Of a stretch of 64,000 bases of DNA, positions 1 through 64,000 are shown piece by piece. The DNA is from Haloglycomyces albus DSM 45210. GTDB lineage: Bacteria > Actinomycetota > Actinomycetes > Mycobacteriales > Micromonosporaceae. The notes below the pieces were generated by a model, which worked only from the letters and a program-made list of their open reading frames with translations, did no database searches and was not told the origin of the DNA. The translations under genes were made by a program, and so were the position numbers. The stretch's first letter is position 1, and each line of letters begins with the position of its first letter. The stretch is taken from assembly GCF_000527155.1 (NCBI RefSeq), contig NZ_AZUQ01000001.1:1048554-1112553 (forward strand). The letters run 5' to 3'.

Positions 1-992
1 TGGCCGTCGACGTCCCCAGCGGGGTCAACGTCGACACCGGCGAAGTCATCGGGCAGACCGTACGCGCCGACGTCACCGTCACCTTCGGAGGCCTCAAGGC
101 CACCCACGTGATCGGAGAGGCCGCCGCGCTGTGCGGCGACGTCCGCTTGATCGACATCGGCATCACCACCCAGCTGACCCACGACCACCCCGCCTTGACT
201 CTGCCGCAGGCGCACGACGTCGCAGGCTGGATTCCCCAGCCCCGACCGAACGACAACAAATACAGTCGCGGCGTCGCCGGAATCGCCGCCGGATCACCCG
301 AATACCTCGGTGCACCCCTGCTCGCCTGCCACGGGGCCCGATCCGGAACGGCGGGAATGATCCGATACGCCGGACCCGCCCGAGAACAGGTCGCCGCGCG
401 GCACCCCGAAGTCGTCACCACTCCCTCCGTGGCCGACACCGGCCGCGTCCAGGCCTGGCTGGCCGGACCCGGCATGGGCACCGACGAGCGCGCCGCAAAC
501 GAACTGGCCGACGTACTCGGCGCCGAACTCCCCACCGTTCTCGACGCCGACGCCCTGACTCTGGTGGCGCGGAACCCGTGTCTACTGGCCGAGCGAACCG
601 CACCGCTCATCCTCACGCCCCATGACGGCGAATACGAACGCCTCTACGGTTCCAAGCCGACGTCCGACCGAGCGCGCTCGGCCCAGGCGCTCGCCGCGCG
701 ACTCAATGCGGTGGTACTGCTCAAGGGATTCCACACCGTCATCGCCGACCCGCACGGCACCACCCTGGTCAATCCCACCGGACACCCGGCTTTGGCCACG
801 GCCGGGAGTGGAGACGTGCTGAGCGGTCTGACGGTGTCGCTATTGGCTTCGGGAATGGACTGTACACGCGCGGCGGTCACCGCCGCCTACCTGCACGGAG
901 AAGCCGGAGCCATTGCCGCGGAACGGGGACGACCGGTCAGTGCCTCCGATATAGCCTCCGCCTTGCCGACGGCGTACGAACGTCTCTACTGA
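1..992 (+). CDS. nnr: Bifunctional NAD(P)H-hydrate epimerase / ADP-dependent NAD(P)HX dehydratase, 5' end outside window
   Basis: Repairs hydrated NAD(P)H: the N-terminal YjeF_N domain epimerises NAD(P)HX and the C-terminal ribokinase-like domain dehydrates it using ADP/ATP. The frame (codons from position 3) is open to the left edge. It starts with the end of the epimerase domain (DVPSGVNVDTG, then a GGLKATH strand). The dehydratase follows: AGPGMGTDERAANEL, a PHDGEY segment where the family has PHxGE, LLKGFHTVIADP, and the phosphate-binding AGSGDVLSG near residue 240 of the visible part. An internal GTG at 108 is not the start, because family sequence precedes it. A single fused protein is usual in bacteria. 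The next gene on this strand follows after about 120 bases. Confidence 0.93.
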   Translation, partial: AVDVPSGVNVDTGEVIGQTVRADVTVTFGGLKATHVIGEAAALCGDVRLIDIGITTQLTHDHPALTLPQAHDVAGWIPQPRPNDNKYSRGVAGIAAGSPEYLGAPLLACHGARSGTAGMIRYAGPAREQVAARHPEVVTTPSVADTGRVQAWLAGPGMGTDERAANELADVLGAELPTVLDADALTLVARNPCLLAERTAPLILTPHDGEYERLYGSKPTSDRARSAQALAARLNAVVLLKGFHTVIADPHGTTLVNPTGHPALATAGSGDVLSGLTVSLLASGMDCTRAAVTAAYLHGEAGAIAAERGRPVSASDIASALPTAYERLY

Positions 993-1112
993 AAGGCATT
1001 CAGGTAAAAGATCACACGGGTGTCGGTCATGTTCTCCACCGGGCCTTGCGTAACTCGTTGCTGAAGCGAGATATCCTCGCAATAGTTCAATGATTTCCGC
1101 AAGGAGCCACCC

Positions 1113-2069
1113 GTGACACCATCACTCCGCAAACCCCAGCGTGTTCTCACGTGGACGGTGACCCTCGGCCTGCTGTCCACCCTGGCGGCCGGTCCCGCCT
1201 TCGCGCAGCGGGACGTCGATGACATCGAAGACGACATCGAGCAGGAGGACGAGACCCTCCAGGCCACCATCGAAGAGTACAACGCTCTGTCGGAGGACAT
1301 CTCCGATACTGACCAGGCCATCACCGAGGTAACCGACGAGCTGGAGCCCTACGAGGAAGAGCTGGAGGAACTTCGGTCTCGTGTCGCCGATTACCTGGCC
1401 GAAATCCATATGAATCAGGGTCAGTCGGAGTTGCGGACGGTATTGGAATCCGGCTCTCCCGACGATTACGTCGAACGCCTGACACAGATGGGTGCGGCGA
1501 CCATGTACCGTTCCGACGACATCAACGATTTGGTCACCGTCGCCGAGGACTACCAGGAACGCCTTGAGGTGCTGGAAGAACTGCAATCCGACCAGGCCGA
1601 ACAGGAAGCCGAACTCGACGAACTGATCACCGACATCGAAAGCCGTATCAGCGACCTGCAGGACGAGTGGCAGACCGCCCCGGGAAACGCCATCGCCGAC
1701 TACGGAATCGACTATATTCCCGGCGATCGTGGGGACATCGTGCGGCGTGCATTGAACAATGTCGGCGCTCCCTATCGCTGGGCCGAATCCGGTCCCAACG
1801 GCTACGACTGCTCCGGTCTCATTCTCGACGCCTACCGCGAAATCGGAATCTCCTTGCCGCACAACGCCCGGATGCAGTACAACCAAGCGGCCATCATCTC
1901 CCGCGACGAACTACAGCCCGGAGACCTGGTCTTTTACAACGGACTCAACCACGTCGGCATGTACATCGGCGAAGGAATGATCGTCCACGCGGCCACGTTC
2001 GGCACTCCCGTCCAGGTGGTCTCGATCGACCACGGCAATTCCTACTACGGTTCCGGACGTATTCTTTAG
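1113..2069 (+). CDS. Secreted NlpC/P60 peptidoglycan endopeptidase with coiled-coil N-terminus (RipA/CwlO type)
   Basis: Predicted D,L-endopeptidase cutting peptide stems of peptidoglycan outside the cell. The GTG start follows AAGGAG at 1102-1106. Residues 1-31 are a signal peptide ending FAQ. Residues about 32-190 are a very acidic, heptad-like coiled coil (EDDIEQEDETLQ, ELEPYEEELEEL). Residues about 205-318 are NlpC/P60, with catalytic Cys233 in YDCSG, His280 in NHVGMYIG and a third polar position at His292 (VHAAT). This architecture is that of actinobacterial RipA/RipC and Firmicute CwlO hydrolases, where the coiled coil docks to FtsX or inhibits the enzyme. The acidic coiled coil fits a salt-adapted secretome. 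The gene ends six bases before the convergent phosphatidyltransferase gene. Confidence 0.93.
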   Translation: MTPSLRKPQRVLTWTVTLGLLSTLAAGPAFAQRDVDDIEDDIEQEDETLQATIEEYNALSEDISDTDQAITEVTDELEPYEEELEELRSRVADYLAEIHMNQGQSELRTVLESGSPDDYVERLTQMGAATMYRSDDINDLVTVAEDYQERLEVLEELQSDQAEQEAELDELITDIESRISDLQDEWQTAPGNAIADYGIDYIPGDRGDIVRRALNNVGAPYRWAESGPNGYDCSGLILDAYREIGISLPHNARMQYNQAAIISRDELQPGDLVFYNGLNHVGMYIGEGMIVHAATFGTPVQVVSIDHGNSYYGSGRIL

Positions 2070-2075
2070 CTCCGA

Positions 2076-2780
2076 CTACCAGGCCTTCTTGGCCGCCATG
2101 GCTATCGAGGCGGCCAAGAACAGGCCGTTCACCGTTCCGAAGAACAGCATTACCCACACCATCCCGGCAGGCCACACGATCAACACCACTCCCACGACCG
2201 TGATCACGAAACCGTAATCGCGCACCAACTTCACCACTCGCACCGGAAGATTCTCACGGCTCACCAAAGACTGGCCCCCGCCGTCCTTGGCCATGACCGC
2301 CGTGACCAGATTCGTCATCCACAAGGCGGCAAAGGCCGGACCGACCCAGGCCGGAACGTCGTGAAACGCCTGCGAGACGGTTACAATGGCGGCGACCAGG
2401 GTGGTCTGCGTGGCAATGTCGGCCAGGACGTCCACCCGAGCGCCCGACTCCGAACCGGTGCCGGTAGTACGAGCCAGTTGGCCGTCGGCGCAGTCCAGGC
2501 TGTAGGCGAACTGCCACGCAACCAGGGCGACCACGCCCATGGGCCACCAGAGTGCGTTCGTCTCCGTCTGGGAGGCAAAGACGATCACCGCGACCGACAC
2601 CGCGATGCCCACCACGAGGTTCACCAGCGTTAGATGCGTCGGACGCAAATTGAGCCGCCACCCCAACCAGGCCAAGGGCGCGGCGATACGTTGATTGACC
2701 AAGGTGGCCAGTCCTCCGCCTCGGTGGTTCGCGTAGAAGTCGGCGGGTTTCAACTGCGGCGTGGGTTGTTCAGACACCAC
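2076..2780 (-). CDS. CDP-alcohol phosphatidyltransferase family membrane protein
   Basis: Integral membrane enzyme that transfers a phosphoryl-alcohol group from a CDP-linked donor to an acceptor in phospholipid or inositol-lipid synthesis. The family signature D-x2-D-G-x2-A-R-x8-9-G-x3-D-x3-D is complete: DCADGQLAR, then GARVDVLAD, around residues 95-120. Hydrophobic stretches on both sides fit about six membrane segments. The length (234 aa) is normal. The start is taken as the GTG at 2780; no strong ribosome binding site is visible. The acceptor cannot be told from sequence. The gene converges on the NlpC/P60 gene. Confidence 0.9.
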   Translation of the reverse strand: MVSEQPTPQLKPADFYANHRGGGLATLVNQRIAAPLAWLGWRLNLRPTHLTLVNLVVGIAVSVAVIVFASQTETNALWWPMGVVALVAWQFAYSLDCADGQLARTTGTGSESGARVDVLADIATQTTLVAAIVTVSQAFHDVPAWVGPAFAALWMTNLVTAVMAKDGGGQSLVSRENLPVRVVKLVRDYGFVITVVGVVLIVWPAGMVWVMLFFGTVNGLFLAASIAMAAKKAW

Positions 2781-3199
2781 CGCATGGTATCGCCTCGACC
2801 GGATCGCGTCCCGCGCTCGCCGGCCGGACCTCCCGGCCGGTCACCCGATTGATTCCAAGCTCTAAGTCTGCCAAGCACATCACACCGGTTGAGCCGCGAA
2901 TCGAAGTTTCCGCAACGGAAATTCCGGGGCTTCAGTCCAGAATTCACACTGTCTTTTCCGTACAGCCACTTTTGTATTCATGACACAAAATTTAGACAAA
3001 CATAAGACCCAAACCTGTTTGTGTCAGCTGCTTGACATTGCGAATGATTCTCGATCCCTAATATGTGTTACACCCTGGCCAAACACAGTAAGCTCTCATA
3101 CCGGTTACTCGGAGCCACCAGTAGCCGTTGTATCCCGGTTCTTCCATTCCCGGAATCCATACATGTGAGCTTCTGTCACCGTGACGACCCCGGGAGGGA
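2781..3199. other. Intergenic region upstream of the GCS2-type ligase
   Basis: 419 bases without a convincing reading frame, AT-richer than its flanks. It holds a TTGACA hexamer at 3032-3037 and an AT-rich TAATAT at 3059-3064. Their 21-base spacing is too wide for a standard sigma-70 promoter. A good Shine-Dalgarno (GGGAGGG, 3192-3198) lies directly before the next gene. Confidence 0.4.
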
Positions 3200-4699
3200 A
3201 TGATGGGTGACGAAGTAAATCGGGCCGCTCTCCAGCGTAGTGACCCGCAAAAATACCTCCATCAGCTCGAAACAGGTCGGGACGCATTGGAACGCATGGT
3301 CAACGACGGACACATGGAAGACAATTCGCCCTATACCGGAGTGGAGCTTGAGCTCAATTTGATCAACGACACGGGAGGTCCCTCATACAATAACGACGCC
3401 ATACTCAACCGCCTCGAAACCAGTGGAAACGAAGAGGCGTTCTACGCCGCACAACCCGAACTGGGCAGCTTCAACATGGAGCTCAACCTGCCCCCTCGCT
3501 TGCTGGAAGGCCACGGTCTGACCTGGTATGAATCCGATATGGCCGCCGCGCTGGCCGAAGTGCGGCACGCCGCGAACCGCCATGACACCGGGCTCCTGCC
3601 GATTGGCACGATTCCCACGCTGTACGCCGAGGACATAGGCCCCAAGGCCATATCCAGCGCACCGCGATACCGCCTTTTGGACGAACAGATCCTGAACGCG
3701 CGTGGAGACAATATCCAACTCGACGTGCAGGGCGCCGAATCGCTGACCTTTTCCTGCGACACCATCGCCCCGGAAGCGGCCAGCACGTCGATTCAATTTC
3801 ACCTCCAAGTACCGGCGAGCTCCTTCGCCCATTATTGGAACATCGCGCAGGCACTGTGTGGACTTCAACTGGCCGTTGGAGCAAATTCACCCTACTTGTT
3901 GGGGAGACAATTGTGGTCGGAAACCCGCGTCATTCTGTTTGAACAGGGAACCGATACCCGCCCCGCTCCCATGCGCGCCAATGGTGCGATACCCCGAGCG
4001 TGGTTTGGAGAGAAATGGATCGACACTCCGGTCGATCTCTTCGACGAAAACTACAAGCATTTCGCACCGCTTTTACCAATCACGGACGAGGAGGACCCTC
4101 TAGGAGAAGTGGCCGCGGGGAACCCGCCCAATCTCAATGCGCTGCGCTTGCATAATGGCACCGTCTACCGCTGGAACCGTCCGGTGTACGACGTTATGGA
4201 CAACAAACCGCACCTCCGCATTGAGAACCGGGTCGTTCCCTCCGGTCCAAGCCCGATCGACATGACCGCCAACATGGCGTTCTATTACGGGCTTTTGCTC
4301 TATTACGGTACGGTCGGCGAACCGATCTATCACCAGTTGGACTTTCCCAGCGCCACGGCCAACCTGCACATGGCATCGCGGCATGGAATCCACTGTGACC
4401 AGATCTGGCCGTCGTTCGGTCAATTGCCCGCCCGTTACCTGATTTTGGATCATCTGCTGCCCTTGGCGGAAGAAGGGCTGCGGGTTCTGAAAGTCGATAC
4501 ACGCGATATCGAGCGCTACTTGGGGGTGATCGATCAACGCTGTCGACGCGGGGTCAACGGCGCTACCTGGCAGGTAGCCCGCACTTACGTGGCCGAGCAC
4601 CGCGATCGACTCAGTCGAGCGAACGCTCTAAAAGCGATGACCTGCGACTATTCCAAATTGGCCGAATCCGGTCTGCCGGTCCACGAATGGCCGGTCTGA
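3200..4699 (+). CDS. Glutamate-cysteine ligase family (GCS2) protein
   Basis: Probable ATP-dependent carboxylate-amine ligase of the glutamate-cysteine ligase type 2 fold. GVELELNLI (about residues 47-55) and LGSFNMELNLPPR (about 86-98) are the acidic metal/ATP-binding strands of the fold. RIENRVVPSGPSPIDM (about 338-353) is the conserved region near the active site. The 499-aa length matches the long actinobacterial branch rather than the ~370-aa YbdK enzymes. The true substrate is unknown: mycothiol-producing actinobacteria usually do not make glutathione, and some relatives (EgtA) feed ergothioneine synthesis, but no other egt gene is here. There are two ATGs, 3200 and 3203; the second has better spacing from the GGGAGGG. 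Confidence 0.8.
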   Translation: MMGDEVNRAALQRSDPQKYLHQLETGRDALERMVNDGHMEDNSPYTGVELELNLINDTGGPSYNNDAILNRLETSGNEEAFYAAQPELGSFNMELNLPPRLLEGHGLTWYESDMAAALAEVRHAANRHDTGLLPIGTIPTLYAEDIGPKAISSAPRYRLLDEQILNARGDNIQLDVQGAESLTFSCDTIAPEAASTSIQFHLQVPASSFAHYWNIAQALCGLQLAVGANSPYLLGRQLWSETRVILFEQGTDTRPAPMRANGAIPRAWFGEKWIDTPVDLFDENYKHFAPLLPITDEEDPLGEVAAGNPPNLNALRLHNGTVYRWNRPVYDVMDNKPHLRIENRVVPSGPSPIDMTANMAFYYGLLLYYGTVGEPIYHQLDFPSATANLHMASRHGIHCDQIWPSFGQLPARYLILDHLLPLAEEGLRVLKVDTRDIERYLGVIDQRCRRGVNGATWQVARTYVAEHRDRLSRANALKAMTCDYSKLAESGLPVHEWPV

Positions 4700-4710
4700 C
4701 CGCCGATACA

Positions 4711-4761
4711 CGAGAATCCGGCTGGGATGCGATGTTTTAGCCTTTCCCAGTCGGATTCTCG
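4711..4761 (+). terminator. Hairpin terminator candidate after the GCS2-type gene
   Basis: Inverted repeat with 17-base arms at 4711-4727 and 4745-4761 (CGAGAATCCGGCTGGGA and its complement with one G-U pair) and a 17-base loop, 12 bases after the stop codon. There is no U-tract, so it may act as a processing stop or a transcription barrier. The rest of 4762-4984 shows no gene. Confidence 0.6.
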
Positions 4762-5001
4762 TGAACGCCAATGAACCGCGATACCGATGCCGGCTACAAG
4801 CGGCGTTTCAACATCTCAGCGTCGCCTTCCACGATTCGATCGCACTTCACCTCACTGAATAGTCGGTACAGTCATGCCGTCCGCTTGTTACGCAGTCGAA
4901 ATTTGGTATAAATGCTACCCATAATTGTTTTGAACTCTTAGATACATAATGAGATCACTGCGAGAAACAGCGGTGATGACAGGCCATCGGAGGTAGAAGG
5001 C

Positions 5002-6090
5002 GTGGACTTCACGGACAATATTGAGTCATTGTCGGAAAAAATCAAGACACAGGCCGGGTCGGTAACGACGGAGGAGGCAGCGAAGAACGCCTTCATCATG
5101 CCCTTCATATCGAACGTCCTGGGATACGATGTATTCAACCCAAATGAAGTGATCCCAGAGTTCACAGCGGACGTAGGCCTAAAAAAGGGCGAGAAAATCG
5201 ATTATGCGATCGTCCGCGACGACGATGTACAGATCCTGATTGAATGCAAGAAATCGAATCAAGCATTGACCCTGGAAAACGCCTCCCAACTCTACCGATA
5301 TTTTTCCGTCACACAAGCGCGCATCGCCGTACTCACCAATGGAATCGAATACCAGTTCTATACAGACCTGGATTCCCCCAACCGCATGGACTCCAAACCA
5401 TTCCTGGTTCTTGACCTCTCCGACATCGATGAAACCCTACTCCCAGAGTTGAAAAAGCTGACCAAGGAATTCTTCGATCTCAATTCCGTTATCAACGCTG
5501 CCGAAGAACTCAAATATCTAGGACAGATTAAGAAGCTGCTCGCCACGCAGTTCAACGAACCCAGCGACGACTGGATCCGGTTCTTCACCACTCCGGTTTA
5601 TGACGGCTCCTTCACCCAAAAGGTTAAAGAACAGTTCCGTCCTCTGGTGAGGAAGGCGGCCACGCAGTTTCTCAACGAACAGGTTAACGATCGATTGAAG
5701 GCCGCCTTGGAACCGAGGGGCGAGGATCCATCTACCTCGCCCGCCGAGAACGCCGAGCCGGAATCCTCCTACGACGAAAACGATACCGATAACGGCATCG
5801 TCACCACTACCGAAGAGCTGAACGGCTACCAGATCGTGCGAGCCGTGGTCTGCTCGGAGGTTGCCATTAACCGCATCACCTATCGCGACGCGAAGAGCTA
5901 TTTTGCGATTCTGCTGGATGACAACAACCGGAAGACGATCGCCCGCCTGCATTTCAACTCCAAATCTCGCAAAAACATCGGAACCTTCGATGAAGACAAG
6001 AACGAGACCAGGTACCAGATCTCCTCACTTGAGGACATCTATCTGCATGCTGAAACGCTGCGGAAAACCGTACGGCGCTATCTCGACTGA
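5002..6090 (+). CDS. Orphan type I restriction HsdR N-terminal-like nuclease domain protein
   Basis: A 362-aa protein of the stand-alone 'type I restriction enzyme R protein N-terminus' family (HSDR_N, COG4748-like). It shows the PD-(D/E)xK pattern: Asp67 in KIDYAI and Glu81-Cys-Lys83 in LIECKK, followed by ASQLYRYFSVTQARIAVLTNG, typical of this domain. The middle is charged and the C-terminal ~100 residues form a second small domain (about 265-360) that I do not recognise. No helicase, methylase or specificity gene lies nearby, so this is not a complete restriction system. Such orphans are common in prokaryotes and their role is open (nuclease, defence or regulation). The GTG start at 5002 is set by CGGAGGT at 4988-4994. 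Confidence 0.8.
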   Translation: MDFTDNIESLSEKIKTQAGSVTTEEAAKNAFIMPFISNVLGYDVFNPNEVIPEFTADVGLKKGEKIDYAIVRDDDVQILIECKKSNQALTLENASQLYRYFSVTQARIAVLTNGIEYQFYTDLDSPNRMDSKPFLVLDLSDIDETLLPELKKLTKEFFDLNSVINAAEELKYLGQIKKLLATQFNEPSDDWIRFFTTPVYDGSFTQKVKEQFRPLVRKAATQFLNEQVNDRLKAALEPRGEDPSTSPAENAEPESSYDENDTDNGIVTTTEELNGYQIVRAVVCSEVAINRITYRDAKSYFAILLDDNNRKTIARLHFNSKSRKNIGTFDEDKNETRYQISSLEDIYLHAETLRKTVRRYLD

Positions 6091-6180
6091 CTCGTTGGGC
6101 TCCACTGAACCACCGAGATTCCAATCGGCCGCAATCGACGGTCCCGGAAAGAGGAAAAGCCTCGTCATGTAATAAGACGT

Positions 6181-6219
6181 AAAAAAATCCGGGGTAAGGA
6201 ATACTCTCCTTACCCCGGA
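6181..6219 (-). terminator. Rho-independent terminator of the rpsF-ssb-rpsR-rplI operon
   Basis: Perfect 13-base arms, TCCGGGGTAAGGA (6188-6200) and its complement (6207-6219), with a 6-base loop. Seven A on the plus strand at 6181-6187 become a U-tract on the minus strand. It lies 20 bases downstream of the rplI stop. Confidence 0.92.
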
Positions 6220-6239
6220 CAACGCTTCAGCGAACGCGA

Positions 6240-6701
6240 CTACTTCTTGGTGCGCTTCGCCGGAGTCACCTGCAACTTGAATCGTCCAGTCACCTCGGGG
6301 TGCAGACGAATCTGGATGTCATAGGTGCCGAGCGCCTTGATGGTACCGGGCAGAACCAACCGACGACGGTCGATTTCCGGACCACCGGCACGCTTCACCG
6401 CGTCAGCGACATCGGCGGCGGTGACCGAACCGAACAGACGGTCGTTCTCCCCCACGCGGGCGATGATGTGCGCGTCGGTCTTCTTCAACTTCTCGGCCAC
6501 TTCCTTGGCCTTTTCGAAGTCGTTGATCGCACGGGCGTGACGGCCACGACGCAGCTGGTCGACGGCCTTCTGTCCACCCTTGGTCCACGCCACGGCCAGG
6601 CCCTGCGGAACCAGGTAGTTGCGGGCGTACCCGGGACGAACCTCGACGACTTCACCGGCAGAACCGAGATTCGAGACTTCGTTGTTCAAAATGACCTTCA
6701 T
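6240..6701 (-). CDS. rplI: 50S ribosomal protein L9
   Basis: Binds 23S rRNA and spans to the next ribosome. The protein is full length (153 aa). The N-terminal RNA-binding domain has MKVILNNEVSNLGSAGEVVEV and PGYARNYLVPQGLA. A long helix follows, then the C-terminal domain (RLFGSVTAADVADAV, HPEV near the end). It is the last gene of the minus-strand operon rpsF-ssb-rpsR-rplI, 15 bases after rpsR, with the operon terminator behind it. Confidence 0.98.
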   Translation of the reverse strand: MKVILNNEVSNLGSAGEVVEVRPGYARNYLVPQGLAVAWTKGGQKAVDQLRRGRHARAINDFEKAKEVAEKLKKTDAHIIARVGENDRLFGSVTAADVADAVKRAGGPEIDRRRLVLPGTIKALGTYDIQIRLHPEVTGRFKLQVTPAKRTKK

Positions 6702-6716
6702 TTCAGTCTCTCCTCT

Positions 6717-6962
6717 CTAGCGGTTCTGGCTCGTGTAGGGCAGAAGAGCCATCTCGCGCGCGTTCTTGACGGCGGCCGCGATCTGACGCTGCTGCTGCGA
6801 GGTCACACCGGTGACACGACGAGCGCGGATCTTCCCCCGGTCGGAGATGAACTTCCGCAGCAGCGCAGTGTCCTTGTAGTCGATGTAGTTAATACCCTCT
6901 TTGGTGAGAGGGTTCGGTTTCTTCTTCAGCTTCCGTACCGGAGCCGGCTTTTGGTTAGCCAT
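6717..6962 (-). CDS. rpsR: 30S ribosomal protein S18, cysteine-free form
   Basis: Binds S6 on the 30S platform. At 81 aa with [19 protein letters not shown] and [13 protein letters not shown] it is clearly S18. The N-terminal segment where many actinobacteria carry a CxxC zinc motif reads [17 protein letters not shown], and the protein has no cysteine. Cys-free S18 paralogues are known as zinc-starvation replacements in Streptomyces and mycobacteria. Here that form sits in the primary operon between ssb and rplI. From memory, Micromonosporaceae-like genomes share this variant, which would help place the organism. Confidence 0.97.
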
Positions 6963-6986
6963 GTCTGCCTTCTTTTCCTCAAGATC

Positions 6987-7475
6987 TTAGAACGGCGGGT
7001 CGTCATCGAATCCGCCTGGACGAGGTCCAGCCGGTGCCGCTGGGGTGGACTGCGCCCACGGGTCTTCGGCCGGTGCGGAACCACCGGCGAATCCGCCTCG
7101 TGAACCGCCCCCGGAGGCCTTGGTGACCTTCGCGGTGGCCCAGCGCATTGACGGCCCTACTTCATCAACGGTCATTTCGACGACGGTGCGCTTTTCACCT
7201 TCACGGGTCTCAAACGAACGCTGTCGTAGAGATCCGGTAACGACGACGCGCATACCGCGCGAGAGTGACTCGGCAACGTTCTCCGCCGCTTGACGCCAGA
7301 TGCTGCACCGCATGAACAGTGCTTCGCCGTCTTTCCATTGCCCTGATTCACGGTCGAACGTCCGTGGGGTGCTGGCGACGGTGAACGAGGCGACTGCCGC
7401 CCCGCTGGGCGTGTAGCGCAGTTCCGGATCAGCGGTGAGATTGCCGACGATCGTGGTTACTGGTTCTCCTGCCAT
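6987..7475 (-). CDS. ssb: Single-stranded DNA-binding protein
   Basis: Coats single-stranded DNA in replication and repair. The OB fold covers residues 1-~110 ([47 protein letters not shown]). A Gly-rich linker follows, then the acidic partner-binding tail ending DDDPPF (canonical). The 162-aa length is normal for actinobacteria. Its place between rpsF and rpsR is the standard arrangement. Confidence 0.97.
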
Positions 7476-7539
7476 GACCTTCTCCTTTTCGGTCGGAGTC
7501 AGCCCTTCCCGGTTCGCGGCCGGGAGGGTTCAAGTGCGA

Positions 7540-7836
7540 TTAGCGAATCTCCGGCCGTAGCACTTTGGCCCGCAGAACCGATTCGTTGATCCGAAGCTGA
7601 CGGTCCAACTCAGACACCGGTGCCGGCTCGGACTGCAGGTCGATGACAGCGTAAGTGCCTTCGGTGTTCTTGTCGATCTCGTAAGCGAAGCGGCGACGAC
7701 CCCATACGTCGATTTTCTCGACGGAACCACCGTTGTCTTTGACCGGCTTGAGGGCCTTCTCCAGTATCGGGCTCACTTGGTTTTCATCAACCTTCGGGTT
7801 GAGGATCACCATGACTTCATAGTGACGCAAGATCAC
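7540..7836 (-). CDS. rpsF: 30S ribosomal protein S6
   Basis: Binds S18 and 16S rRNA. The 98-aa protein begins [12 protein letters not shown] and carries [11 protein letters not shown] and [11 protein letters not shown]. The start is the GTG at 7836-7834, just after an AGGAGGTGGA Shine-Dalgarno. The frame runs open further upstream, but that part does not look like S6. First gene of the operon. Confidence 0.96.
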
Positions 7837-8073
7837 TCCACCTCCTCTGGTCTCATCGGCTGCGGTCGGTCCGCAGCAGGAGGGTCTTGCCGTTACCCGT
7901 CTGTGGGTAACTTCTGTATCGTACCTGCATTTGCGCGCTGCGCCCATCACGCAGCGCAAAATGTGACTCTACCGTGCGCCTGTGACGTCGCCGGGGAGGC
8001 CGTCGCGGTGGTACGCGCGACTGAATCGCGCAGGTGTGGGACCGAATGTACTTTCCGCGCTATTTTGGAGACT

Positions 8074-9717
8074 GTGACAGGCGATTTTAATTACACAGAT
8101 CTGCTTCCCATCGGCCCGGACAACACGAACTATCGTCTTCTGACGACCGAGGGCGTGTCGGTTACCGAGGCCGCAGGGAGACGTTTCCTCACGGTCGAGG
8201 GTGACGTTTTGGCTGATCTCGCAGCCGAGGCCATCCACGACATCTCGCACTACCTACGTCCCGCCCACCTGGCGCAGCTACGTTCGATCCTCGACGACCC
8301 CGAGGCGAGCTCGAACGACCGCTTTGTGGCGATGGACCTCCTCAAGAACGCCAACATTGCCGCCGGCGGCGTCCTCCCCATGTGTCAGGACACCGGGACC
8401 GCCATCGTGATGGGCAAGCGTGGTCAGCATGTGCTGACCGACGGACGCGACGCCGAACACCTGTCCAGGGGAATCGGGCAGGCCTATCACGACCTGAACC
8501 TGCGCTACAGCCAGATGGCTCCCCTGAACATGTGGGAAGAGAAGAACACCCACACCAACCTGCCCGCTCAGATCGAGTTGTACGCCGACGGCGACGACTC
8601 CTACAAGATGCTGTTCATCGCCAAGGGCGGCGGCAGCGCCAACAAGTCATTCCTTTACCAGGAAACGAAGGCGATTTTGAATCCGGATTCGTTCATGGAG
8701 TTCATGGACGAGAAGCTGCGCTCGCTCGGTACCGCCGCGTGCCCGCCTTACCACTTGGCGGTCGTGGTCGGTGGTACGACGGCCGAGTACGCCGTCAAGA
8801 CCGCCAAGTACGCCTCCACGAAGTACCTGGACACTCTGCCTCTGGAGGGATCGGAGTCGGGTCACGCCTTCCGCGACGTGGAGATGGAAGCCGAGATTCT
8901 CAAGCTGACGCGCAATTTCGGAATCGGCGCACAGTTCGGCGGAAAGTACTTCTGCCACGACGTCCGCGTCATCCGTCTGCCGCGCCACGGTGCTTCTCTG
9001 CCGGTGGCGGTGGCCGTGTCCTGTTCAGCCGACCGCCAGGCGCTGGCCAAGATCACTCCCGAGGGCGTGTTCCTGGAGCAGCTGGAGACCGAGCCGTCGA
9101 AGTACGTTCCTGAGATCACCGAGTCGGACCTCGACGAGGACGTCGTTCACATCGACCTGAACCGGCCGATGGACGAAATCCGCACGGAGCTGTCGAAGTA
9201 TCCGGTGAAGACGCGACTGTCGCTGACGGGACCGTTGGTGGTGGCCCGGGACATCGCGCACGCCCGCATCAAGGAACGCCTCGACGCCGGGGAACCGATG
9301 CCCGACTACCTGAAAGATCACGCGGTTTACTATGCCGGTCCGGCCAAGACGCCGGAAGGGTACGCCTCGGGGTCCTTCGGTCCCACGACCGCCGGACGTA
9401 TGGACTCGTACGTGGAGCAGTTCCAGGCGGTCGGCGGTTCCATGGTCATGTTGGCCAAGGGAAACCGGTCCAAGGTCGTCACCGACTCGTGCCAGGCGCA
9501 CGGCGGTTTCTACCTGGGTTCGATCGGTGGGCCCGCCGCCAAGTTGGCGCAGGACAACATCAAGTCCATGGAGGTTCTGGAATACCCCGAGCTGGGCATG
9601 GAGGCGATCTGGAAGATCGAGGTGGAAGACTTCCCGGCGTTCATCGTGGTGGACGACAAGGGTGGGGACTTCTTCGCCGCCACCTCCAAACCGACCTTGC
9701 GCATTCAACGCAAATAA
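8074..9717 (+). CDS. fum: Class I fumarate hydratase (Fe-S)
   Basis: Interconverts fumarate and malate in the TCA cycle using a [4Fe-4S] cluster. The three cluster cysteines are Cys104 (LPMCQDTGT), Cys223 ([10 protein letters not shown]) and Cys317 (AVSCSADRQ). C-terminal motifs such as [12 protein letters not shown] and KGNRSK are typical of single-chain class I enzymes; 547 aa is normal. The frame is open back to 7777, but the protein should begin [14 protein letters not shown], matching the family N-terminus, so the GTG at 8074 is chosen. GGAG at 8067-8070 is only three bases away, which is short. Class I enzymes are oxygen-sensitive; many actinobacteria also use class II. Confidence 0.95.
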
Positions 9718-9734
9718 GTAATACTTCGTGACGA

Positions 9735-9770
9735 GTTGTGGGCGGGGCTTTGCCCCGCCCACAACTCTCT
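9735..9770 (+). terminator. Terminator after fumarase
   Basis: Perfect 14-base arms GTTGTGGGCGGGGC (9735-9748) and complement (9752-9765) with a TTT loop, followed by TCTCT. It lies 17 bases after the fumarase stop. Confidence 0.85.
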
Positions 9771-10095
9771 GCACAAAATCCCAAGAGATCTATACCCACG
9801 TCCGAGAACTCTCCTCTGTTCAGGATTCGTCATCACCATTGCAAGGCGTCACGCAGCACGCTTTCATCGCGTGTCCTTGGCCCTCAATTTAATTGCGCTA
9901 CTTGGATTCATTACCTTACGAACAACTATTCAATATTAAGCATTATCACTGTTAGTGATCGCTATTTCCAGTCCATCTCGGACTAATAACACTTGCACAA
10001 CATCCGAAAAATAGTGAAACCCCTCGTCTTACCTAAGTGTCTAGTGGGTGAACCTTGAAAGCCCCCGTGATTAACGGGCGAAAGAGGAGGAACCC
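9771..10095. other. AT-rich leader upstream of the surface-protein gene
   Basis: No convincing gene. It contains a short dyad ATCACTGTTAGTGAT (9945-9959, 6-base arms), which could be an operator. AGGAGG at 10085-10090 is the ribosome binding site for the TTG start at 10096. Confidence 0.4.
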
Positions 10096-11760
10096 TTGAC
10101 CTCATTCTCTACCCGCATCTTGCGTGCTTCTGCCGCAGGTGTTGTCGGGGCAGGAATGATCGCAGCGCTCCCCGGAGGAACTGCGATTGCCCAAGAAGAC
10201 GAATCGAATCTACCTTCGAATGCTCATCTCGCGTTTTCCGATTCTGAGCCACTAAAAATCGGTGGCTCAGAAAACGACCCACAGCGTATTGCATTTGAAA
10301 TAGCTACAGAGGACTGGACGCCCGGCGACAATCCACCTGACTTTGCGCTCGACCTTAACGTCGAGTTGAACGGTGAAACCGCCCAACTTAGCACGGACGA
10401 CTACACCTGTGAAGCGTCCAATGGAAACATACGCTGTGAAGACTACATTCCGAGCTCGAATGGGGACTCGTACTTCAGTTTCAAGTTGGAGGAAGAAGTC
10501 GCCACGTACTCTGAACTGTCCATTAGCGGTTCGGTGCTGATCAAAAGCGACGACGGAGTGTTCCAGGATTGGAAGGGTGTCGAGGCATCCACCACCGCTT
10601 TTCCCGACCCAGACGAGTTGAACGAAAAGTTCGTCAGCCAAGTCGCCGACCTCGGTGAGATTGAGGCAGGCTCCGAGCATGTACTCAATGCTCGATACGA
10701 GAATCAGTCGCCAAGCGACTATAGTGATCGTTTCGCGCTCACTTTCCGAAGCTCCGAATTCGACATCGACTTTAAGAAGTACGACAATTGTGCAAGTGCC
10801 GAGTTGAGTTTCACAGGCTGCGTATTCACCGACCTCACCTTGACGTCTGGCGCAGTATACGAGATCTCTCCGGACACCCCCGTCACCGTTAACGTTCCCG
10901 CATCGGTACCCGGCCCCGCCAAATATTCGGTGGATTCGCGTATCCAGCCACTCGATGATTACGATCAGGCCGCAGTCGACCAATCTGATGCTTTCGAATT
11001 TTCCGGGGACAACCAGCTGGTCCTTTCCGCTACGTCACAGGATTCCATTGAGACGTACCCCAGCGCTCAGGCTGTTGTTAAGGAAAATCCCTACGATGTA
11101 GAGGTTTCGGACACCGCTGTCAACGGCGAGTCGGGTGATACAACCGAACTCAACTTCACCGTCACCAATACCAGCGACGCTACAGCGATCTTTCCCACTA
11201 CGCCCGGTCGAGGTAACGGCAGTTTCCAAGCTCGGATTAACCTTCCCAATGGTGTGGAACCAGATGCTACCGAGTTCAGTGAATACAACATGTACTTCAA
11301 CGAAGAGCTCGGGCACCGTTGTTACGTCATCGAGGGCCGGGAACCGCATCCGTCTGAATCCGCTCCGGTGGCAGACTATGACCTCATGTGTGACGGCCCC
11401 GACCGAATCGAAGTGGGTGGGGACTTCACCTTCGGTATCCCAGTCGAAATCACCGACGAGTCCGCCGCTGACGACGGTTCTGTAACAGTCGTCGACGGTC
11501 CTCAGTATTGGGACCAGGAGTACTATGAAGAGCACTTCAGCGACGCCGGATACGTATTCGATCCATACTACTTCGAGACCATGGACGGCAACCTGGACAA
11601 CAACACGGCGACTCTGTCACTGAACCCGTCCACCGATGACGGCGGCCGTTTGGACAAGACCGGTAGCAGCCTGACGACCGTACTCGGTGTCGCGGCCGGA
11701 GCGATTGTTCTGGGCTCCGGTGCCTTTATCTGGTCACGTCGTCGCAGCGTCAGCGCTTAA
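10096..11760 (+). CDS. Sortase-anchored, acidic surface protein (LPxTG-like, LDKTG)
   Basis: A 554-aa secreted protein: residues 1-~33 are a signal peptide ending AIAQ, and the mature chain is acidic and Thr/Ser-rich. The C-terminus has LDKTG, then a hydrophobic segment (TVLGVAAGAIVLGSGAFIW) and RRRSVSA, which is a cell-wall sorting signal with Asp in place of Pro. The body looks like repeated beta-sandwich domains (for example TTELNFTVTNTSDAT, about residues 350-364, resembling DUF11/COG1361 repeats). The start is TTG at 10096, six bases after AGGAGG. No sortase gene is nearby. The ligand or function is unknown. Confidence 0.75.
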   Translation: MTSFSTRILRASAAGVVGAGMIAALPGGTAIAQEDESNLPSNAHLAFSDSEPLKIGGSENDPQRIAFEIATEDWTPGDNPPDFALDLNVELNGETAQLSTDDYTCEASNGNIRCEDYIPSSNGDSYFSFKLEEEVATYSELSISGSVLIKSDDGVFQDWKGVEASTTAFPDPDELNEKFVSQVADLGEIEAGSEHVLNARYENQSPSDYSDRFALTFRSSEFDIDFKKYDNCASAELSFTGCVFTDLTLTSGAVYEISPDTPVTVNVPASVPGPAKYSVDSRIQPLDDYDQAAVDQSDAFEFSGDNQLVLSATSQDSIETYPSAQAVVKENPYDVEVSDTAVNGESGDTTELNFTVTNTSDATAIFPTTPGRGNGSFQARINLPNGVEPDATEFSEYNMYFNEELGHRCYVIEGREPHPSESAPVADYDLMCDGPDRIEVGGDFTFGIPVEITDESAADDGSVTVVDGPQYWDQEYYEEHFSDAGYVFDPYYFETMDGNLDNNTATLSLNPSTDDGGRLDKTGSSLTTVLGVAAGAIVLGSGAFIWSRRRSVSA

Positions 11761-11834
11761 GATCCACAACGCCAAGCGTAACCGGACCCGCCGGTTACCA
11801 GGCACCAATTTAGCAGCGACTCTTGTGTCGCTTT

Positions 11835-11863
11835 GGGGCGGAGGAAACTCCGCCCCTTTTTTT
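11835..11863 (+). terminator. Rho-independent terminator of the surface-protein gene
   Basis: GGGGCGGAG (11835-11843), loop GAAA, perfect complement (11848-11856), then seven T. A smaller hairpin GTAACCGG/CCGGTTAC (11778-11798) precedes it. The rest of 11864-12120 holds no gene I can support. Confidence 0.93.
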
Positions 11864-12120
11864 GTGCTCACACAACCGTATTCCGGATATATCCGGCTAT
11901 TCGCCCACCGCTTGACAAACCCATCAAAACAGCGAACCCTATTGGCGGGGCACGAACTCCTTGCCCCGAACTTTTGAATACCCGTCACCGACAACCCACC
12001 CCGCCCGGTTCACCCCCACGGGTTCGCGCGACGGTAATTGCCGCACAACGGGTGCGACAGACGTGTTTGTCACGCCGTCACAATGAGAGATAACCGAAAT
12101 ACGCGAGGACGGTAACCCAC

Positions 12121-12990
12121 ATGACAACTGAATTCTTGTCTCTGGCCGCCGGGCCAGAGCACCATCACTTTACCTACGGCATGATCAACCCGGTAATGGC
12201 GTTTTTCTTCTCCATCGCCGGATCGTATCTCGGGCTGACCTGTGCGCGATTTGCCCGCGCCGCCACCAATACCGCTACGCGGATCCGCTGGATCGCCCTG
12301 TCGTCCTTCGCCATCGGCGGAATCGGAATCTGGATGATGCACTTCGCCGCCATGATCGGTTTTACCGTGGACGGCAAGAACATCACCTACGACTTGGGCG
12401 TGACGGCCCTGTCGTTCGTCATCGCCGTGATATCGGTGGCGGTGGGATTGTGGATCGCGGGCACTCGGGACCAGTCGTGGTTTCGGTTGATTCCCGCCGG
12501 AACGGTCTGCGGTGCCGGAGTCGCCTCCATGCACTACACCGGAATGGCGGCGATGAACTTCGCCGGACGCCTCGATTACAATACCGCGATCGTGGCCAGC
12601 TCCATCGCCATCGCCGTCGTCGCCTCGACGGTGGCCTTGCGTTTCAGCGCCGTCATCGCTCGACGCGGCAGCATGCTCGCGGCTTCGGTGATCATGGCGA
12701 TCGCAGTGTGCGGCATGCACTACACCGGAATGCTCGCCATTGTAGTCAGTGACGCACAAGCCGCCCCGCCCGGCGGAATCGAGCCGCTGACTTTGATCAT
12801 TCCGATCCTCATTCTGGCCGCCGTGGGAATCATCGGTCTTATCATCGCCGTGCTCGGTGCTCCGCAAGATGCAGTCGCACCGATCAATTCTCAGCAATCC
12901 AAGGCCGACGCACAACAATCGAACGCCTCGGTTCCACGGCAGCCCACGAGTCTCTACGACTCCACAATGGCCGACAGTCACCGCCGATGA
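12121..12990 (+). CDS. MHYT-domain integral membrane sensor (copy 1)
   Basis: A 289-aa protein with seven predicted membrane helices and the MHYT pattern repeated: IWMMHFAAM (about residue 75), SMHYTGMAAM (about 138) and GMHYTGMLAI (about 200). The conserved Met/His pairs face the outer side and are proposed to bind copper and sense a diatomic gas. In many proteins MHYT is fused to GGDEF/EAL output domains. Here only a short polar C-terminal tail follows, so output must come from a partner or the protein acts otherwise. A paralogue lies 473 bases downstream in the same direction. Confidence 0.88.
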   Translation: MTTEFLSLAAGPEHHHFTYGMINPVMAFFFSIAGSYLGLTCARFARAATNTATRIRWIALSSFAIGGIGIWMMHFAAMIGFTVDGKNITYDLGVTALSFVIAVISVAVGLWIAGTRDQSWFRLIPAGTVCGAGVASMHYTGMAAMNFAGRLDYNTAIVASSIAIAVVASTVALRFSAVIARRGSMLAASVIMAIAVCGMHYTGMLAIVVSDAQAAPPGGIEPLTLIIPILILAAVGIIGLIIAVLGAPQDAVAPINSQQSKADAQQSNASVPRQPTSLYDSTMADSHRR

Positions 12991-13463
12991 CGTACCACCA
13001 GGGGTTGTCGAGCGTTGTCAGCCTCAACCCCACCGACTCTGCCCGGTCGTCTAACCACCACAATTCGCACACAACAGGAATGGAGAATAAAACGATGCAA
13101 AATGCGTCTAGTGGACAATAACCCACTGCTACCGAATAGTATTCTCCTAAGGCTTGTGCCCGATCGCTTAATCTCGCGGTTTCCCATCACGATGGGTAGA
13201 AAGGAAACGGCATATGACACCGATCGGTTCCTCTCGCGCCAAGTCTTACCTTTCGACAGGTCAAGTGAACCCGGATTCGAGTCCGTGCGGAATGTATCGC
13301 GCCGACTTAACAGAACCGATGCCCACTACCGTTCCACAATGGCCGCTTCTCGGATCCGCAACGGACCGAATAAGACACGGCCATACCCATATACGAACGG
13401 CGTAACCCCAGAACCGACACGAAACGTCGTCTCGTACTACGACCCTGGAGAGGAAACCTGAAT
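12991..13463. other. Spacer between the two MHYT genes
   Basis: 473 bases. A 148-codon frame crosses it but starts inside the upstream gene region without a ribosome binding site and matches no family I know. GGAGAGG at 13446-13452 serves the next gene. No riboswitch class is recognised. Confidence 0.4.
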
Positions 13464-14420
13464 ATGGAAGAGGTTAACCACTTCACGTACGGGTGGATCA
13501 ATCCGGCCATGGCCTTCGGATTCGCCTTTATCGGCTCCCTGCTGTCACTTGCCTGCATGAATCGAGCTCGGCTCGACCAAAACCCCATCCGCTCACTCAC
13601 CAGCCCACGTATCGGGTGGATCGCTCTGGCATCGCTGTCGTTGGGTGGAACGGCGATCTGGATGATGCACTTTACGGCCATGATCGGTTTTCGAGTCATC
13701 GGCTCCCGCATCGCCTACGACCCGTTCGTGACCTTCCTTTCGCTGGTGGCCTCCATTACGGCCGTATCGTTCGGGCTTCTGCTGGTGGGTGCCGGCCGGA
13801 GACGCTCGATACTTCGAGTCCTGATCGCCGGACCGCCGACCGGAGCGGGCGTTGTTCTCATGCACTACATGGGGATGCACGCCATCAATATTTCCGGCGT
13901 CCTACACCACGATCACAGCTTCGTCATCGCGTCGATCGTCATTGCCCTGATCGCTGCCACCGTGGCGCTGTTCTTCGCGTTGTGGCTCAAAGGTTGGGTC
14001 GGACAGATCGTGGGTGCGTTCATCATGGCGATCGCCATCTCGGCAGTGCACTACACCGGCATGGCGGGAGTGCGAGTCACCGTTCACGACCAAGGACGAC
14101 AGCAGGTCGACGGTATCGACCCGATCATGTTGACCATTCCGATTCTCATCTTGGCAACCCTGCTGATCATCGTCGTGCTCTTCACTCTGTTCACGCACCC
14201 GGTCCGCGTACGGTCGACGTCCACCGAGTCGGAACAGACCCACCCGGCGATCGATGAGACGCCCGCCCCGCAGCACCCGGAAGGCGAGCGCCACCCCAGT
14301 GATTACGGGGATCTGGATCAGATGGTCGACGACCTGCGTCCTGTTCCACCCGAGGCGACCGCCGCTCCGGCTCCGTCGCCCGGACCCCGCACGGACAATC
14401 CCTACGGACCGAGCTACTGA
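13464..14420 (+). CDS. MHYT-domain integral membrane sensor (copy 2)
   Basis: 318 aa, paralogue of the gene at 12121: NHFTYGWINPAMAF matches HHFTYGMINPVMAF. The three signature sites are IWMMHFTAM, LMHYMGMHAI and AVHYTGMAGV. In the last site Met is replaced by Val, so the metal site may be altered. Seven membrane helices span residues 1-~245. The cytoplasmic tail of about 70 residues is acidic and Pro-rich, longer than in copy 1, with no enzymatic domain. The ATG at 13464 follows GGAGAGG. The tandem pair suggests hetero-oligomeric or divergent sensors. Confidence 0.87.
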   Translation: MEEVNHFTYGWINPAMAFGFAFIGSLLSLACMNRARLDQNPIRSLTSPRIGWIALASLSLGGTAIWMMHFTAMIGFRVIGSRIAYDPFVTFLSLVASITAVSFGLLLVGAGRRRSILRVLIAGPPTGAGVVLMHYMGMHAINISGVLHHDHSFVIASIVIALIAATVALFFALWLKGWVGQIVGAFIMAIAISAVHYTGMAGVRVTVHDQGRQQVDGIDPIMLTIPILILATLLIIVVLFTLFTHPVRVRSTSTESEQTHPAIDETPAPQHPEGERHPSDYGDLDQMVDDLRPVPPEATAAPAPSPGPRTDNPYGPSY

Positions 14421-14490
14421 CCGATACGGCGGCGGCTCCGCCCGTCACCGGTCGATACGGGCAGAGGCTCCACGACGTGCTCTGCGTGGT

Positions 14491-15744
14491 TCAGCGCCAC
14501 CATTCGATGATGCGCCGACCCATGGGGTCGTCGGGGGCCTCTTCATCCGTCTCATCGGGTTCGCCGTCGCGCCACACCAACCACCATCCCAGCAACACCA
14601 CTGGATACACCACGTATCCGAAACGGGTGGCGGGCATGAGTAGGAAGGCGGCGGTCAAACCGACGATGGGCCACAGGGCCGCCGTCGAGATCATGCGAGG
14701 TGGTCGACGCCAGAGAGCGACGGCGAATCCGGCGGCGGTAAGAAGCAGGAGACCCGCCGCCCATAGTTCCCCGTTCGGGGCGTGTTCGGCGATGAGGTTT
14801 CCCGGTAGTGGGGATTGGGCCGGAGAGGGTACGATTCCCTGCCCGAAACCGAAGCCGATCGTGTTGTCCCACCAGTCGCGCCAGCCCCACACCGCCAGTG
14901 GGGCGAATCCGACGACCAGTGGCACTATCGCACCGAGGCCGAAGCGGGGCAGGCGTTGGCCACGCATGGCGACCACTGCCAGGACCACGAGCGCCGGTAG
15001 GGCGAACAGTTTCAACGCCACCGCGACGGCGGCAACGACTCCCGCGCTCGCCCAACGCCGGCACCAGGCGAAGCTGAATGCCAATACCAGCAGTGACACC
15101 ACGGTGAGGTCATTGGACGATACCGCGAAGTTCAGGGCGCAGGCGGGGAAGATCAGTGCCGCCTGCCAGGCACGCAGCAGGGGTCCTTTTCCGGCGTGCC
15201 GGTTCAGCAGTACCGTTGCCCAGACGAGTGCGGCGAGGGTGACGATGGCGAAGTACAGGCGGGGGTCGGTCCACCAGTGGGTGTCGAACCAGGCGGCGGG
15301 GAGCCCGAAAAGGCTCATAAGGGGTTGGTAGGGGTTGTATCCCAATACGGGTTCGGACAGTTGGGATATCTCGGGTGCGCTCATGTACGGCCCGGATCCC
15401 TCCATCATGCGGCGTGCCGATTCCTCGATGACGGGGATTTCCTCTTGTACCTCAGCGGAGCCGCCGCCTCGCAGGACGGTCATCCCTAGAAGGGGTATGA
15501 GTGCGACGGCTCCGGCGAGGCCGAGAATGACCAGCCGCCGCAACTTCCATGTCTGTGGCCAGAGTCGGTAGAGTTGCACGGCGATCAACGCCGCCGGAAG
15601 GTAGCCTCCGATCGCGGCGAAAGCCCAGAACTGGTGCGGGGCAAGGTTGCTTGCCCAGGCTGTCCATACGGCGAACCCGAGGCCGCTGAGGTACAGCACT
15701 GTGTCGATGACGATGGGCCTGGCGGTGTTGATCGGATGGGTCAC
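14491..15744 (-). CDS. GT87/DUF2029-like polytopic membrane glycosyltransferase
   Basis: A 417-aa protein with about ten to twelve hydrophobic segments. VLGYNPYQPLMSLFGLPAAW in the first large extracytoplasmic loop and ALNFAVSSNDL with ALKLFALPALVVL downstream resemble GT87 (polyprenyl-phosphomannose-dependent mannosyltransferase) and related GT-C proteins of actinobacteria. A catalytic acidic residue is expected in the first loop (SAEVQEEIPVIEE region), but I cannot assign it surely. The GTG start at 15744 has AGAGGC next to it and a GATAAT eight bases upstream, so the mRNA leader is very short. The C-terminal tail is acidic. Confidence 0.65.
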   Translation of the reverse strand: MTHPINTARPIVIDTVLYLSGLGFAVWTAWASNLAPHQFWAFAAIGGYLPAALIAVQLYRLWPQTWKLRRLVILGLAGAVALIPLLGMTVLRGGGSAEVQEEIPVIEESARRMMEGSGPYMSAPEISQLSEPVLGYNPYQPLMSLFGLPAAWFDTHWWTDPRLYFAIVTLAALVWATVLLNRHAGKGPLLRAWQAALIFPACALNFAVSSNDLTVVSLLVLAFSFAWCRRWASAGVVAAVAVALKLFALPALVVLAVVAMRGQRLPRFGLGAIVPLVVGFAPLAVWGWRDWWDNTIGFGFGQGIVPSPAQSPLPGNLIAEHAPNGELWAAGLLLLTAAGFAVALWRRPPRMISTAALWPIVGLTAAFLLMPATRFGYVVYPVVLLGWWLVWRDGEPDETDEEAPDDPMGRRIIEWWR

Positions 15745-15798
15745 GCCTCTAGATTATCCGGGACTCACCAAGGCTTTTCGAACCGTGGCCGGTTACGG

Positions 15799-16191
15799 TC
15801 AGAGCAGCAGGGTTGCCTGTATCCAATGTGTACCGTCGGGGGCGTTTCGACTTTGCCAACAATCGGCGATCTGATTGACCATGTACATCCCCCGCCCGCC
15901 CGGTGAGGAGAGGTCGATGGTGCGCACCGACGGACGTTGAATCGAACCGCCGTCGGTGACTGTGATCGTTATCGAATCCGCTCTGAGGTCATAGGACACT
16001 TCGAGTATTTCGCCGGGCAGGGGGCGCGCATGCCGCACCGCATTGGTGACCAGTTCGGTCGCGATGACCAATACGTCCGCCAAAGCGTCGTCGTTCAAAT
16101 GCAACGGAGCCCGTCGCAGCCAGCGACGCACATCTCCGGCGGCGGTGGCCTGCGACCGAACTCGACACTTCGCGGAGGTGGTGGACGGCAC
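15799..16191 (-). CDS. HATPase_c anti-sigma-factor-type ATP-binding protein (RsbW/SpoIIAB-like)
   Basis: A 130-aa GHKL ATPase domain alone. The N box is ELVTNAVRHA (46-55), the G1 box is VTDGGS (Asp80) and the G2 box is GGRGMYMV (98-105). Single-domain proteins of this type are abundant in actinobacteria and act as serine kinases or anti-sigma switches. No sigma factor or anti-anti-sigma gene is adjacent, so the partner is unknown. The GTG start at 16191 is fixed by GGAGG four bases upstream. Confidence 0.9.
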   Translation of the reverse strand: MPSTTSAKCRVRSQATAAGDVRRWLRRAPLHLNDDALADVLVIATELVTNAVRHARPLPGEILEVSYDLRADSITITVTDGGSIQRPSVRTIDLSSPGGRGMYMVNQIADCWQSRNAPDGTHWIQATLLL

Positions 16192-16463
16192 GGGGTTCCT
16201 CCGTTCGGCTGGACCGATTGGGTCGACACCAGGTCACTGTGACCGAAGCGCTGCGGTGTCGTGGAGTGACACCCCAACCCAACCAGCCTCATATCGGCTA
16301 TTGCAGTCAACGCACGCCCGGGAGCTCCCACGGAACCCCACGGCGGGTCCGCGTCGGGAATTCCCGAACATGGCCTAGCCTAACCCGACGGCACCTTCCA
16401 TACCACTGGATTCGCTCCAGAAACCGTTTCCACCCGCATTGCCGACACTGACCGGCTATCCGG

Positions 16464-17201
16464 TTAACCCTTTAAGGCCAGCGCCTTCTTGATTTCTCCG
16501 GGGCGGTCGCTGAAGAGAACGTCCACGCCTTGGTCGGCGAGTCGCCGTGCCTGGTCGGGGTCGTTGACCGTCCAGCTCAACAGCCCGTAGCCGTCGTCTT
16601 TGGTGGTTGCGGCAAAGTCGGCTGCCGATTCGATGTAGTCGACCTTCGACGACAGCATTTCGACGCCGGGCGGGATTTTCCCGTAGGGGAATTCGAAGAT
16701 CCACACCAAACCGCGTTCGGGGTCGAGTTCATGCCAACGTTTGAGGGCGGCTTTGGAAAACGACATGACGACCACGTCGAGTTCCGGCCAGTCGCGTAGA
16801 AATTCGAAGAAGCGTGTCTCCAGCTCGCCGCCGAATCGAGAGGGATGTTTGAGTTCGGCGTACAGTTTCACGTCTTTTCCGGAGTCGGAGACCAGTTTGA
16901 ACAGCTCTTCGAGGGTGGCCAGTTCCCGGGCTTCGGGGTCGTCGGGAACATTGTCTCTATTGACCGAGAAATCGAATTTCTTCAGCTCGTCGAGGGTGAG
17001 GTCGGCGATCGCGCCTCGGCCGTCGGAGGTGCGCCGCACGTTCCGATCGTGGTGGAGTACGAGCTGACGGTCGGCGGTCAGACGCACGTCGAATTCGAGA
17101 CCGTCGGCGTCTTCTTCCAAGGCTTGGCGGAACGCGGCGATGGTTTGTTCTGGCAAAAACTCGTTTGATCCGCGGTGTGCGGCTATCAGTGGTGTGGACA
17201 C
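16464..17201 (-). CDS. Glycerophosphodiester phosphodiesterase
   Basis: Cleaves glycerophosphodiesters to glycerol-3-phosphate and an alcohol. IAAHRGSNEFLPEQT carries the catalytic His-Arg; EFDVRLTADRQLVLHHD gives the metal-binding acidic residues and second His; LLSWTVND near residue 205 and DVLFSDRPG at the end complete the TIM-barrel pattern. There is no signal peptide, so it is probably cytoplasmic. The start is taken as the GTG at 17201 (MSTPLIAAHRG), with TATGTT six bases upstream, suggesting a leaderless mRNA. A longer frame to 17267 would overlap the divergent larB. Confidence 0.93.
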   Translation of the reverse strand: MSTPLIAAHRGSNEFLPEQTIAAFRQALEEDADGLEFDVRLTADRQLVLHHDRNVRRTSDGRGAIADLTLDELKKFDFSVNRDNVPDDPEARELATLEELFKLVSDSGKDVKLYAELKHPSRFGGELETRFFEFLRDWPELDVVVMSFSKAALKRWHELDPERGLVWIFEFPYGKIPPGVEMLSSKVDYIESAADFAATTKDDGYGLLSWTVNDPDQARRLADQGVDVLFSDRPGEIKKALALKG

Positions 17202-17239
17202 TCTAAAAACATACCGAAACTCAATGGCATTATCGACTG

Positions 17240-17959
17240 GTGCAGGAACATCAGCAATACAACCCACCCGCGCAGGGCTATCTCGATCTCGACGACGTGA
17301 CCTTGGACGTGGACCGGCCGCGCCGTACCGGCTCGGCGGAGGCGGTGTTCGCTTCAGGTAAGACGACGTCGCAGGTCATCACCGCGCTCGAAGGTCTGCG
17401 TTCGGCCCACCCGGATCTACCGGCGTTGGCGACGCGGTGTAGTCGGCAGCAGTTGACCGCCATCGAGGAGCGTTTCGGCGACGCCGTCGTCGTCGACGGT
17501 CTGGCCGTGGTCGGTGGCCTCCCCGATCCCACCGTCGGCACACTTGGGGTGGTTTGTGCGGGAACATCGGATTTGCCGGTGGCCCGGGAAGCCCAGTACA
17601 CCGCTCGAGCACTCGGGATTGAGACCGAACTCATAACCGACGTCGGAGTGGCGGGGATTCATCGTCTCCTGCGGCACAGCGAACGCATCGGTCGATTCGA
17701 CGTGCTCATCGCCGTCGCCGGAATGGAGGGCGCGCTGCCCAGCGTCGTCGCCGGTCTCACGTCCAGTCCACTGATCGCCGTACCGACCTCGATCGGCTAC
17801 GGGGCGTCGTTTGACGGCCTCGCACCGTTGTTGACCATGCTCAATTCGTGCGCCCCCGGGATCACCGTCGTCAACATCGACAACGGCTTCGGGGCGGCCC
17901 AAGCCGCCCTGCGCATGTTCCACGTATCCAATGGCACGTCAGCGGAGGTAGACGAGTGA
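17240..17959 (+). CDS. larB: Nickel-pincer cofactor biosynthesis protein LarB
   Basis: Carboxylates and hydrolyses nicotinic acid adenine dinucleotide in the first step toward the nickel-pincer nucleotide cofactor of lactate racemase. The C-terminal half has the AIR carboxylase (PurE-like) fold: VVCAGTSDLPVAREA, VAGMEGALPSVVAGL and PTSIGYGASFDG. The 239-aa length is right. The GTG start at 17240 has no ribosome binding site, but CATTAT lies six bases upstream, so it may be leaderless. larC follows with a 4-base overlap. larA and larE are not in the window. Confidence 0.92.
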   Translation: MQEHQQYNPPAQGYLDLDDVTLDVDRPRRTGSAEAVFASGKTTSQVITALEGLRSAHPDLPALATRCSRQQLTAIEERFGDAVVVDGLAVVGGLPDPTVGTLGVVCAGTSDLPVAREAQYTARALGIETELITDVGVAGIHRLLRHSERIGRFDVLIAVAGMEGALPSVVAGLTSSPLIAVPTSIGYGASFDGLAPLLTMLNSCAPGITVVNIDNGFGAAQAALRMFHVSNGTSAEVDE

Positions 17960-19149
17960 TTCAGTCTCAAACGATCGGGTGGATCGACGCTTCCGCCGGA
18001 GCCAGCGGCGACATGTTCCTCAGCGTCCTCCACGACATCGGCGTCCCCCTGCGAGTCATGCAAGAGGCCATCGACGTGCTCAACGTCGATGAGACCATCG
18101 AGCTCAGCCACAGCCCCGACTCACGTCACGGACTGCACGGCAGCCGCGTGACCGTTACCGTCCCCGCCAGCCACAACGACCGGCGCTGGTCGGCCATACG
18201 GCAGTTGATCGGCAACGCCGACCTCGCCGACGGAGTCCGCGACATCGCGCTCACAGCCTTCGAACACCTCGCCCGGGCCGAAGCGCACGTGCACGGAATG
18301 GACGTCGACGACGTGCATTTTCATGAAGTCGGCGCGCTCGACTCCATCGCCGACATCGTCGGTGCCGCCGCCGGAATCCACCATCTCGGTCTCGACCGAC
18401 TCCGCTGTTCGACCGTCACCACCGGCACCGGAACCACCCGAGGAGCCCACGGCTCCATCCCACTCCCCGCGCCCGCCGTCGTGGCCATCGCCCACAACGC
18501 GGGCATGCCCATCACCGGGGAAGTCCCCTATGAAGCATGTACCCCCACCGGGGCGGCCCTCCTCGCCGCCGTGGTCGACGATTTCGGTCCCACCGACGCC
18601 ATGACCGTCACCGCCACCGGCACCGGAATAGGCGTCCGCGACCCGAACGAACGCGCCAACATCCTCCGCCTCTTCACCGGCCGCCCACAATCGCAGGCCG
18701 CAGCGCGTCCGGTGGTGCTGGAGACGAACGTGGACGACTTCGATCCGCGTATGTGGCCACCCGCGCTCGACCGAATCTTGCGAGCGGGAGCGTCGGACGC
18801 GTGGCTGTCGCCCATCGTGATGAAAAAAGGACGGTCGGCCCACACTCTGCATGTTCTCTGCCGCCCCGAGGTGCGCGATCGTGTGGAGGAAACGATCTTT
18901 CACGAAACGTCCACCATCGGGCTGCGGGCGTGGGAAGTGGAGAAAACCGCCGCCAATCGCGAATTCGCGGCGGTCGAACTCGACGGTCACACCGTCTCGG
19001 TCAAAGTGGCGCGCTGGAACGACAAGGTCGTCAATGTCAGCGTGGAATACGAAGACGTCGTCACCGCCGCTCACGCACTCGATCGACCAGTCAAGGCGGT
19101 GATGGCGCGCGCCAATGCGCTCGCGGAACGCTTCTACTCTTCGGAGTGA
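17956..19149 (+). CDS. larC: Nickel-pincer cofactor nickel insertase LarC
   Basis: Inserts nickel into the dithiolated pincer nucleotide (CTP-dependent). IGWIDASAGASGDMFL, HFHEVGALDSIADIVG and ETNVDDFDPRMW are hallmarks of the family. It is one continuous 397-aa frame, unlike the frameshift-dependent larC1/larC2 of Lactobacillus. The GTG start (17956) overlaps the larB stop as GTGA, with AGCGGAGGT just before it, so the two are translationally coupled. The 3' end overlaps the convergent small calcium-repeat gene by 16 bases. Confidence 0.94.
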   Translation: MIQSQTIGWIDASAGASGDMFLSVLHDIGVPLRVMQEAIDVLNVDETIELSHSPDSRHGLHGSRVTVTVPASHNDRRWSAIRQLIGNADLADGVRDIALTAFEHLARAEAHVHGMDVDDVHFHEVGALDSIADIVGAAAGIHHLGLDRLRCSTVTTGTGTTRGAHGSIPLPAPAVVAIAHNAGMPITGEVPYEACTPTGAALLAAVVDDFGPTDAMTVTATGTGIGVRDPNERANILRLFTGRPQSQAAARPVVLETNVDDFDPRMWPPALDRILRAGASDAWLSPIVMKKGRSAHTLHVLCRPEVRDRVEETIFHETSTIGLRAWEVEKTAANREFAAVELDGHTVSVKVARWNDKVVNVSVEYEDVVTAAHALDRPVKAVMARANALAERFYSSE

Positions 19150-19409
19150 GTGGTGTCGAGCTTGCCGTCGCCGCTGGTGTCGGCGACCGAGGTGTCGAAT
19201 TTTCCGTCACTGTCGGTGTCGGCGAGGACGTGGTCGATATTGCCGTCGCCGTCGACGTCCACGGCCTTCATGTCGGCGACGCCGTCGCCGTCCTTGTCGA
19301 TGTGGTATTCGGTGGAGCCGTCGTCGTTGCGGCGAACGCCCACCGTCTCGTCGTTGCCGTCGCCGGTGATGTCCATCTTGTGGACTTCGTCAAAACCCAT
19401 TTGATACAC
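19134..19409 (-). CDS. Small acidic calcium-repeat protein
   Basis: A protein of up to 91 aa made almost wholly of five DxDxDGxxD-type loops (DITGDGNDE, DKDGDGVAD, DVDGDGNID, DTDSDGKFD, DTSGDGKLD). This resembles the calcium loops of dockerins and thrombospondin type-3 repeats. No signal peptide or membrane segment is seen, so it may be cytoplasmic. The start is either the GTG at 19409 or the ATG at 19400; neither has a clear ribosome binding site. It converges on larC with a 16-base overlap. Function unknown; calcium binding is inferred from the loop pattern only. Confidence 0.65.
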   Translation of the reverse strand: MYQMGFDEVHKMDITGDGNDETVGVRRNDDGSTEYHIDKDGDGVADMKAVDVDGDGNIDHVLADTDSDGKFDTSVADTSGDGKLDTTHSEE

Positions 19410-19511
19410 CCAATCTAGAGGTATTTGTTCCGTTGCTACTGAGACTAATACTTCGCCACCAACGGACTATGCCGAGGCCCAATCACGTCGAACTTCAGCT
19501 AGGTTTAAGCC

Positions 19512-20657
19512 ATGCATGCAGACTCAGGGTTTTCGACACGCGCCATTCACGCCGGATCCGAGCCCGATCCAGTGACCGGCGCGGTCATTCCACCGATTTA
19601 CGCGACCTCCACGTTCAAACAGGACGGCGTGGGAGGACTACGTCAGGGCTACGACTACTCCCGTTCGGGAAACCCCACCCGCACGGCCCTGGAACAGTGC
19701 CTCGCCGCCGTGGAAGGTGGTCGGCACGGACTCGCCTTCGCCTCCGGTCTCGCCGCCGAGGACGCCATCATTCGGGCGTTGTTGAAGCCGGGCGACCACA
19801 TCGTCATCCCCGACGACGCCTACGGCGGTACCTTTCGACTGTTCGACAAGGTGGCCAAGCGCTGGGGCGTCGACTACACTCCCGTACCCATCTCCGACAC
19901 CGCCGCGATACTGGCCGCCTGCACCGACCGGACCCGCCTGGTGTGGGTCGAGACTCCGACCAATCCACTGCTGACCGTCGCCGACCTGGACACGATCATC
20001 GAGCAGTTGGCGCAGCACGACCTGTATGTGGTGGTGGACAATACCTTCGCCACGCCGTATTTGCAGCAGCCGCTTCGCCACGGCGCGGACATCGTGGTGC
20101 ACTCCACGACCAAATACCTCGGCGGACATTCCGATGTAGTGGGAGGCGGAGTCATCGTCGACGACGACGAACTCGCCGATACCCTCGCTTTTCACCAGAA
20201 CTCGATGGGTGGAGTCCCCGGGCCGTTCGACTCCTGGTTGACTCACCGGGGCCTCAAGACGCTCGCGGCTCGCATGGACCGCCACTGCGACAACGCCGAG
20301 CGCATCGCGTCCTTCCTCAATGAACACTCCAAAGTATCGCAGGTGTACTACCCGGGGTTGACCGATCATCCCTCCCACGACGTCGCGAAACGACAGATGC
20401 GCCGCTTCGGGGGCATGGTCAGCTTCCGTCACGCCGACGGAGAAGAGGCCGCCGTCGATCTGTGTGATCGCGCCAAGGTGTTCACTCTGGCCGAATCGCT
20501 GGGCGGAGTGGAATCGCTGATTGAACATCCCGGACGGATGACACATGCCTCGGCAGAGGGATCCGAGCTGGAAGTACCCAATGACCTCGTGCGACTTTCC
20601 GTCGGCATCGAGGACGTTGAGGATCTGATCGGCGATCTCGACCAGGCTCTAAAATAA
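19512..20657 (+). CDS. metB: Cystathionine gamma-synthase (PLP-dependent trans-sulfuration enzyme)
   Basis: Makes cystathionine from cysteine and an O-acylhomoserine in methionine synthesis. The 381-aa chain shows the Cys/Met PLP fold: [28 protein letters not shown], and the PLP lysine Lys201 in [11 protein letters not shown], then [26 protein letters not shown] with a C-terminal Ser-Val fits gamma-synthase, but gamma-lyase (MetC/CTH-like) cannot be excluded by sequence alone. The start is the ATG at 19512; the ribosome binding site is weak. Confidence 0.93.
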
Positions 20658-20667
20658 ACGGTGCGAA

Positions 20668-20715
20668 TATAGTTCATAAAACACTCGGCACCAGACGGAT
20701 CCGAGTGGAACTATA
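20668..20715 (+). terminator. Bulged hairpin terminator candidate after metB
   Basis: Two nested stems: TATAGTTC (20668-20675) with its complement (20708-20715), and CACTCGG (20682-20688) with its complement (20701-20707), with a one-sided bulge ATAAAA. It begins 10 bases after the metB stop. Confidence 0.55.
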
Positions 20716-20862
20716 ATCCACTGTAGACTAACCCCTCACACAGGTGAGACCGGCAAAGTAGCCCAGCGTCCCACAGCGATGCGACACGGCAACGGCCAGT
20801 CGGCACACACCCGACTGGCACCGGCCAACCGTCACCGACCGACACAAACCGAGGAGACGCAC

Positions 20863-22302
20863 GTGACTTGGGCGGGTGCCACAGCACAAGACATTGCCAC
20901 AGCGGTCAGACGCAACGACGCCACAGCCGTCACCATCCTGCACGACCACCTCGAACACTTCAAACGCCAACCCGGCAACGCCATCCACCACCTGCGCTAC
21001 GACGATGCCGTCACCGAAGCCCAACTCATCGACGCCCTGGAATCCAGCGCCGACACCGGAACCAGCGACGGCTCCGCCGAGCTCTTCCCCGCGCCCCCGA
21101 CCCCGGTCCCCGAACCCGACCGCTCCGCGCTCCCCGCCGCCGGAGTGCCCGTCATCAGCTGCCAACAGCTCCCCATCGCCGGACAGGAAAGCCAACTCGG
21201 CTCCAACGCCACCACCGTCCCCTCCGCCGAGCGCGACCACGAAGCCGTCAACCGCTTCAAGGGAGCAGGGGCCCTCATCTACGCCACCGGACACTCCTCC
21301 GAACTGGGACTCTGGCCCGCCACCGACCAACCCGGACAAATCGTCAACAACCCCCACCACCCGTACTACTCCCCGGCCGGCCCCTCCGGCGGCCTCGCCG
21401 CCGCCGTCAGCCTCGGAACCGCCCCCATCGGCATCGGCCTCGACGGGCCCGCCACCGCCGGAGGCGTCCGCACCGCCGCAGCCGCCTGCGGACTCTTCGC
21501 CTACAGCCCGGAAATCGCCCCCACCGGACAATACGACCGCACCAAGGACGCCAACGACCGCCTCAGCCACAAACCAGGCGTCATCGCCACCACCGCCGGA
21601 GACCTGGCCCTGGCCGTCAGCACCCTCACCAACAGCGAACACCAACTCAACCGCGAACCCACCCCACTGCGCATGGCCGCCACCACCTACACCCCCATGC
21701 CCGGCAAAGCCGACGACGACAACACCGAACTACTGCTGAACGTCGTACGTGAACTCACCGGTGGTGGGCACGACGTACAGCACGCCAAACCCGACTGGGG
21801 CAAACGCCTCCCCACCGTCTCCTCGGCTGTCTGGGCGACCGCCGCCTACGAGCGCTCGCGACAGTTTCGGGCGCTGCAGCGCCGCACGCGCCACCTGGCG
21901 ACCGTCGGAGCCGGACTACGACGCCGGGGGACGCTCACCGGCCTCCTCGGGCAAGGCGAGCGCGCCCGTCGCCACATGGAGGACTGGTTCGCCGTCAACA
22001 ACTTCGAGGCGCTGTTGACCCCGGCCTTGCCCGGACCTCCACCCTTCGCCCGTTCGTGGTCGGAGGCCACCCTGCGGGCGAACATCAACGGGCTGGCCTC
22101 GGCAGCCGCCTACAGCGCCCCGGCCAGCGTGACCGGACTGCCCGCTGTAACGGTTCCGATATCGATGCGCCACGACGGGCTCCCGGCGGGAGTGCAGATC
22201 ATCGGACCGGCGGGATCGACCGAGCGCCTCCTGCAGATCGCGCGGATACTGCAGGCGGCCTTCGCCCCTCGGCGGCACGCCAAAACCGTGTCCTGGGACT
22301 GA
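20863..22302 (+). CDS. Amidase-signature-fold pseudoenzyme (catalytic triad absent)
   Basis: A 479-aa protein aligning along its length with amidase-signature proteins (GatA/FAAH family): GVPVISC, AVNRFKGAGALIYATG, AGPSGGLAAAVSLG, GVRTAAAACGLFAYSP and SVTGLPAVTVPISM. The family catalyses with Ser-cisSer-Lys. Here the Lys of GVPxxVKD is Cys100, the cis-Ser of GGSSGG is Pro in AGPSGG, and the nucleophile segment GTDTGGSIR reads GLDGPATAGGVR with no Ser. Hydrolysis by the usual mechanism is therefore not expected. The start is the GTG at 20863 after GAGGAG (20851-20856); the frame also opens upstream to 20779. It is uninterrupted, so it looks maintained. Confidence 0.8.
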   Translation: MTWAGATAQDIATAVRRNDATAVTILHDHLEHFKRQPGNAIHHLRYDDAVTEAQLIDALESSADTGTSDGSAELFPAPPTPVPEPDRSALPAAGVPVISCQQLPIAGQESQLGSNATTVPSAERDHEAVNRFKGAGALIYATGHSSELGLWPATDQPGQIVNNPHHPYYSPAGPSGGLAAAVSLGTAPIGIGLDGPATAGGVRTAAAACGLFAYSPEIAPTGQYDRTKDANDRLSHKPGVIATTAGDLALAVSTLTNSEHQLNREPTPLRMAATTYTPMPGKADDDNTELLLNVVRELTGGGHDVQHAKPDWGKRLPTVSSAVWATAAYERSRQFRALQRRTRHLATVGAGLRRRGTLTGLLGQGERARRHMEDWFAVNNFEALLTPALPGPPPFARSWSEATLRANINGLASAAAYSAPASVTGLPAVTVPISMRHDGLPAGVQIIGPAGSTERLLQIARILQAAFAPRRHAKTVSWD

Positions 22303-22327
22303 GTTTCGCTCTGCGGTGGCGAAACTC
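22301..22327 (+). terminator. Terminator after the amidase-fold gene
   Basis: Perfect 9-base arms GAGTTTCGC (22301-22309) and complement (22319-22327), overlapping the stop codon. There is no U-tract. Confidence 0.6.
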
Positions 22328-22357
22328 TGGAATGTGATCGCGACCTCGCACCCCCGC

Positions 22358-22387
22358 TTGGCAATGCCGAAGACGGATGTGTAATAT
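22358..22387 (+). promoter_or_regulatory. Promoter of tRNA-Ala
   Basis: TTGGCA (22358-22363), an 18-base spacer, TAATAT (22382-22387). The tRNA begins 44 bases beyond the -10. Confidence 0.65.
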
Positions 22388-22431
22388 AGTCAGCGTTGCA
22401 GGGCGCAAGACCGATTCAGGTCAGCTCGCAC

Positions 22432-22507
22432 GGGGCTATGGCGCAGTTGGTAGCGCGCTTCCATGGCATGGAAGAGGTCAGGAGTTCGAATCTCCTTAGC
22501 TCCACCA
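22432..22507 (+). tRNA. tRNA-Ala(GGC)
   Basis: Full cloverleaf: acceptor GGGGCTA (22432-22438) pairs with TAGCTCC (22497-22503). The D stem is GCGC/GCGC, the anticodon stem CTTCC/GGAAG closes loop ATGGCAT (anticodon GGC), and the T arm is AGGAG-TTCGAAT-CTCCT. The acceptor has the G3:U70 pair that identifies alanine tRNAs. CCA is encoded (22505-22507). Its 3' part is the integration site of the adjacent mobile element. Confidence 0.97.
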
Positions 22508-22528
22508 GCAGAAACGGGCCTCGGGAGT
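22463..22528 (+). repeat. attL core (66 bp, identical to attR)
   Basis: Identical to 27565-27630; starts in the anticodon loop of tRNA-Ala and ends in the terminator stem. The bases just outside differ (C at 22462, A at 27564), which sets the boundary. Confidence 0.93.
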
Positions 22529-22550
22529 GACTCCCGAGGCCCGTTTGTTA
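22512..22550 (+). terminator. tRNA-Ala terminator, inside attL
   Basis: AAACGGGCCTCGGGAGT (22512-22528), one base, then the perfect complement (22530-22546) and GTTTGTT-like T-rich sequence. The same palindrome is repeated at 27614-27648 in attR. Confidence 0.85.
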
Positions 22551-22573
22551 CTCAATTTGTTACTCAATTCAGT

Positions 22574-23761
22574 CTAGAAATCCTGGTCAATAACCTTATC
22601 GAGCACCTCAGCTCCGGACGTGATCACGGGCCGGATTTGATGCCGGTAGATCGTTCTTGTCGTACTGGTTCGCTTGTGTCCAACAAGGTCAGCGATGAGT
22701 TCCTCCCGCGCCCCCTCATCCGAAAGCAGAGAGACAAAGGTATGCCGGAATTCACGTGGAGTCCAGTGGCCCCGAATCCCCGCTTCCTTAATCACTTTGC
22801 GGAGGTCCCGCCGTACATTCGCAGCATCACGAATGCTTCCAACTCTCGTCGAGAACACGTAATCGTCACCAGACAGCACAACACCTGAGCTTTCCCTCTC
22901 AAGTTCTGCGCGCACCTTGTGAGCAGTAAGAATCACGACGACCTGTTGAGGTAGTGCGATCGTCCGGCGGCTCTTCGGAGTCTTGGTTTCAGCCTTGTTC
23001 CTCACTGAACGCCAAACCTCTACATGCGGTGCTGATGTCTCACGATGGGCCGTTCCGCATGAACATTCTTGTTCCGCAACGGGATTCAGATGAACATGCT
23101 TCCACTGGAGCGGTCGAGCTTCCTCTGTTCGAACACCCGTGAAGACGGAGAGAGCAATGTAGGCATGAATCCATGAACCGCGACTTGCCTCAAGGCACTT
23201 CTTAGCTTCTTCTCGAGTCATTGATTTGCTGGGACGACCGGCTTTACCGTCAGGAGAATCTACCAGCATTGCAACATTACGACTGGCCTTCCCACGTGCT
23301 TCAGCGAAACGAAGGATGCGCCGCAGCATACTCAGCAAAAGCCTAAGAGTCGAGGTAGCGTGATCCTGAGCCAGGACTTCGAGCCATTCATCAACCTGCT
23401 CAGCCCTAAGTTCCTTGACCTTAGCAGCTCCGAGCAGTGGAATTATGTTAGCTTTCGCCAGGCTTTCGTACTTATCACGAGTCGTTTTCCCCTGCCGCTT
23501 AAGGCCATACCGTAGCCAATCCAGCGTCGCCTGCCGAATGGAGTACTGCTTCCCCGGCTCAATAGCGGCGTTGTACTCGTCCTTGATCTTTCTGAACTCC
23601 CGACGAACCTCCGCACGAGAGGCCCCCTCAGCCACACGAACATCACGTCGACCATCAGGACGAAAACCAAAAGACAAGCGACCCACAAACTTGCTCCGAC
23701 GTGTATCCCAAAAGATCGTTCCTTCACCGTACCGGTTCTTCTTTCGGCCTTCATTACTCAT
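22574..23761 (-). CDS. int: Tyrosine recombinase integrase (pSAM2 Int-like)
   Basis: Catalyses site-specific integration at tRNA-Ala. The 395-aa protein has an N-terminal arm-binding and core-binding region (about 60-170; TTRDKYESLAKANIIPLLG) and a catalytic domain. FTGVRTEEARPL carries the first Arg, TPREFRHTFVSLLSD the His/Arg box in the variant form of actinobacterial elements, and RTSTTRTIYRHQI the tyrosine. It lies 27 bases inside attL reading away from the tRNA, as usual. The ATG at 23761 overlaps the stop of the replication gene by 4 bases, so int is coupled to it. Confidence 0.95.
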   Translation of the reverse strand: MSNEGRKKNRYGEGTIFWDTRRSKFVGRLSFGFRPDGRRDVRVAEGASRAEVRREFRKIKDEYNAAIEPGKQYSIRQATLDWLRYGLKRQGKTTRDKYESLAKANIIPLLGAAKVKELRAEQVDEWLEVLAQDHATSTLRLLLSMLRRILRFAEARGKASRNVAMLVDSPDGKAGRPSKSMTREEAKKCLEASRGSWIHAYIALSVFTGVRTEEARPLQWKHVHLNPVAEQECSCGTAHRETSAPHVEVWRSVRNKAETKTPKSRRTIALPQQVVVILTAHKVRAELERESSGVVLSGDDYVFSTRVGSIRDAANVRRDLRKVIKEAGIRGHWTPREFRHTFVSLLSDEGAREELIADLVGHKRTSTTRTIYRHQIRPVITSGAEVLDKVIDQDF

Positions 23762-25131
23762 GAGTGGTGATCACCTGTGGTTTGTTTGTCGTGTTTGGAG
23801 AGTCGTTTGTGGAGTTGTTGTTCAGCGATAGCGGCGGCGTACTCGCGTTCGGCGTCATTGTCGTGACCGAAACCCACAGGGTGCCAATCGTTGACGATCG
23901 TGACGTCGTGCTCATCGACATCGAGTTCGGCCAGTAGTTCGTCCAACCGCCAGCGGGCGCGGATGTCGCGCAGTTGCCCGAACGTGAGGCTCCAGGCGCG
24001 GGATTTGGTGAGGAAATGTCCACGGAAACCCAGCATGTGTGCCCACCGGCGGAGGTTGAGACGCTCATACTGCACCAGTCCCCCAAGCCGCCAGGCCATC
24101 TCGATCATGCGCCGGTAGTGATCGGCGACCGCTACCATCTCCAAATCAAGGTGGGATTTAATGCGCCGGTCGGCCCCATCGGTGACCCCGGTGGATTTGG
24201 TGGCGTACTTGGCGATATAGCCCGCCAAAGCCTGATCCGACAGGCCTTCCTTCGCCTTCGCTTCGGTGGTGATGTCGCGCAGATCCACCTGGGTGCCCCA
24301 TTCCAACACCAGCGTCTCACCGTTCGGACGGGCCGCCTCCACACGTGTATCGGTGACGGCCCGACGGATTGCCGTCTCCAAGGTGTCTTTGGTGGCCCAT
24401 GTCGGTGGAGTCGAGCCCGGCCCGTCGGGGCCGTCGAGTCGGATGGCGGCGTGGAAATGCACCAGTCCCCGACGCTGGAACTCCGCCACCTTCGCATACG
24501 ACAGCCGTACCTTCTCGGGTAGATCTTTAACCCGCAACCCGGCCAGACCCGCTAGGGTTCGTTTCAAGCGCCGGGTGAACTGATGCCACAACTCGCCCGC
24601 ATGAGCGTGCCACAACACAGCGGCTTCGTAATCATAGTCGCCGGCGTCGACGGCGTGACCCAAACGCGGATCGGCTTGGGAATGCCAAGAGCCACAAGAA
24701 CAGGGGCGGTAGAGCTTACCGCGAGCGTTGACCGACCGTGAATGGACGGGGCCGAATGACGGCGCCGTGAGCGTGACGAACCACCGTGGGCACTCCGCCA
24801 CCCCCGAATCCACCCCTTTGGAGGCGTCACCGGCCAGACCGGAACGGATCAAATGGTAGGCGTCTTGTGCGTACCAGGCCGAGCAGGTCTCACACATCGA
24901 CTCGCGGCGGGTTCCGCACGGCACCCACACCGAACCGGACGTGTCTTTCACAACGGTGCCGGTGGCGTTGTCGGTGACGGTCGAGCCGCCACGCAGTTTC
25001 ACTGGATGAGCACACCCGTGCGAGGATTTCACCTTCTCTTTCCAGGCCTTGAAGCCCGGGCGGGTGATCAGTGCGCGTAGCGGATCGACGTCATCGTTAG
25101 TGTCGGCGACAGTAACGCTGCCCGAGTTCAC
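23758..25131 (-). CDS. repSA: Replication initiator protein (RepSA-type, rolling circle)
   Basis: A 457-aa initiator of the actinobacterial plasmid/AICE type. PRWFVTLTAPSFGPVH is the first conserved block, RRGLVHFHAAIRLDG carries the H-x-H metal-binding pair of HUH nucleases, and GYIAKYATKSTG contains the Tyr/Lys region. Four Cys-rich spots near the N-terminus (CGTRRESMCETC, CSCGS) may bind zinc. It is expected to nick the element's origin and replicate the excised circle. The gene overlaps its neighbours on both sides by 4 bases, so the three genes form one transcript. Confidence 0.9.
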   Translation of the reverse strand: MNSGSVTVADTNDDVDPLRALITRPGFKAWKEKVKSSHGCAHPVKLRGGSTVTDNATGTVVKDTSGSVWVPCGTRRESMCETCSAWYAQDAYHLIRSGLAGDASKGVDSGVAECPRWFVTLTAPSFGPVHSRSVNARGKLYRPCSCGSWHSQADPRLGHAVDAGDYDYEAAVLWHAHAGELWHQFTRRLKRTLAGLAGLRVKDLPEKVRLSYAKVAEFQRRGLVHFHAAIRLDGPDGPGSTPPTWATKDTLETAIRRAVTDTRVEAARPNGETLVLEWGTQVDLRDITTEAKAKEGLSDQALAGYIAKYATKSTGVTDGADRRIKSHLDLEMVAVADHYRRMIEMAWRLGGLVQYERLNLRRWAHMLGFRGHFLTKSRAWSLTFGQLRDIRARWRLDELLAELDVDEHDVTIVNDWHPVGFGHDNDAEREYAAAIAEQQLHKRLSKHDKQTTGDHHS

Positions 25132-25772
25132 TCTTGAGTCACCGTCCCACCGGTCAGGCCGGGCAGGAAATCAGACGACGCCGGTGTGCCTTGGCAGGCG
25201 CAGACGTAGCCTTCCTCGCCCGCCTTCCACGGCACACGACCAGTGGAACCCAGCGAGATCGAGGTGACCTCTCCGGCCTGTAGACGCTCCAGTTGAGTGT
25301 CCAACCATTCTTTATAGCCGGGTTCGCCCCACTTGCCGGGAGGAGTCGTATCGGTCGACTGCGGCTCCGCGACGGGGGCCGGGGGTTCGTGGAAGACCGG
25401 TTCGTTCGCATCCGGACGGGCGTGACCGAACGGAGACGCCAACGCCAGACGAGTCGCGTCCTCGTAGCGGTCGTCATCGGGCCAGAAGTCCACGCCAGTG
25501 GTGGGGTGGACCGAGAAGTGCAGAGCGTTGGCCGCACGGGCACGCAGCCAGTCCCGACCGACACGCTGCACGCCGTTCCAGGCGATATCAGCCACCACGT
25601 CGGTGGAGACCGTGTCACCAGCAGGGAGAGTCTCGCGGTCGGAGTGGTAGATCGCCGTGATCAGTTCCAGGAACGTCAAACCTTTCAGCAGGTCACAGAC
25701 AGCATCCTGATAGCCAGAGCTGAAAATATCGATTTGAGCTTCCAAAGCATCATTGCTAGGCTTGGTAATCAT
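25128..25772 (-). CDS. Hypothetical protein of the AICE replication operon
   Basis: A 214-aa acidic protein, first gene of the minus-strand operon and coupled to the replication gene by a 4-base overlap. I do not recognise the family. The N-terminal 80 residues are helical (DAVCDLLKGLTFLELITAIYHS), the middle is Pro-rich (FHEPPAPVAEPQ) and the end has CAC. The start is the ATG at 25772, with GGAGATCACA before it. In AICEs this slot often holds small replication or spread accessory proteins, so a replication role is likely but not shown. Confidence 0.7.
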   Translation of the reverse strand: MITKPSNDALEAQIDIFSSGYQDAVCDLLKGLTFLELITAIYHSDRETLPAGDTVSTDVVADIAWNGVQRVGRDWLRARAANALHFSVHPTTGVDFWPDDDRYEDATRLALASPFGHARPDANEPVFHEPPAPVAEPQSTDTTPPGKWGEPGYKEWLDTQLERLQAGEVTSISLGSTGRVPWKAGEEGYVCACQGTPASSDFLPGLTGGTVTQE

Positions 25773-25846
25773 TGTGATCTCCAATCACACGTGATAAGCA
25801 GAATTTGGGTCCTGGCGAGCTGCAACTCGTCGGGACATTTTCGTCC

Positions 25847-25874
25847 TTGCGGAAGGACTTATATGACCTATACT
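25847..25874 (+). promoter_or_regulatory. Promoter of the Xre-cutA pair
   Basis: TTGCGG (25847-25852), a 16-base spacer, TATACT (25869-25874), between the divergent replication operon and the regulator gene. The position suits autoregulation and control of rep by the Xre protein. Confidence 0.6.
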
Positions 25875-25980
25875 AGAGGGCATGATAGTCCGCGTCAAGG
25901 GCATATATAGCCTTTTTCAAGAAAATTCGGGTAGCTCCGCAGGAAAGCACCAACGTCCTGGCGAAATGGAGGAAGTTGAA

Positions 25981-26604
25981 GTGGAAATGGCCGACGTGAT
26001 CCGGCAGCGCCGGAGTGAACTCGGCCTGTCGCAGTCTGAACTGGCAAGGCTCGCTGGTATTGACGGACGACAGATCCGTAGGTATGAAGCCGGGGACTCA
26101 CACCCATCACTTCCCGCCGCTGTAAAAATCGCTCAAATTCTTGGCATTACAACAGACGAGCTCGCTGGACTGGATGAACCCCACAGGATCGACCTGTCAG
26201 GCGATTGGTGGGCCAGCTGGCAGACCTCTAAGGACTTTGAAGAGGTCATTACTGCCCAAGAGGTTCGAGTTACTCAAACCGGTGACGACCTTAAAATCCG
26301 AACCACCACTAGAGGTATTGCCGTTGAAGACGGTGGATACCACTGGAATGGCGAGTTCGCACTTTGGGGAAATGAAGTCCTACTGGGTTGGTACACCGCT
26401 AATGATGGTGCAGTCCGGTCGAAGGGAACCTTCTATTTCACTGTCCATCCACACGGTGCTTACCTACTCGGTCGTTGGGTTGGGATGAGCTATGACGGCA
26501 AAATTCGTACCGGTTGGGGAGCCATCGGCAAGTCAGAGGAAGAAGCCCGAAATCTGATCCAGAAACTCAAGGTAGAGAACGCCGAAGATGATCCAAATCA
26601 GTGA
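25981..26604 (+). CDS. Xre/Cro-type HTH regulator with unknown C-terminal domain
   Basis: A 207-aa protein from the GTG at 25981, set by GGAGGA (25968-25973); the frame is open to 25882. Residues 1-~60 are HTH_3 (DVIRQRRSELGLSQSELARL, RRYEAGDSHPSLPAAVKIA). Residues about 70-205 are a separate, mostly beta, Trp-rich domain (SGDWWASWQTS, YHWNGEFALWG, LLGRWVGMSYDGK) that I cannot name; it could be a ligand or effector sensor. It faces the replication operon and probably represses it, as KorSA does in pSAM2, though KorSA is a GntR protein. cutA overlaps the 3' end. Confidence 0.85.
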   Translation: MEMADVIRQRRSELGLSQSELARLAGIDGRQIRRYEAGDSHPSLPAAVKIAQILGITTDELAGLDEPHRIDLSGDWWASWQTSKDFEEVITAQEVRVTQTGDDLKIRTTTRGIAVEDGGYHWNGEFALWGNEVLLGWYTANDGAVRSKGTFYFTVHPHGAYLLGRWVGMSYDGKIRTGWGAIGKSEEEARNLIQKLKVENAEDDPNQ

Positions 26605-26908
26605 AGTACTGATCATCGGCCCAAAGGTTGCTCTAGCTGAGCTTGGCACGATTCTTGTAGAAGAGCGATTGGCTGCCTCATGTCATCTCCCTACCGAAGT
26701 TGATTCGCTCTACTGGTGGGAGGGAACCATTCAGCGTAACAACGAGGTTCGTCTAACTCTACATACACGTACCGCACTAGTGGATTTGATCGCACAGAGA
26801 ACCCGACAGGTCCACCCGTACGAGCTTCCAAGCGTCACTCACTACGAGCTTCACACGACAGATAATAAGTATCGACAGTGGATAGCTGAGTCCACAAAAG
26901 AATTCTAG
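26588..26908 (+). CDS. cutA: CutA1-like divalent-cation tolerance protein
   Basis: A 106-aa protein with the CutA1 trimer pattern: LGTILVEERLAASCHLP, SLYWWEGTIQRNNEVRLTLHT and HPYELPSVTHYEL. The latter two match the family's YxWxGxIxxxxExxLxxKT and HPYExPxI. CutA is usually a chromosomal housekeeping gene of uncertain function (originally copper tolerance). As cargo of an integrative element, coupled by a 17-base overlap to an Xre regulator, it is unusual. A strong terminator follows 11 bases after the stop. Confidence 0.88.
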   Translation: MIQISEVLIIGPKVALAELGTILVEERLAASCHLPTEVDSLYWWEGTIQRNNEVRLTLHTRTALVDLIAQRTRQVHPYELPSVTHYELHTTDNKYRQWIAESTKEF

Positions 26909-26919
26909 TACCCATAAGG

Positions 26920-26948
26920 AAGGCCTCCAGACCTATGGAGGCCTTTTC
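26920..26948 (+). terminator. Terminator after cutA
   Basis: AAGGCCTCCA (26920-26929), loop GACCTA, perfect complement (26936-26945), then TT. Confidence 0.88.
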
Positions 26949-27564
26949 CATGGGAACCGGATAGTCATAGCGTTCGTGTCCAAACTTTCTATACCTAATC
27001 AAGGGCCGCCTGCGGCGGCCTGTCGGCAGGGCTTGGGAGCCGGGCGTGCGGCCTGGAGGCCGGTCCCGACTCCAGCCCGCCGACCCACAAGGCACCAGAG
27101 CCGTAGGAGCGCTTCCCGTTCCAGGCGGGGACTCAGGGCGCTGCCCTGAAACCCGCCAGGACCTCCAGTCCTGGACCAGGAGATCCGAGGAAGGTAGTCA
27201 GGCTCGTGGTCCAACCTCCGGAGAGCTGGCCGAAGGCCTATCACGGAACCCAGGGGCCGCTACGCTATGTCAAACCCTCCAGCAACTTTTTCGCGCTCCA
27301 CACCCAGCATCCGTCACCTCAACCCATGCGAAAAAGCCGCCTCCGAGCCTGACATACCCCTGGAACCCGCGATAGCAAGAATGCAGCTCTCCAGAGGAAG
27401 GACCACTCAGAACGAGACCCGCATGAGTCGTCAGTTGTTACTCAATTTGTTACTCAATTCAAAGGGCAACAAGGGGCAACACCGGTAAACAGGGGTCAAA
27501 ACCGAATCCAACATATCCAGGAGAATCGCGAATCGTTGCAGCTCAAGGCTTCCGCCAAATATAA
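26949..27564. other. Gene-free right end of the AICE
   Basis: About 600 bases with no supported gene. It includes a GC-rich stretch with short dyads (GGCCGCC-TGC-GGCGGCC near 27004-27020) and, at 27435-27461, a 27-base copy of the sequence next to int (22545-22571: TTGTTACTCAAT twice). The dyads and distance from rep would suit a replication or transfer origin, but I cannot show it. Confidence 0.4.
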
Positions 27565-27648
27565 ATGGCATGGAAGAGGTCAGGAGTTCGAATCTCCTTA
27601 GCTCCACCAGCAGAAACGGGCCTCGGGAGTCACTCCCGAGGCCCGTTT
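27565..27648 (+). repeat. attR (copy of tRNA-Ala 3' end and terminator)
   Basis: 66 bases identical to attL, one mismatch (C for G), then 17 more identical bases and a TTGTTACTCAAT. It has the tRNA 3' half only, so it is not a second tRNA gene. Confidence 0.93.
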
Positions 27649-27698
27649 TGTTACTCAATCGATCTCAACGTTCCTCAACAATCACACAGCCGAGCACA

Positions 27699-28094
27699 TC
27701 AACACTGGACGCGGTCCAGATCAAAGTACCTGCTGCCGAACAACACATCGTACCCCCGCTGCGAATGATCAAAGCACGTTGCGTCAAAGACGCCATTGAT
27801 GGATTCCTGGTACGAGCCGTCTACCAGCCAACTACAGTACTCGTCGACCCGTTTAAATCCATACGAGCTAATCGAATGGATGACGAGGTTCAGCGTACGG
27901 GTCCATGTGGCTCGATCCCGAACTTTCATAGTGGGCCACTGGTCACGCGGAAGCCTTGAAATCGCCATGTACAGAGCGGCCACAACCATGTCCTCGCTCA
28001 TCGCGAAAACGGTATCGGACACAGGGATCATATAGTTGGACAAAGCCGAAGACTTGGCGTCAGCAATGGAAGATGCGGCCAGGCAGTCGGTCAT
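27699..28094 (-). CDS. Hypothetical protein of the ghost island
   Basis: 131 aa, no family recognised. The ATG at 28094 is well supported by GAAGGAGGGAACC. It looks all-helical, with no signal peptide, membrane segment or catalytic motif that I can name. It lies between attR and the decayed third att copy, so it is probably cargo of an older insertion. Confidence 0.6.
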   Translation of the reverse strand: MTDCLAASSIADAKSSALSNYMIPVSDTVFAMSEDMVVAALYMAISRLPRDQWPTMKVRDRATWTRTLNLVIHSISSYGFKRVDEYCSWLVDGSYQESINGVFDATCFDHSQRGYDVLFGSRYFDLDRVQC

Positions 28095-28222
28095 GGTTCC
28101 CTCCTTCGACAGTCAGCGTCTGTGATGCCATGAAATAAGGGGCTAGCCTCAGACTGGTATGTAGACCTGATCAACTAACGAAACTGAGACTTATTCGGTT
28201 ATGGGTCAGTTTCACATCAATA

Positions 28223-29461
28223 TCACTGCCACAGGGCACTGATCGGGACCGCATGAATCTTGTCGCCTAGAGGGAATGCATGTGGACCCGTATGAAGTAC
28301 GACCCCGGCTTCAAAGCGGTCCCCGATTTCCGAAGCAAGCCATTCAAGGTGATAAGCAGCTTTACGGTTTGGTGCGGAGTCGGCCTTGATCTCTACAGCG
28401 ATGATTCGATCTCCGGGAAGCTCAACTATAAGATCAACCTCATGACGGCCTTGCTGCTGCCGGAGGTGGTAGAGGCGGGGAGACAATTCCGAGGCCTCGA
28501 GCTCAGCGCGCCATTGGGCTATTACGAACGTCTCGAGAACCTGCCCCACCAGTTTCCCATCGCGGACGATCGTATCCATATCCAGGTTCAGCGCTGCAGC
28601 AAGTAGCCCGGAGTCGGTGATGAGACGTTTGGGAGCCTTGGCCAACCTCTTGAGTCGACGTTGTGTCCAGGCGGGAATCGTCTCCACGAGAAAGAGATTC
28701 TTCAGAAGCTGTTCATAGTCTTGGGCAGTGTTTCTAGACAACTCGGCGGCTTGCGCCAGTTTAAGGAGTTCCACGGTCGAACCACTGTTGAGCGCGAAAG
28801 CATGCACGAATCGGCGCACACGGTCTGGATCGCGGTCGCTATTACCCGAAACGGCGTCACGGGAGTAGATCTGGTCCCAGTATCCTCCATACCATCGTTC
28901 CCTCGCTCTACGTCGATAACGAAGTGCCGGTTCAGGAAATCCACCCCTTATTGCGCGCTCAAGATAGTCTCGCAGGTCCAGCGACGTGGAAGGAGCCTGC
29001 AGAGCTCCGGCCCCTTCACGCGCTATTACATCAATGAATGATGAGTGGTGCTGTTTTCCTTCTAGTTCCCGCTCCGACATCGGTGTGGCGTGTACAGGAA
29101 CGACACGTCCCGTTCCGGCCCAAGTCTGTGACGTCAGCCGAGCATTGACTGATCCGGTAAGTAGGAAACGGCCTTCGCCCGCATCTGCATCTACTGAGCG
29201 TTTAACCGCTCCAAGCACAGTGGGGACCTCTTGCCACTCGTCGATAAGAATCGGTTCCGCCGATCCCCGCAAAATGGCATCCGGATCGGTGTTGAACGCT
29301 TCCGCAGTAGCCGGAACCGATAGTTCAAATATCGTTCGAGAGAACTGCCGTGCAGTCGTGGTCTTTCCGCACGCACGTGGGCCTACAACCATGATGGCGG
29401 GCAAGTCGGCAACCAGTTCAGTCATTACGGGATCGATGAGACGCTGCAAGTAGTCGGTCAT
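28223..29461 (-). CDS. AAA_14/DUF4143 ATPase
   Basis: A 412-aa ATPase of the AAA_14 + DUF4143 family. The Walker A is GPRACGKTTTA (about residues 27-37), the Walker B is EPILIDEWQEVP, and GRFLLTGSVNA is sensor-1-like. The C-terminal DUF4143 region (VGQVLETFVIAQWRAEL, RHEVDLIVE, IAVEIKAD) has the E/D-x-K look of a degenerate nuclease fold. Such genes are common lone accessory ATPases with unproven function. The start is the ATG at 29461 with TATAAT seven bases upstream and no ribosome binding site, so the transcript is probably leaderless. Upstream lie 23-base tandem repeats. Confidence 0.88.
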   Translation of the reverse strand: MTDYLQRLIDPVMTELVADLPAIMVVGPRACGKTTTARQFSRTIFELSVPATAEAFNTDPDAILRGSAEPILIDEWQEVPTVLGAVKRSVDADAGEGRFLLTGSVNARLTSQTWAGTGRVVPVHATPMSERELEGKQHHSSFIDVIAREGAGALQAPSTSLDLRDYLERAIRGGFPEPALRYRRRARERWYGGYWDQIYSRDAVSGNSDRDPDRVRRFVHAFALNSGSTVELLKLAQAAELSRNTAQDYEQLLKNLFLVETIPAWTQRRLKRLAKAPKRLITDSGLLAAALNLDMDTIVRDGKLVGQVLETFVIAQWRAELEASELSPRLYHLRQQQGRHEVDLIVELPGDRIIAVEIKADSAPNRKAAYHLEWLASEIGDRFEAGVVLHTGPHAFPLGDKIHAVPISALWQ

Positions 29462-29477
29462 AACTGCGATTATACAT

Positions 29478-29580
29478 TTTCCGCACCTGCTGTTGAGCAT
29501 TTCCCGCGCCATCTACTGAGCAAATTACACACGACTCACTGAACAAATTCCGCACCTGATACTGAACAAATCCCGCATGC
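29478..29580 (-). repeat. 23-bp degenerate tandem repeats upstream of the AAA ATPase gene
   Basis: Four units at 29478-29499, 29500-29522, 29523-29545 and 29546-29568, then a partial one from 29569. Each has the plan (AA)TTCCGCACCTG-x-TACTGAACA with substitutions. There are no spacers, so this is not a CRISPR. They abut the -35 side of the ATPase promoter. Confidence 0.75.
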
Positions 29581-29591
29581 CCTGGTTTCTC

Positions 29592-30315
29592 CGAGTAAAA
29601 GTGCCGAACGGCCGTAATGAATGAGAATAAGAGGTGATGAGATCCAGGTTCGGGAAGCTGACCGCTTCATAGAAGTGGTTTTCACACCTGGATCATCACC
29701 GCACCCCAATCTCCGAACCACCACCATCACTCTAAACGGGTGTGCACATCTATGCATCGCGTAACAGGCATTGAGGAGGTTTGACCTCGTGGCCGTCACG
29801 GAGACTAGGCAACGGCTTTTCGGTGAACACTGGGATCACTGGCAATGAGCTCAATAGTATGGTCCGCAGTGAATCACGCTATACGGATCTCTGCTACGAG
29901 TTCGAACCTCCTTAGCACCACCCGTAGAGGAGGGTTTGGGAATCACTGCTGAGGCCCTTATTGCTACCCAATAGGTCTCATAGATCCTCAGTTAGTCACA
30001 CTGCCGAATACCTCAGCGCCAGTCATGAACACAGATATGCCAGACGGTGGTCAAACCTTCTGATCTTGCCGATCCGCTTATATCCTAGAGTTCAGAGCCT
30101 GTCCGCGCGGAATCTCCTCCTACGTGAGGAAAGCAGACGATTTGCGTGGTTCGCGAAACAAGCATCCTATGCACCTCTACCTGGGAATTACCATTCTGGA
30201 ACGCCTATCACTGCCAATTTCGCCCATCATCTACTGACGAAGATCCGCGCACCGTACCTCCTTCAAGACAGACATCAGTATCGCAGGCATAGAAAACCCG
30301 AAGATTGTATAGGCA
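29592..30315. other. Decayed accessory region with inverted repeat and att remnant
   Basis: No supported gene. An imperfect inverted repeat pairs 29633-29649 (GGTGATGAGATCCAGGT) with 29686-29700 (ACCTGGATCATCACC), with a 36-base loop. At 29898-29972 there is a degenerate att copy, listed separately. No reading frame with a start signal is seen. Confidence 0.5.
29898..29972 (+). repeat. Degenerate third att copy (ghost attR)
   Basis: Aligns without gaps to attR 27588-27662: GAGTTCGAACCTCCTTAGC against GAGTTCGAATCTCCTTAGC, then CACC, TTGGGAATCACT, TGAGGCCC and TTGCTACCCAAT against TTGTTACTCAAT. Roughly three quarters of positions match. It carries TCACT like attR rather than TGACT like attL. 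Confidence 0.75.
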
Positions 30316-30549
30316 TCACCGCGAGCGCCCCACCTCGATGCATGAGCAGATCTCATCCGTTGTTACCTGTATCGGTTCCTCAGCCTCGATTCGCCGGATT
30401 ACCTCAGCATTCGTAGGATCGGTAACTATTTCATGCAGTAGTTTTCGGAGGTAGGCCGAGAGCGATACTCCCTCGCTGGCGGCACACCCCCGAAGTTCTT
30501 CGACATCAGCAGAGTCCATACCATAGATCTGCAACTTCACGCTTGACAT
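30316..30549 (-). CDS. Orphan ribbon-helix-helix antitoxin (FitA/VapB-like)
   Basis: A 77-aa protein: KLQIYGMDSADVEELRGCAA and VSLSAYLRKLLHEIV form the Arc-type ribbon-helix-helix, followed by a short acidic neutralising tail (EAEEPIQVTTDEI). The usual VapC/FitB PIN-domain toxin gene would follow directly on the minus strand, but below 30316 all frames are broken by stops. It is therefore an antitoxin without its toxin, or a relic. Confidence 0.8.
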   Translation of the reverse strand: MSSVKLQIYGMDSADVEELRGCAASEGVSLSAYLRKLLHEIVTDPTNAEVIRRIEAEEPIQVTTDEICSCIEVGRSR

Positions 30550-30552
30550 GTG

Positions 30553-31903
30553 CTAATTATTTGGCAATCTGCGCGCATAGTCAATTTCCAGGGCATGGGA
30601 GTTTCCCCTACGAAAGCAAACGTACAGCCTCAAGTGGTGACATAACGACGCCTCACCCTTGACGACGTCGCGTCGGGGTAGAAAGAACGTCGCCAGTGCC
30701 ATGACGCACGCGGCAAGTATGAGGGCCACACGATTACTCGCGAATACTCGCGAACGACGCCACGATGCCTCCCACTACGATGAACGCCGGTTGGAGCGAT
30801 GTCGTCGCGAACGACCAGAGGGCAGATACTCGGGTGAGGAGGTGGTCAGGCGTTACGGTCTGTCGATACGTCGTCATGATCGAATTGGCCAATCCCGCAA
30901 ACAGCAGTAGTCCCCCAAACCCAAGACACGCTACTGCAACTCCGCTGTAGCCCGGGACCGCAAGCGGAACCAGGAAATACCAGGGACAGCGGGCGAGGCT
31001 TGCCAACCATAGACCGCGAATCGACCCGAATTTACTCGCCGTCCTCCGAGCAAATCGCGCTCCCACAAATCCGCCGACGGACGGTACCCCCAATATGATT
31101 CCAAGTTGAAATGCGGACATCTCCAAATCATTGAGGTAGAATACGATTGCGATAGGTGTCGCCAACGCACTCCCACCGGCGAACAATATCCAGCTGATAA
31201 GCACTCGGCGCAAACTCGGGTGCCTCCGCACGAATCGAAATCCCCCGAGTAGCTGGTCACGTTTACGTTCTCCCTCGATTCGCTCGGGCGGAGGCTCCTC
31301 TTTCGACCGCAACAGCAATACCGCGACGGCACTTGCCAAAAACGAGACGGCTTGTATCAAATATCCTGTCAGCGCCCCAAGCCATCCGATTATGACGCCT
31401 CCCAGGCTGGGCCCAACGGATATACTCAACCAGTTTGTTGACTCGAGTTTGCCGTTCGCGTCCGCCAGTCGTTCCTGGCCCACCAGCCCTTTGACATGAG
31501 GCTGGGCAGCTGACATATAGACAATCTGGCAGGCACCATTAACGACGGCAACGCCACATAGGTACGGGAAGCTGAGCAGTTCCAGGTATCCTGCCACCGC
31601 AACACTCGCTAGAGCACTAAACCGAAGTAGATCCGCAGCAACCATAATCGGGCGCTTATACCGGTATTCCGTATAAACCCCCACCGGGAACGACAGCACA
31701 AGAATCGTGACCGTTGTGAGGGCGGCAAGAACAGAGACCTGCATCGCGCCGGCATCCAAGATACCCACTGCAACCAGAGGAAATGCCACGCTGCCTATAG
31801 CTGAACCAAACTGGTTGATGCCACGACCAGTCCACAGTATCGAGAAGTCGGTGTGCCCTCGGGTGCTGCGATGGACCTCGGTCAGAGTTTCAGAGCTTGC
31901 CAC
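30553..31903 (-). pseudogene. MFS efflux transporter, frameshifted near the C-terminus by a 10-bp tandem duplication
   Basis: MFS_3-type drug/siderophore exporter. The intact frame runs from 31903 to a TAA at 30734-30736 and covers about eleven helices (GSAIGSVAFPLVAVGIL, YTEYRYKRPIMVAADLLRF in the loop between helices 2 and 3). It stops inside GIVASFASIRE. At that point the plus strand has TACTCGCGAA twice in tandem (30735-30744, 30745-30754). Removing one copy restores a frame that gives the missing last helix (RVALILAACVMALATFFL) and ends at 30553. The GTG start at 31903 follows AAAGGA; a longer frame opens at 31924. The protein may still be made without helix 12. Confidence 0.85.
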
Positions 31904-31924
31904 TGGGAATCCTTTCGGGTCCAT

Positions 31925-32775
31925 TGAATCGGTGCCTGCCGAGGCGACTCCATAGAGTCGACTCCGACAATCTCGCCCCTGGCAAAGGCTCTCTTATCGC
32001 ATTCAAGACCTCTCGCTTGATTCTTTAGGGGGGGGTCGAGAACGTTCGGGAACATCGCGGAGCTTGCAATAGCATGTGGTGGGGGTCTTCTGTCATCACT
32101 CTGTATTTGCCTACCAGCGCTGTAATCTACTTACTTAGCAGTCGCTAGGCAATGGTCCTGTCGACCAATACTGGTTCCTTCAGAGTGGTCAATACAGCAT
32201 CCGTGTGACAGATATAGTCGGTTGATCTCAAAGTGAACCAGCGAGCGGCCTCATCTGGTCCAAACTGGAATCTCCCAAGTGGGAGCACCTGCGTTATAGA
32301 TCTTTCTCGACGCAACGCCGCTGAGCAACCATCATCGATTCGCCCCATACGATGGCTCAGTCCATGGATTGTTACCTGCCGCACCGGTCGAATCGCAATA
32401 GAAGCAGTTTGCGGCACACACTGGGCCACGCTAACGGCCCCTCGCCGCCCATTCATCGCCGCGGTGACACTTAGTTGACAGCGTCCGATCCACGGGATCA
32501 GTACCTTTTTGATATGCGGATTCGATCAAGTGTTGTATTATACCTCACGACTTGGGATACCTGGTACGCATCTTTCACCTTTGTGAGGGTCGCATACGTT
32601 ATGCTGGAATGCGAATCAGCGGCATGACGTTAGCGCTAGGGCAACTTCAAGCCAATGGGAAGGTGTCCATATAATTGCATACGGAATGTTGTCAGAGATG
32701 TCACGATACGACCCATTAGGTATATCGATGGCCGCCGACTGAGACGTAGCACGAAAACGGCCCCTGGAGGAACCC
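31925..32775. other. Long gene-poor region upstream of the L,D-transpeptidase
   Basis: About 850 bases. It holds a nine-G run near 32027-32035 and a 103-codon minus-strand frame (32145-32456) with no ribosome binding site or recognisable domain, which I do not call. GGAGG at 32766-32770 belongs to the next gene. It probably represents decayed accessory DNA. Confidence 0.4.
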
Positions 32776-34053
32776 ATGGCGATGCCTAACGATGGGAATG
32801 GAAATCCCCAACCAGACCACAGTCGCACAGGGACGCCCGACGATACCCACCTGCTGAACACCCAATCCCCGTCCCCCACCCCGATCAATCGACGTAACGC
32901 CCTCATCGGCGCCGGAATCATCGGAGCCGCCGGAGCCGTCGGCGCTGGAATCGGCGTCGTCGCCGCCAATCAAGCTTCCTCGCCCGTCTCCAAGTACACT
33001 CCCCCACCCGTTCGCGCCAAGGTGGGCATCAGCGCCGAGGACGGAATCCACCCTGGTAACAGCTTTACCGTCGATGTAGCCGACGGTCACCTGAAATCGG
33101 TGACGGTCACCGACTCCGAGGACCGGGAACTTGCCGGTGAGTTGAACGACGAAGCCACGCAGTGGACGTCACAGGGCACCATGCTGGCCGAACAGGAATA
33201 CACCGTTGCGGCCACCGCTGTCAGCGACGACGACCTGGAAGAGGACTTCACCGAAAGCTTCACCACCGGTGAGGTCGAGGCCGGAAACTTCGCCGTCTCC
33301 TGGGCCGCTCCGGTCGACGACGATGCCGTCGGTGTCGGCGCGCCGATCATCGTGCAGTTCACCAAGCCCGCCCCCGACAAGGTCGAGGTCGAGAAGCTTC
33401 TCCACGTAGAGTCCGAAAAAGGACACAATGGAGCCTGGCGGTGGAAGGACAATACCACGATCATCTACCGCACCGAGGAATACTGGGACCCCAATCAGAC
33501 GGTCACCTTCACCGCCAACTTCAAAAACGCCTACCTGGGCAACGACGAGTGGGGCACCGAATCGTTCTCGACCGAGATGAAGATCGGCCGGGAACGCATC
33601 ACCAAGATCGACATGCCCACCTGCGAGATGGAGATCTTCGTCGACGGGGCTAAGGACCGCACCTACCCGACCAGTGGTGGCAAGCCCGGGTGGGAGACTC
33701 CTTCGGGAACCTACCTCGTGATGAACCACGAGGGGACCGTCCGAATGCGACCGAACGTTCCCGAGGACGACCCGGAGTACTACGATCTGGACGTGGACTG
33801 GTCGACGCGCATGAGTAACTCCGGAATCTACGTTCACTCGGCCCCGTGGTCCGAAGCCGACCAGGGGAAAAATAACGTCTCGCACGGATGCCTGAACCTG
33901 ATGCCGAAGCGTGCCAAGTGGTTCCATGAAACGTCACTGCGGGGAGACCCGATTCAGGTCACCAACACCGACTCACATCTGGAATGGTGGGACGGCTGGT
34001 CGTACTGGCAGCTGACCTTCGACGAGTGGAAGGAAGGCTCGGCGCTCGTTTAA
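32776..34053 (+). CDS. L,D-transpeptidase (YkuD) with Ig-like domains
   Basis: Makes 3-3 cross-links in peptidoglycan. The 425-aa protein has a charged N-terminus, a twin-arginine/hydrophobic signal-anchor (INRRNALIGAG then GAAGAVGAGIGVVAA, about 36-62) and two bacterial Ig-like domains (about 75-275). The YkuD domain has active-site block HSAPW...NVSHGCLNL, with catalytic Cys372 and the preceding His. This layout is that of mycobacterial LdtMt2. The Tat signal is possible but not sure. Highly acidic surface. Start ATG 32776 after GGAGG. Confidence 0.93.
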   Translation: MAMPNDGNGNPQPDHSRTGTPDDTHLLNTQSPSPTPINRRNALIGAGIIGAAGAVGAGIGVVAANQASSPVSKYTPPPVRAKVGISAEDGIHPGNSFTVDVADGHLKSVTVTDSEDRELAGELNDEATQWTSQGTMLAEQEYTVAATAVSDDDLEEDFTESFTTGEVEAGNFAVSWAAPVDDDAVGVGAPIIVQFTKPAPDKVEVEKLLHVESEKGHNGAWRWKDNTTIIYRTEEYWDPNQTVTFTANFKNAYLGNDEWGTESFSTEMKIGRERITKIDMPTCEMEIFVDGAKDRTYPTSGGKPGWETPSGTYLVMNHEGTVRMRPNVPEDDPEYYDLDVDWSTRMSNSGIYVHSAPWSEADQGKNNVSHGCLNLMPKRAKWFHETSLRGDPIQVTNTDSHLEWWDGWSYWQLTFDEWKEGSALV

Positions 34054-34093
34054 CGGTGCGGCCTCACACTTCCTCACTGTCATAACCGTTCCC

Positions 34094-34137
34094 GAGTGGT
34101 GCCGTGAGTCGGATGTTCATTCGATTCGGCACCGCTC
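34094..34137. terminator. Bidirectional hairpin between convergent genes
   Basis: GAGTGGTGCCG (34094-34104) pairs with CGGCACCGCTC (34127-34137), one G-U pair, loop 22 bases. It lies between the L,D-transpeptidase and the CDF exporter stops. Confidence 0.6.
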
Positions 34138-34164
34138 AAAGCCGGACACCTCATTCTCCGCCGC

Positions 34165-35178
34165 TCACCGATGATGTTCCAGGCGGCGATGCGCTCCTTC
34201 CACGTCCGGATCGGTGTGCACCGTCGCGCGTTCCAAATGCCCGATCGAGTGCAGCAGCTCGTGTTCGGCTTCCACCGCGATATCGTGGGCCTCGGTCACC
34301 TGCAATTCCGGACTGACAATGACCTCAACTTCCGCATACAGGCGATGTCCCACCCATCGCATTCGAACCGAGCCCACCGCGCGGACCCCGTTCAGTTCCG
34401 CCAGCGCCGTCTCTGCCTGCGATATCAAGGCAGGATCCACCGCATCCATCATCCGTCGGTAGATCTCCACCGCCGCGTCCTTCAGAATGAAGAGAATCGC
34501 CAACGCGATCGCCAGTCCGATCACCGGATCGACCCAGTCCCAGCCGACAGCCAGACCGATCGCCCCGACGACCACGGCCAGCGAGGTGTAGCCGTCGGCC
34601 CGCGCGTGCAGACCGTCGGCCACCAGCGCGGCCGAGCCGATCCGGCGGCCCACTCGCATCCGGTAGCGCGCGACCGCTTCATTGCCGATAAACCCGATCA
34701 CCCCGGCGGCGGCGACCGCCCACAGCAGCGATACGTCATCAGGGTGCCGCAGCCGGTTGATGGCCGCGTACCCGGCCGCAAACGCCGAGGCGGCGATGAA
34801 ACAGACGATGACGATTCCCGCCAAGTCCTCGGCACGCCCGTATCCGTAGTTGAAGCGGCGATTGGCCGCTTTCCTGCCCAGCAGGAAAGCGATTCCCAGC
34901 GGTACGGCCGTCAGCGCGTCGGCGACATTGTGGAGAGTGTCGCTCAGCAGGGCGATCGACCCGGTCACCACAAACACCGCCGCTTGCGCGAGCGCGGTGA
35001 TTCCCAGCAGGCCCAGCGATATCCACAGCGCTCGTAGTCCTTCGCGGCTGCCTTCGAGGGCGGAGTCGGTCTTGTCGGCGGAGTCGTGTCCGTGGGGTAT
35101 GAGCACGTGTGTGACGCGGTGCCAGAGACCGGTGGTTTTACCGTGGTCGTGGTGATGGTCGTGGGAGTGGTCTGTCAT
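34165..35178 (-). CDS. Cation diffusion facilitator (zinc/cobalt-type exporter)
   Basis: A 337-aa CDF antiporter exporting Zn2+, Co2+ or related ions. The His-rich N-terminus is DHSHDHHHDHG. Six membrane helices carry the metal site: SDTLHNVADAL in helix 2 and ADGLHARADGY in helix 5 give the HxxxD pairs. A cytoplasmic domain (about 255-330) ends with EHELLHSIGHLERATVHTDP. The start is the ATG at 35178, with AAGGA nine bases before. A perfect palindrome, GGTTAATC-C-GATTAACC, lies about 104 bases upstream and may bind a metal-responsive repressor. Confidence 0.93.
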   Translation of the reverse strand: MTDHSHDHHHDHGKTTGLWHRVTHVLIPHGHDSADKTDSALEGSREGLRALWISLGLLGITALAQAAVFVVTGSIALLSDTLHNVADALTAVPLGIAFLLGRKAANRRFNYGYGRAEDLAGIVIVCFIAASAFAAGYAAINRLRHPDDVSLLWAVAAAGVIGFIGNEAVARYRMRVGRRIGSAALVADGLHARADGYTSLAVVVGAIGLAVGWDWVDPVIGLAIALAILFILKDAAVEIYRRMMDAVDPALISQAETALAELNGVRAVGSVRMRWVGHRLYAEVEVIVSPELQVTEAHDIAVEAEHELLHSIGHLERATVHTDPDVEGAHRRLEHHR

Positions 35179-35281
35179 GAGCGACATTCCTTCGGTGGTT
35201 GGAGTGTGGGGTGCCGTCGCACTCGATCTTCGGGAACGCAAGCGTCAATGAGTAGGTTTCACACTCCCCATTGTAAGCCTT

Positions 35282-35298
35282 GGTTAATCCGATTAACC
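35282..35298. promoter_or_regulatory. Palindromic operator candidate
   Basis: Perfect 8-base arms GGTTAATC and GATTAACC around a central C, in the region between the CDF gene (minus) and the end of the ECF operon. No regulator family can be assigned from the motif alone. Confidence 0.5.
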
Positions 35299-35416
35299 AG
35301 CAAGTATTTACTTCCAACTATCTTGTAGTTGCACAATTGTGGCCTTAGCCCATCGGTCACAACACTGAAATGAGGTCGCAGGTGAAGCGGGGTCGAACGT
35401 GCGCGGGGACGGTCGT

Positions 35417-36253
35417 TTAGACCCAACGGGCCTTTCGCGCGGCTCGTCGGAACACTCGCAGCAATACCGTACCGGTCGCCACGATGAGAAGAGCGGTCGT
35501 GATGGCCCGGCCGATGTCCCATCCCAAGGACGTCGCCAGAGAGAACACGACGAGATTGCGCAGGTTGTCGCCCATTCCGGCGGCGGGGTCGTAGGCGAGC
35601 GCACCCGTGGTGACGGTGAACGGCCAGAACGACAGGTTGAGCAGTAGCCCGAAGACCAGGGAGGTGACCGCGGCGTAGACGGCGAGGAGGGCGATCTCTC
35701 CGATCCGTCCGCCGCGGGTTGTGGGCCCGGGTTGGCTGCTGTCGCGGCGTGCTCCGGGCAGTAGTCCGGCGCCGAGTCCGATGAAGGCGGCGGCGAACAT
35801 TTGGTACGGCAGCCAGGGGCCGATTCCGCCGGTCAAAAACGCGGAGGTGAGTAGTCCGGTAGTGCCGAGGAGGAATCCGAAAGCGGGTCCGAAGACGCGT
35901 CCGGCCAGGATGATGAGGAAGAAGACCGTTTCCACTCCCCCGGCTCCGGCTCCGAACGGCCGGATGGCGGCGACGGCCGCCGAGAGGACTCCCAGCATGG
36001 CGATGGCGCGGGGGTCCAGTCCGCCGCTGGTGATTTGGGTGAGGGCGACGGCCAGCACGAACGGCAGCATGAGGGCGAATATCCAGGGTGCGGCGTTGTT
36101 TTCGGTGACCGATGAGCCGGGTTGGGCGAACAGTGGCCACGTGGTGGCGGCCAGTCCGAACACCGCCGCGAGCGCGAGTGTGAGGGCGGGGACGCGGCTG
36201 ACGGTCGCGGCTGCGGGGGTGTGTTGTGATCGTAGGGCCGGGGTGTCACTCAT
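35417..36253 (-). CDS. ECF transporter substrate-specific (S) component
   Basis: A 278-aa hydrophobic protein with about seven helices: LTLALAAVFGLAATTWPLF, PFVLAVALTQI, GVETVFFLIILAGRVFGPAFGF, PYQMFAAAFIGLGAG and a conserved Trp-Pro-Phe late loop (LSFWPFTVTTGA). This is the substrate-binding unit of an energy-coupling-factor importer. It is the last gene of the operon, overlapping the ATPase gene by 8 bases. A corrinoid substrate is inferred from the transcobalamin-like lead genes; cobalt or another vitamin is possible. Confidence 0.82.
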   Translation of the reverse strand: MSDTPALRSQHTPAAATVSRVPALTLALAAVFGLAATTWPLFAQPGSSVTENNAAPWIFALMLPFVLAVALTQITSGGLDPRAIAMLGVLSAAVAAIRPFGAGAGGVETVFFLIILAGRVFGPAFGFLLGTTGLLTSAFLTGGIGPWLPYQMFAAAFIGLGAGLLPGARRDSSQPGPTTRGGRIGEIALLAVYAAVTSLVFGLLLNLSFWPFTVTTGALAYDPAAGMGDNLRNLVVFSLATSLGWDIGRAITTALLIVATGTVLLRVFRRAARKARWV

Positions 36254-37850
36254 CGAGTGTCGCCTTGACTTCGTCGACGGTCATCCAGCCGGGGAGGACT
36301 TTGGCGACTTGTGGGGCGAACATGGGTGAGGCCGAGATCATGTCGCGGGCTTCTCCGGTGGCGACGACCTCTCCGTCGGACAGGAGGACCACGTCGGTGG
36401 CGTATTCGGCGATGAATTCGACGTCGTGGCTGGCCAGCAGCACGGCTCCGCCCGCTGCGGTGTGTTCGTGGAGGAAGTCGGCGAGGATTTGTTTGGCGGG
36501 GTAGTCGAGTCCGCGGGTGGGTTCGTCGAGCAGAAGGAGGGGCGGGGCGGCAGTGAGGGTGACGGCGAGCGCGAGAGCGAGCTTTTGCCCTTCGGAGAGG
36601 TCGCGGGGGTTGGTGTGGTCGGGCGGGGTGTCGCCGCGCAGGACGGTGCGGAAGATTTTGGCGCAGCTGCCCTTGACCGCCTGGGTGTCATGGTCGGCGG
36701 ATCGGCATTCGGCGGCGACGGTGTCGTGGTAGAGGAGGTCGGTAGGTTCGGAGGGGATGAGTCCGACGAGGTCACGGCGTTTGTTTGGTTTGAGTCGGGT
36801 GGGGTCGGTGCCGTTGATCGTGACGGTGCCGGCGGCGCGTTTGCGGGTTCCCTGTATCGCCCACAGTAGGCTGCTTTTGCCGGAGCCGTTGCGCCCGGTG
36901 AGGGCGATGCTTTGGCCGCGTTGCACGGTGAGGCCGACGTCGGTCACGGCCGGGAGCGTGCCGTAGGTGACGCTGAGGCGGTCGATGGAGGCCAGGACGG
37001 TTCCGTCGGGGGTGGTGGGTTCGTGCGGGAGGCGACCGGCGAGCGCTCGGGTGAGGGGACCGCTGAGGCGGCGGGTGTCGCGCACGGTCACGGGGACGGT
37101 GTCGTCGGGTTTGCGCAGGCCCGCTGTTTCGGCGAGTTTGACGACGGGTGGGGCGATGTCGGTGCCGGTGAGGGTGTCGGAGAGGCTTCCGGCTTGGATT
37201 CGTCCGTTGTGGAGGCGTAGCCCGGAGTCGGCGTATTGGATGACTCGTTCGAGGCGGTGTTCGGAGATGACGGTGGTGATGCCGAGGTCGTGGACGAGTC
37301 GGTGGAGGATGGACAGTACTTCGTCGGCTCCGGCGGGGTCGAGGGCGCTGGTGGGTTCGTCGAGGATGAGGACACTGGGTCCGGCGACGAGTGCCGCGCC
37401 GATGGCGACGCGTTGGCGCTGTCCGGCCGACAGGGTGGACAGTACGCGGCCGCGCAGCGGCGCTAGCCCGGTGAGGTCGATGATTTCGGTGAGGCGTTTA
37501 CGGATGGCGTGGGCGGGAATGGCGAGCTGTTCGGCGGTGTAGACGAGTTCGTCGACGACGTCGTCGGTAACGAATCCGGCGAGCGGGTCTTGGTTGACGT
37601 AGCCGATGTGGTCGGCGGCCTGCGCGGGGGTGGTGTGGCGGACGTCGAGGCCTTTAACGGTGATCGAACCGGCGAGGGTGCCGCCGCTGAACTGGGGAAC
37701 GAGGCCGTTCATGGTACGCAGCAATGTGGTCTTGCCTGATCCGGTGGCTCCGGTGAGTAGGCAGAATTCCCCTTCGGGGACGGTGAAGGTGGCGTGTTCG
37801 AATACGGGTTCGGTGCCGTATTGGAAGGTGACGTCTTGGTATTCGATCAC
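36246..37850 (-). CDS. ECF transporter fused double ATPase (EcfA-EcfA')
   Basis: 534 aa with two ABC domains in one chain. Domain 1 has Walker A GATGSGKTT, signature LSAGQRQRVAIG and Walker B VLILDEPTSALDP. Domain 2 has GRNGSGKSSL, LSEGQKLALALA and LLLLDEPTRGLD. It drives import through the T component. The start is the GTG at 37850, overlapping the upstream stop as GTGA; the frame runs open 100 codons further, but that part is a shadow of the permease gene. Fusion of both ATPases is common in actinobacterial ECF systems. Confidence 0.95.
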   Translation of the reverse strand: MIEYQDVTFQYGTEPVFEHATFTVPEGEFCLLTGATGSGKTTLLRTMNGLVPQFSGGTLAGSITVKGLDVRHTTPAQAADHIGYVNQDPLAGFVTDDVVDELVYTAEQLAIPAHAIRKRLTEIIDLTGLAPLRGRVLSTLSAGQRQRVAIGAALVAGPSVLILDEPTSALDPAGADEVLSILHRLVHDLGITTVISEHRLERVIQYADSGLRLHNGRIQAGSLSDTLTGTDIAPPVVKLAETAGLRKPDDTVPVTVRDTRRLSGPLTRALAGRLPHEPTTPDGTVLASIDRLSVTYGTLPAVTDVGLTVQRGQSIALTGRNGSGKSSLLWAIQGTRKRAAGTVTINGTDPTRLKPNKRRDLVGLIPSEPTDLLYHDTVAAECRSADHDTQAVKGSCAKIFRTVLRGDTPPDHTNPRDLSEGQKLALALAVTLTAAPPLLLLDEPTRGLDYPAKQILADFLHEHTAAGGAVLLASHDVEFIAEYATDVVLLSDGEVVATGEARDMISASPMFAPQVAKVLPGWMTVDEVKATLDE

Positions 37851-38944
37851 GGTTGGCCCTTCACGGTCGCGTGCTTGGGGACGATGACGGCCGGCGCGAT
37901 GGCCGACAGTACGCCGATGAACCCGAGAAGCGGCAAAGGTGGCGGTGTGAGTCCCGGGGTCGGCCACAATTGTGCGGGATCGACCGCGTTGTTGACCACT
38001 GCCAGGATGACCGTCACCGCGGCGATGCCGAGAATGAGACGGTCGCTCGTTTGGGGTTTGTCGTCGCGGTAGCGGGTGTGGCGCAGGCGGCGGGAGGCGT
38101 AGCGGAGGGCCGCGATGGCCCCGGCGAGCCCGAGTGCGAGGAACACCCACGTGATGGGGTTGTTGGTGGACGTCAGCAGCCCGTAGGTTCCAATCAGCAG
38201 TGCGACGAGGGCGACGAGGCTGAGGACGGCGACGCGGCGATGATTGGCGGCGTCGCTGGCCGTGGCGCGACCGTAGCCTCGGGACGCCATGGATGCGGCC
38301 AGCTGTAGCGACCGGTCGAGCGCGTCGGTCAGCACCGGGGTGAGGACGGTGCGCATGAAGGTGACCGGCCCGCGTTTGGAGTTGCCGCGTAGGGATTTGG
38401 CCCGCCGGATACGCGACACCGACGCGGCAAGCTGGGGTACGAGGGTAAGCCCGACGACGATCGCCAAAGCGATCTCGTACAGCGCGGTGGGCATGTTTTT
38501 CAGCAGGCGACGAGGGCTGGCGAGAGAGTTGGCCGCTCCCACACAGATCAACAGGGTCGCCAGGCGGAGTCCGTCATAGAAAGCGGCCAAGGCCCCCTCA
38601 GCCGTGATGGGGCCGCCAATGGAGAACCCGGTCGACCCCAGGCTCCACTCCGGCAGTTCGAACAAGACGGTCGTTCCACCGACACCGCCGAAGACGAGAT
38701 AAAAAGTGAAACGGATGGCGATGACCGTCAATCCGATGTAGAGAAAAATTCGCCAGGTACCCGACCACGGTTCATTACCACGGCACGTCGTCACCACCAG
38801 CGCGGTCACGGCAATGATCAGCAGATTCAGCCAGGGATTGTGGTTCAGAGCGGCCACGGTCGCCAAACTGAGCGCCCAACCCCACCACGCCAACGGGTGC
38901 GCCGCGGCGGCAATCGAGCCGACCAACGCCTTACTCGTCGTCAC
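37847..38944 (-). CDS. ECF transporter transmembrane (T) component
   Basis: 365 aa, CbiQ/EcfT family. The two cytoplasmic coupling helices carry the Arg-Ala/Arg-Gly motifs (RIRRAKSLRG around residue 185; MASRGYGRA around 225) that contact the ATPases. Three more hydrophobic helices after residue ~240 extend the usual fold. It overlaps the upstream gene by 14 bases and the ATPase gene by 4. Confidence 0.93.
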   Translation of the reverse strand: MTTSKALVGSIAAAAHPLAWWGWALSLATVAALNHNPWLNLLIIAVTALVVTTCRGNEPWSGTWRIFLYIGLTVIAIRFTFYLVFGGVGGTTVLFELPEWSLGSTGFSIGGPITAEGALAAFYDGLRLATLLICVGAANSLASPRRLLKNMPTALYEIALAIVVGLTLVPQLAASVSRIRRAKSLRGNSKRGPVTFMRTVLTPVLTDALDRSLQLAASMASRGYGRATASDAANHRRVAVLSLVALVALLIGTYGLLTSTNNPITWVFLALGLAGAIAALRYASRRLRHTRYRDDKPQTSDRLILGIAAVTVILAVVNNAVDPAQLWPTPGLTPPPLPLLGFIGVLSAIAPAVIVPKHATVKGQP

Positions 38945-39551
38945 GACGTTTCTTCACCGCCAAGGTGAGCAGAATCAACGCGATGACCAGCATTGGAGCA
39001 ACCAACCACCAGTATTTCCCGTTCTCGTCCTCATCGTCGGCACCACTGTTCGACGCGGTATCGTCAGACGCCGATTCGTCCGCGCTCGCAGTGGACGGAG
39101 CATCGCTCGGCTCATCGCCCGCGCCAAAGGCCCACCCCTGTGCGCTACCCGCCTCGGGCTCCACGACCGTCGGTCCGGCGGGCGAATAATCCCAGGCCGA
39201 ATCCCCGGGGTCGGCCGTCCAATACGACCAGTAATCTTCCGGAGGCGGTGCTTGCGAACACGACGTATCGGGTAGTGCATTAATGCGGCACACCATTCCC
39301 GGCTGACTCGACACCTCGGTAACGGTGAAACCGGCCTGACGCAACGCGTCGAGACCGTCGGAGGGATCGGCGGCGCAACCGCGCTCGCTGTCGCCGTCGG
39401 GAAATTCGACGACGACGGTGACGCCGTCGCAGGTTTCGTCTTCTTGAGCGACGGCAGGCTGTGCCGGGCTCGTCAATGCTGCCGTCGTGCCGATGAGCAC
39501 CGGAACCACGAACACCGGACCGATGAGTGTGGCGAGTGCTTTCTTGAGCAT
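38931..39551 (-). CDS. Surface protein with transcobalamin-like C-terminal (DUF4430/SCO2322-type) domain
   Basis: 206 aa: signal peptide (1-35, ending AVA), then one domain (about 40-140). TVVVEFPDGDSE, GLDALRQAGF, VCRINALPD, PPPEDYWSYWTA and GSAQGWAF are the pattern of PF14478, the beta domain of transcobalamin and intrinsic factor. The Ser/Asp-rich stalk (about 145-175) and a C-terminal helix (WLVAPMLVIALILLTLAV) with KKRRDDE anchor it in the membrane. In Streptomyces the SCO2322 family occurs in the same context. It probably presents the substrate to the ECF transporter encoded downstream. Confidence 0.85.
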   Translation of the reverse strand: MLKKALATLIGPVFVVPVLIGTTAALTSPAQPAVAQEDETCDGVTVVVEFPDGDSERGCAADPSDGLDALRQAGFTVTEVSSQPGMVCRINALPDTSCSQAPPPEDYWSYWTADPGDSAWDYSPAGPTVVEPEAGSAQGWAFGAGDEPSDAPSTASADESASDDTASNSGADDEDENGKYWWLVAPMLVIALILLTLAVKKRRDDE

Positions 39552-39731
39552 TCTGTTCCCCTAACCTGTCGGTGACGTGTTTTGCGGTGCGGGTTCGGGC
39601 TCCACCGGGAGCCGGTGGCGGCGGTTGACCGGGACACCCGGGACGGATCGAGCGAGACGGATCGGTTCCGGGAAACGGCCGGAGCACATCGTGCCCCGGC
39701 CGTTTATATTGCATTCGTAGTGGTCAGCGAC
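39552..39731 (-). other. Operon-internal spacer with hairpin
   Basis: 180 bases between the two surface-protein genes. AAACGGCCGG (39673-39682) and CCGGCCGTTT (39696-39705) form a perfect 10-base stem with a 13-base loop, 27 bases after the upstream stop. It may attenuate or end part of the transcripts. I looked for a cobalamin riboswitch here and above 40914 and could not recognise one. Confidence 0.5.
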
Positions 39732-40913
39732 CTATTCGCTGCCTTTGGCACGCTTGGCACGGATGACCAAGAACGCGGCCATCGCGGCGATGACCACGGC
39801 CACGGCCACGATGATCCAGGGCAGCCAACCATTGTCGGAGTCGGACGAAGAGTCGGAGTCGCTGACGGCCTCTTCCGGCTCGCAGTCGATTCCTGGCACG
39901 TCAGACGCGGCGTCGGAGGCGTCCAACTCGGCCAAGTTCTGCCCGGCCAGCGGAACCAACGCCTGACCGGTCGCCATGATCCGAGCGTCTTCACCCCAGT
40001 CGGGGTCTTCCTCAGCTTGGAACTTAATAGCGCCCTGCGCGTCGTCTCCACAGGGGATCTGCAAGGTCAGCAGGTAAGAGACCGCTCGCTCGGCCTCTTC
40101 GGCATTGCCGGTCGCCAGCAGCGCCTGAGCGGCCATCGCGGTGGAGTTGGCGTTCGCGGTGGATCCGTCGGTGAACGCACCGTCTTCGTCTTGGTTGTCG
40201 AGCAGCCACTGCTCGGCGTCGGTCAAAGCGTTCTCGGCGTCGTCGCCTCCCAGTACCGACAGCGCCGACACCATCACGCCCGTGTAGTCGGCCGACGAGG
40301 CGCATTCCTCACCGGACTCCCAGCTGAATCCACCGTCGGGACATTGCAGATCGGCGATCGCCGCAGCGGTGGAATCGTCCAGCTCGGCACCGGCGCGATC
40401 CAAACCGAGCACCGCCCAGCCGGTGGCCAGCACATCTCCGCTTTCTCCGTACAGCCCGTCGTCGGTGAGGCTTTCTTCCAGTTCCTCGGTGAGGTCGCGT
40501 TCGGCGAACTGGGTGGCGTCGCCGCCCGAGGTCTCGATGACGTAGATGAGCTTACCGATCTGACCGGTCTTGAGTTCTTCGTCTTCGCCGGATTCGGCTC
40601 CGGTGTAGATGAAGCCGTCGAGAACGTCCGGATCGCTCAGCCAATTAAGGGTGTTTTCGGCCTGCTCAGCACCGACGTTCGCGGCCAGCAGGCCGATCAC
40701 GCCATCCAGCGAAGCCGATTCCGAGGCTTGGCCGCCGTAATTCCAGTAGTCACCGTCGGACTGGTTTCCCAGCCAGGAAGCGGCCGCCTGGTCCGGATCG
40801 GCGAACACTTCGTCTTCCGCGACGGCCGCCGTGGTCGGCAGGAGCGCGGCGACGGGGGCAAGCATGGCCGCCACCGCAAGGGCACGTTTGCCGTTACGTC
40901 GGTTCTTTAGCAT
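39732..40913 (-). CDS. Surface-anchored alpha/alpha-barrel (prenyltransferase/squalene-oxidase repeat) protein, transcobalamin alpha-domain-like
   Basis: 393 aa: signal peptide (1-32), then repeated helical pairs with Gly/Trp turns. YWNYGGQASESASLDGVIGLL, DDGLYGESGDVLATGWAVLGL, CPDGGFSWESGEECASSADYT (continuing TGVMVSALSVLGG) and DGAFTDGSTANANSTAMAAQALLATG form an alpha6/alpha6 toroid. A Ser/Asp stalk and C-terminal helix (WLPWIIVAVAVVIAAMAAFLV) follow. The same toroid forms the large domain of intrinsic factor and transcobalamin. It leads the operon with the PF14478-type protein next, so the two may form a split corrinoid-binding pair. No catalytic DxDD motif of cyclases is seen. Very acidic. 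Confidence 0.82.
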   Translation of the reverse strand: MLKNRRNGKRALAVAAMLAPVAALLPTTAAVAEDEVFADPDQAAASWLGNQSDGDYWNYGGQASESASLDGVIGLLAANVGAEQAENTLNWLSDPDVLDGFIYTGAESGEDEELKTGQIGKLIYVIETSGGDATQFAERDLTEELEESLTDDGLYGESGDVLATGWAVLGLDRAGAELDDSTAAAIADLQCPDGGFSWESGEECASSADYTGVMVSALSVLGGDDAENALTDAEQWLLDNQDEDGAFTDGSTANANSTAMAAQALLATGNAEEAERAVSYLLTLQIPCGDDAQGAIKFQAEEDPDWGEDARIMATGQALVPLAGQNLAELDASDAASDVPGIDCEPEEAVSDSDSSSDSDNGWLPWIIVAVAVVIAAMAAFLVIRAKRAKGSE

Positions 40914-41136
40914 GATGTCGTAGGCACCTTTCTTTCCAGATCCATAATGAGCCTACCTGAGACCGCCTGCGAGGACGCACCATCAATCCGTTTCCTCCAC
41001 CACGTACCAAGGCGCCCGCACCATCGCGATTCGACATGTTTCGGCAGTTCACGCGAGTGGTGAGCCGAGCTGTGCACAAGAAGACCACCGGCAGGGACGG
41101 TGACGACGGATCTCCGGTCGGTCACGTCAACGCACC

Positions 41137-41166
41137 TTGACCCCTAGTGCCGTCGGTCGATACCGT
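41137..41166 (+). promoter_or_regulatory. Leaderless promoter of the tetR-type gene
   Basis: TTGACC (41137-41142), an 18-base spacer, TACCGT (41161-41166). The ATG begins six bases later, where transcription should start. Confidence 0.6.
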
Positions 41167-41172
41167 TCAAAC

Positions 41173-41778
41173 ATGAAGCACACAAACGTAATCAAACCGC
41201 GCAACCCTGACGAGTGGCGCATTTTGACCGCTGCGAGCAAGACGTTTTTGGAAAAGGGCTTCACCGCCACCACTATGACCGACCTGGTGGCCGCCACCGG
41301 GTTGAACCGCGCCACCCTCTATTCCGGCTACGGTTCCAAGCACCAGATCTACATCATGTCCATGGAGTTCCTGCGCACCGAAATGCGTTCCGAGTGGGAA
41401 TCCGTGCTGACACTGGAGCCGAGCCCCACTCGGCGACTGTCCAGCATTCTGACCGCTCTCATCGACACCGCTCCGCACCTCACCGACGGCGACTTCTACA
41501 CTCGCGCCGCGCTCGAATTGGGCGACGACCCCGCGACGGCGCAACGCATCATCGAGTTCTGGCAACAACTCCACACTGACGTCAGCGAACTGTGCAAACG
41601 CGCTCAGGTGAGTGGCCAGCTCGCCGAACACGCCGACCCCGACTCCATAGCGGCCATGGTCGTATCGCTCATCCAGGGCGTCTACGTCAACCGCAGCATT
41701 GACGCCGCCCAACAGCTCAACCTGGACAGCAAGCCCGGCAGTGCCTCCCGAGGCCTGGTCGAGCTGCTCGAATCCTGA
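41173..41778 (+). CDS. TetR/AcrR family transcriptional regulator
   Basis: 201 aa. The N-terminal HTH is ILTAASKTFLEKGFTATTMTD, then LNRATLYSGYGSKHQIY (helix 3 with the typical TLYxxFGSK block). The C-terminal ligand domain includes LIDTAPHLTDGDFYTRAALE and MVVSLIQGVYVN. The start is the ATG at 41173; no Shine-Dalgarno is present, and the promoter places the first transcribed base at the ATG. It is divergent from the ECF operon (about 260 bases apart) and could control it. Its 3' end overlaps the convergent gene by 97 bases. Confidence 0.9.
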   Translation: MKHTNVIKPRNPDEWRILTAASKTFLEKGFTATTMTDLVAATGLNRATLYSGYGSKHQIYIMSMEFLRTEMRSEWESVLTLEPSPTRRLSSILTALIDTAPHLTDGDFYTRAALELGDDPATAQRIIEFWQQLHTDVSELCKRAQVSGQLAEHADPDSIAAMVVSLIQGVYVNRSIDAAQQLNLDSKPGSASRGLVELLES

Positions 41779-42491
41779 CCGGGCGGCTTCGTTTCGGTTT
41801 CCCCTAATTTCAAACGCAGCAAGGTCGTGGCGTCAGACTCCCCCACCGACGCGTTCAAATCGTATTCTCCAGCGGGCAAACGGCGTTGTTTGCCCTCACA
41901 ATCCGCATCGCTGGCTCGGGCCGGAAAAGTGAACTGCACGGTCTCGCCGTCGCCCGGCTCCAATTCGACCCGGCCCTCATTCGGCTCGGAACAATGCGTC
42001 GAGGAGTACACCACGTCGTCGCCCTTCGACGCCCGCAATTCGATACGCCGCATTTCCAGCACGCACGCGACGTCTTCCTCATTGACCGCCAGGACACTGA
42101 CCGGAACCTTGGTTCCCACGTACGCTTCGTCCAAAGCCGCGACGACCTGCATTCGCAGCCCGTCTTCGCTGCACTCGGCGGGTGGAGTGTCCGTCTCGGG
42201 CTCCGGTTCGGGCTCCTCCATCTCCACATCGGGCGAATCGGCCTTCTCCGGCGGGGTCGCGGGGCTATCGGAAGGAGTAGGACTTATCGGACGCTTGTGA
42301 TCGGCGTTTTCCACAGCGGTGGGATCGTCGTCTCCAATCGATTTCACAGCCGCGGCCATGGAGGTGACCAACACGACTACTGCGGCCACAACCAATCCGC
42401 GCCGCACCCAGTACGTCCGCGCCGCCTCTCGCCCGGAGGGCCGTATCGCCTTCTGTACGGCTTCCCTCGCTGTATTCCACCAGTCCCGCAT
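41682..42491 (-). CDS. Single-pass membrane protein with extracytoplasmic domain, unknown function
   Basis: 269 aa: short cytoplasmic head (MRDWWNTAREAVQKAIRP), one helix (about 31-48, LVVAAVVVLVTSMAAAV), a Pro/Glu/Ser linker, then a beta-sandwich-like domain (about 110-240) with two Cys pairs (AECSEDG, VACVLEM, THCSEPN, DADCEGK). CVLEMRRIELRAS and GETVQFTFPA resemble DUF4232-type folds, but I am not sure. The ATG at 42491 is chosen; the longer frame upstream covers the mutY-like fragment. The last 32 codons overlap the convergent tetR-type gene, an unusually long overlap. Confidence 0.65.
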   Translation of the reverse strand: MRDWWNTAREAVQKAIRPSGREAARTYWVRRGLVVAAVVVLVTSMAAAVKSIGDDDPTAVENADHKRPISPTPSDSPATPPEKADSPDVEMEEPEPEPETDTPPAECSEDGLRMQVVAALDEAYVGTKVPVSVLAVNEEDVACVLEMRRIELRASKGDDVVYSSTHCSEPNEGRVELEPGDGETVQFTFPARASDADCEGKQRRLPAGEYDLNASVGESDATTLLRLKLGETETKPPGQDSSSSTRPREALPGLLSRLSCWAASMLRLT

Positions 42492-42851
42492 AGTGCGAGA
42501 CGATATAACATTATGGCGCTGCGCGCAGGTATTTACCAGGGTTTCGGCGGCACACGTTGGGGTCCTGTCGAAAGATCCACCGGAGGAGCCACCGAATACG
42601 TGGCCGGTCTCCACCACCCGCCTCTCCCGAAGTGCATTGGCAATAGCTGCTGGTTTGCGCCGGTAAATCGTCCCGGAAGTCGGGACGTAGACGATATGAC
42701 GCGCGAAAATCGGGCGATTCAAACGTCAACGTGAGGTCCTTGCGAGATAACGGGTTCCGCGGTTCACGACCGGCCTGCACACCGTCTTTAGCGGGACATC
42801 GTTCCTCTGATCCGGGATTGACCTGGGAATACTCTGCACCAAGCCGACTAA
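42492..42851. other. Spacer with a relic of the mutY 5' end
   Basis: Positions about 42538-42607 match the start of mutY (about 48117-48186): GTCGAAAGATCCACCGGAGG against GTCGAAAAATCCACCGGAGG, then CACC and ACGTGGCCGG. Similarity also extends upstream of the start codon. The ATG is CTG here and the frame ends soon, so it cannot be a gene. The region ends at the IS. Confidence 0.7.
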
Positions 42852-44154
42852 GGGTGCGTTGGTAAATTAGTGGTCCATGTGGGGTTGAGTGTGGTTGGTG
42901 GCGTTCATCGTGGGTAGATAGTGTAGTTCCAGTCTGGATGGAATTGGTGCCGTTCCATAGGGGTGTTTTCGAGGTCCTTGTCGCTGACTTTGATACCGGT
43001 CTGGTAATCAGTGTCATCGAGGTAGGACTCGACTTGGAGTCCTGTTTCGGTGGTGGTGCCGGCGATCAGGTCGAGGATGACTTGGTAGGAGGTCAATGGG
43101 CGGCCTCTGAACTGTCTACTAATGAAAGCAAATAGTCGATGTTCGATACGATTTCATTTGCTGGTGCCGGGTGGGTAGTGGCAGACGGTCACGGTGATAT
43201 CAGTCTGTGCGGCGAAGGCGGCCAGTTCGGCTTTCCAGAGTCGACGGTTGTATCCGTTTGAGCCACCAGCATCGGCGGTGATCAGCAGCCGGTCGACGGG
43301 TCCATATCGATCTCGTCCATGGTGGAGCCACCAGTGGCGCAGTGCGTTGACGGCGAATTGGGACGTCTCTGCAGTCATCCCGACCGTCACCCATCCTTCG
43401 TTGTCACCAACGTCGTAGACCCCGTAGGGGATGGCTTTGTCTACCCCTGCAGGGAAATCGTGGACATTAACATCGACCGGGTGGCCCTGTCGTTGCCATT
43501 CGACGCCTTTCTGAGCGTAGTTGCCGACCAGTTCCTTCTTTTTCGCATCGACGCTCACGACCGGATCGTCGTCACTCAAGTACTGACGGGCTAGATGGTT
43601 GATATAGCGAAATTGAGCGTCACGGTCGGGGTGTTGATCACCTTCTCTCGTTTTGACCACTCGTTGTAGGCGGAATCCGCACTCGGCCAGCAACTTACGA
43701 ACGGTCGTCTTGCTGGAACGAAACCCTTTCTGCCGCAGTGCGGTGACCAGACCAGCGAGGCTCTTTGTCGTCCAGCGCAGTGGGTTGACCGGATCCCCAC
43801 GCGATTGCTCATCAGCCAACTGTTCCAACGCGGATGTGATTCCCGGTTGCTCATCTTCAATCGAGGGGCGTCCCGCACCGGGAGCACGGATACGGTCCCC
43901 ACGGTCACACTCGACATTGAGATCGGCGATCCCGTGACGAACCGTGCGACGATGCGCACCAACCGCCCGAGCGACCACTGAAATACCTCCGCGCCCCAAC
44001 GACTGGGCCAGCGAACCCAACGTCATTCGCCACTGTTTCTCGTTCAAATGCGGTTTAAGCGGCTCCAACATGACCGAGATAGCGTCTTCATCCATACCTT
44101 ACTAACGACCATCACAACCACCCAGAAACGAACCACTAATTCACCAACAAACCC
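42852..44154 (-). mobile_element. ISAzo13-type insertion sequence, 1303 bp
   Basis: Inverted repeats of 23 bases, 42852-42874 and 44132-44154, match at 20 positions (GGGTGCGTTGG.AAATTAGTGGT plan). TAA flanks both ends (42849-42851, 44155-44157), a 3-base target duplication. It contains one transposase gene on the minus strand, interrupted by a TGA. Confidence 0.9.
42905..44095 (-). pseudogene. ISAzo13-family transposase with premature TGA
   Basis: The frame starts at the ATG 44095 and reads 313 codons to a TGA at 43154-43156 (PPGTSK*). The same frame then continues NRIEHRLFAFISRQF and on to 42905 (ending DWNYTIYPR). The family reads GTSKWNxIEHR, so the TGA replaces the Trp codon by one base change. 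The catalytic Glu lies after the stop, so the truncated product should be inactive. Other family marks are VSVDAKKKELVGNY (first Asp region) and LLITADAGGSNGYNRRLWK (second Asp). Confidence 0.9.
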
Positions 44155-44170
44155 TAAGGCTAAGACGTAG

Positions 44171-44192
44171 TCAACGAAGGGTCCTTCGTTGA
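44171..44192. promoter_or_regulatory. 22-bp perfect palindrome upstream of endonuclease V
   Basis: TCAACGAAGG, GT, CCTTCGTTGA. It lies 95 bases before the nfi start and 14 bases past the IS target duplication. Operator or small hairpin; no binding protein can be named. Confidence 0.5.
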
Positions 44193-44286
44193 TTCATGCC
44201 CCGGATCAGGCGAATCATGGTGGACCCAAAAAGCCGGCGGAAAAGCCGTGCTCTCTGGTCGGTTCGAACCCATTCATACTAGGTTC

Positions 44287-45006
44287 ATGGAGAAGTTCAC
44301 GCTACCGGCCGTCAACCCTCGAGATACAGATTCCATACACCGCTACCGGCAATGGCAGATTGAGATGTCGCAGCAGGTAGTCATCGCCGACGTCGCCGAT
44401 CACGTCGAGACCGTCCTCGGGCTCGACGTTCAGTACGAAGGACAAGACAGGCCTGCCGTGGCAGCGGCAGTCGTTCTTTCCTACCCCTCATTGAACGTTA
44501 TTGAGAAGCGGACCATTACCTCCGTGCCTCAGTTCCCGTATGTTCCCGGTCTTCTGGCGTTGCGCGAGCTTCCACTGTTGCTCGAACTATTCGATTCACT
44601 CGAGTCCAAGCCGGACGTCGTGTTCTGCGACGGGTTCGGACGCGCGCATCCCCGCGGATTCGGTTTGGCAAGCCACCTTGGCCTGGCGAAGACGGTACCC
44701 GTCATCGGAGTGGCGAAAAATCCGCCGTACCGAGGCCGAATTCCCGACCCCGGTCCTCAACGAGGTGACACCGTCGATCTCGAACCTTCGCCGGACTGGG
44801 ACGAGTACAATGCCGAACCGGTCATCGGACGTTCCGTCAGAACGAGGGACGAGGTCAAGCCGATTTACGTGTCGGTCGGACACAGAATCACCCTCGACTC
44901 GGCCGTCGACCTTGTTCTCGGATGCACCCGAGGTTTTCGCCAGCCGGATCCAATTCGATTCGCGGATCAATTGGCCAGGGCAGAATCAAAAAAGCTGAGG
45001 GAATAG
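44287..45006 (+). CDS. nfi: Endonuclease V
   Basis: Cuts near deaminated adenine (inosine) in DNA or RNA. 239 aa with the family motifs: GLDVQY (first Asp), FPYVPGLLALRELP, FCDGFGRAHPRGFGLASHLG, PVIGVAKNPPYRG and YVSVGHRITLDSA. The ATG at 44287 lies six bases after CATACT, with no ribosome binding site, so it may be leaderless; the frame is open to 44248. It lies between an IS and a nucleic-acid deaminase toxin operon. A repair enzyme for deaminated bases next to a deaminase toxin is suggestive but may be chance. Confidence 0.92.
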   Translation: MEKFTLPAVNPRDTDSIHRYRQWQIEMSQQVVIADVADHVETVLGLDVQYEGQDRPAVAAAVVLSYPSLNVIEKRTITSVPQFPYVPGLLALRELPLLLELFDSLESKPDVVFCDGFGRAHPRGFGLASHLGLAKTVPVIGVAKNPPYRGRIPDPGPQRGDTVDLEPSPDWDEYNAEPVIGRSVRTRDEVKPIYVSVGHRITLDSAVDLVLGCTRGFRQPDPIRFADQLARAESKKLRE

Positions 45007-45067
45007 TGGCGTATTTTGAAGCGGACGATCGTCGTGGAGACCTCTTCGCGGGCGTCCGCTCTTCGCA

Positions 45068-45526
45068 TTATTCGATTGGAGTTCCAATCGCGGGTGCCGA
45101 AGGTATAGGCGGCAAAGGAGTTCCCTTACGGGCCCATCCGAGATCCTCCCTTTGGAAATCGGTGAGCGAAGACTGGTGAACGTTGGCGACGAGGCCGTTG
45201 GCGTCGATATCGGCGGTCCATAGAATGTAGCCATGGTCCTGTGCCTTCACCAGGGTTAGCCGACCCTCGGTATCGAAGTCGCGCTGAAGTCCGTGTTTGG
45301 CACCCATTTCGTAAGTGACCTCCTGGATAAGGCGGCCTTCGGAATCGTATTCCTTCCAGATACCGTTCGGAACGCCGCGTAGGTAGAGGGCATCCAAGCG
45401 ATTGTCTTCGGGGACATCGGGGTCGATGTCAATAGCCAGGCCGGTGAACAACTCACCCCGGTAGAGTAGGCGCTGTTCGCCATCGTATTCGGCTTCGTTT
45501 CTATCAATTGTCTGCACTGAATTCAC
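45068..45526 (-). CDS. MORN-variant repeat immunity protein (YwqK-like)
   Basis: 152 aa with toxin-antitoxin system YwqK-type repeats: GELFTGLAIDID, NGIWKEYDSEGRLIQEVTY and HGLQRDFDTEGRLTLV. In Bacillus subtilis, YwqK partners the YwqJ deaminase toxin. Here the gene follows the YwqJ-type deaminase gene by three bases, giving the same pair. It probably stays in the cytoplasm and neutralises the toxin. Last gene of the five-gene minus-strand operon. Confidence 0.85.
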   Translation of the reverse strand: MNSVQTIDRNEAEYDGEQRLLYRGELFTGLAIDIDPDVPEDNRLDALYLRGVPNGIWKEYDSEGRLIQEVTYEMGAKHGLQRDFDTEGRLTLVKAQDHGYILWTADIDANGLVANVHQSSLTDFQREDLGWARKGTPLPPIPSAPAIGTPIE

Positions 45527-45529
45527 CGA

Positions 45530-46273
45530 TCATTCTTTATCGGCGTCAATGACGCCGTCCAGCAGGTAGCTGCAATTGGCGCAGCAGCGAGCAAACGTGT
45601 CCCTCTTGGACCCGTCATTCCAAACATTGTATACGAGGAAATCGTTCGCGTTAGGGTCCGAATCTGCTCCTCGCTGATTGAGCAAGTCGCTATAGGCCCA
45701 TACTTCTGCATGGGACCCGGGCCGGCTCTTCTGGTCAGGAGCGTACCCCTGCCCGTTGGTATCCTGCATCATCTGGTCATAACGCTCCTTGACCTTGGGG
45801 TGCATGTCCGGAGGCGGAGTGTCCTGGTTGACATAAACGCGAGACTCTCCACTGGTGCGGTCTATGACGCCCCCGGTTACAGGACCCCGTTCGTTCTTGG
45901 TCAGTACGAACGGTTTCTCTTCACGGGTGGCCCTGGCTGACTCTTCCACCTGGTTCTTCAATTGATCCCGGGCCTCTTCGGGAGACTGCGGACAATTGTT
46001 CGGTGGGAGGTCGGTCGGCTGCTGAGTATGGTTCCGCTGCCCTTCCGGAGTCTCCACTTTCTTCGGATGTCCTTTAAGCTGGAGATCATGCCCTGAAGTG
46101 ACAAGCTCTGAATAACTCGAGGCCTTTTGGATGTTGTTGCGCTTGTTCAGGCGGGTCGTATTGTCGTCGCCCCTATTAGAAGGGCCGTTCCCACCGTCTC
46201 CGCCGCCTCCTGAACGCCTAACGGCGAGGATTCCTACGGAGAGAACAAGACAGAGCGTTTTCCAAAGTTTCAA
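45530..46273 (-). CDS. YwqJ-type nucleic-acid deaminase toxin
   Basis: 247 aa. A short hydrophobic head (LWKTLCLVLSVGILAV), a Gly/Asn-rich linker, then a polymorphic-toxin C-terminal domain (about 110-247). The deaminase zinc site is SHAEVWA (His188, Glu190) and CCANC (Cys231, Cys234), with DFLVYNVWN between them. It should deaminate bases in DNA, RNA or nucleotides of a rival cell. The start is TTG at 46273, four bases after the upstream stop, with no ribosome binding site. It is either translated by coupling or is the C-terminal half of one toxin split by a frameshift from the upstream WXG-like gene. Confidence 0.85.
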   Translation of the reverse strand: MKLWKTLCLVLSVGILAVRRSGGGGDGGNGPSNRGDDNTTRLNKRNNIQKASSYSELVTSGHDLQLKGHPKKVETPEGQRNHTQQPTDLPPNNCPQSPEEARDQLKNQVEESARATREEKPFVLTKNERGPVTGGVIDRTSGESRVYVNQDTPPPDMHPKVKERYDQMMQDTNGQGYAPDQKSRPGSHAEVWAYSDLLNQRGADSDPNANDFLVYNVWNDGSKRDTFARCCANCSYLLDGVIDADKE

Positions 46274-46277
46274 TGTC

Positions 46278-46997
46278 TCATCCCATGATCTTACTCAGGG
46301 CCTGGATCGACGAGATCAAAGCCGAAACGAATCCGAAGGCCGTGCCGACCCACTTCACAACAAGAGCGACTACTTTTCCGATCACCCACCCAGTCCCGAC
46401 GCCCACCGTGACGGAGATCTCGAGCAGCCATTCTGGAACACGGATCATGAGTGTGGCGACGGCATCCGCAATCAGGTCTCGGACCAGCTCTCTGGTAATT
46501 TGGACAAGAGTTCCCGCACCTTCAGTGGCTTCCTTCAAAGTCTCCGCCATTGCCCCGAGAAGTCCCGCATATTCGACGTTGAAGGACTGCATTTCCTTAT
46601 AGCCGTCAGAACCCTCACCATTCCAGGCCGAGGCTCCGGAGTCGACTGAAGTCTGCAATGACTCTCCGATGAGATAAAGCTCGTTGGCAACGTTGGACCA
46701 GGTCTGCGCATGCGAACCGACTAGATCGGGATCTCCGGTCAGCCAGTCGAGAATCTCGCTCAACGGCTCAACCTGTTCCATAAGCCACGAGATGCCCATC
46801 GAGGCGAGCGTTCCTATGGGATCTATGGCCAATGAACCAGCGTCCAAGGCCGCCCCGACACCGGCTAGCGTTACATCAATCCATGTGCCATCGGAGATCG
46901 CATCTCTTACTCCCGTGTAGTCCTCCCAGAGACCGAAGCCGGTGCCGTCGATGCCGTCCTTTTCATCGGCGGAGGCAACCAATGGGTTCTCGCTCAT
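46278..46997 (-). CDS. WXG100-like type VII secretion leader of the toxin
   Basis: 239 aa. The middle (about 90-165) is a helical hairpin with a WxG turn (SAWNGEGSDGYKEM), the ESX/WXG100 pattern. The C-terminus is hydrophobic (VTVGVGTGWVIGKVVALVV, GTAFGFVSALISSI). Leaders of this kind are normally fused to the toxin domain and carry it through the type VII machine. Here the frame ends at 46278 and the deaminase begins in another frame four bases on. The ATG follows the upstream stop by one base. Confidence 0.8.
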   Translation of the reverse strand: MSENPLVASADEKDGIDGTGFGLWEDYTGVRDAISDGTWIDVTLAGVGAALDAGSLAIDPIGTLASMGISWLMEQVEPLSEILDWLTGDPDLVGSHAQTWSNVANELYLIGESLQTSVDSGASAWNGEGSDGYKEMQSFNVEYAGLLGAMAETLKEATEGAGTLVQITRELVRDLIADAVATLMIRVPEWLLEISVTVGVGTGWVIGKVVALVVKWVGTAFGFVSALISSIQALSKIMG

Positions 46998-46998
46998 G

Positions 46999-47325
46999 TC
47001 ATCCCTCCAACTCAGACATGATCTTCTGCAGGCTCTCGCTCACGATTTGGTCGGTCTCTCGATAACCTGCAGCCACATCACCCAGATTTCGGGAATGCGC
47101 CTCCAGATTCTCCTTGAATCCGGAAACCAGATCTTTGAACTGCTCTTGCTTCGATTCGAGAAGCGATGGAAGCCACTCGCAAAACAGGCCGTAAGCCTCA
47201 TCATCCTGAACTACAGTGTCTGCGGCGCTGAGAACAGGGGCCACTTCTTCTGCCAGGCCCTTGATTTTAGAACTGTGATCATCCAGTTCGTCCGGGTCGA
47301 CGTTGAATCCATCCGTCATAATCAT
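46999..47325 (-). CDS. EspC-like ESX secretion-associated protein
   Basis: A helical protein of 108 aa (106 if the second ATG at 47319 is used, which has better spacing from AAAAGAG). FNVDPDELDDHSSKIKGLA and VAAGYRETDQIVSESL match the T7SS_ESX_EspC type. Probably co-secreted with, or a partner of, the WXG-like leader. One base separates it from the next gene. Confidence 0.82.
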   Translation of the reverse strand: MIMTDGFNVDPDELDDHSSKIKGLAEEVAPVLSAADTVVQDDEAYGLFCEWLPSLLESKQEQFKDLVSGFKENLEAHSRNLGDVAAGYRETDQIVSESLQKIMSELEG

Positions 47326-47331
47326 CTCTTT

Positions 47332-47679
47332 TCACGAGTTACGAAGAAACGCCTGAGCGGTTTCAGAGTCAGCGCCAAGGGTTTCCTGCACTTGCTCACG
47401 CACTTGCTCTGCAAGTCGAGTGCGGGCCGCCTCGTAAGCATCTTTTACCTGACGTGCCGTATGCTCAGCAGACTGTCGCTGGACAGCCGACCCCATGGAA
47501 ACGTCGAGGAGCTCTCCGGAAGAGTTCACCTTGACGGTCACGTTGCCGTTCAAATCACTGCCCTCTCCCGTTAGCTGCTGCAATGACTCCGCCACCTCTT
47601 GGGTCTGATGTAGCCGCGCTAGAGACCGGTCGCGCCATTCTTCAAGGCGACGCCTTGCCGATTCACCGTTGTCAATCAC
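47332..47679 (-). CDS. YbaB/EbfC-family protein of a type VII toxin operon
   Basis: 115 aa from the GTG at 47679, fixed by AAGGAG six bases upstream (the frame is open to 47976). The plan is a helix, a beta hairpin (GNVTVKVNSSGELLDVSM), and a C-terminal helix (YEAARTRLAEQVREQVQETL), as in YbaB nucleoid proteins. In actinobacteria, such genes open operons of ESX-secreted toxins, with EspC-like and WXG-like genes following. Here it is first in the five-gene operon ending with the immunity gene. Role unclear: regulator or chaperone. Confidence 0.83.
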   Translation of the reverse strand: MIDNGESARRRLEEWRDRSLARLHQTQEVAESLQQLTGEGSDLNGNVTVKVNSSGELLDVSMGSAVQRQSAEHTARQVKDAYEAARTRLAEQVREQVQETLGADSETAQAFLRNS

Positions 47680-48141
47680 GAGATTCTCCTTCGAGTGGGT
47701 GGGTGTGTGGTCGGGAATTTTCAGCTTGTGAGTTTCACTCATTATCATGATGCGGCGCTGCTGCAACGAAATTTCCTTCAATATTATTGTCTTAGGAAGC
47801 ACGCCAACAGGTTTCCGTCTATCGATCGCGAAACAGACCACAGTGGCGAGGTCGTTGTGCCCGGTTGAGAGCGCTGCACAGGGCAGGATGACGACTGTCA
47901 GCAGAAGATGCCGCCGTACACACACCACGCGGACCGTCCCGGCGCGCAACCGGACCGAGAAGCCCCGCCCATCCAAACTCCAGAGCGAGGCCCTTGCAGT
48001 ACAACGGCTTCCTCGTTTAAGACCGGCCTATGCACAGTCGTAAACGAGGACGTCATTCCGGCGCTCCGGGATCTGCCGGGGAAGCCTCAATCCAAGCGGA
48101 CTTTGGGTAGGCCGTGTTTCTGGAGGTGCACAATAGGAGCC

Positions 48142-49032
48142 ATGTCGAAAAATCCACCGGAGGAGTCACCGGGCACGTGGCCGGCCAATGCTCTACTACC
48201 TTGGTTCGATCGCCATCAACGAGCCGACCTGCCCTGGCGTCATCCGGGAACCGGGGCCTGGGGAGTTCTGGTGTCGGAGGTGATGAGCCAGCAGACCCCG
48301 GTGCGTCGTGTCGTACCAAGTTGGGAAGCCTGGATGGAGCGCTGGCCCGAACCCGCCGACCTGGCCGAGGCGTCGGGCCCGGACATTCTCACCATGTGGG
48401 GGCGGCTGGGCTATCCACGTCGCGCGCTACGCTTGCGCGACTGTGCCGCCGCGATCGTGGAGCACCACGGCGGGGTGGTGCCGAAGGACCCCGAACAACT
48501 ACGCAAGCTTCCAGGTATCGGCACCTACACGGCGGCGGCCGTGGCCGTCTTCGCCTACGGGCAGCGCTACCCAGTGGTGGACACGAACGTAAGGCGGGTG
48601 GTCGCTCGACTCAAAGGCAAGCCCGACTCCGGCAAGGCCACCTCGCAGGCCGACTTGGACGCCACGGAAGAACTGCTTCCCGAGGACCAGGCGACCGCCG
48701 CGAAGCTGTCCATCGCCCTGATGGAACTGGGTGCGCTGGTCTGTCGCGCCAAAGAGGCCGACTGCGCGGCCTGTCCCCTAGTGGATGACTGTGGATTCGC
48801 CTTCCAGGAGATTCCAGCCGGACCGAGCCGGAAACGCCAGAAATACGTCGGCACGAATCGGCACGTGCGCGGTAACCTCATTGAACTGCTGCGCCAGCAG
48901 GCTCCACGGCAGCGCCAGGAATTGGACATGGCATGGAACAACGAGGTCATGGTGTCGGAAGCTCTGGCCCAATTGATCGACGACGGCTTGGTGGAAACCG
49001 ATACCGAAGGACTTTTTCACCTCGGATCATGA
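48142..49032 (+). CDS. mutY: A/G-specific adenine DNA glycosylase
   Basis: Removes adenine opposite 8-oxoguanine. 296 aa. SEVMSQQT has the catalytic Glu, LPGIGTYTAAAV is the helix-hairpin-helix and VVDTNVRRV has the catalytic Asp. The [4Fe-4S] cysteines are spaced C-x6-C-x2-C-x5-C (CRAKEADCAACPLVDDC). The C-terminal NUDIX-like 8-oxoG domain is short or missing, as in other actinobacteria. The start is the ATG at 48142 after AGGAGCC (48135-48141 region). A degenerate copy of this 5' end lies 5.6 kb upstream. Confidence 0.95.
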   Translation: MSKNPPEESPGTWPANALLPWFDRHQRADLPWRHPGTGAWGVLVSEVMSQQTPVRRVVPSWEAWMERWPEPADLAEASGPDILTMWGRLGYPRRALRLRDCAAAIVEHHGGVVPKDPEQLRKLPGIGTYTAAAVAVFAYGQRYPVVDTNVRRVVARLKGKPDSGKATSQADLDATEELLPEDQATAAKLSIALMELGALVCRAKEADCAACPLVDDCGFAFQEIPAGPSRKRQKYVGTNRHVRGNLIELLRQQAPRQRQELDMAWNNEVMVSEALAQLIDDGLVETDTEGLFHLGS

Positions 49033-49684
49033 TTGCCCGAAATCTCCCCTGATGCGTTACGAAACAATTTCAAATAGTAATGACACCAGGCCAGAGTAGT
49101 GATAATCTCTCTTAATAGATACAACTTCATTGTGTTTGGTTGGGGTTGCCCATATGGGGTAACCGCTTCGGTCCTTACCGGGCGGGCTGTGTCTGGGGCC
49201 CGTTCTCATACCGGCGCTGAAGCGAAAAACCAGTCGTCACGGCCAAGCCGGTCTGGCGAGACACGACAACGCGGCTCGCGCCACCACCGCCGCGTTGACC
49301 GTGGTGACCGGCCCAACCTGACGATTGCGACCCGGCTTGAACACGGGGGAACACCGGGAAGCAGCCAAACAGAAAGAAGCCGTTGGAACCGAGCGCGATT
49401 CCAACGGCTTCGTTTTGGGTGACCGCTGGGGTTAGTTGAGGCACTACACCTTCGCGCTGCGGGGGATTCTCACGACCTTTGGTGGGTGACCGCTCAGCTT
49501 GCCCCAGGCACCCCATATTTTCGCTGCGGAGGCTTCTCACGACCTTCAGGTCGTGAGAAGCCTCCTCGCGCAAATCTGAAGCACCTGGAACAACCTGATC
49601 TCCTTTCCCGGTCTACCGCCGCTGCACACGCGCTGCGCGCGTTGTTAGCGGCTCGCCAGTTGCGTTAGGACTGATGTGGTGGGT
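49033..49684. other. Gene-free region with two strong hairpins
   Basis: No supported gene. A terminator-like hairpin AAGCCGTTGGAA (49377-49388) and complement (49399-49410) is followed by CGTTTT. A second, nearly perfect palindrome has 18-base arms at 49528-49545 and 49548-49565 with a 2-base loop. A direct repeat of about 30 bases (49447-49482 and 49520-49550, both containing TTCTCACGACCTT) precedes and overlaps it. Confidence 0.6.
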
Positions 49685-50165
49685 CAGGATATCGGAATCA
49701 CTAGCCAAACAGGGGGTTTCTGAGGTTTGGAAACTGCCTAATACGTATTCCGCACCTCAGAAGGTCGTTCAGATGGCCCTATCGGAGTTGCCCACCTTCC
49801 AGAGCTCCGACAAGGCCTGGGTCCTCTTTCCCGCAGCGCCGGTTGTTAGGAGAGAGAACCCGGAATAAAGACACTGCACGCCTCACGGCTCGTTCGATTT
49901 GTGGTGCCGTGTGACGTGAACCGGCGTGATCACCTGGGCCGCAACATCCGACACGGTCGAGGTTGGCTGCCCGTGCGGGGTACCCGCGCTCGTTGGGGAT
50001 CAAGATGCGGCCCAACCGTCTGCTGGAGCGTGGCGGCTAGCCGGTGTAGCCAGTTCGAGTCGGTGACGGTCCGATGGAACAGCTCATCGTCATAGAGCAC
50101 GATGGTGGGCTTGATCAGATCAGTGCAATTGGCCAACACATCCGGCGGCAGTTGTTCAAACGAAA
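49685..50165 (-). repeat. Duplicated ~480-bp module, copy A (truncated)
   Basis: Matches 58314-58796 over its length, with the protein part PPDVLANCTDLIKPTIVLYD (minus strand, about 49965-50160) against PPDVLANCADLIKPTIVLYD. It also shares the non-coding tail (GGAGAGAGAACCCGGAATAA). It is cut at 50165 by an IS701-type fragment, so only the 3' end of the gene remains. It is a pseudogene copy of the gene at 58564-59043. Confidence 0.85.
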
Positions 50166-50815
50166 TCTGGAAGAAGCACGCATTCGGAATGTGCTGGAAG
50201 TGAAGACCAATCACATGATCTCGGACGCCGGCGGACGAAAGAGAGAAATCCGAAGTCTGTTCGCCGAGGCGCCTGGTCGGGCGTGGACTCGTCTCCCCCA
50301 GGGCGAGGGAGAACGTGGTCCCCGTGAATACGATTGGGCTTGGGGTTTGCTTCCCGGTCAGAGCGACGTCCATGACGGCTATGAGCGCTCCGTCCTCGCC
50401 CGCCGGTCACCGAACGATCCTGACGACATCGCCTACTACTTGTGCTTCGCCCCGATCGGGACGACCAAATCCAAATTGATGAGCATTGCCGTGGCACGCT
50501 GGGGCATCGAATCGTGCTTTGAAGAGGCCAAAGGCCAATGTGGGCTGGACGACTACCAAGTCCGACAATGGAATTCCTGATACCGGCACGTCACGATGGC
50601 CATATACGCATATGCATTCCTTGCCATCACCGCAGGCGGCAACCCTAAGGCACAGGCGGTCGGGGTAGGCTCACAACGCCGATCGTTCGGCGTTTGCTGG
50701 GCCTGATCCTCCTCACAGCCCGCTCGCTAGAGGAAGTTCTCGCGCCTGTCAACTGGCGACGACGCTGCCGCGAAAAGATCCGACAAGGCCGCTACCAGCG
50801 TAAGATACGTTCCAC
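50166..50815 (+). pseudogene. IS701-type transposase remnant
   Basis: The C-terminal half of a DDE transposase. YDWAWGLLPGQ, DDIAYYLCFAPIGTTKS and VARWGIESCFEEAKGQCGLD, with the DYQVRQW that follows, hold the catalytic Glu region. The frame meets a TGA at 50578-50580 where the family has Trp (QWNS*YRHVTMAIYAYAFL), reads on, then shifts near 50670 to RRLLGLILLTARSLEEVL. The N-terminal half and both inverted repeats are missing; the left break joins module copy A. Confidence 0.85.
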
Positions 50816-50899
50816 CCTTAAAATTTACGATAGTCGTGCTAGCAGCAGTGACAACTCCATCGTCGCCCCGAGAGTTCCATGTACCCCAACAAGGTCGGA

Positions 50900-51190
50900 T
50901 CACGTTGAGTACCTATCACATTGTCCAGAGTCACTCGCCACGTAGCCAACTATTGCTAGAACTGCTCGAGACTGGACTCCAAGGCGCGTTCTGATATCAC
51001 GATTGTAATTCTGAACCGTATTCAAAGTAAGTCCAAGCCTGTGTGCAATCTGACGGTCAGAAAGACCTTGTGAAACCAAGAGTAGCACCTGTTTCTGTCT
51101 ACTAGTCAGATCGAGTGCAGAATTGCGAATCTCATGAATCTTACTAAGAAACTCTTGAGGCAATCGGTTATCGGATTCGGGGGGGTACAA
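50900..51190 (-). CDS. LuxR-type (GerE) HTH protein
   Basis: 96 aa ending in a LuxR DNA-binding domain: LTSRQKQVLLLVSQGLSDRQ and GLTLNTVQNYNRDIRTRLGV. There is no receiver or sensor domain, only about 28 residues before the HTH. The start is TTG at 51190, beside a run of seven C (plus-strand G), with no ribosome binding site. It could be the tail of a broken larger regulator. Convergent with the transposase remnant. Confidence 0.6.
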   Translation of the reverse strand: MYPPESDNRLPQEFLSKIHEIRNSALDLTSRQKQVLLLVSQGLSDRQIAHRLGLTLNTVQNYNRDIRTRLGVQSRAVLAIVGYVASDSGQCDRYST

Positions 51191-51243
51191 TCTATATCCT
51201 GTACACTAACATGTCTTGGTGATCGGACGCGATGCTTCACTGG

Positions 51244-52272
51244 CTACTCTACATCGTTCCAGTAGCTACTGTCTTCGATACTTTCAAGTTTGTCCCGCAA
51301 TTCCATTGCTTGTTGTTGTGCACCATAAAGTTCAGATTCCATCTCCACCACAGCTTCACGAATTGCACTGTCCAATGCATCTTCTCTTTTTTCGTTGGTC
51401 TGGAGCTTCTCAGCACATTCTGAATCTGCTTTTGCCATATCAAGTTCATCTGGCTTCGTCAACGCCGGTCGACCGTCGGAATACATATTCCGAACCTCAT
51501 AGATCGTGTCTTTGGGGTGTTGAATGGACTTGAATCCTCTATCATCCATACATGATGCCCATTCCTCAATTGCAAGCTGGTTGTCCTCATTTTCAATGAA
51601 AGAATCCTCAACAGCTTCCCCGAATATTCGGAATACCCGCTCAACTTCTTTATTTTCGCCATCTTCTCCAAAAAGGTAATTTGACACGAGCCGCTCGCAT
51701 CCTCCTGTCGAATCACCTTCCTCTATCTGTTCATCGGAGTAAAGACCTCCAGAGGACGTGGAACCTTCCAGATACCGCTCACCCGCGCCTTCGCCCCACC
51801 AAGCATCATAATAAGCAATCTGATCGGTCATTGGTAGCTCGTCAAATTTACCCTGCTGTTCCTGAGCGCGCGGAGGCAACGACTCGGACTCTACTTCAGA
51901 TTCTGGATCAACCGGATGATCCTTTTCATATTGTTGAATCGCTTCTTCCGAGAAGACATAGCCGTATTTCCCAGCATCTTCAACAGAGGGCGACCGGTGC
52001 ATCTGGAACGGGACCAGGTTTTCAAGCTGGAATTCTACTTCAACCTGTCGGTCTGAATATGGGTGAACAGCAAATCCAGCAGCTTCAAGGCAATCACGTT
52101 CCGCAGATAGAATCATAGAATGCAATTCATTGGTTGCCTCGTAGGTTGATTTAAGCTGAGCTAGCGCACTCTCAACAGTAGGTGTGTCGGAATCTCCCCC
52201 TCCCATCGAACAACCTGACAACACAAACACCGTGGTAGCTACTACAGAAAGTCTCATTCTATATCCAGTCAT
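51244..52272 (-). CDS. Secreted lipoprotein, family A (paralogue of 53013-53975)
   Basis: 342 aa with a lipobox (VFVLSGC, Cys21) and GGAGG before the ATG. The mature part is acidic with paired Cys. LSAERDCLEAAGF and EEWASCMDDRGF, then DSECAEKL, resemble the C-x(n)-CMxxRGY pattern of the lipoprotein at 53013, so the two are distant paralogues. No domain name recognised. The context (I36-type protein, second lipoprotein, exporter parts) suggests a secreted or immunity role. Confidence 0.75.
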   Translation of the reverse strand: MTGYRMRLSVVATTVFVLSGCSMGGGDSDTPTVESALAQLKSTYEATNELHSMILSAERDCLEAAGFAVHPYSDRQVEVEFQLENLVPFQMHRSPSVEDAGKYGYVFSEEAIQQYEKDHPVDPESEVESESLPPRAQEQQGKFDELPMTDQIAYYDAWWGEGAGERYLEGSTSSGGLYSDEQIEEGDSTGGCERLVSNYLFGEDGENKEVERVFRIFGEAVEDSFIENEDNQLAIEEWASCMDDRGFKSIQHPKDTIYEVRNMYSDGRPALTKPDELDMAKADSECAEKLQTNEKREDALDSAIREAVVEMESELYGAQQQAMELRDKLESIEDSSYWNDVE

Positions 52273-52318
52273 GCATCCTCCGAATCTCTCCAGACAATTG
52301 ATGAAAATGCAGCCTGTA

Positions 52319-52354
52319 GGTTGTAAGGGAGCATCGGGCTACTCCCTTACAACC
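52319..52354 (-). terminator. Hairpin after the I36-type gene
   Basis: Perfect 13-base arms GGTTGTAAGGGAG (52319-52331) and complement (52342-52354), loop 10, just past the stop of the minus-strand gene. No U-tract. Confidence 0.7.
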
Positions 52355-52361
52355 AGTTACG

Positions 52362-52793
52362 CTAGTTGGCGCCGTCCCAACCGTCCAGGCTTTCACAACG
52401 GGTCTCTGTCACCCAATAGTGACGAGAGGCTCTGTTGTCGAACTCCGTACTGGCATTCTCGTAGTCGCCGCGCACGGCACAGACGTGCATACCGCCGCTA
52501 TTGTAGGTAACGAACTGCTGCATGACAACCCCGTCATAGGTAGCAGAGTACCCATTGTTGTACCAGCTACTAACCGAATTATCGAGCCACGACACCGCAT
52601 CCGCATAAGCGTATACGTCACCTTCGTAGCTAGCTTTGTAGCCTTCATGATCGGCATACCGGTGTAGACAAATGTAGCCGCTCGAACAGGCGTCGGGGTA
52701 GGCGGCTTCCGCCATCGTAGGCGGAAGCACAGCCACGCCAGCAGCTCCAAGAGCCACAGCGATAGAACCCTTAATCTTTTGCTTCACGTTCAT
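52362..52793 (-). CDS. Secreted peptidase inhibitor I36-like (beta/gamma-crystallin) protein
   Basis: 143 aa: signal peptide (1-~31, ending AEA), then a small Tyr/Trp/Asp-rich domain with four or more Cys. ACSSGYICLHRYADHEGYKA and the C-terminal CAVRGDYE fit the peptidase-inhibitor I36 family (Streptomyces metalloproteinase inhibitor type). It may inhibit a protease or act as a secreted effector. Its 5' leader holds a hairpin and a repeated 19-base site. Confidence 0.75.
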   Translation of the reverse strand: MNVKQKIKGSIAVALGAAGVAVLPPTMAEAAYPDACSSGYICLHRYADHEGYKASYEGDVYAYADAVSWLDNSVSSWYNNGYSATYDGVVMQQFVTYNSGGMHVCAVRGDYENASTEFDNRASRHYWVTETRCESLDGWDGAN

Positions 52794-52825
52794 CCGTGGT
52801 ACCTTTCTTCTAGGGATAACATCAG

Positions 52826-52953
52826 GTGGAGCTAGGAGCGCATTCCCAGCTCCACTTCATCGCGTAAGCGACGAAGACTAGTATTAAAAGGAAACTGCTA
52901 TGTGGTACGCAACTTAGGTACCCCTACCTGCAATGGAAATTGCTACGTGGTGC
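52826..52953 (-). promoter_or_regulatory. Leader hairpin and repeated 19-bp site upstream of the I36-type gene
   Basis: GTGGAGCT (52826-52833) pairs with AGCTCCAC (52848-52855). GGAAACTGCTATGTGGTAC (52890-52908) is repeated as GGAAATTGCTACGTGGTGC (52935-52953), 16 of 19 bases equal, 45 bases apart. Confidence 0.55.
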
Positions 52954-53012
52954 CACTTGTGCGTTTCCCCTTAATAATATGAACTTTCGAGTCTCGACAG
53001 AATTTGAGAACC

Positions 53013-53975
53013 CTAATTTGACTTGTTGTATCGTTCAAGCACTTTCTGAGCCTGCCCATTCCCCTTTTCCTTAAGCTCATTCAAGAGGTCATACAGATTC
53101 TCGTTTTCTTGACGAAAACGATCCAACTCAGTACTGTGAAGGTCCACAATCTTCGATTCAAAGCTGGTTACGGAATTGCACTCAGCGTGGGAAATCGCCA
53201 TCGCACGGGATTCGTTATCAGACATATCTTCTGACTTAGAGTAGGCACCCTGAGGCGTTGCTACTTGCGGATAACCGCGTTGCTCCATGCAGACCGACCA
53301 TTCCTCCAGCAAATCATGGTATTCCGAGCGTTCCCCTACTCTCATATGCATGGCGTTATTTACATCTATGGACCGGAGAGAACCTTCTGCCATCAACCAT
53401 TTCTCAGGATCCCCATAAAGTTTCTCCATAGCTTTAACTTCACAGCCACCTGTCCTATGGCCACCCGTCGATCCATCCGGATTCACGATTTCTACATCAA
53501 GCTCTCCATTGCCCGAAATCACGGATTGCCGGTCTCTCTTTTGACTGCCGGAAAGCTCCTCCATATAGTCATCGATCTTAGATTGGGGCCGTTCAGCAGG
53601 CCCACCCTGATTTGCGGTCACATTATCATATCCAACGGATTCGACAGTCTCTTGGTTCGGAATCAGATAAAGCGACCTAAGGTAGGAGCGGCTACCGTAC
53701 GAAAATTCGGACTGGTCTTCCCATAGAACCTCGTAGCTATAGCCACCATCGACCACACATTCCCCTGTAAGGATATCCTCGGCCCAACTACGAAGCCGAT
53801 CTTCATCGGGGTCAGTAGGCGGAAATCCCGTAAGAATGAGTTCCGGGTCGGGAAGCTCCTCTTTGCCTTCCGCACATCCTGACAAGGCCACAATAGAAAG
53901 AACCACGGTTAGCGTTGACAATGTAGATACAAAGTAAGCTCTAACCTTGGGGTGACGGGCTTTTAGTCTCATCAT
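53013..53975 (-). CDS. Secreted lipoprotein, family B (paralogue of 51244-52272)
   Basis: 320 aa, lipobox IVALSGC (Cys34). The mature protein is charged, with LEEWSVCMEQRGYPQVATP and SHAECNSVTSF, and a C-terminal coiled-coil-like helix (DRFRQENENLYDLLNELKEK). It shares the EEWSxCMxxRG pattern with the lipoprotein at 51244. Function unknown. Divergent from the HlyD-like gene at 54386. Confidence 0.75.
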   Translation of the reverse strand: MMRLKARHPKVRAYFVSTLSTLTVVLSIVALSGCAEGKEELPDPELILTGFPPTDPDEDRLRSWAEDILTGECVVDGGYSYEVLWEDQSEFSYGSRSYLRSLYLIPNQETVESVGYDNVTANQGGPAERPQSKIDDYMEELSGSQKRDRQSVISGNGELDVEIVNPDGSTGGHRTGGCEVKAMEKLYGDPEKWLMAEGSLRSIDVNNAMHMRVGERSEYHDLLEEWSVCMEQRGYPQVATPQGAYSKSEDMSDNESRAMAISHAECNSVTSFESKIVDLHSTELDRFRQENENLYDLLNELKEKGNGQAQKVLERYNKSN

Positions 53976-54385
53976 GCTCGCTAATTGGTGGGGGGCAACA
54001 CTTTGCAGGTTCTTTGACTATAGCCGCCCGAATCACCCTTTTACAACCCATTGGTTTCAATGTGGTTCTGGCCAGGACGATACAGAAGCCCTATCGACCG
54101 ATAGCCTTGGGGGATAGGGGACAATTGAGAACACGGAGCCTCCTGTATTGACGTTACAGATGCAAAAACTCCATTTTCCCCAGGAGTTTACCTTGCATCC
54201 CACGGAGTTACGGACACTCTGAGTATGCATCACCTTGCCCGGAATCACTCACTAGACCAAGACCCCCTAATAGTGCCCTATAAACATGAAGATATCCTGC
54301 ACCCTATGTTTGATCCGTCTTGCTCAGATCATCAATTTTCTCACCGGTAGACCGATCTTACTCCGAAGGGATATCCCTGACCACT

Positions 54386-55627
54386 ATGAATATCAATAAG
54401 AATCGGATAGCACTTGCTATGCTTATGGTGGCGCTTGTCGGCACGACGACTGCAGCTTGGTACTTTGCTAGCAAGGCCCGCACAGTCGATCAGATTGCGG
54501 CTGAAGCTTCGCCTCCTGACGACAGTATAGTTGGCGTAGAAATTGAACAGGGCCAACTCGTAGACGTTGAATCCCTAGCTGGAACTCTCGAACGGACAGG
54601 CAATGTCAAAATCGAAGGACCCAGTTCTGTATCCGAAACTTCTAAAGCAATTGTCTCAGGTGTCCCAGTCAAAAAAGGCGATGCTGTTAAAAACGGCTCA
54701 TTGCTATTGGAAATATCAGGAAGACCGGTCTTTACTCTACAGGGGGAAGTCTCGACATACAGAGACTACGTCGAGGGGGAGACTAGAGGCGATGATGTCC
54801 GACAATTGCAATCAGCACTATCTCGGCTTTATGGCACACCAATTACTGGCACCTTCGATGCAGAAACAGCATCTGCTGTTAGAAAACTCTATGGTGCATG
54901 GGGATACAACACTATTACTGCCGACAGTGCAGACTCTAGATCAGAGCAAGATGTAAATGATAGTGACACACAAGATGGTTCGCAAGCTCGGAATTCTAAT
55001 TCAGAATCTCGGATTGTTGTTCCTGCCGGGGAAATTCAATTTATCCCTTCCTTTCCAATGAAGGTTAGTCAAGTTCACGCATCCACCAATGATCCTTCCG
55101 GTGAGTCCCCGGCCCTGACTCTTTCATCTGGCGATTGGCACGTTGCCTTCAAGCTTCCGAAATCCCTGGCAGAGGATATTAAACAAACCGGAAATAGTTG
55201 GACGTATGAATTCGTTAGCAACAATATTAAAGATGTTAGTCCCGGCGATTATACAATGAAAATGAGGGAGGTCGACTCGCAGTCTCATGACGCATCCAAG
55301 AATGACAAGCAAGCTACCACGCCGTTCCTCATATTTGATCTTAAAATGGACGATGTGCCAGAAGGCTCGATGGCCGGAGATAAAGTAATTCTCGATATTA
55401 TAAAGGAACGCAGTGCTAATAACGCACTGATTGTTCCGGTTTCCGCGCTCTGGAGCAATGGTGAAAAGACATTTGTGACCGTCATCGACAACAATAAGGT
55501 AGAGTCTCGACAGGTTCAGGTCACTCCGACGATTAGCAATGATGGACGCACGGTCATCAAACCGATTAATGGATCTCTCCTTCCGACTGAAACCGTAGCG
55601 GTTGGAAAATTGGATCGCAAAGAATGA
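54386..55627 (+). CDS. Periplasmic-adaptor-like protein with peptidoglycan-binding domain
   Basis: 413 aa: an N-terminal helix (IALAMLMVALVGTTTAAWYFA), a short lipoyl-like strand region (SVSETSKAIVSGVPVKKGDA), then a PG_binding_1 domain (RGDDVRQLQSALSRLYGTPI, TFDAETASAVRKLYGAWGY, about 130-180), and a beta-barrel C-terminus (ALIVPVSALWSNGEKTFVTV). This is the actinobacterial partner of MacB-type exporters. The start is taken as the ATG at 54386; AAGGG lies 15 bases before it, better placed for a CTG at 54377. AT-richer than the rest of the window. Overlaps the permease by 4 bases (ATGA). Confidence 0.83.
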   Translation: MNINKNRIALAMLMVALVGTTTAAWYFASKARTVDQIAAEASPPDDSIVGVEIEQGQLVDVESLAGTLERTGNVKIEGPSSVSETSKAIVSGVPVKKGDAVKNGSLLLEISGRPVFTLQGEVSTYRDYVEGETRGDDVRQLQSALSRLYGTPITGTFDAETASAVRKLYGAWGYNTITADSADSRSEQDVNDSDTQDGSQARNSNSESRIVVPAGEIQFIPSFPMKVSQVHASTNDPSGESPALTLSSGDWHVAFKLPKSLAEDIKQTGNSWTYEFVSNNIKDVSPGDYTMKMREVDSQSHDASKNDKQATTPFLIFDLKMDDVPEGSMAGDKVILDIIKERSANNALIVPVSALWSNGEKTFVTVIDNNKVESRQVQVTPTISNDGRTVIKPINGSLLPTETVAVGKLDRKE

Positions 55628-56841
55628 TTCGTTCACATAGAAAGTTTGAAAAGAGAAGTCGATTCATTGGGACCTGCACAGGAATTGCACTTGAGGCGAG
55701 CCAGTCCATTCGTGGTAGAGCCATCCGAACTTGGTTGACAGCCCTCGGGATCGCCCTTGGAATAGCAGCTACTGTCGCCACCGTTGGACTATCATCAACA
55801 GCTGCCAACGCCATCAGCGACCGGTTCAATGAGGTTGAAGCCCGGTCGATTACCGTTTCCTATTCTGAAACGCTTCGTGACCAGGGGCATGCTCCTACTA
55901 TCGAGTCGACGCAACGTGTTAGAGACATTAATGGCGTCGAACAAGCCGGCATATACTGTGAGTCCACTAGCGAGGTTCCAGTGTCCCGGACGAATGAAGC
56001 AAATAGTAGGTTTAATCATAAGATCTACAGTTCGGAACCAGAAACACTGATTGCTTTCGGAGTCGAAATACTTGAGGGCGGATATTTTGATCGTGGCCAC
56101 CTGAATAGAAATGATAACATTGCGTTGATAGATTCCATGATTGCAGATGAATTGGGCTACTCTTCCCTCGAAGGTGCCCCAGTAATTTATGTCGATGGAA
56201 TTGAATATGCAATTGGCGGAGTTTTCGAATCTACTGGCCAATCGTCAAAGTTTGATGGAACTGTCGTTGTCCCGCCAACGCACTGTTTGAGAGCCTCCGA
56301 AGAGTTCAATCCTGCTTCCATCTATGTACGAACCGATCTCGGCGCTGCGGATAAGGTTCTCGAATCCGTGGCTGTGGCTGCATTCCCAGAGGCACCGGGG
56401 AAATTGGACATCGCAAGCCCGATCGGTCTAGATAAGCTTCGAAGTGGTGTTACCGGAGAGATGAAGTGGCTCGTCATTGCAATGGCAATCGTCTCATTGG
56501 TAATTGGGGCCGTATCAGTATCCAATACTTCGCTCGTAGCTGTAATGGAACGTCGAGGCGAAATTGGCCTTCGTAGAGCCGTTGGAGCAAGTCGTATTGC
56601 TGTGGCCGCTCAATTTCTATTCGAGGCTGCGATTACTGGAATCCTAGGTGGAATTACTGGGACAATACTTGGAATAAATGCGGTAGCAGGCGTGGCCCTG
56701 CTACGTGATTGGCAGCTAGTCTTTAATCCGGCCCTCTTGGCTGCTGGTCCTGGATTGGGCGCGGCAGTAGGGATTGTTGCGGGCATGTACCCCGCCTGGC
56801 GTGCTTCAAAAATTGCTCCCGCAGTAGCTCTCCGCACATAG
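55624..56841 (+). CDS. MacB/FtsX-type ABC transporter permease
   Basis: 405 aa: helix 1 (RTWLTALGIALGIAATVATVG), a large extracytoplasmic domain (about 65-275), then three helices (WLVIAMAIVSLVIGAVSVSN, FEAAITGILGGITGTILG, GPGLGAAVGIVAGMYPAWRA). RRGEIGLRRAVGASR and YPAWRASKIAPAVALR are hallmarks of the family. The partner ATPase, normally encoded between adaptor and permease, is absent, so it must be elsewhere or was lost. Confidence 0.92.
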   Translation: MIRSHRKFEKRSRFIGTCTGIALEASQSIRGRAIRTWLTALGIALGIAATVATVGLSSTAANAISDRFNEVEARSITVSYSETLRDQGHAPTIESTQRVRDINGVEQAGIYCESTSEVPVSRTNEANSRFNHKIYSSEPETLIAFGVEILEGGYFDRGHLNRNDNIALIDSMIADELGYSSLEGAPVIYVDGIEYAIGGVFESTGQSSKFDGTVVVPPTHCLRASEEFNPASIYVRTDLGAADKVLESVAVAAFPEAPGKLDIASPIGLDKLRSGVTGEMKWLVIAMAIVSLVIGAVSVSNTSLVAVMERRGEIGLRRAVGASRIAVAAQFLFEAAITGILGGITGTILGINAVAGVALLRDWQLVFNPALLAAGPGLGAAVGIVAGMYPAWRASKIAPAVALRT

Positions 56842-57246
56842 ATGTATTCGTACGTAAGTGCCGGGGCGCGGCAAAGTCCAAGAAGTCCGGGTAGATCGGC
56901 CTGAGGCGCAAGGTGGAAGCAGGGGGAAACTCAGGGAGCTGTCGGAAAATTACTGTTCGATCCTGATATATGTCCTTGCCAGACAGCGTATGTGCTCGTC
57001 GAGCGGTAATATTTCGACAGCTCCATGGGGGGGGGGGGAAGCTCCGGTGGCATCTGAAGTGCTGGACGAACGCAGTGTTGATGTTGAACAAAGCGTAAGG
57101 CTGTGATGCACGCAGCGTGCAGAATTTAATGGGGTGTTGACGAGGGTGGGAAGAGGGATATTGGTTTCGTGGAATTTCTCGAAACCCCTACCTGTTGCTG
57201 TGCAAAGAAGTAATTCAGGTTCGCACCCTCAAGGAGAAAATACTCT
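56842..57246. other. Intergenic region with a 12-G homopolymer
   Basis: About 400 bases. A run of 12 G at 57027-57038 lies inside an 82-codon frame (56858-57106) that I cannot support as a gene. AAGGAG at 57231-57236 serves the hydrolase gene. Confidence 0.5.
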
Positions 57247-58095
57247 GTGATGACTGATACACTTGCTGAGTTTAATCCTCTTCCGCACACTTTCGACTGG
57301 GAAGGTCGTCATGTCCGTTGGGCTAGCTTTGGCGCTGGTCCAACTGTAGTTTTCTGTCATGGGACACCCTGGTCGTCAGCGTTGTGGCGGTCAATCGCAA
57401 ACGCTACTGCGGTGGGGTACACCGTCTATCTGTGGGATATGCCTGGCTACGGCCAATCCTCCAAAGATGAAGACCATCCTGTTTCTCTTGACGTTCAGGC
57501 GCGACTTTTTGCGGACCTACTCGAGTACTGGGATCTGGATGCTCCGCATGTGGTCGCGCACGACTACGGTGGCGCCGTTTCCTTGCGGGCTCATCTTTTG
57601 CATGGTTGTGAATACACTTCCTTGTCGCTTATTGATGTTGTGGCCCTTAAACCGTGGGGTTCGGATTTCTTCCGTCTTGTCAGAGACAATGCCGACGTGT
57701 TCAAGCAGGTACCGCCCGCCGTTCATGAAGGTGCTGTCAAGGCGTACATTTCTACGGCGTCTCACCGAGGACTAACGCTCGAGATGGAGAACTTGCTGTC
57801 ACTACCGTGGCTCGGAGCTGAAGGGCAACGGGCTTTCTATCAGCAGATCGCTGAAGCGGACGAACGTTTCACCGACGAAATTGAGCCGCTATATAAGACC
57901 ATACGGACACCGACGACGATTATGTGGGGCGAGGACGATACTTGGATACCCGTGGACAGGGCTCACCGGTTGGCCGAGATGGTTCCGAATGCCCGACTCC
58001 ATCTGGTGAAACGCGCAGGTCACTTGGCTCAAACTGATCAACCAGAAGCTCTCACCGCAGCCATATTGGAAGCGCTCGGCCGAGCCGAAACATGA
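57247..58095 (+). CDS. Alpha/beta hydrolase with Asp nucleophile (haloalkane dehalogenase/epoxide hydrolase-like)
   Basis: 282 aa. HGTPWSS is the oxyanion HGxP motif, VVAHDYGGAVS is the nucleophile elbow with Asp in place of Ser, WGEDDTWIP gives the acidic residue and KRAGHLAQTDQP the His. An Asp elbow (HDYGG) points to haloalkane dehalogenases or epoxide hydrolases rather than esterases. The start is the GTG at 57247, with AGGAG ten bases upstream; an ATG follows at 57250. It stands alone. Confidence 0.88.
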   Translation: MMTDTLAEFNPLPHTFDWEGRHVRWASFGAGPTVVFCHGTPWSSALWRSIANATAVGYTVYLWDMPGYGQSSKDEDHPVSLDVQARLFADLLEYWDLDAPHVVAHDYGGAVSLRAHLLHGCEYTSLSLIDVVALKPWGSDFFRLVRDNADVFKQVPPAVHEGAVKAYISTASHRGLTLEMENLLSLPWLGAEGQRAFYQQIAEADERFTDEIEPLYKTIRTPTTIMWGEDDTWIPVDRAHRLAEMVPNARLHLVKRAGHLAQTDQPEALTAAILEALGRAET

Positions 58096-58313
58096 CATCG
58101 GAACACACGCATTCGTGCCACGTAGTGTCAGATTTGGTTATAGTTCTACGTCTACTTGCGACTATCCGATTGAAGTTCCCGAATCAAGCGGCCTTGACTA
58201 GTCCAAGAACCCTGCAATATTACTTCTAAATGGCGCTATAACTCTATAAACATGAGTGGTATAGCGCCAATCCTTACCATCTCTGCGGAACTCCCGGGCT
58301 AATGTAGCGGGTG

Positions 58314-58796
58314 AAGATATCGGAAGCACTGGGCCAATACGGTTCTTCTGCGATTTTGGAGGTGTCTGGTTTTCAGTCTGCATCTTCTGAAGATTTCGAG
58401 GTGGCCCTATCGGAGTTGCCCACCTTTCAGAGCTCCGATAGGGCCAGGGTTCGCTTTCCTGCAGCGCCGGTTGTCAGGAGAGAGAACCCGGAATAAAGAC
58501 GTTGGCCGTTTCATGGTCACGGCTTGTCGCGCTTCTTGTGCCGTGTGAGGCGGGTGGGTGTGTTCATTTGGGTCGCAGTCTCCAGCGTGGTGCCGGTGGG
58601 CTGTTGCGCCTCGATGTTGTTCGGTCAGGGTCGAGGTGTGGCGCGACCGTTGTCCGAATAGTGGCCGCGAACCGGTGTAGCCAGTTCGGGTCGGTGACGG
58701 TGCGTTGGAACAGTTCGTCGTCGTAGAGCACGATGGTGGGTTTGATCAGATCGGCGCAGTTGGCCAACACATCCGGAGGCTGACGCTCAAACGAAA
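58314..58796 (-). repeat. Duplicated ~480-bp module, copy B (intact context)
   Basis: Copy of 49685-50165. It covers the 3' end of the gene at 58564 and about 250 bases of downstream sequence. In the non-coding part GGCCCTATCGGAG (from 58403) and its perfect 13-base complement CTCCGATAGGGCC form a hairpin with a 17-base loop, followed by GCGCCGGTTGT and AACCCGG. The tail is conserved in both copies, so it may be a structured 3' element. Nothing else is seen in 58096-58313. Confidence 0.82.
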
Positions 58797-59043
58797 CATC
58801 GACGTAGCCGGGGCCTCCACCCCAATCGTCACTGTTACCGGCAGGCACCCTAGAAACAGTGCGGGATGTTGTCGGCACGTTGGGTCTCCGCGCAGTATCG
58901 ACCGGGCTGTGGTTCTTTGCTTCAGTGGTGTGGAACAGGAACACGTTTGAGGAACTAACGTCCAGGCGGCCGTGGAAGCGATACTCCTCATGTGTGATGG
59001 TGCCGAGGTTGAATGTGCCGATGGGCATGTAACGCACTGGCAT
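58564..59043 (-). CDS. Unknown protein, third gene of a three-gene operon
   Basis: 159 aa. N-terminal part IGTFNLGTITHEEYRFHGRL, a Thr/Ser/Pro stretch (about 45-80), then QPPDVLANCADLIKPTIVLY, RTVTDPNWLHRFAATI and a basic tail. The C-terminal half is duplicated at 49.9-50.2 kb. The gene overlaps the previous one by 56 bases and the ATG has no clear ribosome binding site. Family not recognised. Confidence 0.6.
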   Translation of the reverse strand: MPVRYMPIGTFNLGTITHEEYRFHGRLDVSSSNVFLFHTTEAKNHSPVDTARRPNVPTTSRTVSRVPAGNSDDWGGGPGYVDVSFERQPPDVLANCADLIKPTIVLYDDELFQRTVTDPNWLHRFAATIRTTVAPHLDPDRTTSRRNSPPAPRWRLRPK

Positions 59044-60061
59044 ACGCGTCTGTCACCTCCCCAGTATCAGAGACCACCGAGGCCGGCCGGGTGCGGTCGT
59101 GGAAGACCTTCTCCACCCGAGCGATGACGCGTTCGTTGAGCCAGAAGAAGTTGAAGCTTCCATTCGGTACCAGGCTTTGGCGGGCGGGTGTGGTGGTCCA
59201 GAGGACGTGGTCGGCGTATTTGGCGTCCCACAGGATCGAACCCAACACGATTCGTTGTCCGCCGGTGGGGTGGACGGCGATGATGGTGGCCGACATGAGC
59301 GTCACGCGCCGGATCTCCACCCGGTAGCCGAGGAAGTCCACGCTGGTCATCAACTCGCCGTTCATGGACCGGTGCGGGTCGGTGTTGGGGCTCAACCATC
59401 GGCGACGCGAACCGATAAACACCGCTGGACTTTCCGGCAACCCCCGATTGTTGACTGGCCGCACCACCGTCCGATAGATGACGGATCGACCAGGAAAGTA
59501 ACGGTGCGATGTAACAGACCGGCCTGGTGTTGTGTTGCGACCGGATTGGTGGGAATAGGAGTCTGACCGGCGCAACGCCCGATGACGACCCGGGTTGTAT
59601 TTCTGACGCCCTGCACCTTGGTTGCGATATACCGAACTCCAAACCCCGAGGCTTGAATCCTGATCTCGGTGGACAGAACCCCCCAGATCATCTGCCTGGT
59701 ACCGCTGTTGCCCTGATCCGGCCTCTGGCTGCGAGCCACTCGAATCAGCAGCTCTCGTCTCCTTCCAACGTGATGACGGCTGAGCGGTGAAAGTGGAGTT
59801 CCCCGACCAAGTGAAACGACCAACCGACGCTTGATCGTAGGTGTCGTTGCGGCGGAAGCGTTCCAATAGTCGATGGGGCCAGGCATTATGATCATCACTC
59901 GAATTGTGGTTGGGCGGGTTACCTCCAGAGACGGTCTCGGCAGCAGTGGTAGGTTGCGCCTCCCATGCCCGGGCACGGAAGAGAACGAGCGGAACAGCCA
60001 GCAGGTAAGCGATAAGCAAGACCTCGTAGACGGCGAAGAGTGTTGAGGTATTGGTGTTCAT
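58988..60061 (-). CDS. Unknown single-pass membrane protein, second gene of a three-gene operon
   Basis: 357 aa: N-terminal helix (YEVLLIAYLLAVPLVLF), a long polar linker rich in Ser, Arg, Asn, Gly and Gln (about 40-240), then a C-terminal domain (VDFLGYRVEIRRVTLMSATI, IVLGSILWDAKYADHVLWTT, FNFFWLNERVIARVEKVF). The domain's plan resembles that of the 122-aa neighbour (TVTWDGSRVDITQRFG), so the genes may share a fold. Overlaps the upstream gene as ATGA. Family not recognised; a cell-envelope or conjugation role is a guess. Confidence 0.6.
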   Translation of the reverse strand: MNTNTSTLFAVYEVLLIAYLLAVPLVLFRARAWEAQPTTAAETVSGGNPPNHNSSDDHNAWPHRLLERFRRNDTYDQASVGRFTWSGNSTFTAQPSSRWKETRAADSSGSQPEAGSGQQRYQADDLGGSVHRDQDSSLGVWSSVYRNQGAGRQKYNPGRHRALRRSDSYSHQSGRNTTPGRSVTSHRYFPGRSVIYRTVVRPVNNRGLPESPAVFIGSRRRWLSPNTDPHRSMNGELMTSVDFLGYRVEIRRVTLMSATIIAVHPTGGQRIVLGSILWDAKYADHVLWTTTPARQSLVPNGSFNFFWLNERVIARVEKVFHDRTRPASVVSDTGEVTDAYASALHAHRHIQPRHHHT

Positions 60062-60426
60062 CGGTCGGCCTCCTCACCAGTGCGAAGGAAGGTTTGGAGG
60101 ATATGTGCCGCGATGGCTTCGCGTAGCAACCAGGTTTGGATCTCGTCGGGAATCGTCCAACCGTTGTGTGGACGGATGAAATGGCCTTTGAGGTGGACGA
60201 TGGCGGCCAAATCACCATCGATGACGATCCAGGCGGTGTCGCGTCCGAACCGTTGCGTGATATCGACACGGGAGCCGTCCCATGTCACGGTGCCCAAGAG
60301 TTCAGGCATGATGGTGGGTCTCCATTCTCCCCGGGGATCGGGGGATAGATGAAAAACAATGAAAAGCACAGAACAAGCCGTCGAGACCAGCCACCACAAA
60401 CCCAATGAACCCCAGCTAATGACCAC
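60058..60426 (-). CDS. Unknown small membrane protein, first gene of a three-gene operon
   Basis: 122 aa from the GTG at 60426: one helix (GLWWLVSTACSVLFIVFHL), then a soluble domain (LGTVTWDGSRVDITQRFG, AWIVIDGDLAAIVHLKGHFI, WTIPDEIQTWLLREAIAAHI). An ATG at codon 40 would remove the helix; GGAGA lies before it, so the start is uncertain. Leads the operon with genes at 58988 and 58564. Confidence 0.6.
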   Translation of the reverse strand: MVISWGSLGLWWLVSTACSVLFIVFHLSPDPRGEWRPTIMPELLGTVTWDGSRVDITQRFGRDTAWIVIDGDLAAIVHLKGHFIRPHNGWTIPDEIQTWLLREAIAAHILQTFLRTGEEADR

Positions 60427-61101
60427 CCACGATTGGTGCCACTTGTTCCCGTCCAGGCGCTGCCCACTGGCTCAACAGCCCGCATTAAGGCATGACGGGG
60501 TAGACGAGTGTCCTCCAACGGCGACCGTGGCCGCCCGTTTCAAGACACACGCGAATTAGGAATTAGCTGGTATCAGTGGTGAATGTGGCGAATAGGCCGG
60601 TCAGGAGCTACGTCAGTAGTAACTGACGCGCCCGGAGACACCGGCTCGTGACTGGAAAAGACGCGCACGATGCATTACGATGTGTGAGAACACGAAACCT
60701 CCTTTCGGGGAGTTGTGTTTAGGGGCGACTCGCCAGTAGGAAGTTGTCAGCTATCTCTGGCGAGTCGCTGGGTTCGGCAAATTGGATATTTACCAAAGAC
60801 CCCCTGGACGATCATCGGGATCACCCAGCGTGCGTTAGTGTCGCGCATTGCTGACACAAAGTCAACAACCACAAACGCGTGTCAGACAAAGAAAAACCCG
60901 AGCCAGATGTCAAATACCCGACTCGGGATCTACGTGGTCCTTCGCAGCGTGAGATGTTCGGTCGCTTTCAGGTGGACGACTGGAGGTCAATCCGTCGGCA
61001 GGATTGGTACCCGTGGAAAGTCCATAATTTCGGTGCGTCACTTGTCAAGACGACTGCCAAACGTTGATTTGCCGAAGCTATACTCCTCAGACGGAATACG
61101 T
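60427..61101. other. Region upstream of the unknown operon and downstream of the WXG-like cluster
   Basis: No gene supported. GTCAGT-AGTA-ACTGAC (60612-60627) is a small dyad. On the minus strand CCCGAG...CTCGGG (60897-60927 by plus-strand coordinates, 19-base loop) followed by five U is a terminator for the gene at 61102. Confidence 0.5.
60891..60927 (-). terminator. Terminator of the right-hand WXG-like cluster
   Basis: Minus-strand hairpin CCCGAG/CTCGGG with a 19-base loop, then UUUUUC. It lies about 175 bases past the stop of the gene at 61102. The short stem lowers confidence. Confidence 0.5.
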
Positions 61102-61644
61102 CTAGAGTCCACTCGCCCACGACTCAGCGCTTTCCTTCGCGGCATCCGACGCGGCCAACACGTCGTCCATTTTCGCAAGCGCCTCTTGAAGACCGTCAAG
61201 TGCGTCAGAGACGAGGCTATTACTCGAACCGTCGGTGGCGTGCTGAACCAAATCCAGCACTTGCTCCAACTGACCGCGCCCAGCTTGGACCTGAGCGTCG
61301 GCTTCTGAACGAACCGAGTCGACAAGCCCATGAACGGCTGACTTGGCCTCGCCGATACTTGCAAAATTCCCAGCAGATGCGACAGAGCCCGAACCGAACC
61401 TGGAAGTAATGTAGTACTTCGCCGACTCACCAACCGCAGAGCCTGCCATCGCACCCATTCCAGCACCAGCCGGTCCCATCGTCTTCACTGCGCTAACAGC
61501 ACCGAGAACAGCACCAACGGCACCGCCAGCACCCTTAAACAACTCACCGACATAAAGAGTCCGAGCCTTCTTAGCTTCCTTCTTATCAGTCCGATGTTGG
61601 TATTCCCGGGATTTCTTCCTTTTCCCCTGTCGCCAGTTACTCAT
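61102..61644 (-). CDS. Unknown protein with glycine-rich helix, T7SS-associated
   Basis: 180 aa: a very basic head (SNWRQGKRKKSREYQHRTDK), a Gly-zipper hydrophobic stretch (GAGGAVGAVLGAVSAVKTMG and GAGMGAMAGSAVG, about 38-72), then long helices (VRSEADAQVQAGRGQLEQVL, ALAKMDDVLAASDAAKESAE). Overlaps the upstream gene by 4 bases. Last in a four-gene minus-strand cluster with two WXG-sized proteins, so possibly an effector or membrane-active substrate. Not recognised. Confidence 0.7.
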   Translation of the reverse strand: MSNWRQGKRKKSREYQHRTDKKEAKKARTLYVGELFKGAGGAVGAVLGAVSAVKTMGPAGAGMGAMAGSAVGESAKYYITSRFGSGSVASAGNFASIGEAKSAVHGLVDSVRSEADAQVQAGRGQLEQVLDLVQHATDGSSNSLVSDALDGLQEALAKMDDVLAASDAAKESAESWASGL

Positions 61645-62243
61645 CGTGCAGGCTCCAAATGACCAAGAAACAGCGAATTCAGAATCAAAATGCTAGGGAG
61701 AGTGGCCATCGCCACCGTGGACGAACTTTCGCCTTCCGAATTTTCTGCAAGTTGCTCACAGATGTACCACATGGAGTTGTAGTAAAACGATACCGCCCAA
61801 ATAGGTCGCTCCCAGCCGTCGACGTCTGCCCAGTCTCCGGAGGCATCCCCAATACGGAACAAGTCCGGGTCTTCTGGTGAGGAGCCGTGGGCGATTGCCG
61901 AGGGAACCATGAGATGTTGCTTGAAAAACTTCTCAAGCTCCCCGTCCTTCGGCTCTATCTCTACGATCGCGCCAACCGCGAGCAACTTCCTGATCGCTTC
62001 CTCTATCTGGAGCCGGTCGACGCTATCGGTGATGTCGAGGGTCGTGCTAATCAGGCGTTCACGGTCAAACTTGAGATCTCGGTGAGCGTCAGTATCAGAG
62101 TGGGCCACATTCCAAGTGCCCCACTCAAGTTCCGTCAGATCTTCGATTTCGCCGCCTATCAGCAGCTCGAAATGATCGATATCCTTCTTTTCATCCTGAA
62201 TAGGGCCGAGTGATTTTCCTATGGGAATAATGATCCTCGCCAT
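61641..62243 (-). CDS. Unknown acidic protein of the WXG-like cluster
   Basis: 200 aa. ATG at 62243 after AAGGAGG. FELLIGGEIEDLTELEWGTW and EEAIRKLLAVGAIVEIEP suggest a winged-helix-like segment; VSFYYNSMWYICEQLA is aromatic. No family named. In this position some type VII operons keep a secretion chaperone or immunity protein. Confidence 0.7.
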   Translation of the reverse strand: MARIIIPIGKSLGPIQDEKKDIDHFELLIGGEIEDLTELEWGTWNVAHSDTDAHRDLKFDRERLISTTLDITDSVDRLQIEEAIRKLLAVGAIVEIEPKDGELEKFFKQHLMVPSAIAHGSSPEDPDLFRIGDASGDWADVDGWERPIWAVSFYYNSMWYICEQLAENSEGESSSTVAMATLPSILILNSLFLGHLEPAR

Positions 62244-62276
62244 CGAGCGACCTCCTTCCGAGCGATTATATTCGCT

Positions 62277-62531
62277 CTATATTGTGTCCCTGTATTGTTC
62301 TATTACCGTAATGGTTTGACTTATTACCGCACTAGCAGATTCGGTTTCCTGTTGACAACGGGTAAAGTTGCCAGATGCTTCGGGAGCTTCAGCGCCGCTG
62401 GAACCTTCTGACAGCGCCGAAAGGGCACCTTGAAACTGTTCGTAGGCGGAGCCTGCCGCACTCATTGCACCTTGGAACTGTTGCAGCTGTTCGATGGCAT
62501 TTTCCAGATCGAGCTTTACTGTAAAAGTCAC
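62277..62531 (-). CDS. WXG100-sized helical protein (1)
   Basis: 84 aa from a GTG at 62531. Two helices (LENAIEQLQQFQGAMSAAGS and QQETESASAVISQTITVIEQ) with a Gly/Ser-rich turn. No Trp-x-Gly, but size, helix plan and the tandem partner fit an ESX-type substrate. Confidence 0.6.
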   Translation of the reverse strand: MTFTVKLDLENAIEQLQQFQGAMSAAGSAYEQFQGALSALSEGSSGAEAPEASGNFTRCQQETESASAVISQTITVIEQYRDTI

Positions 62532-62550
62532 CGGGGAGAACTCACTTCCT

Positions 62551-62808
62551 TTAAATAGAGCTATTGAACTCTTCGCCTCTCGTATTGCCCTCCTGAAGAG
62601 TTCGGGCGGCCTCCTCGAGTTGTTCGAACGCCGTCTGATACATAGAGATCTGTTCGCCGGGCAGTGGGTTGCTCGTCTCCTGGGTCGCAGCGCTCACCGC
62701 GTTCATGGCTTCCTCGATCTTTGAGCGCACGCCTTCCAACATGCCGCTCGCCTCGTTCGAGTACTCCATTCCCTGCTGGACTTGATTCTTGACATCGCCA
62801 ATTGACAT
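62551..62808 (-). CDS. WXG100-sized helical protein (2)
   Basis: 85 aa: VKNQVQQGMEYSNEASGMLE and MYQTAFEQLEEAARTLQEGN, two long helices joined by a Pro/Gly turn (SNPLPGEQ). First gene of the cluster; about 19 bases separate it from its partner at 62277, forming an EsxA/EsxB-like pair by size and order. No WxG motif is present. Confidence 0.6.
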   Translation of the reverse strand: MSIGDVKNQVQQGMEYSNEASGMLEGVRSKIEEAMNAVSAATQETSNPLPGEQISMYQTAFEQLEEAARTLQEGNTRGEEFNSSI

Positions 62809-63124
62809 AGTGAAACCTTGCTTCCTGTCATAACGCGTGGGTTACTTACAATTAGTAGCGTAGCGAGCGCACACAACCGCAAAGTGACTGGGGCTATTGA
62901 TATTCAATACCGGAGGTGGAATTTAAATAGAAGTCCTGCCAGACACTCTCGCCCCTATAAGAGCCCAGACTCCGAGACGATTAGAACGATATTGTGGAGC
63001 GATTGCGCCGTGTAAGACCACGCTAGGGTGATACTTTGATTGGTGCCCAAGGGTTCACGAAGATAAGTCCAGCGTGGCTCTTTTAGATTACCGCCAGCGG
63101 TTTTACCGATAGAAGCGTTGCATT
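62809..63124. other. Intergenic region
   Basis: 316 bases without a supported gene. A small dyad ACCGC/GCGGT lies near 63087-63098, after the end of the next minus-strand gene. Confidence 0.4.
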
Positions 63125-64000
63125 CTAATACATCTCATACCGTGGTGAATGCGTGGCGCTACTGGGACAGTAGAAGACTTGAAATTGATACCAACGGCCA
63201 ATAACCACCTGAGGTGGATTCCCAACGTGTTCAGGTGCACCGTCTTCATCACGGCGCCTCCACGTGCAATCGTTTCCGTTGCTTTCCGCAGAATCAACTG
63301 TAATCAACGGCTGCATTGGCGAGTCGCAGGTATGACAATCTATCGGATACGGATCGATGGCTCCCCACTCTCCACCGTGGCCGAAGAGTTTCCAACCGGG
63401 AGCACTTGCGAATGCGTCAATGTAAGAGAACTCGTCCATCGCTGCTTTGTCGATGTAAGTGTCAATCTGCGTCGATAGGTCCGGTTGGTTGGCTTCAAGT
63501 TCACGGTCATCAGGGTATTCGGTGACTTCCTCAGGTTCGAGGACACATGGTTCGGGCACATAGTTATCTAGGCCAACAAGGCTGGGAAGCGGTGGCGATT
63601 CGATACTGGAGTTGATTACGGTGGAGTCACGCCAGATCAATAGCGGTGCCGGATTATAAGGCGGGTGGATATCGGTGTGATCGTATGGGCACCATAGTAG
63701 CTGCAGAAGGTCATACTGATCGGGAAACGGAAGATCAAGAACATCACTGCGATACACCTGTAGCACCGGCAGCAACGGAGTTGCACCGTGGTGCTGGTAG
63801 TTCGCCATGGAATATCGTTCTTTGACAACCTCAAGACGCGGGATTGCCCAATCCGACGGAATATCCTCTCCGGCCGCGACCTTCGCATCGCGTTCAGCTA
63901 GGACCGCTCGTCGTGCATATACAAGATCCAATGGTTCCTCGAAGTTAAATTCTTGATGAGAAGGAAACTGAAAGGTGGGGTGCGATTCGCCCCCACATAG
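63125..64000 (-). CDS. DUF1963-like protein, 5' end outside window
   Basis: The frame is open from the right edge (LCGGESHPTFQFPSHQEFNF) through 63125, so at least 291 codons are present and the start lies outside; the TTG at 63931 is not the start. LPVLQVYRSDVLDLPFPDQY and LLQLLWCPYDH resemble DUF1963/YwqG-type proteins of actinobacteria, which read 'LLQVLWCPFDH'. The C-terminal part has two CxxC-like spots (DCHTCDSPMQPL) that may bind zinc. YwqG-like genes often accompany polymorphic toxins as immunity proteins. Confidence 0.65.
   Translation of the reverse strand, partial: LCGGESHPTFQFPSHQEFNFEEPLDLVYARRAVLAERDAKVAAGEDIPSDWAIPRLEVVKERYSMANYQHHGATPLLPVLQVYRSDVLDLPFPDQYDLLQLLWCPYDHTDIHPPYNPAPLLIWRDSTVINSSIESPPLPSLVGLDNYVPEPCVLEPEEVTEYPDDRELEANQPDLSTQIDTYIDKAAMDEFSYIDAFASAPGWKLFGHGGEWGAIDPYPIDCHTCDSPMQPLITVDSAESNGNDCTWRRRDEDGAPEHVGNPPQVVIGRWYQFQVFYCPSSATHSPRYEMY

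Follow-up and report, generated by a model that had tools for sequence, protein, structure and literature searches.

A five-gene operon on the minus strand of the window (the whole stretch of 64,000 nucleotides of Haloglycomyces albus DSM 45210 DNA that was analysed) very probably encodes a capture-and-import system for a corrinoid, that is, vitamin B12 or a closely related compound such as cobinamide. Corrinoid capture and uptake had been proposed in the original prediction, and this inference was well supported, mostly on evidence beyond its own: the fold predicted for the beta-domain surface protein, the joined toroid and beta-domain frames in relatives, and the cobalamin riboswitches upstream of related operons. 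The genes, their conservation as an operon, the predicted folds and the riboswitch linkage in relatives were established by computation. All five predicted genes were confirmed, and with the adjoining leader and regulator they lie as follows.

39732..40913, minus strand: toroid surface protein of 393 aa, assigned by predicted fold and SCO2321_fam (E 1e-17, below the curated cut-off); signal-like N-terminus, alpha/alpha toroid at about 34-345, acidic linker, C-terminal helix 365-391
38931..39551, minus strand: beta-domain surface protein of 206 aa, assigned by predicted fold and SCO2322_fam (E 1.1e-7, below the curated cut-off); signal-like N-terminus, predicted transcobalamin-type beta-grasp domain at about 40-146, acidic linker, C-terminal helix 181-205
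37847..38944, minus strand: EcfT, CbiQ-type transmembrane subunit (CbiQ PF02361, E 1.7e-10)
36246..37850, minus strand: fused EcfAA' ATPase with two ABC cassettes (Pfam and NCBIfam matches; inferred start)
35417..36253, minus strand: ECF S component, the substrate-specific subunit (PF07155, E 6.3e-4, below its cut-off)
40914..41172, minus strand: leader separating the toroid and TetR genes, without a cobalamin riboswitch in the window
41173..41778, plus strand: divergent TetR-type regulator (profile match), a neighbour of the operon in relatives

Overlaps joined genes 2 to 5, and a gap of 180 bases separated genes 1 and 2. The start of EcfAA' is likely GTG 37850, because it overlaps the EcfT stop as GTGA. 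The fused EcfAA' proposed earlier was borne out by its two cassettes, and EcfT, the ECF ATPase and the S component were encoded together, as in ECF transporters of the group I type, which have a module of their own. The CDF cation-efflux gene downstream (34165-35241) had no relative at E ≤ 1e-8 among the operon loci examined and was therefore rejected as a part of the system.

The gene set recurred in Actinomycetota and Chloroflexota, with all five genes present in 64 of 97 distinct loci (a set that excluded L118, L119 and L123, the first two being duplicates of L007 and L011); since it recurs in two phyla, the operon is not a chance arrangement. The NCBIfam profile SCO2321_fam matched 41 of 49 toroids and SCO2322_fam matched 54 of 60 beta-domain proteins, both at E ≤ 0.01. 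Within the phylum of the host, Actinomycetota, the beta-domain profile had matches in 54 of the 296 genomes sampled, 8 of which rested only on a short C-terminal match.

The predicted models of both surface proteins were confident, apart from low-confidence acidic linkers. Each showed a hydrophobic N-terminal stretch, an acidic linker and a C-terminal helix, in agreement with the signal peptide, acidic stalk and C-terminal helix that had been described. Fold comparison of the modelled beta domain matched it to the cobalamin-binding beta domains of haptocorrin, transcobalamin and intrinsic factor, and also to 3u7z (Z 9.0-10.0), with 89-94 residues aligned at about 15% identity; the next-best fold had a Z of 6.1. 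By predicted fold, the protein is a member of the transcobalamin-like beta-grasp (SLBB) clade. In the model, two strands (77-80 and 83-90) came after helix 66-72; they may correspond to the beta-hairpin insert that this clade has behind its helix.

The sequence route to PF14478 or transcobalamin failed, and the link came only from the fold comparison. The Pfam profile PF14478 (DUF4430) matched 0 of 60 aligned members of the beta-domain family at E ≤ 1 and had 0 matches in the host genome, while a profile search of solved structures with the beta-domain protein gave no transcobalamin chain among two matches at E ≤ 10. Foldseek alone gave no match for the beta domain at E ≤ 0.001. The missing sequence matches and the empty Foldseek search were counted against the corrinoid reading. 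The earlier label of PF14478-type for the second surface protein thus held for the predicted fold and failed for the sequence.

The first surface protein was predicted to be an alpha/alpha toroid, as had been claimed. Its fold gave a Z of about 25 against terpene cyclases and about 21 against transcobalamin and intrinsic factor, and a profile search of solved structures gave no transcobalamin chain among 59 matches at E ≤ 0.01. The statement that animal carriers are made of exactly these two domains is limited by the toroid, which by fold alone fitted terpene cyclases somewhat better; this was counted against the corrinoid reading. It is very improbable that the first surface protein is an enzyme akin to terpene cyclases, with the operon serving lipid metabolism: its top fold and sequence matches were indeed drimenyl diphosphate synthase and squalene-hopene cyclase, but the DxDD motif, which is catalytic in class II terpene cyclases, was found in 1 of 49 toroids and was absent from that of the window (read by eye), and such an enzyme would leave the beta domain, the riboswitch and secretion unexplained.

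For the surface pair of a corrinoid importer, we lean on balance towards a two-chain transcobalamin, in which a tethered toroid and a tethered beta-grasp protein would clamp the corrinoid and feed an ECF S component directly, in a family outside PF14478 and in two phyla. A rather unlikely alternative is corrinoid uptake without pairing, the surface proteins acting singly or as receptor and scaffold with no transcobalamin sandwich. The window proteins are two separate, separately tethered chains without the one-chain transcobalamin layout, and the toroid fold score is not specifically transcobalamin-like, as the alternative would have it; however, the toroid and beta-domain genes stood side by side in the great majority of the loci having both, and the two domains lay within one open frame in six of the 97 loci. 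The beta domain preceded the toroid in several of these fused relatives, opposite to the animal order, which again suits separate action, but the available text of Burroughs et al. 2007 (PMC1796856) states that B12 is probably bound cooperatively by bacterial fusions of both orders. L079 was the sole locus of the 97 with one open frame in the animal order (toroid, then beta domain). Fused forms survive in both the animal order and the reverse order.

Of 81 distinct testable loci, 66 had a cobalamin riboswitch just upstream of the operon, and direct scans of the upstream DNA of relatives confirmed such riboswitches. The raw count was 99 loci, 83 testable and 68 positive, from which the two duplicates named above were subtracted; 16 loci with fewer than 300 bases upstream were excluded. 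Matches were assigned to loci by coordinates, and those with the wrong orientation, within a gene or remote from the start of the operon were dropped (L022, L033, L043, L044, L045, L050 and L054), as were extra matches in L001, L030, L068 and L079. L059, with two probably misplaced matches inside the S gene, was scored as negative.

The 15 testable loci without a nearby riboswitch were counted against the corrinoid reading, as was the riboswitch-free window. Eight of the 15 (L033, L037, L038, L043, L045, L059, L064 and L126) had neither surface gene adjoining. L038 and L053 carried a riboswitch further upstream, confirmed by direct scan; L127, L129 and L134 carried one on the opposite strand beside a divergent toroid gene; and L072, L131 and L133 had none under the counting rule. 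In L078, which was uncounted, the beta-domain and S genes flanked a riboswitch.

In the window, scans, among them one with the model from relatives, found no cobalamin riboswitch; the best match of that model had 5.0 bits and was located inside the TetR gene. This agreed with the original prediction, in which no riboswitch had been seen. Its further remark that the absence weakens the case was not upheld: because a cobalamin riboswitch was present in all 16 relatives with the same divergent TetR neighbour, the absence looks like a local loss rather than evidence against corrinoids. These 16 are L117 and the 15 loci of the Glycomyces group, in each of which the TetR gene adjoins the operon. Fourteen of them went into the model R1 and match it by construction; the independent Rfam model found all 16 riboswitches at 25.4-34.1 bits, of which 11 fell short of the gathering score of 31.5, mostly by a little. 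The window leader had a short patch in common with the leaders of relatives. A riboswitch remnant there was rejected, the local alignment being no better than those of shuffled leaders (31 of 300 shuffles reached the score against L117, and 77 to 137 of 300 against six others). As a speculation, the TetR regulator might have replaced riboswitch control in this genome.

ECF_trnsprt (PF12822) was matched at E ≤ 1 by 42 of 47 aligned S members, including that of the window, which by itself fell below Pfam cut-offs while its relatives were above them. Its weak family matches were of riboflavin and folate type and were counted against the corrinoid reading; a profile search of solved structures gave no CbrT-family match, its hits being weak ones to S components of folate type and one to an unrelated chain. 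Cobalamin riboswitches control cobalt importers too, and the presence of one is therefore not specific to corrinoids. Import of cobalt or a small B12 precursor in place of a whole corrinoid would also suit EcfT, which matches the CbiQ family named after cobalt transport. This alternative is nevertheless improbable, as the S component is no CbiM (4 of 47 members matched PF01891, with a best E of 1.9e-4), and it is not evident what a cobalt importer would do with a toroid and a beta domain of transcobalamin type. In the host, a cobalamin riboswitch precedes genes resembling the CbtBA cobalt importer (gene name assigned by eye), in keeping with cobalt as the substrate.

The host apparently produces its own B12, so corrinoid uptake would be salvage. 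The host also has another riboswitch-linked importer. Both observations were counted against the corrinoid reading.

Under the corrinoid reading, we infer that the two membrane-tethered surface proteins would take hold of the corrinoid on the outer side of the membrane, in the way that transcobalamin uses two domains of a single chain, and would pass it to the S component. This subunit, with EcfT and the fused EcfAA', would then move it inward at the expense of ATP, as salvage in a cell that apparently also makes B12.

In the available text of Burroughs et al. 2007 (PMC1796856), transcobalamin-like surface proteins were predicted, chiefly for low-GC Gram-positives, to work with CbiO/CbiQ transporters in scavenging B12. 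Within the scope of that text, the window system is a sequence-divergent, mostly split, riboswitch-linked variant of this prediction. Both have a secreted or surface beta-grasp protein of transcobalamin type, a toroid partner or fusion, and CbiO/CbiQ (ECF) genes nearby. The window family differs in lying outside PF14478, in being mostly two chains, in its riboswitch linkage, in an apparently B12-making host, and in its occurrence in Actinomycetota and Chloroflexota, phyla not named for the clade in that text. Animal transcobalamin, haptocorrin and intrinsic factor share the predicted folds and, unlike the two membrane-tethered proteins, are one soluble chain, with no sequence-profile match between them. 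An ECF transporter for B12 exists in Lactobacillus delbrueckii (ECF-CbrT, PMC5997447, as far as its available text goes), and the window system has the same ECF architecture and presumably the same substrate. CbrT shares its ECF module with other S components, according to the same text, whereas the window encodes T, AA', S and two surface proteins together; the profile search of solved structures revealed no relation in sequence between the two S components, though this does not prove that there is none. The NCBIfam descriptions of SCO2321_fam and SCO2322_fam, which cover the toroid and beta families, give no function. Literature searches found no paper on an actinobacterial or chloroflexotal version of the system. 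Under the names CbrTUV, some of these ECF genes may reportedly be covered by Rodionov et al. 2009, so a prediction of the transporter part may already exist.

External binding proteins do not usually figure in descriptions of ECF transporters, and a conserved surface pair akin to animal B12 carriers would give one such transporter a capture stage. The system would also assign a function to the SCO2321 and SCO2322 families, which are named but unexplained by NCBI. The split form allows the two halves to be tested separately, and the riboswitch-free copy in the window, set against relatives with a riboswitch, offers a natural contrast for regulation. Finally, the family would broaden the bacterial pool from which the animal B12 carrier may have come.

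All five minus-strand genes of the claimed ECF operon were present in the window, in the order first described, with a divergent TetR gene beside them:

39732-40913 (-), toroid surface protein (gene 1)
38931-39551 (-), beta-domain surface protein (gene 2)
37847-38944 (-), EcfT (gene 3)
36246-37850 (-), fused EcfAA' (gene 4)
35417-36253 (-), S component (gene 5)
41173-41778 (+), divergent TetR gene

Pfam and NCBIfam identified a prenyltransferase-type alpha/alpha toroid in gene 1, CbiQ/EcfT in gene 3 and, in gene 4, a double ABC ATPase for which models of the ECF type were best; gene 2 had no Pfam match. The S component of the window alone gave weak matches to ECF families, but ECF_trnsprt was matched at E<=1 by 42 of the 47 aligned S-component members. 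A profile search of solved structures detected no sequence relation between the S component and CbrT. Overlaps were found between genes 2 to 5, and the start codon of EcfAA' was most likely the GTG at 37850. The downstream CDF gene lay outside the conserved unit and was rejected as an operon member. Elsewhere in the window, 22432-25131 looked like an integrative element in tRNA-Ala, and a transposase-like ORF followed the TetR gene (ORFs assigned by eye):

within 22432-25131, tRNA-Ala gene
22574-23761, integrase-like ORF, next after tRNA-Ala
23758-25131, RepSA-type replication initiator-like ORF
43154-44095, IS transposase-like ORF, about 1.4 kb past the TetR gene

The label "PF14478-type" given to gene 2 failed as sequence membership, because PF14478 was matched at E<=1 by 0 of 60 aligned proteins (gene 2 protein and 59 relatives), but the predicted fold was near those of haptocorrin, transcobalamin and intrinsic factor. 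NCBIfam SCO2322_fam was matched at E<=0.01 by 54 of the 60, and C88, C98, W108 and W120 were invariant across the full alignment. The AlphaFold2 model had a pLDDT of about 90 or above across most of residues 41-140. Foldseek alone gave zero matches at E<=0.001; in its weak ranking, haptocorrin was first (E 0.068) and intrinsic factor ninth. VIA-align 2, run on the candidates supplied by Foldseek, gave Z scores for residues 40-146 of 10.0 (haptocorrin), 9.8 (3u7z, DUF4430-like), 9.7 (apo transcobalamin beta domain), and 9.4 and 9.0 (intrinsic factor), followed by 6.1 (RNF subunit) and 6.0 (sulfur carrier).

The gene 1 model was a confident toroid (mean pLDDT 88.9). Its best fold matches were class II terpene cyclases (Z 24-25), and transcobalamin, intrinsic factor and haptocorrin reached Z of about 21; the DxDD motif was present in 1 of 49 toroids. 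The modeled toroid would suit a B12 carrier, yet alone it is not diagnostic of one. In transcobalamin, B12 is sandwiched by the two domains, according to Burroughs et al. (2007, PMC1796856).

Scanning genome contigs with the S component yielded 124 relatives, and the best 80 loci among them were retained, from Glycomyces, Actinokineospora, Knoellia, Janibacter, other Actinomycetota and many Chloroflexota assemblies. A further 20 loci were added from genomes of the window's family, where the S component was found in 27 of 61 sampled genomes. All five genes occurred in 64 of 97 distinct loci, contig ends truncating some of the remainder. Among the 97, 42 loci shared the most frequent order (toroid, beta domain, T, A, S), and 13 had the next most frequent (toroid, beta domain, S, T, A). 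Six held both domains within a single stop-to-stop frame, with the beta domain first in L047, L052, L053, L080 and L131 and the toroid first, as in animals, in L079. For the toroid frames, hydropathy found a C-terminal-side membrane-helix-like segment in 43 of 86, and for the beta-domain frames in 74 of 101, with contig ends truncating some of the frames; thus, the double anchor of the window was common, not universal. A second toroid/beta-domain pair adjoined the operon in L026/L123, L125, L127, L128, L129, L130 and L135, several on the opposite strand, and in L128 this pair had its own cobalamin riboswitch.

The source genomes of all 80 loci were searched with the cobalamin riboswitch model RF00174 in two sets (47 and 33), and matches were assigned to loci via coordinates. 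A locus counted as positive if a match lay on the same strand, at most 700 bases upstream of the first domain or 200 bases into it; this applied to 66 of 81 distinct testable loci. Genomes with matches carried 1 to 11 elements, so chance placement at the operon was negligible. Direct scans reproduced the assigned match in 9/9 loci above the gathering score, with the element farther upstream in L038 and L053 and between the beta-domain and S genes in L078; they also found it in 4/4 close relatives, two slightly under the gathering score.

A covariance model built from 14 close relatives (R1, alignment A4) was run on 99 loci and the window, and an Rfam check on four of these loci found the riboswitch in 4/4 (L117 at 30.5 bits, slightly under the gathering score). 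The divergent TetR gene was common to 15 Glycomyces-group loci and L117, and the riboswitch was present in 16/16 loci with this neighbor, at 97-164 bits by R1 (14 of the 16 were used to build it) and 25-34 bits by the Rfam model. Directly 3' of the aptamer, a TGTCGTGGTCTACAGGC-type stem motif was strictly conserved, at 3220-3310 in the related locus L001 and at the corresponding position in the leaders of other Glycomyces; it is perhaps part of the expression platform.

The window operon had no riboswitch, as first noticed, though its TetR gene was present: Rfam at a permissive threshold gave none, and R1 with filters off gave <=5.0 bits. The simplest reading is loss in the window's lineage; a decayed remnant was not demonstrable by alignment against shuffled leaders. 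This leader contained a terminator-like stem at 41084-41104 on the operon strand; the region had 6 terminator-like sites against a shuffled mean of 4.2, close to expectation.

The host genome (3.54 Mb) had two RF00174 matches above the cut-off, neither at the operon. One lay 5', on the same strand, of CbtBA-like cobalt importer genes (by eye), beside a cob cluster with cobT, cbiE and cbiT domains, cbiD, cobM, cobI, cobB and a cobJ domain above cut-offs, and cobC/cobU-like, cbiX-like, cobH-like and cbiG-like matches below them; cobS and an additional GATase_3 protein were further B12-synthesis matches. The other lay directly 5' of genes read by eye as a substrate-binding lipoprotein plus a FecCD-like permease, at host locus L149 (1850-4173; C1 from 66849). 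These genes probably encode a second corrinoid importer; no neighboring ATPase gene was noticed. Three B12-binding domains were found, one inside a 1187-residue open frame, MetH-like by size. From the cob genes, the B12-binding domains and the second riboswitch-linked importer, the host probably makes and uses B12 and owns a second importer.

Transcobalamin-like surface proteins with CbiO/CbiQ transporters were proposed in 2007 to scavenge B12 (Burroughs et al., PMC1796856). Most likely, the two tethered surface proteins would jointly bind a corrinoid, then hand it to the S component; import would be ATP-driven, following the ECF scheme as described for ECF-CbrT (PMC5997447). As far as our literature search shows, the new elements are a clade beyond the family profile, mostly of two chains; phyla unnamed for such proteins in the available sections of PMC1796856; and a direct regulatory link to cobalamin, together with a switch-less lineage. 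Burroughs et al. describe bacteria with such surface proteins as usually without key B12 genes. In contrast, the host of the window appears to hold them, which argues somewhat against a pure scavenger reading; given its probable own B12 synthesis and second importer, the ECF system is best viewed as salvage.
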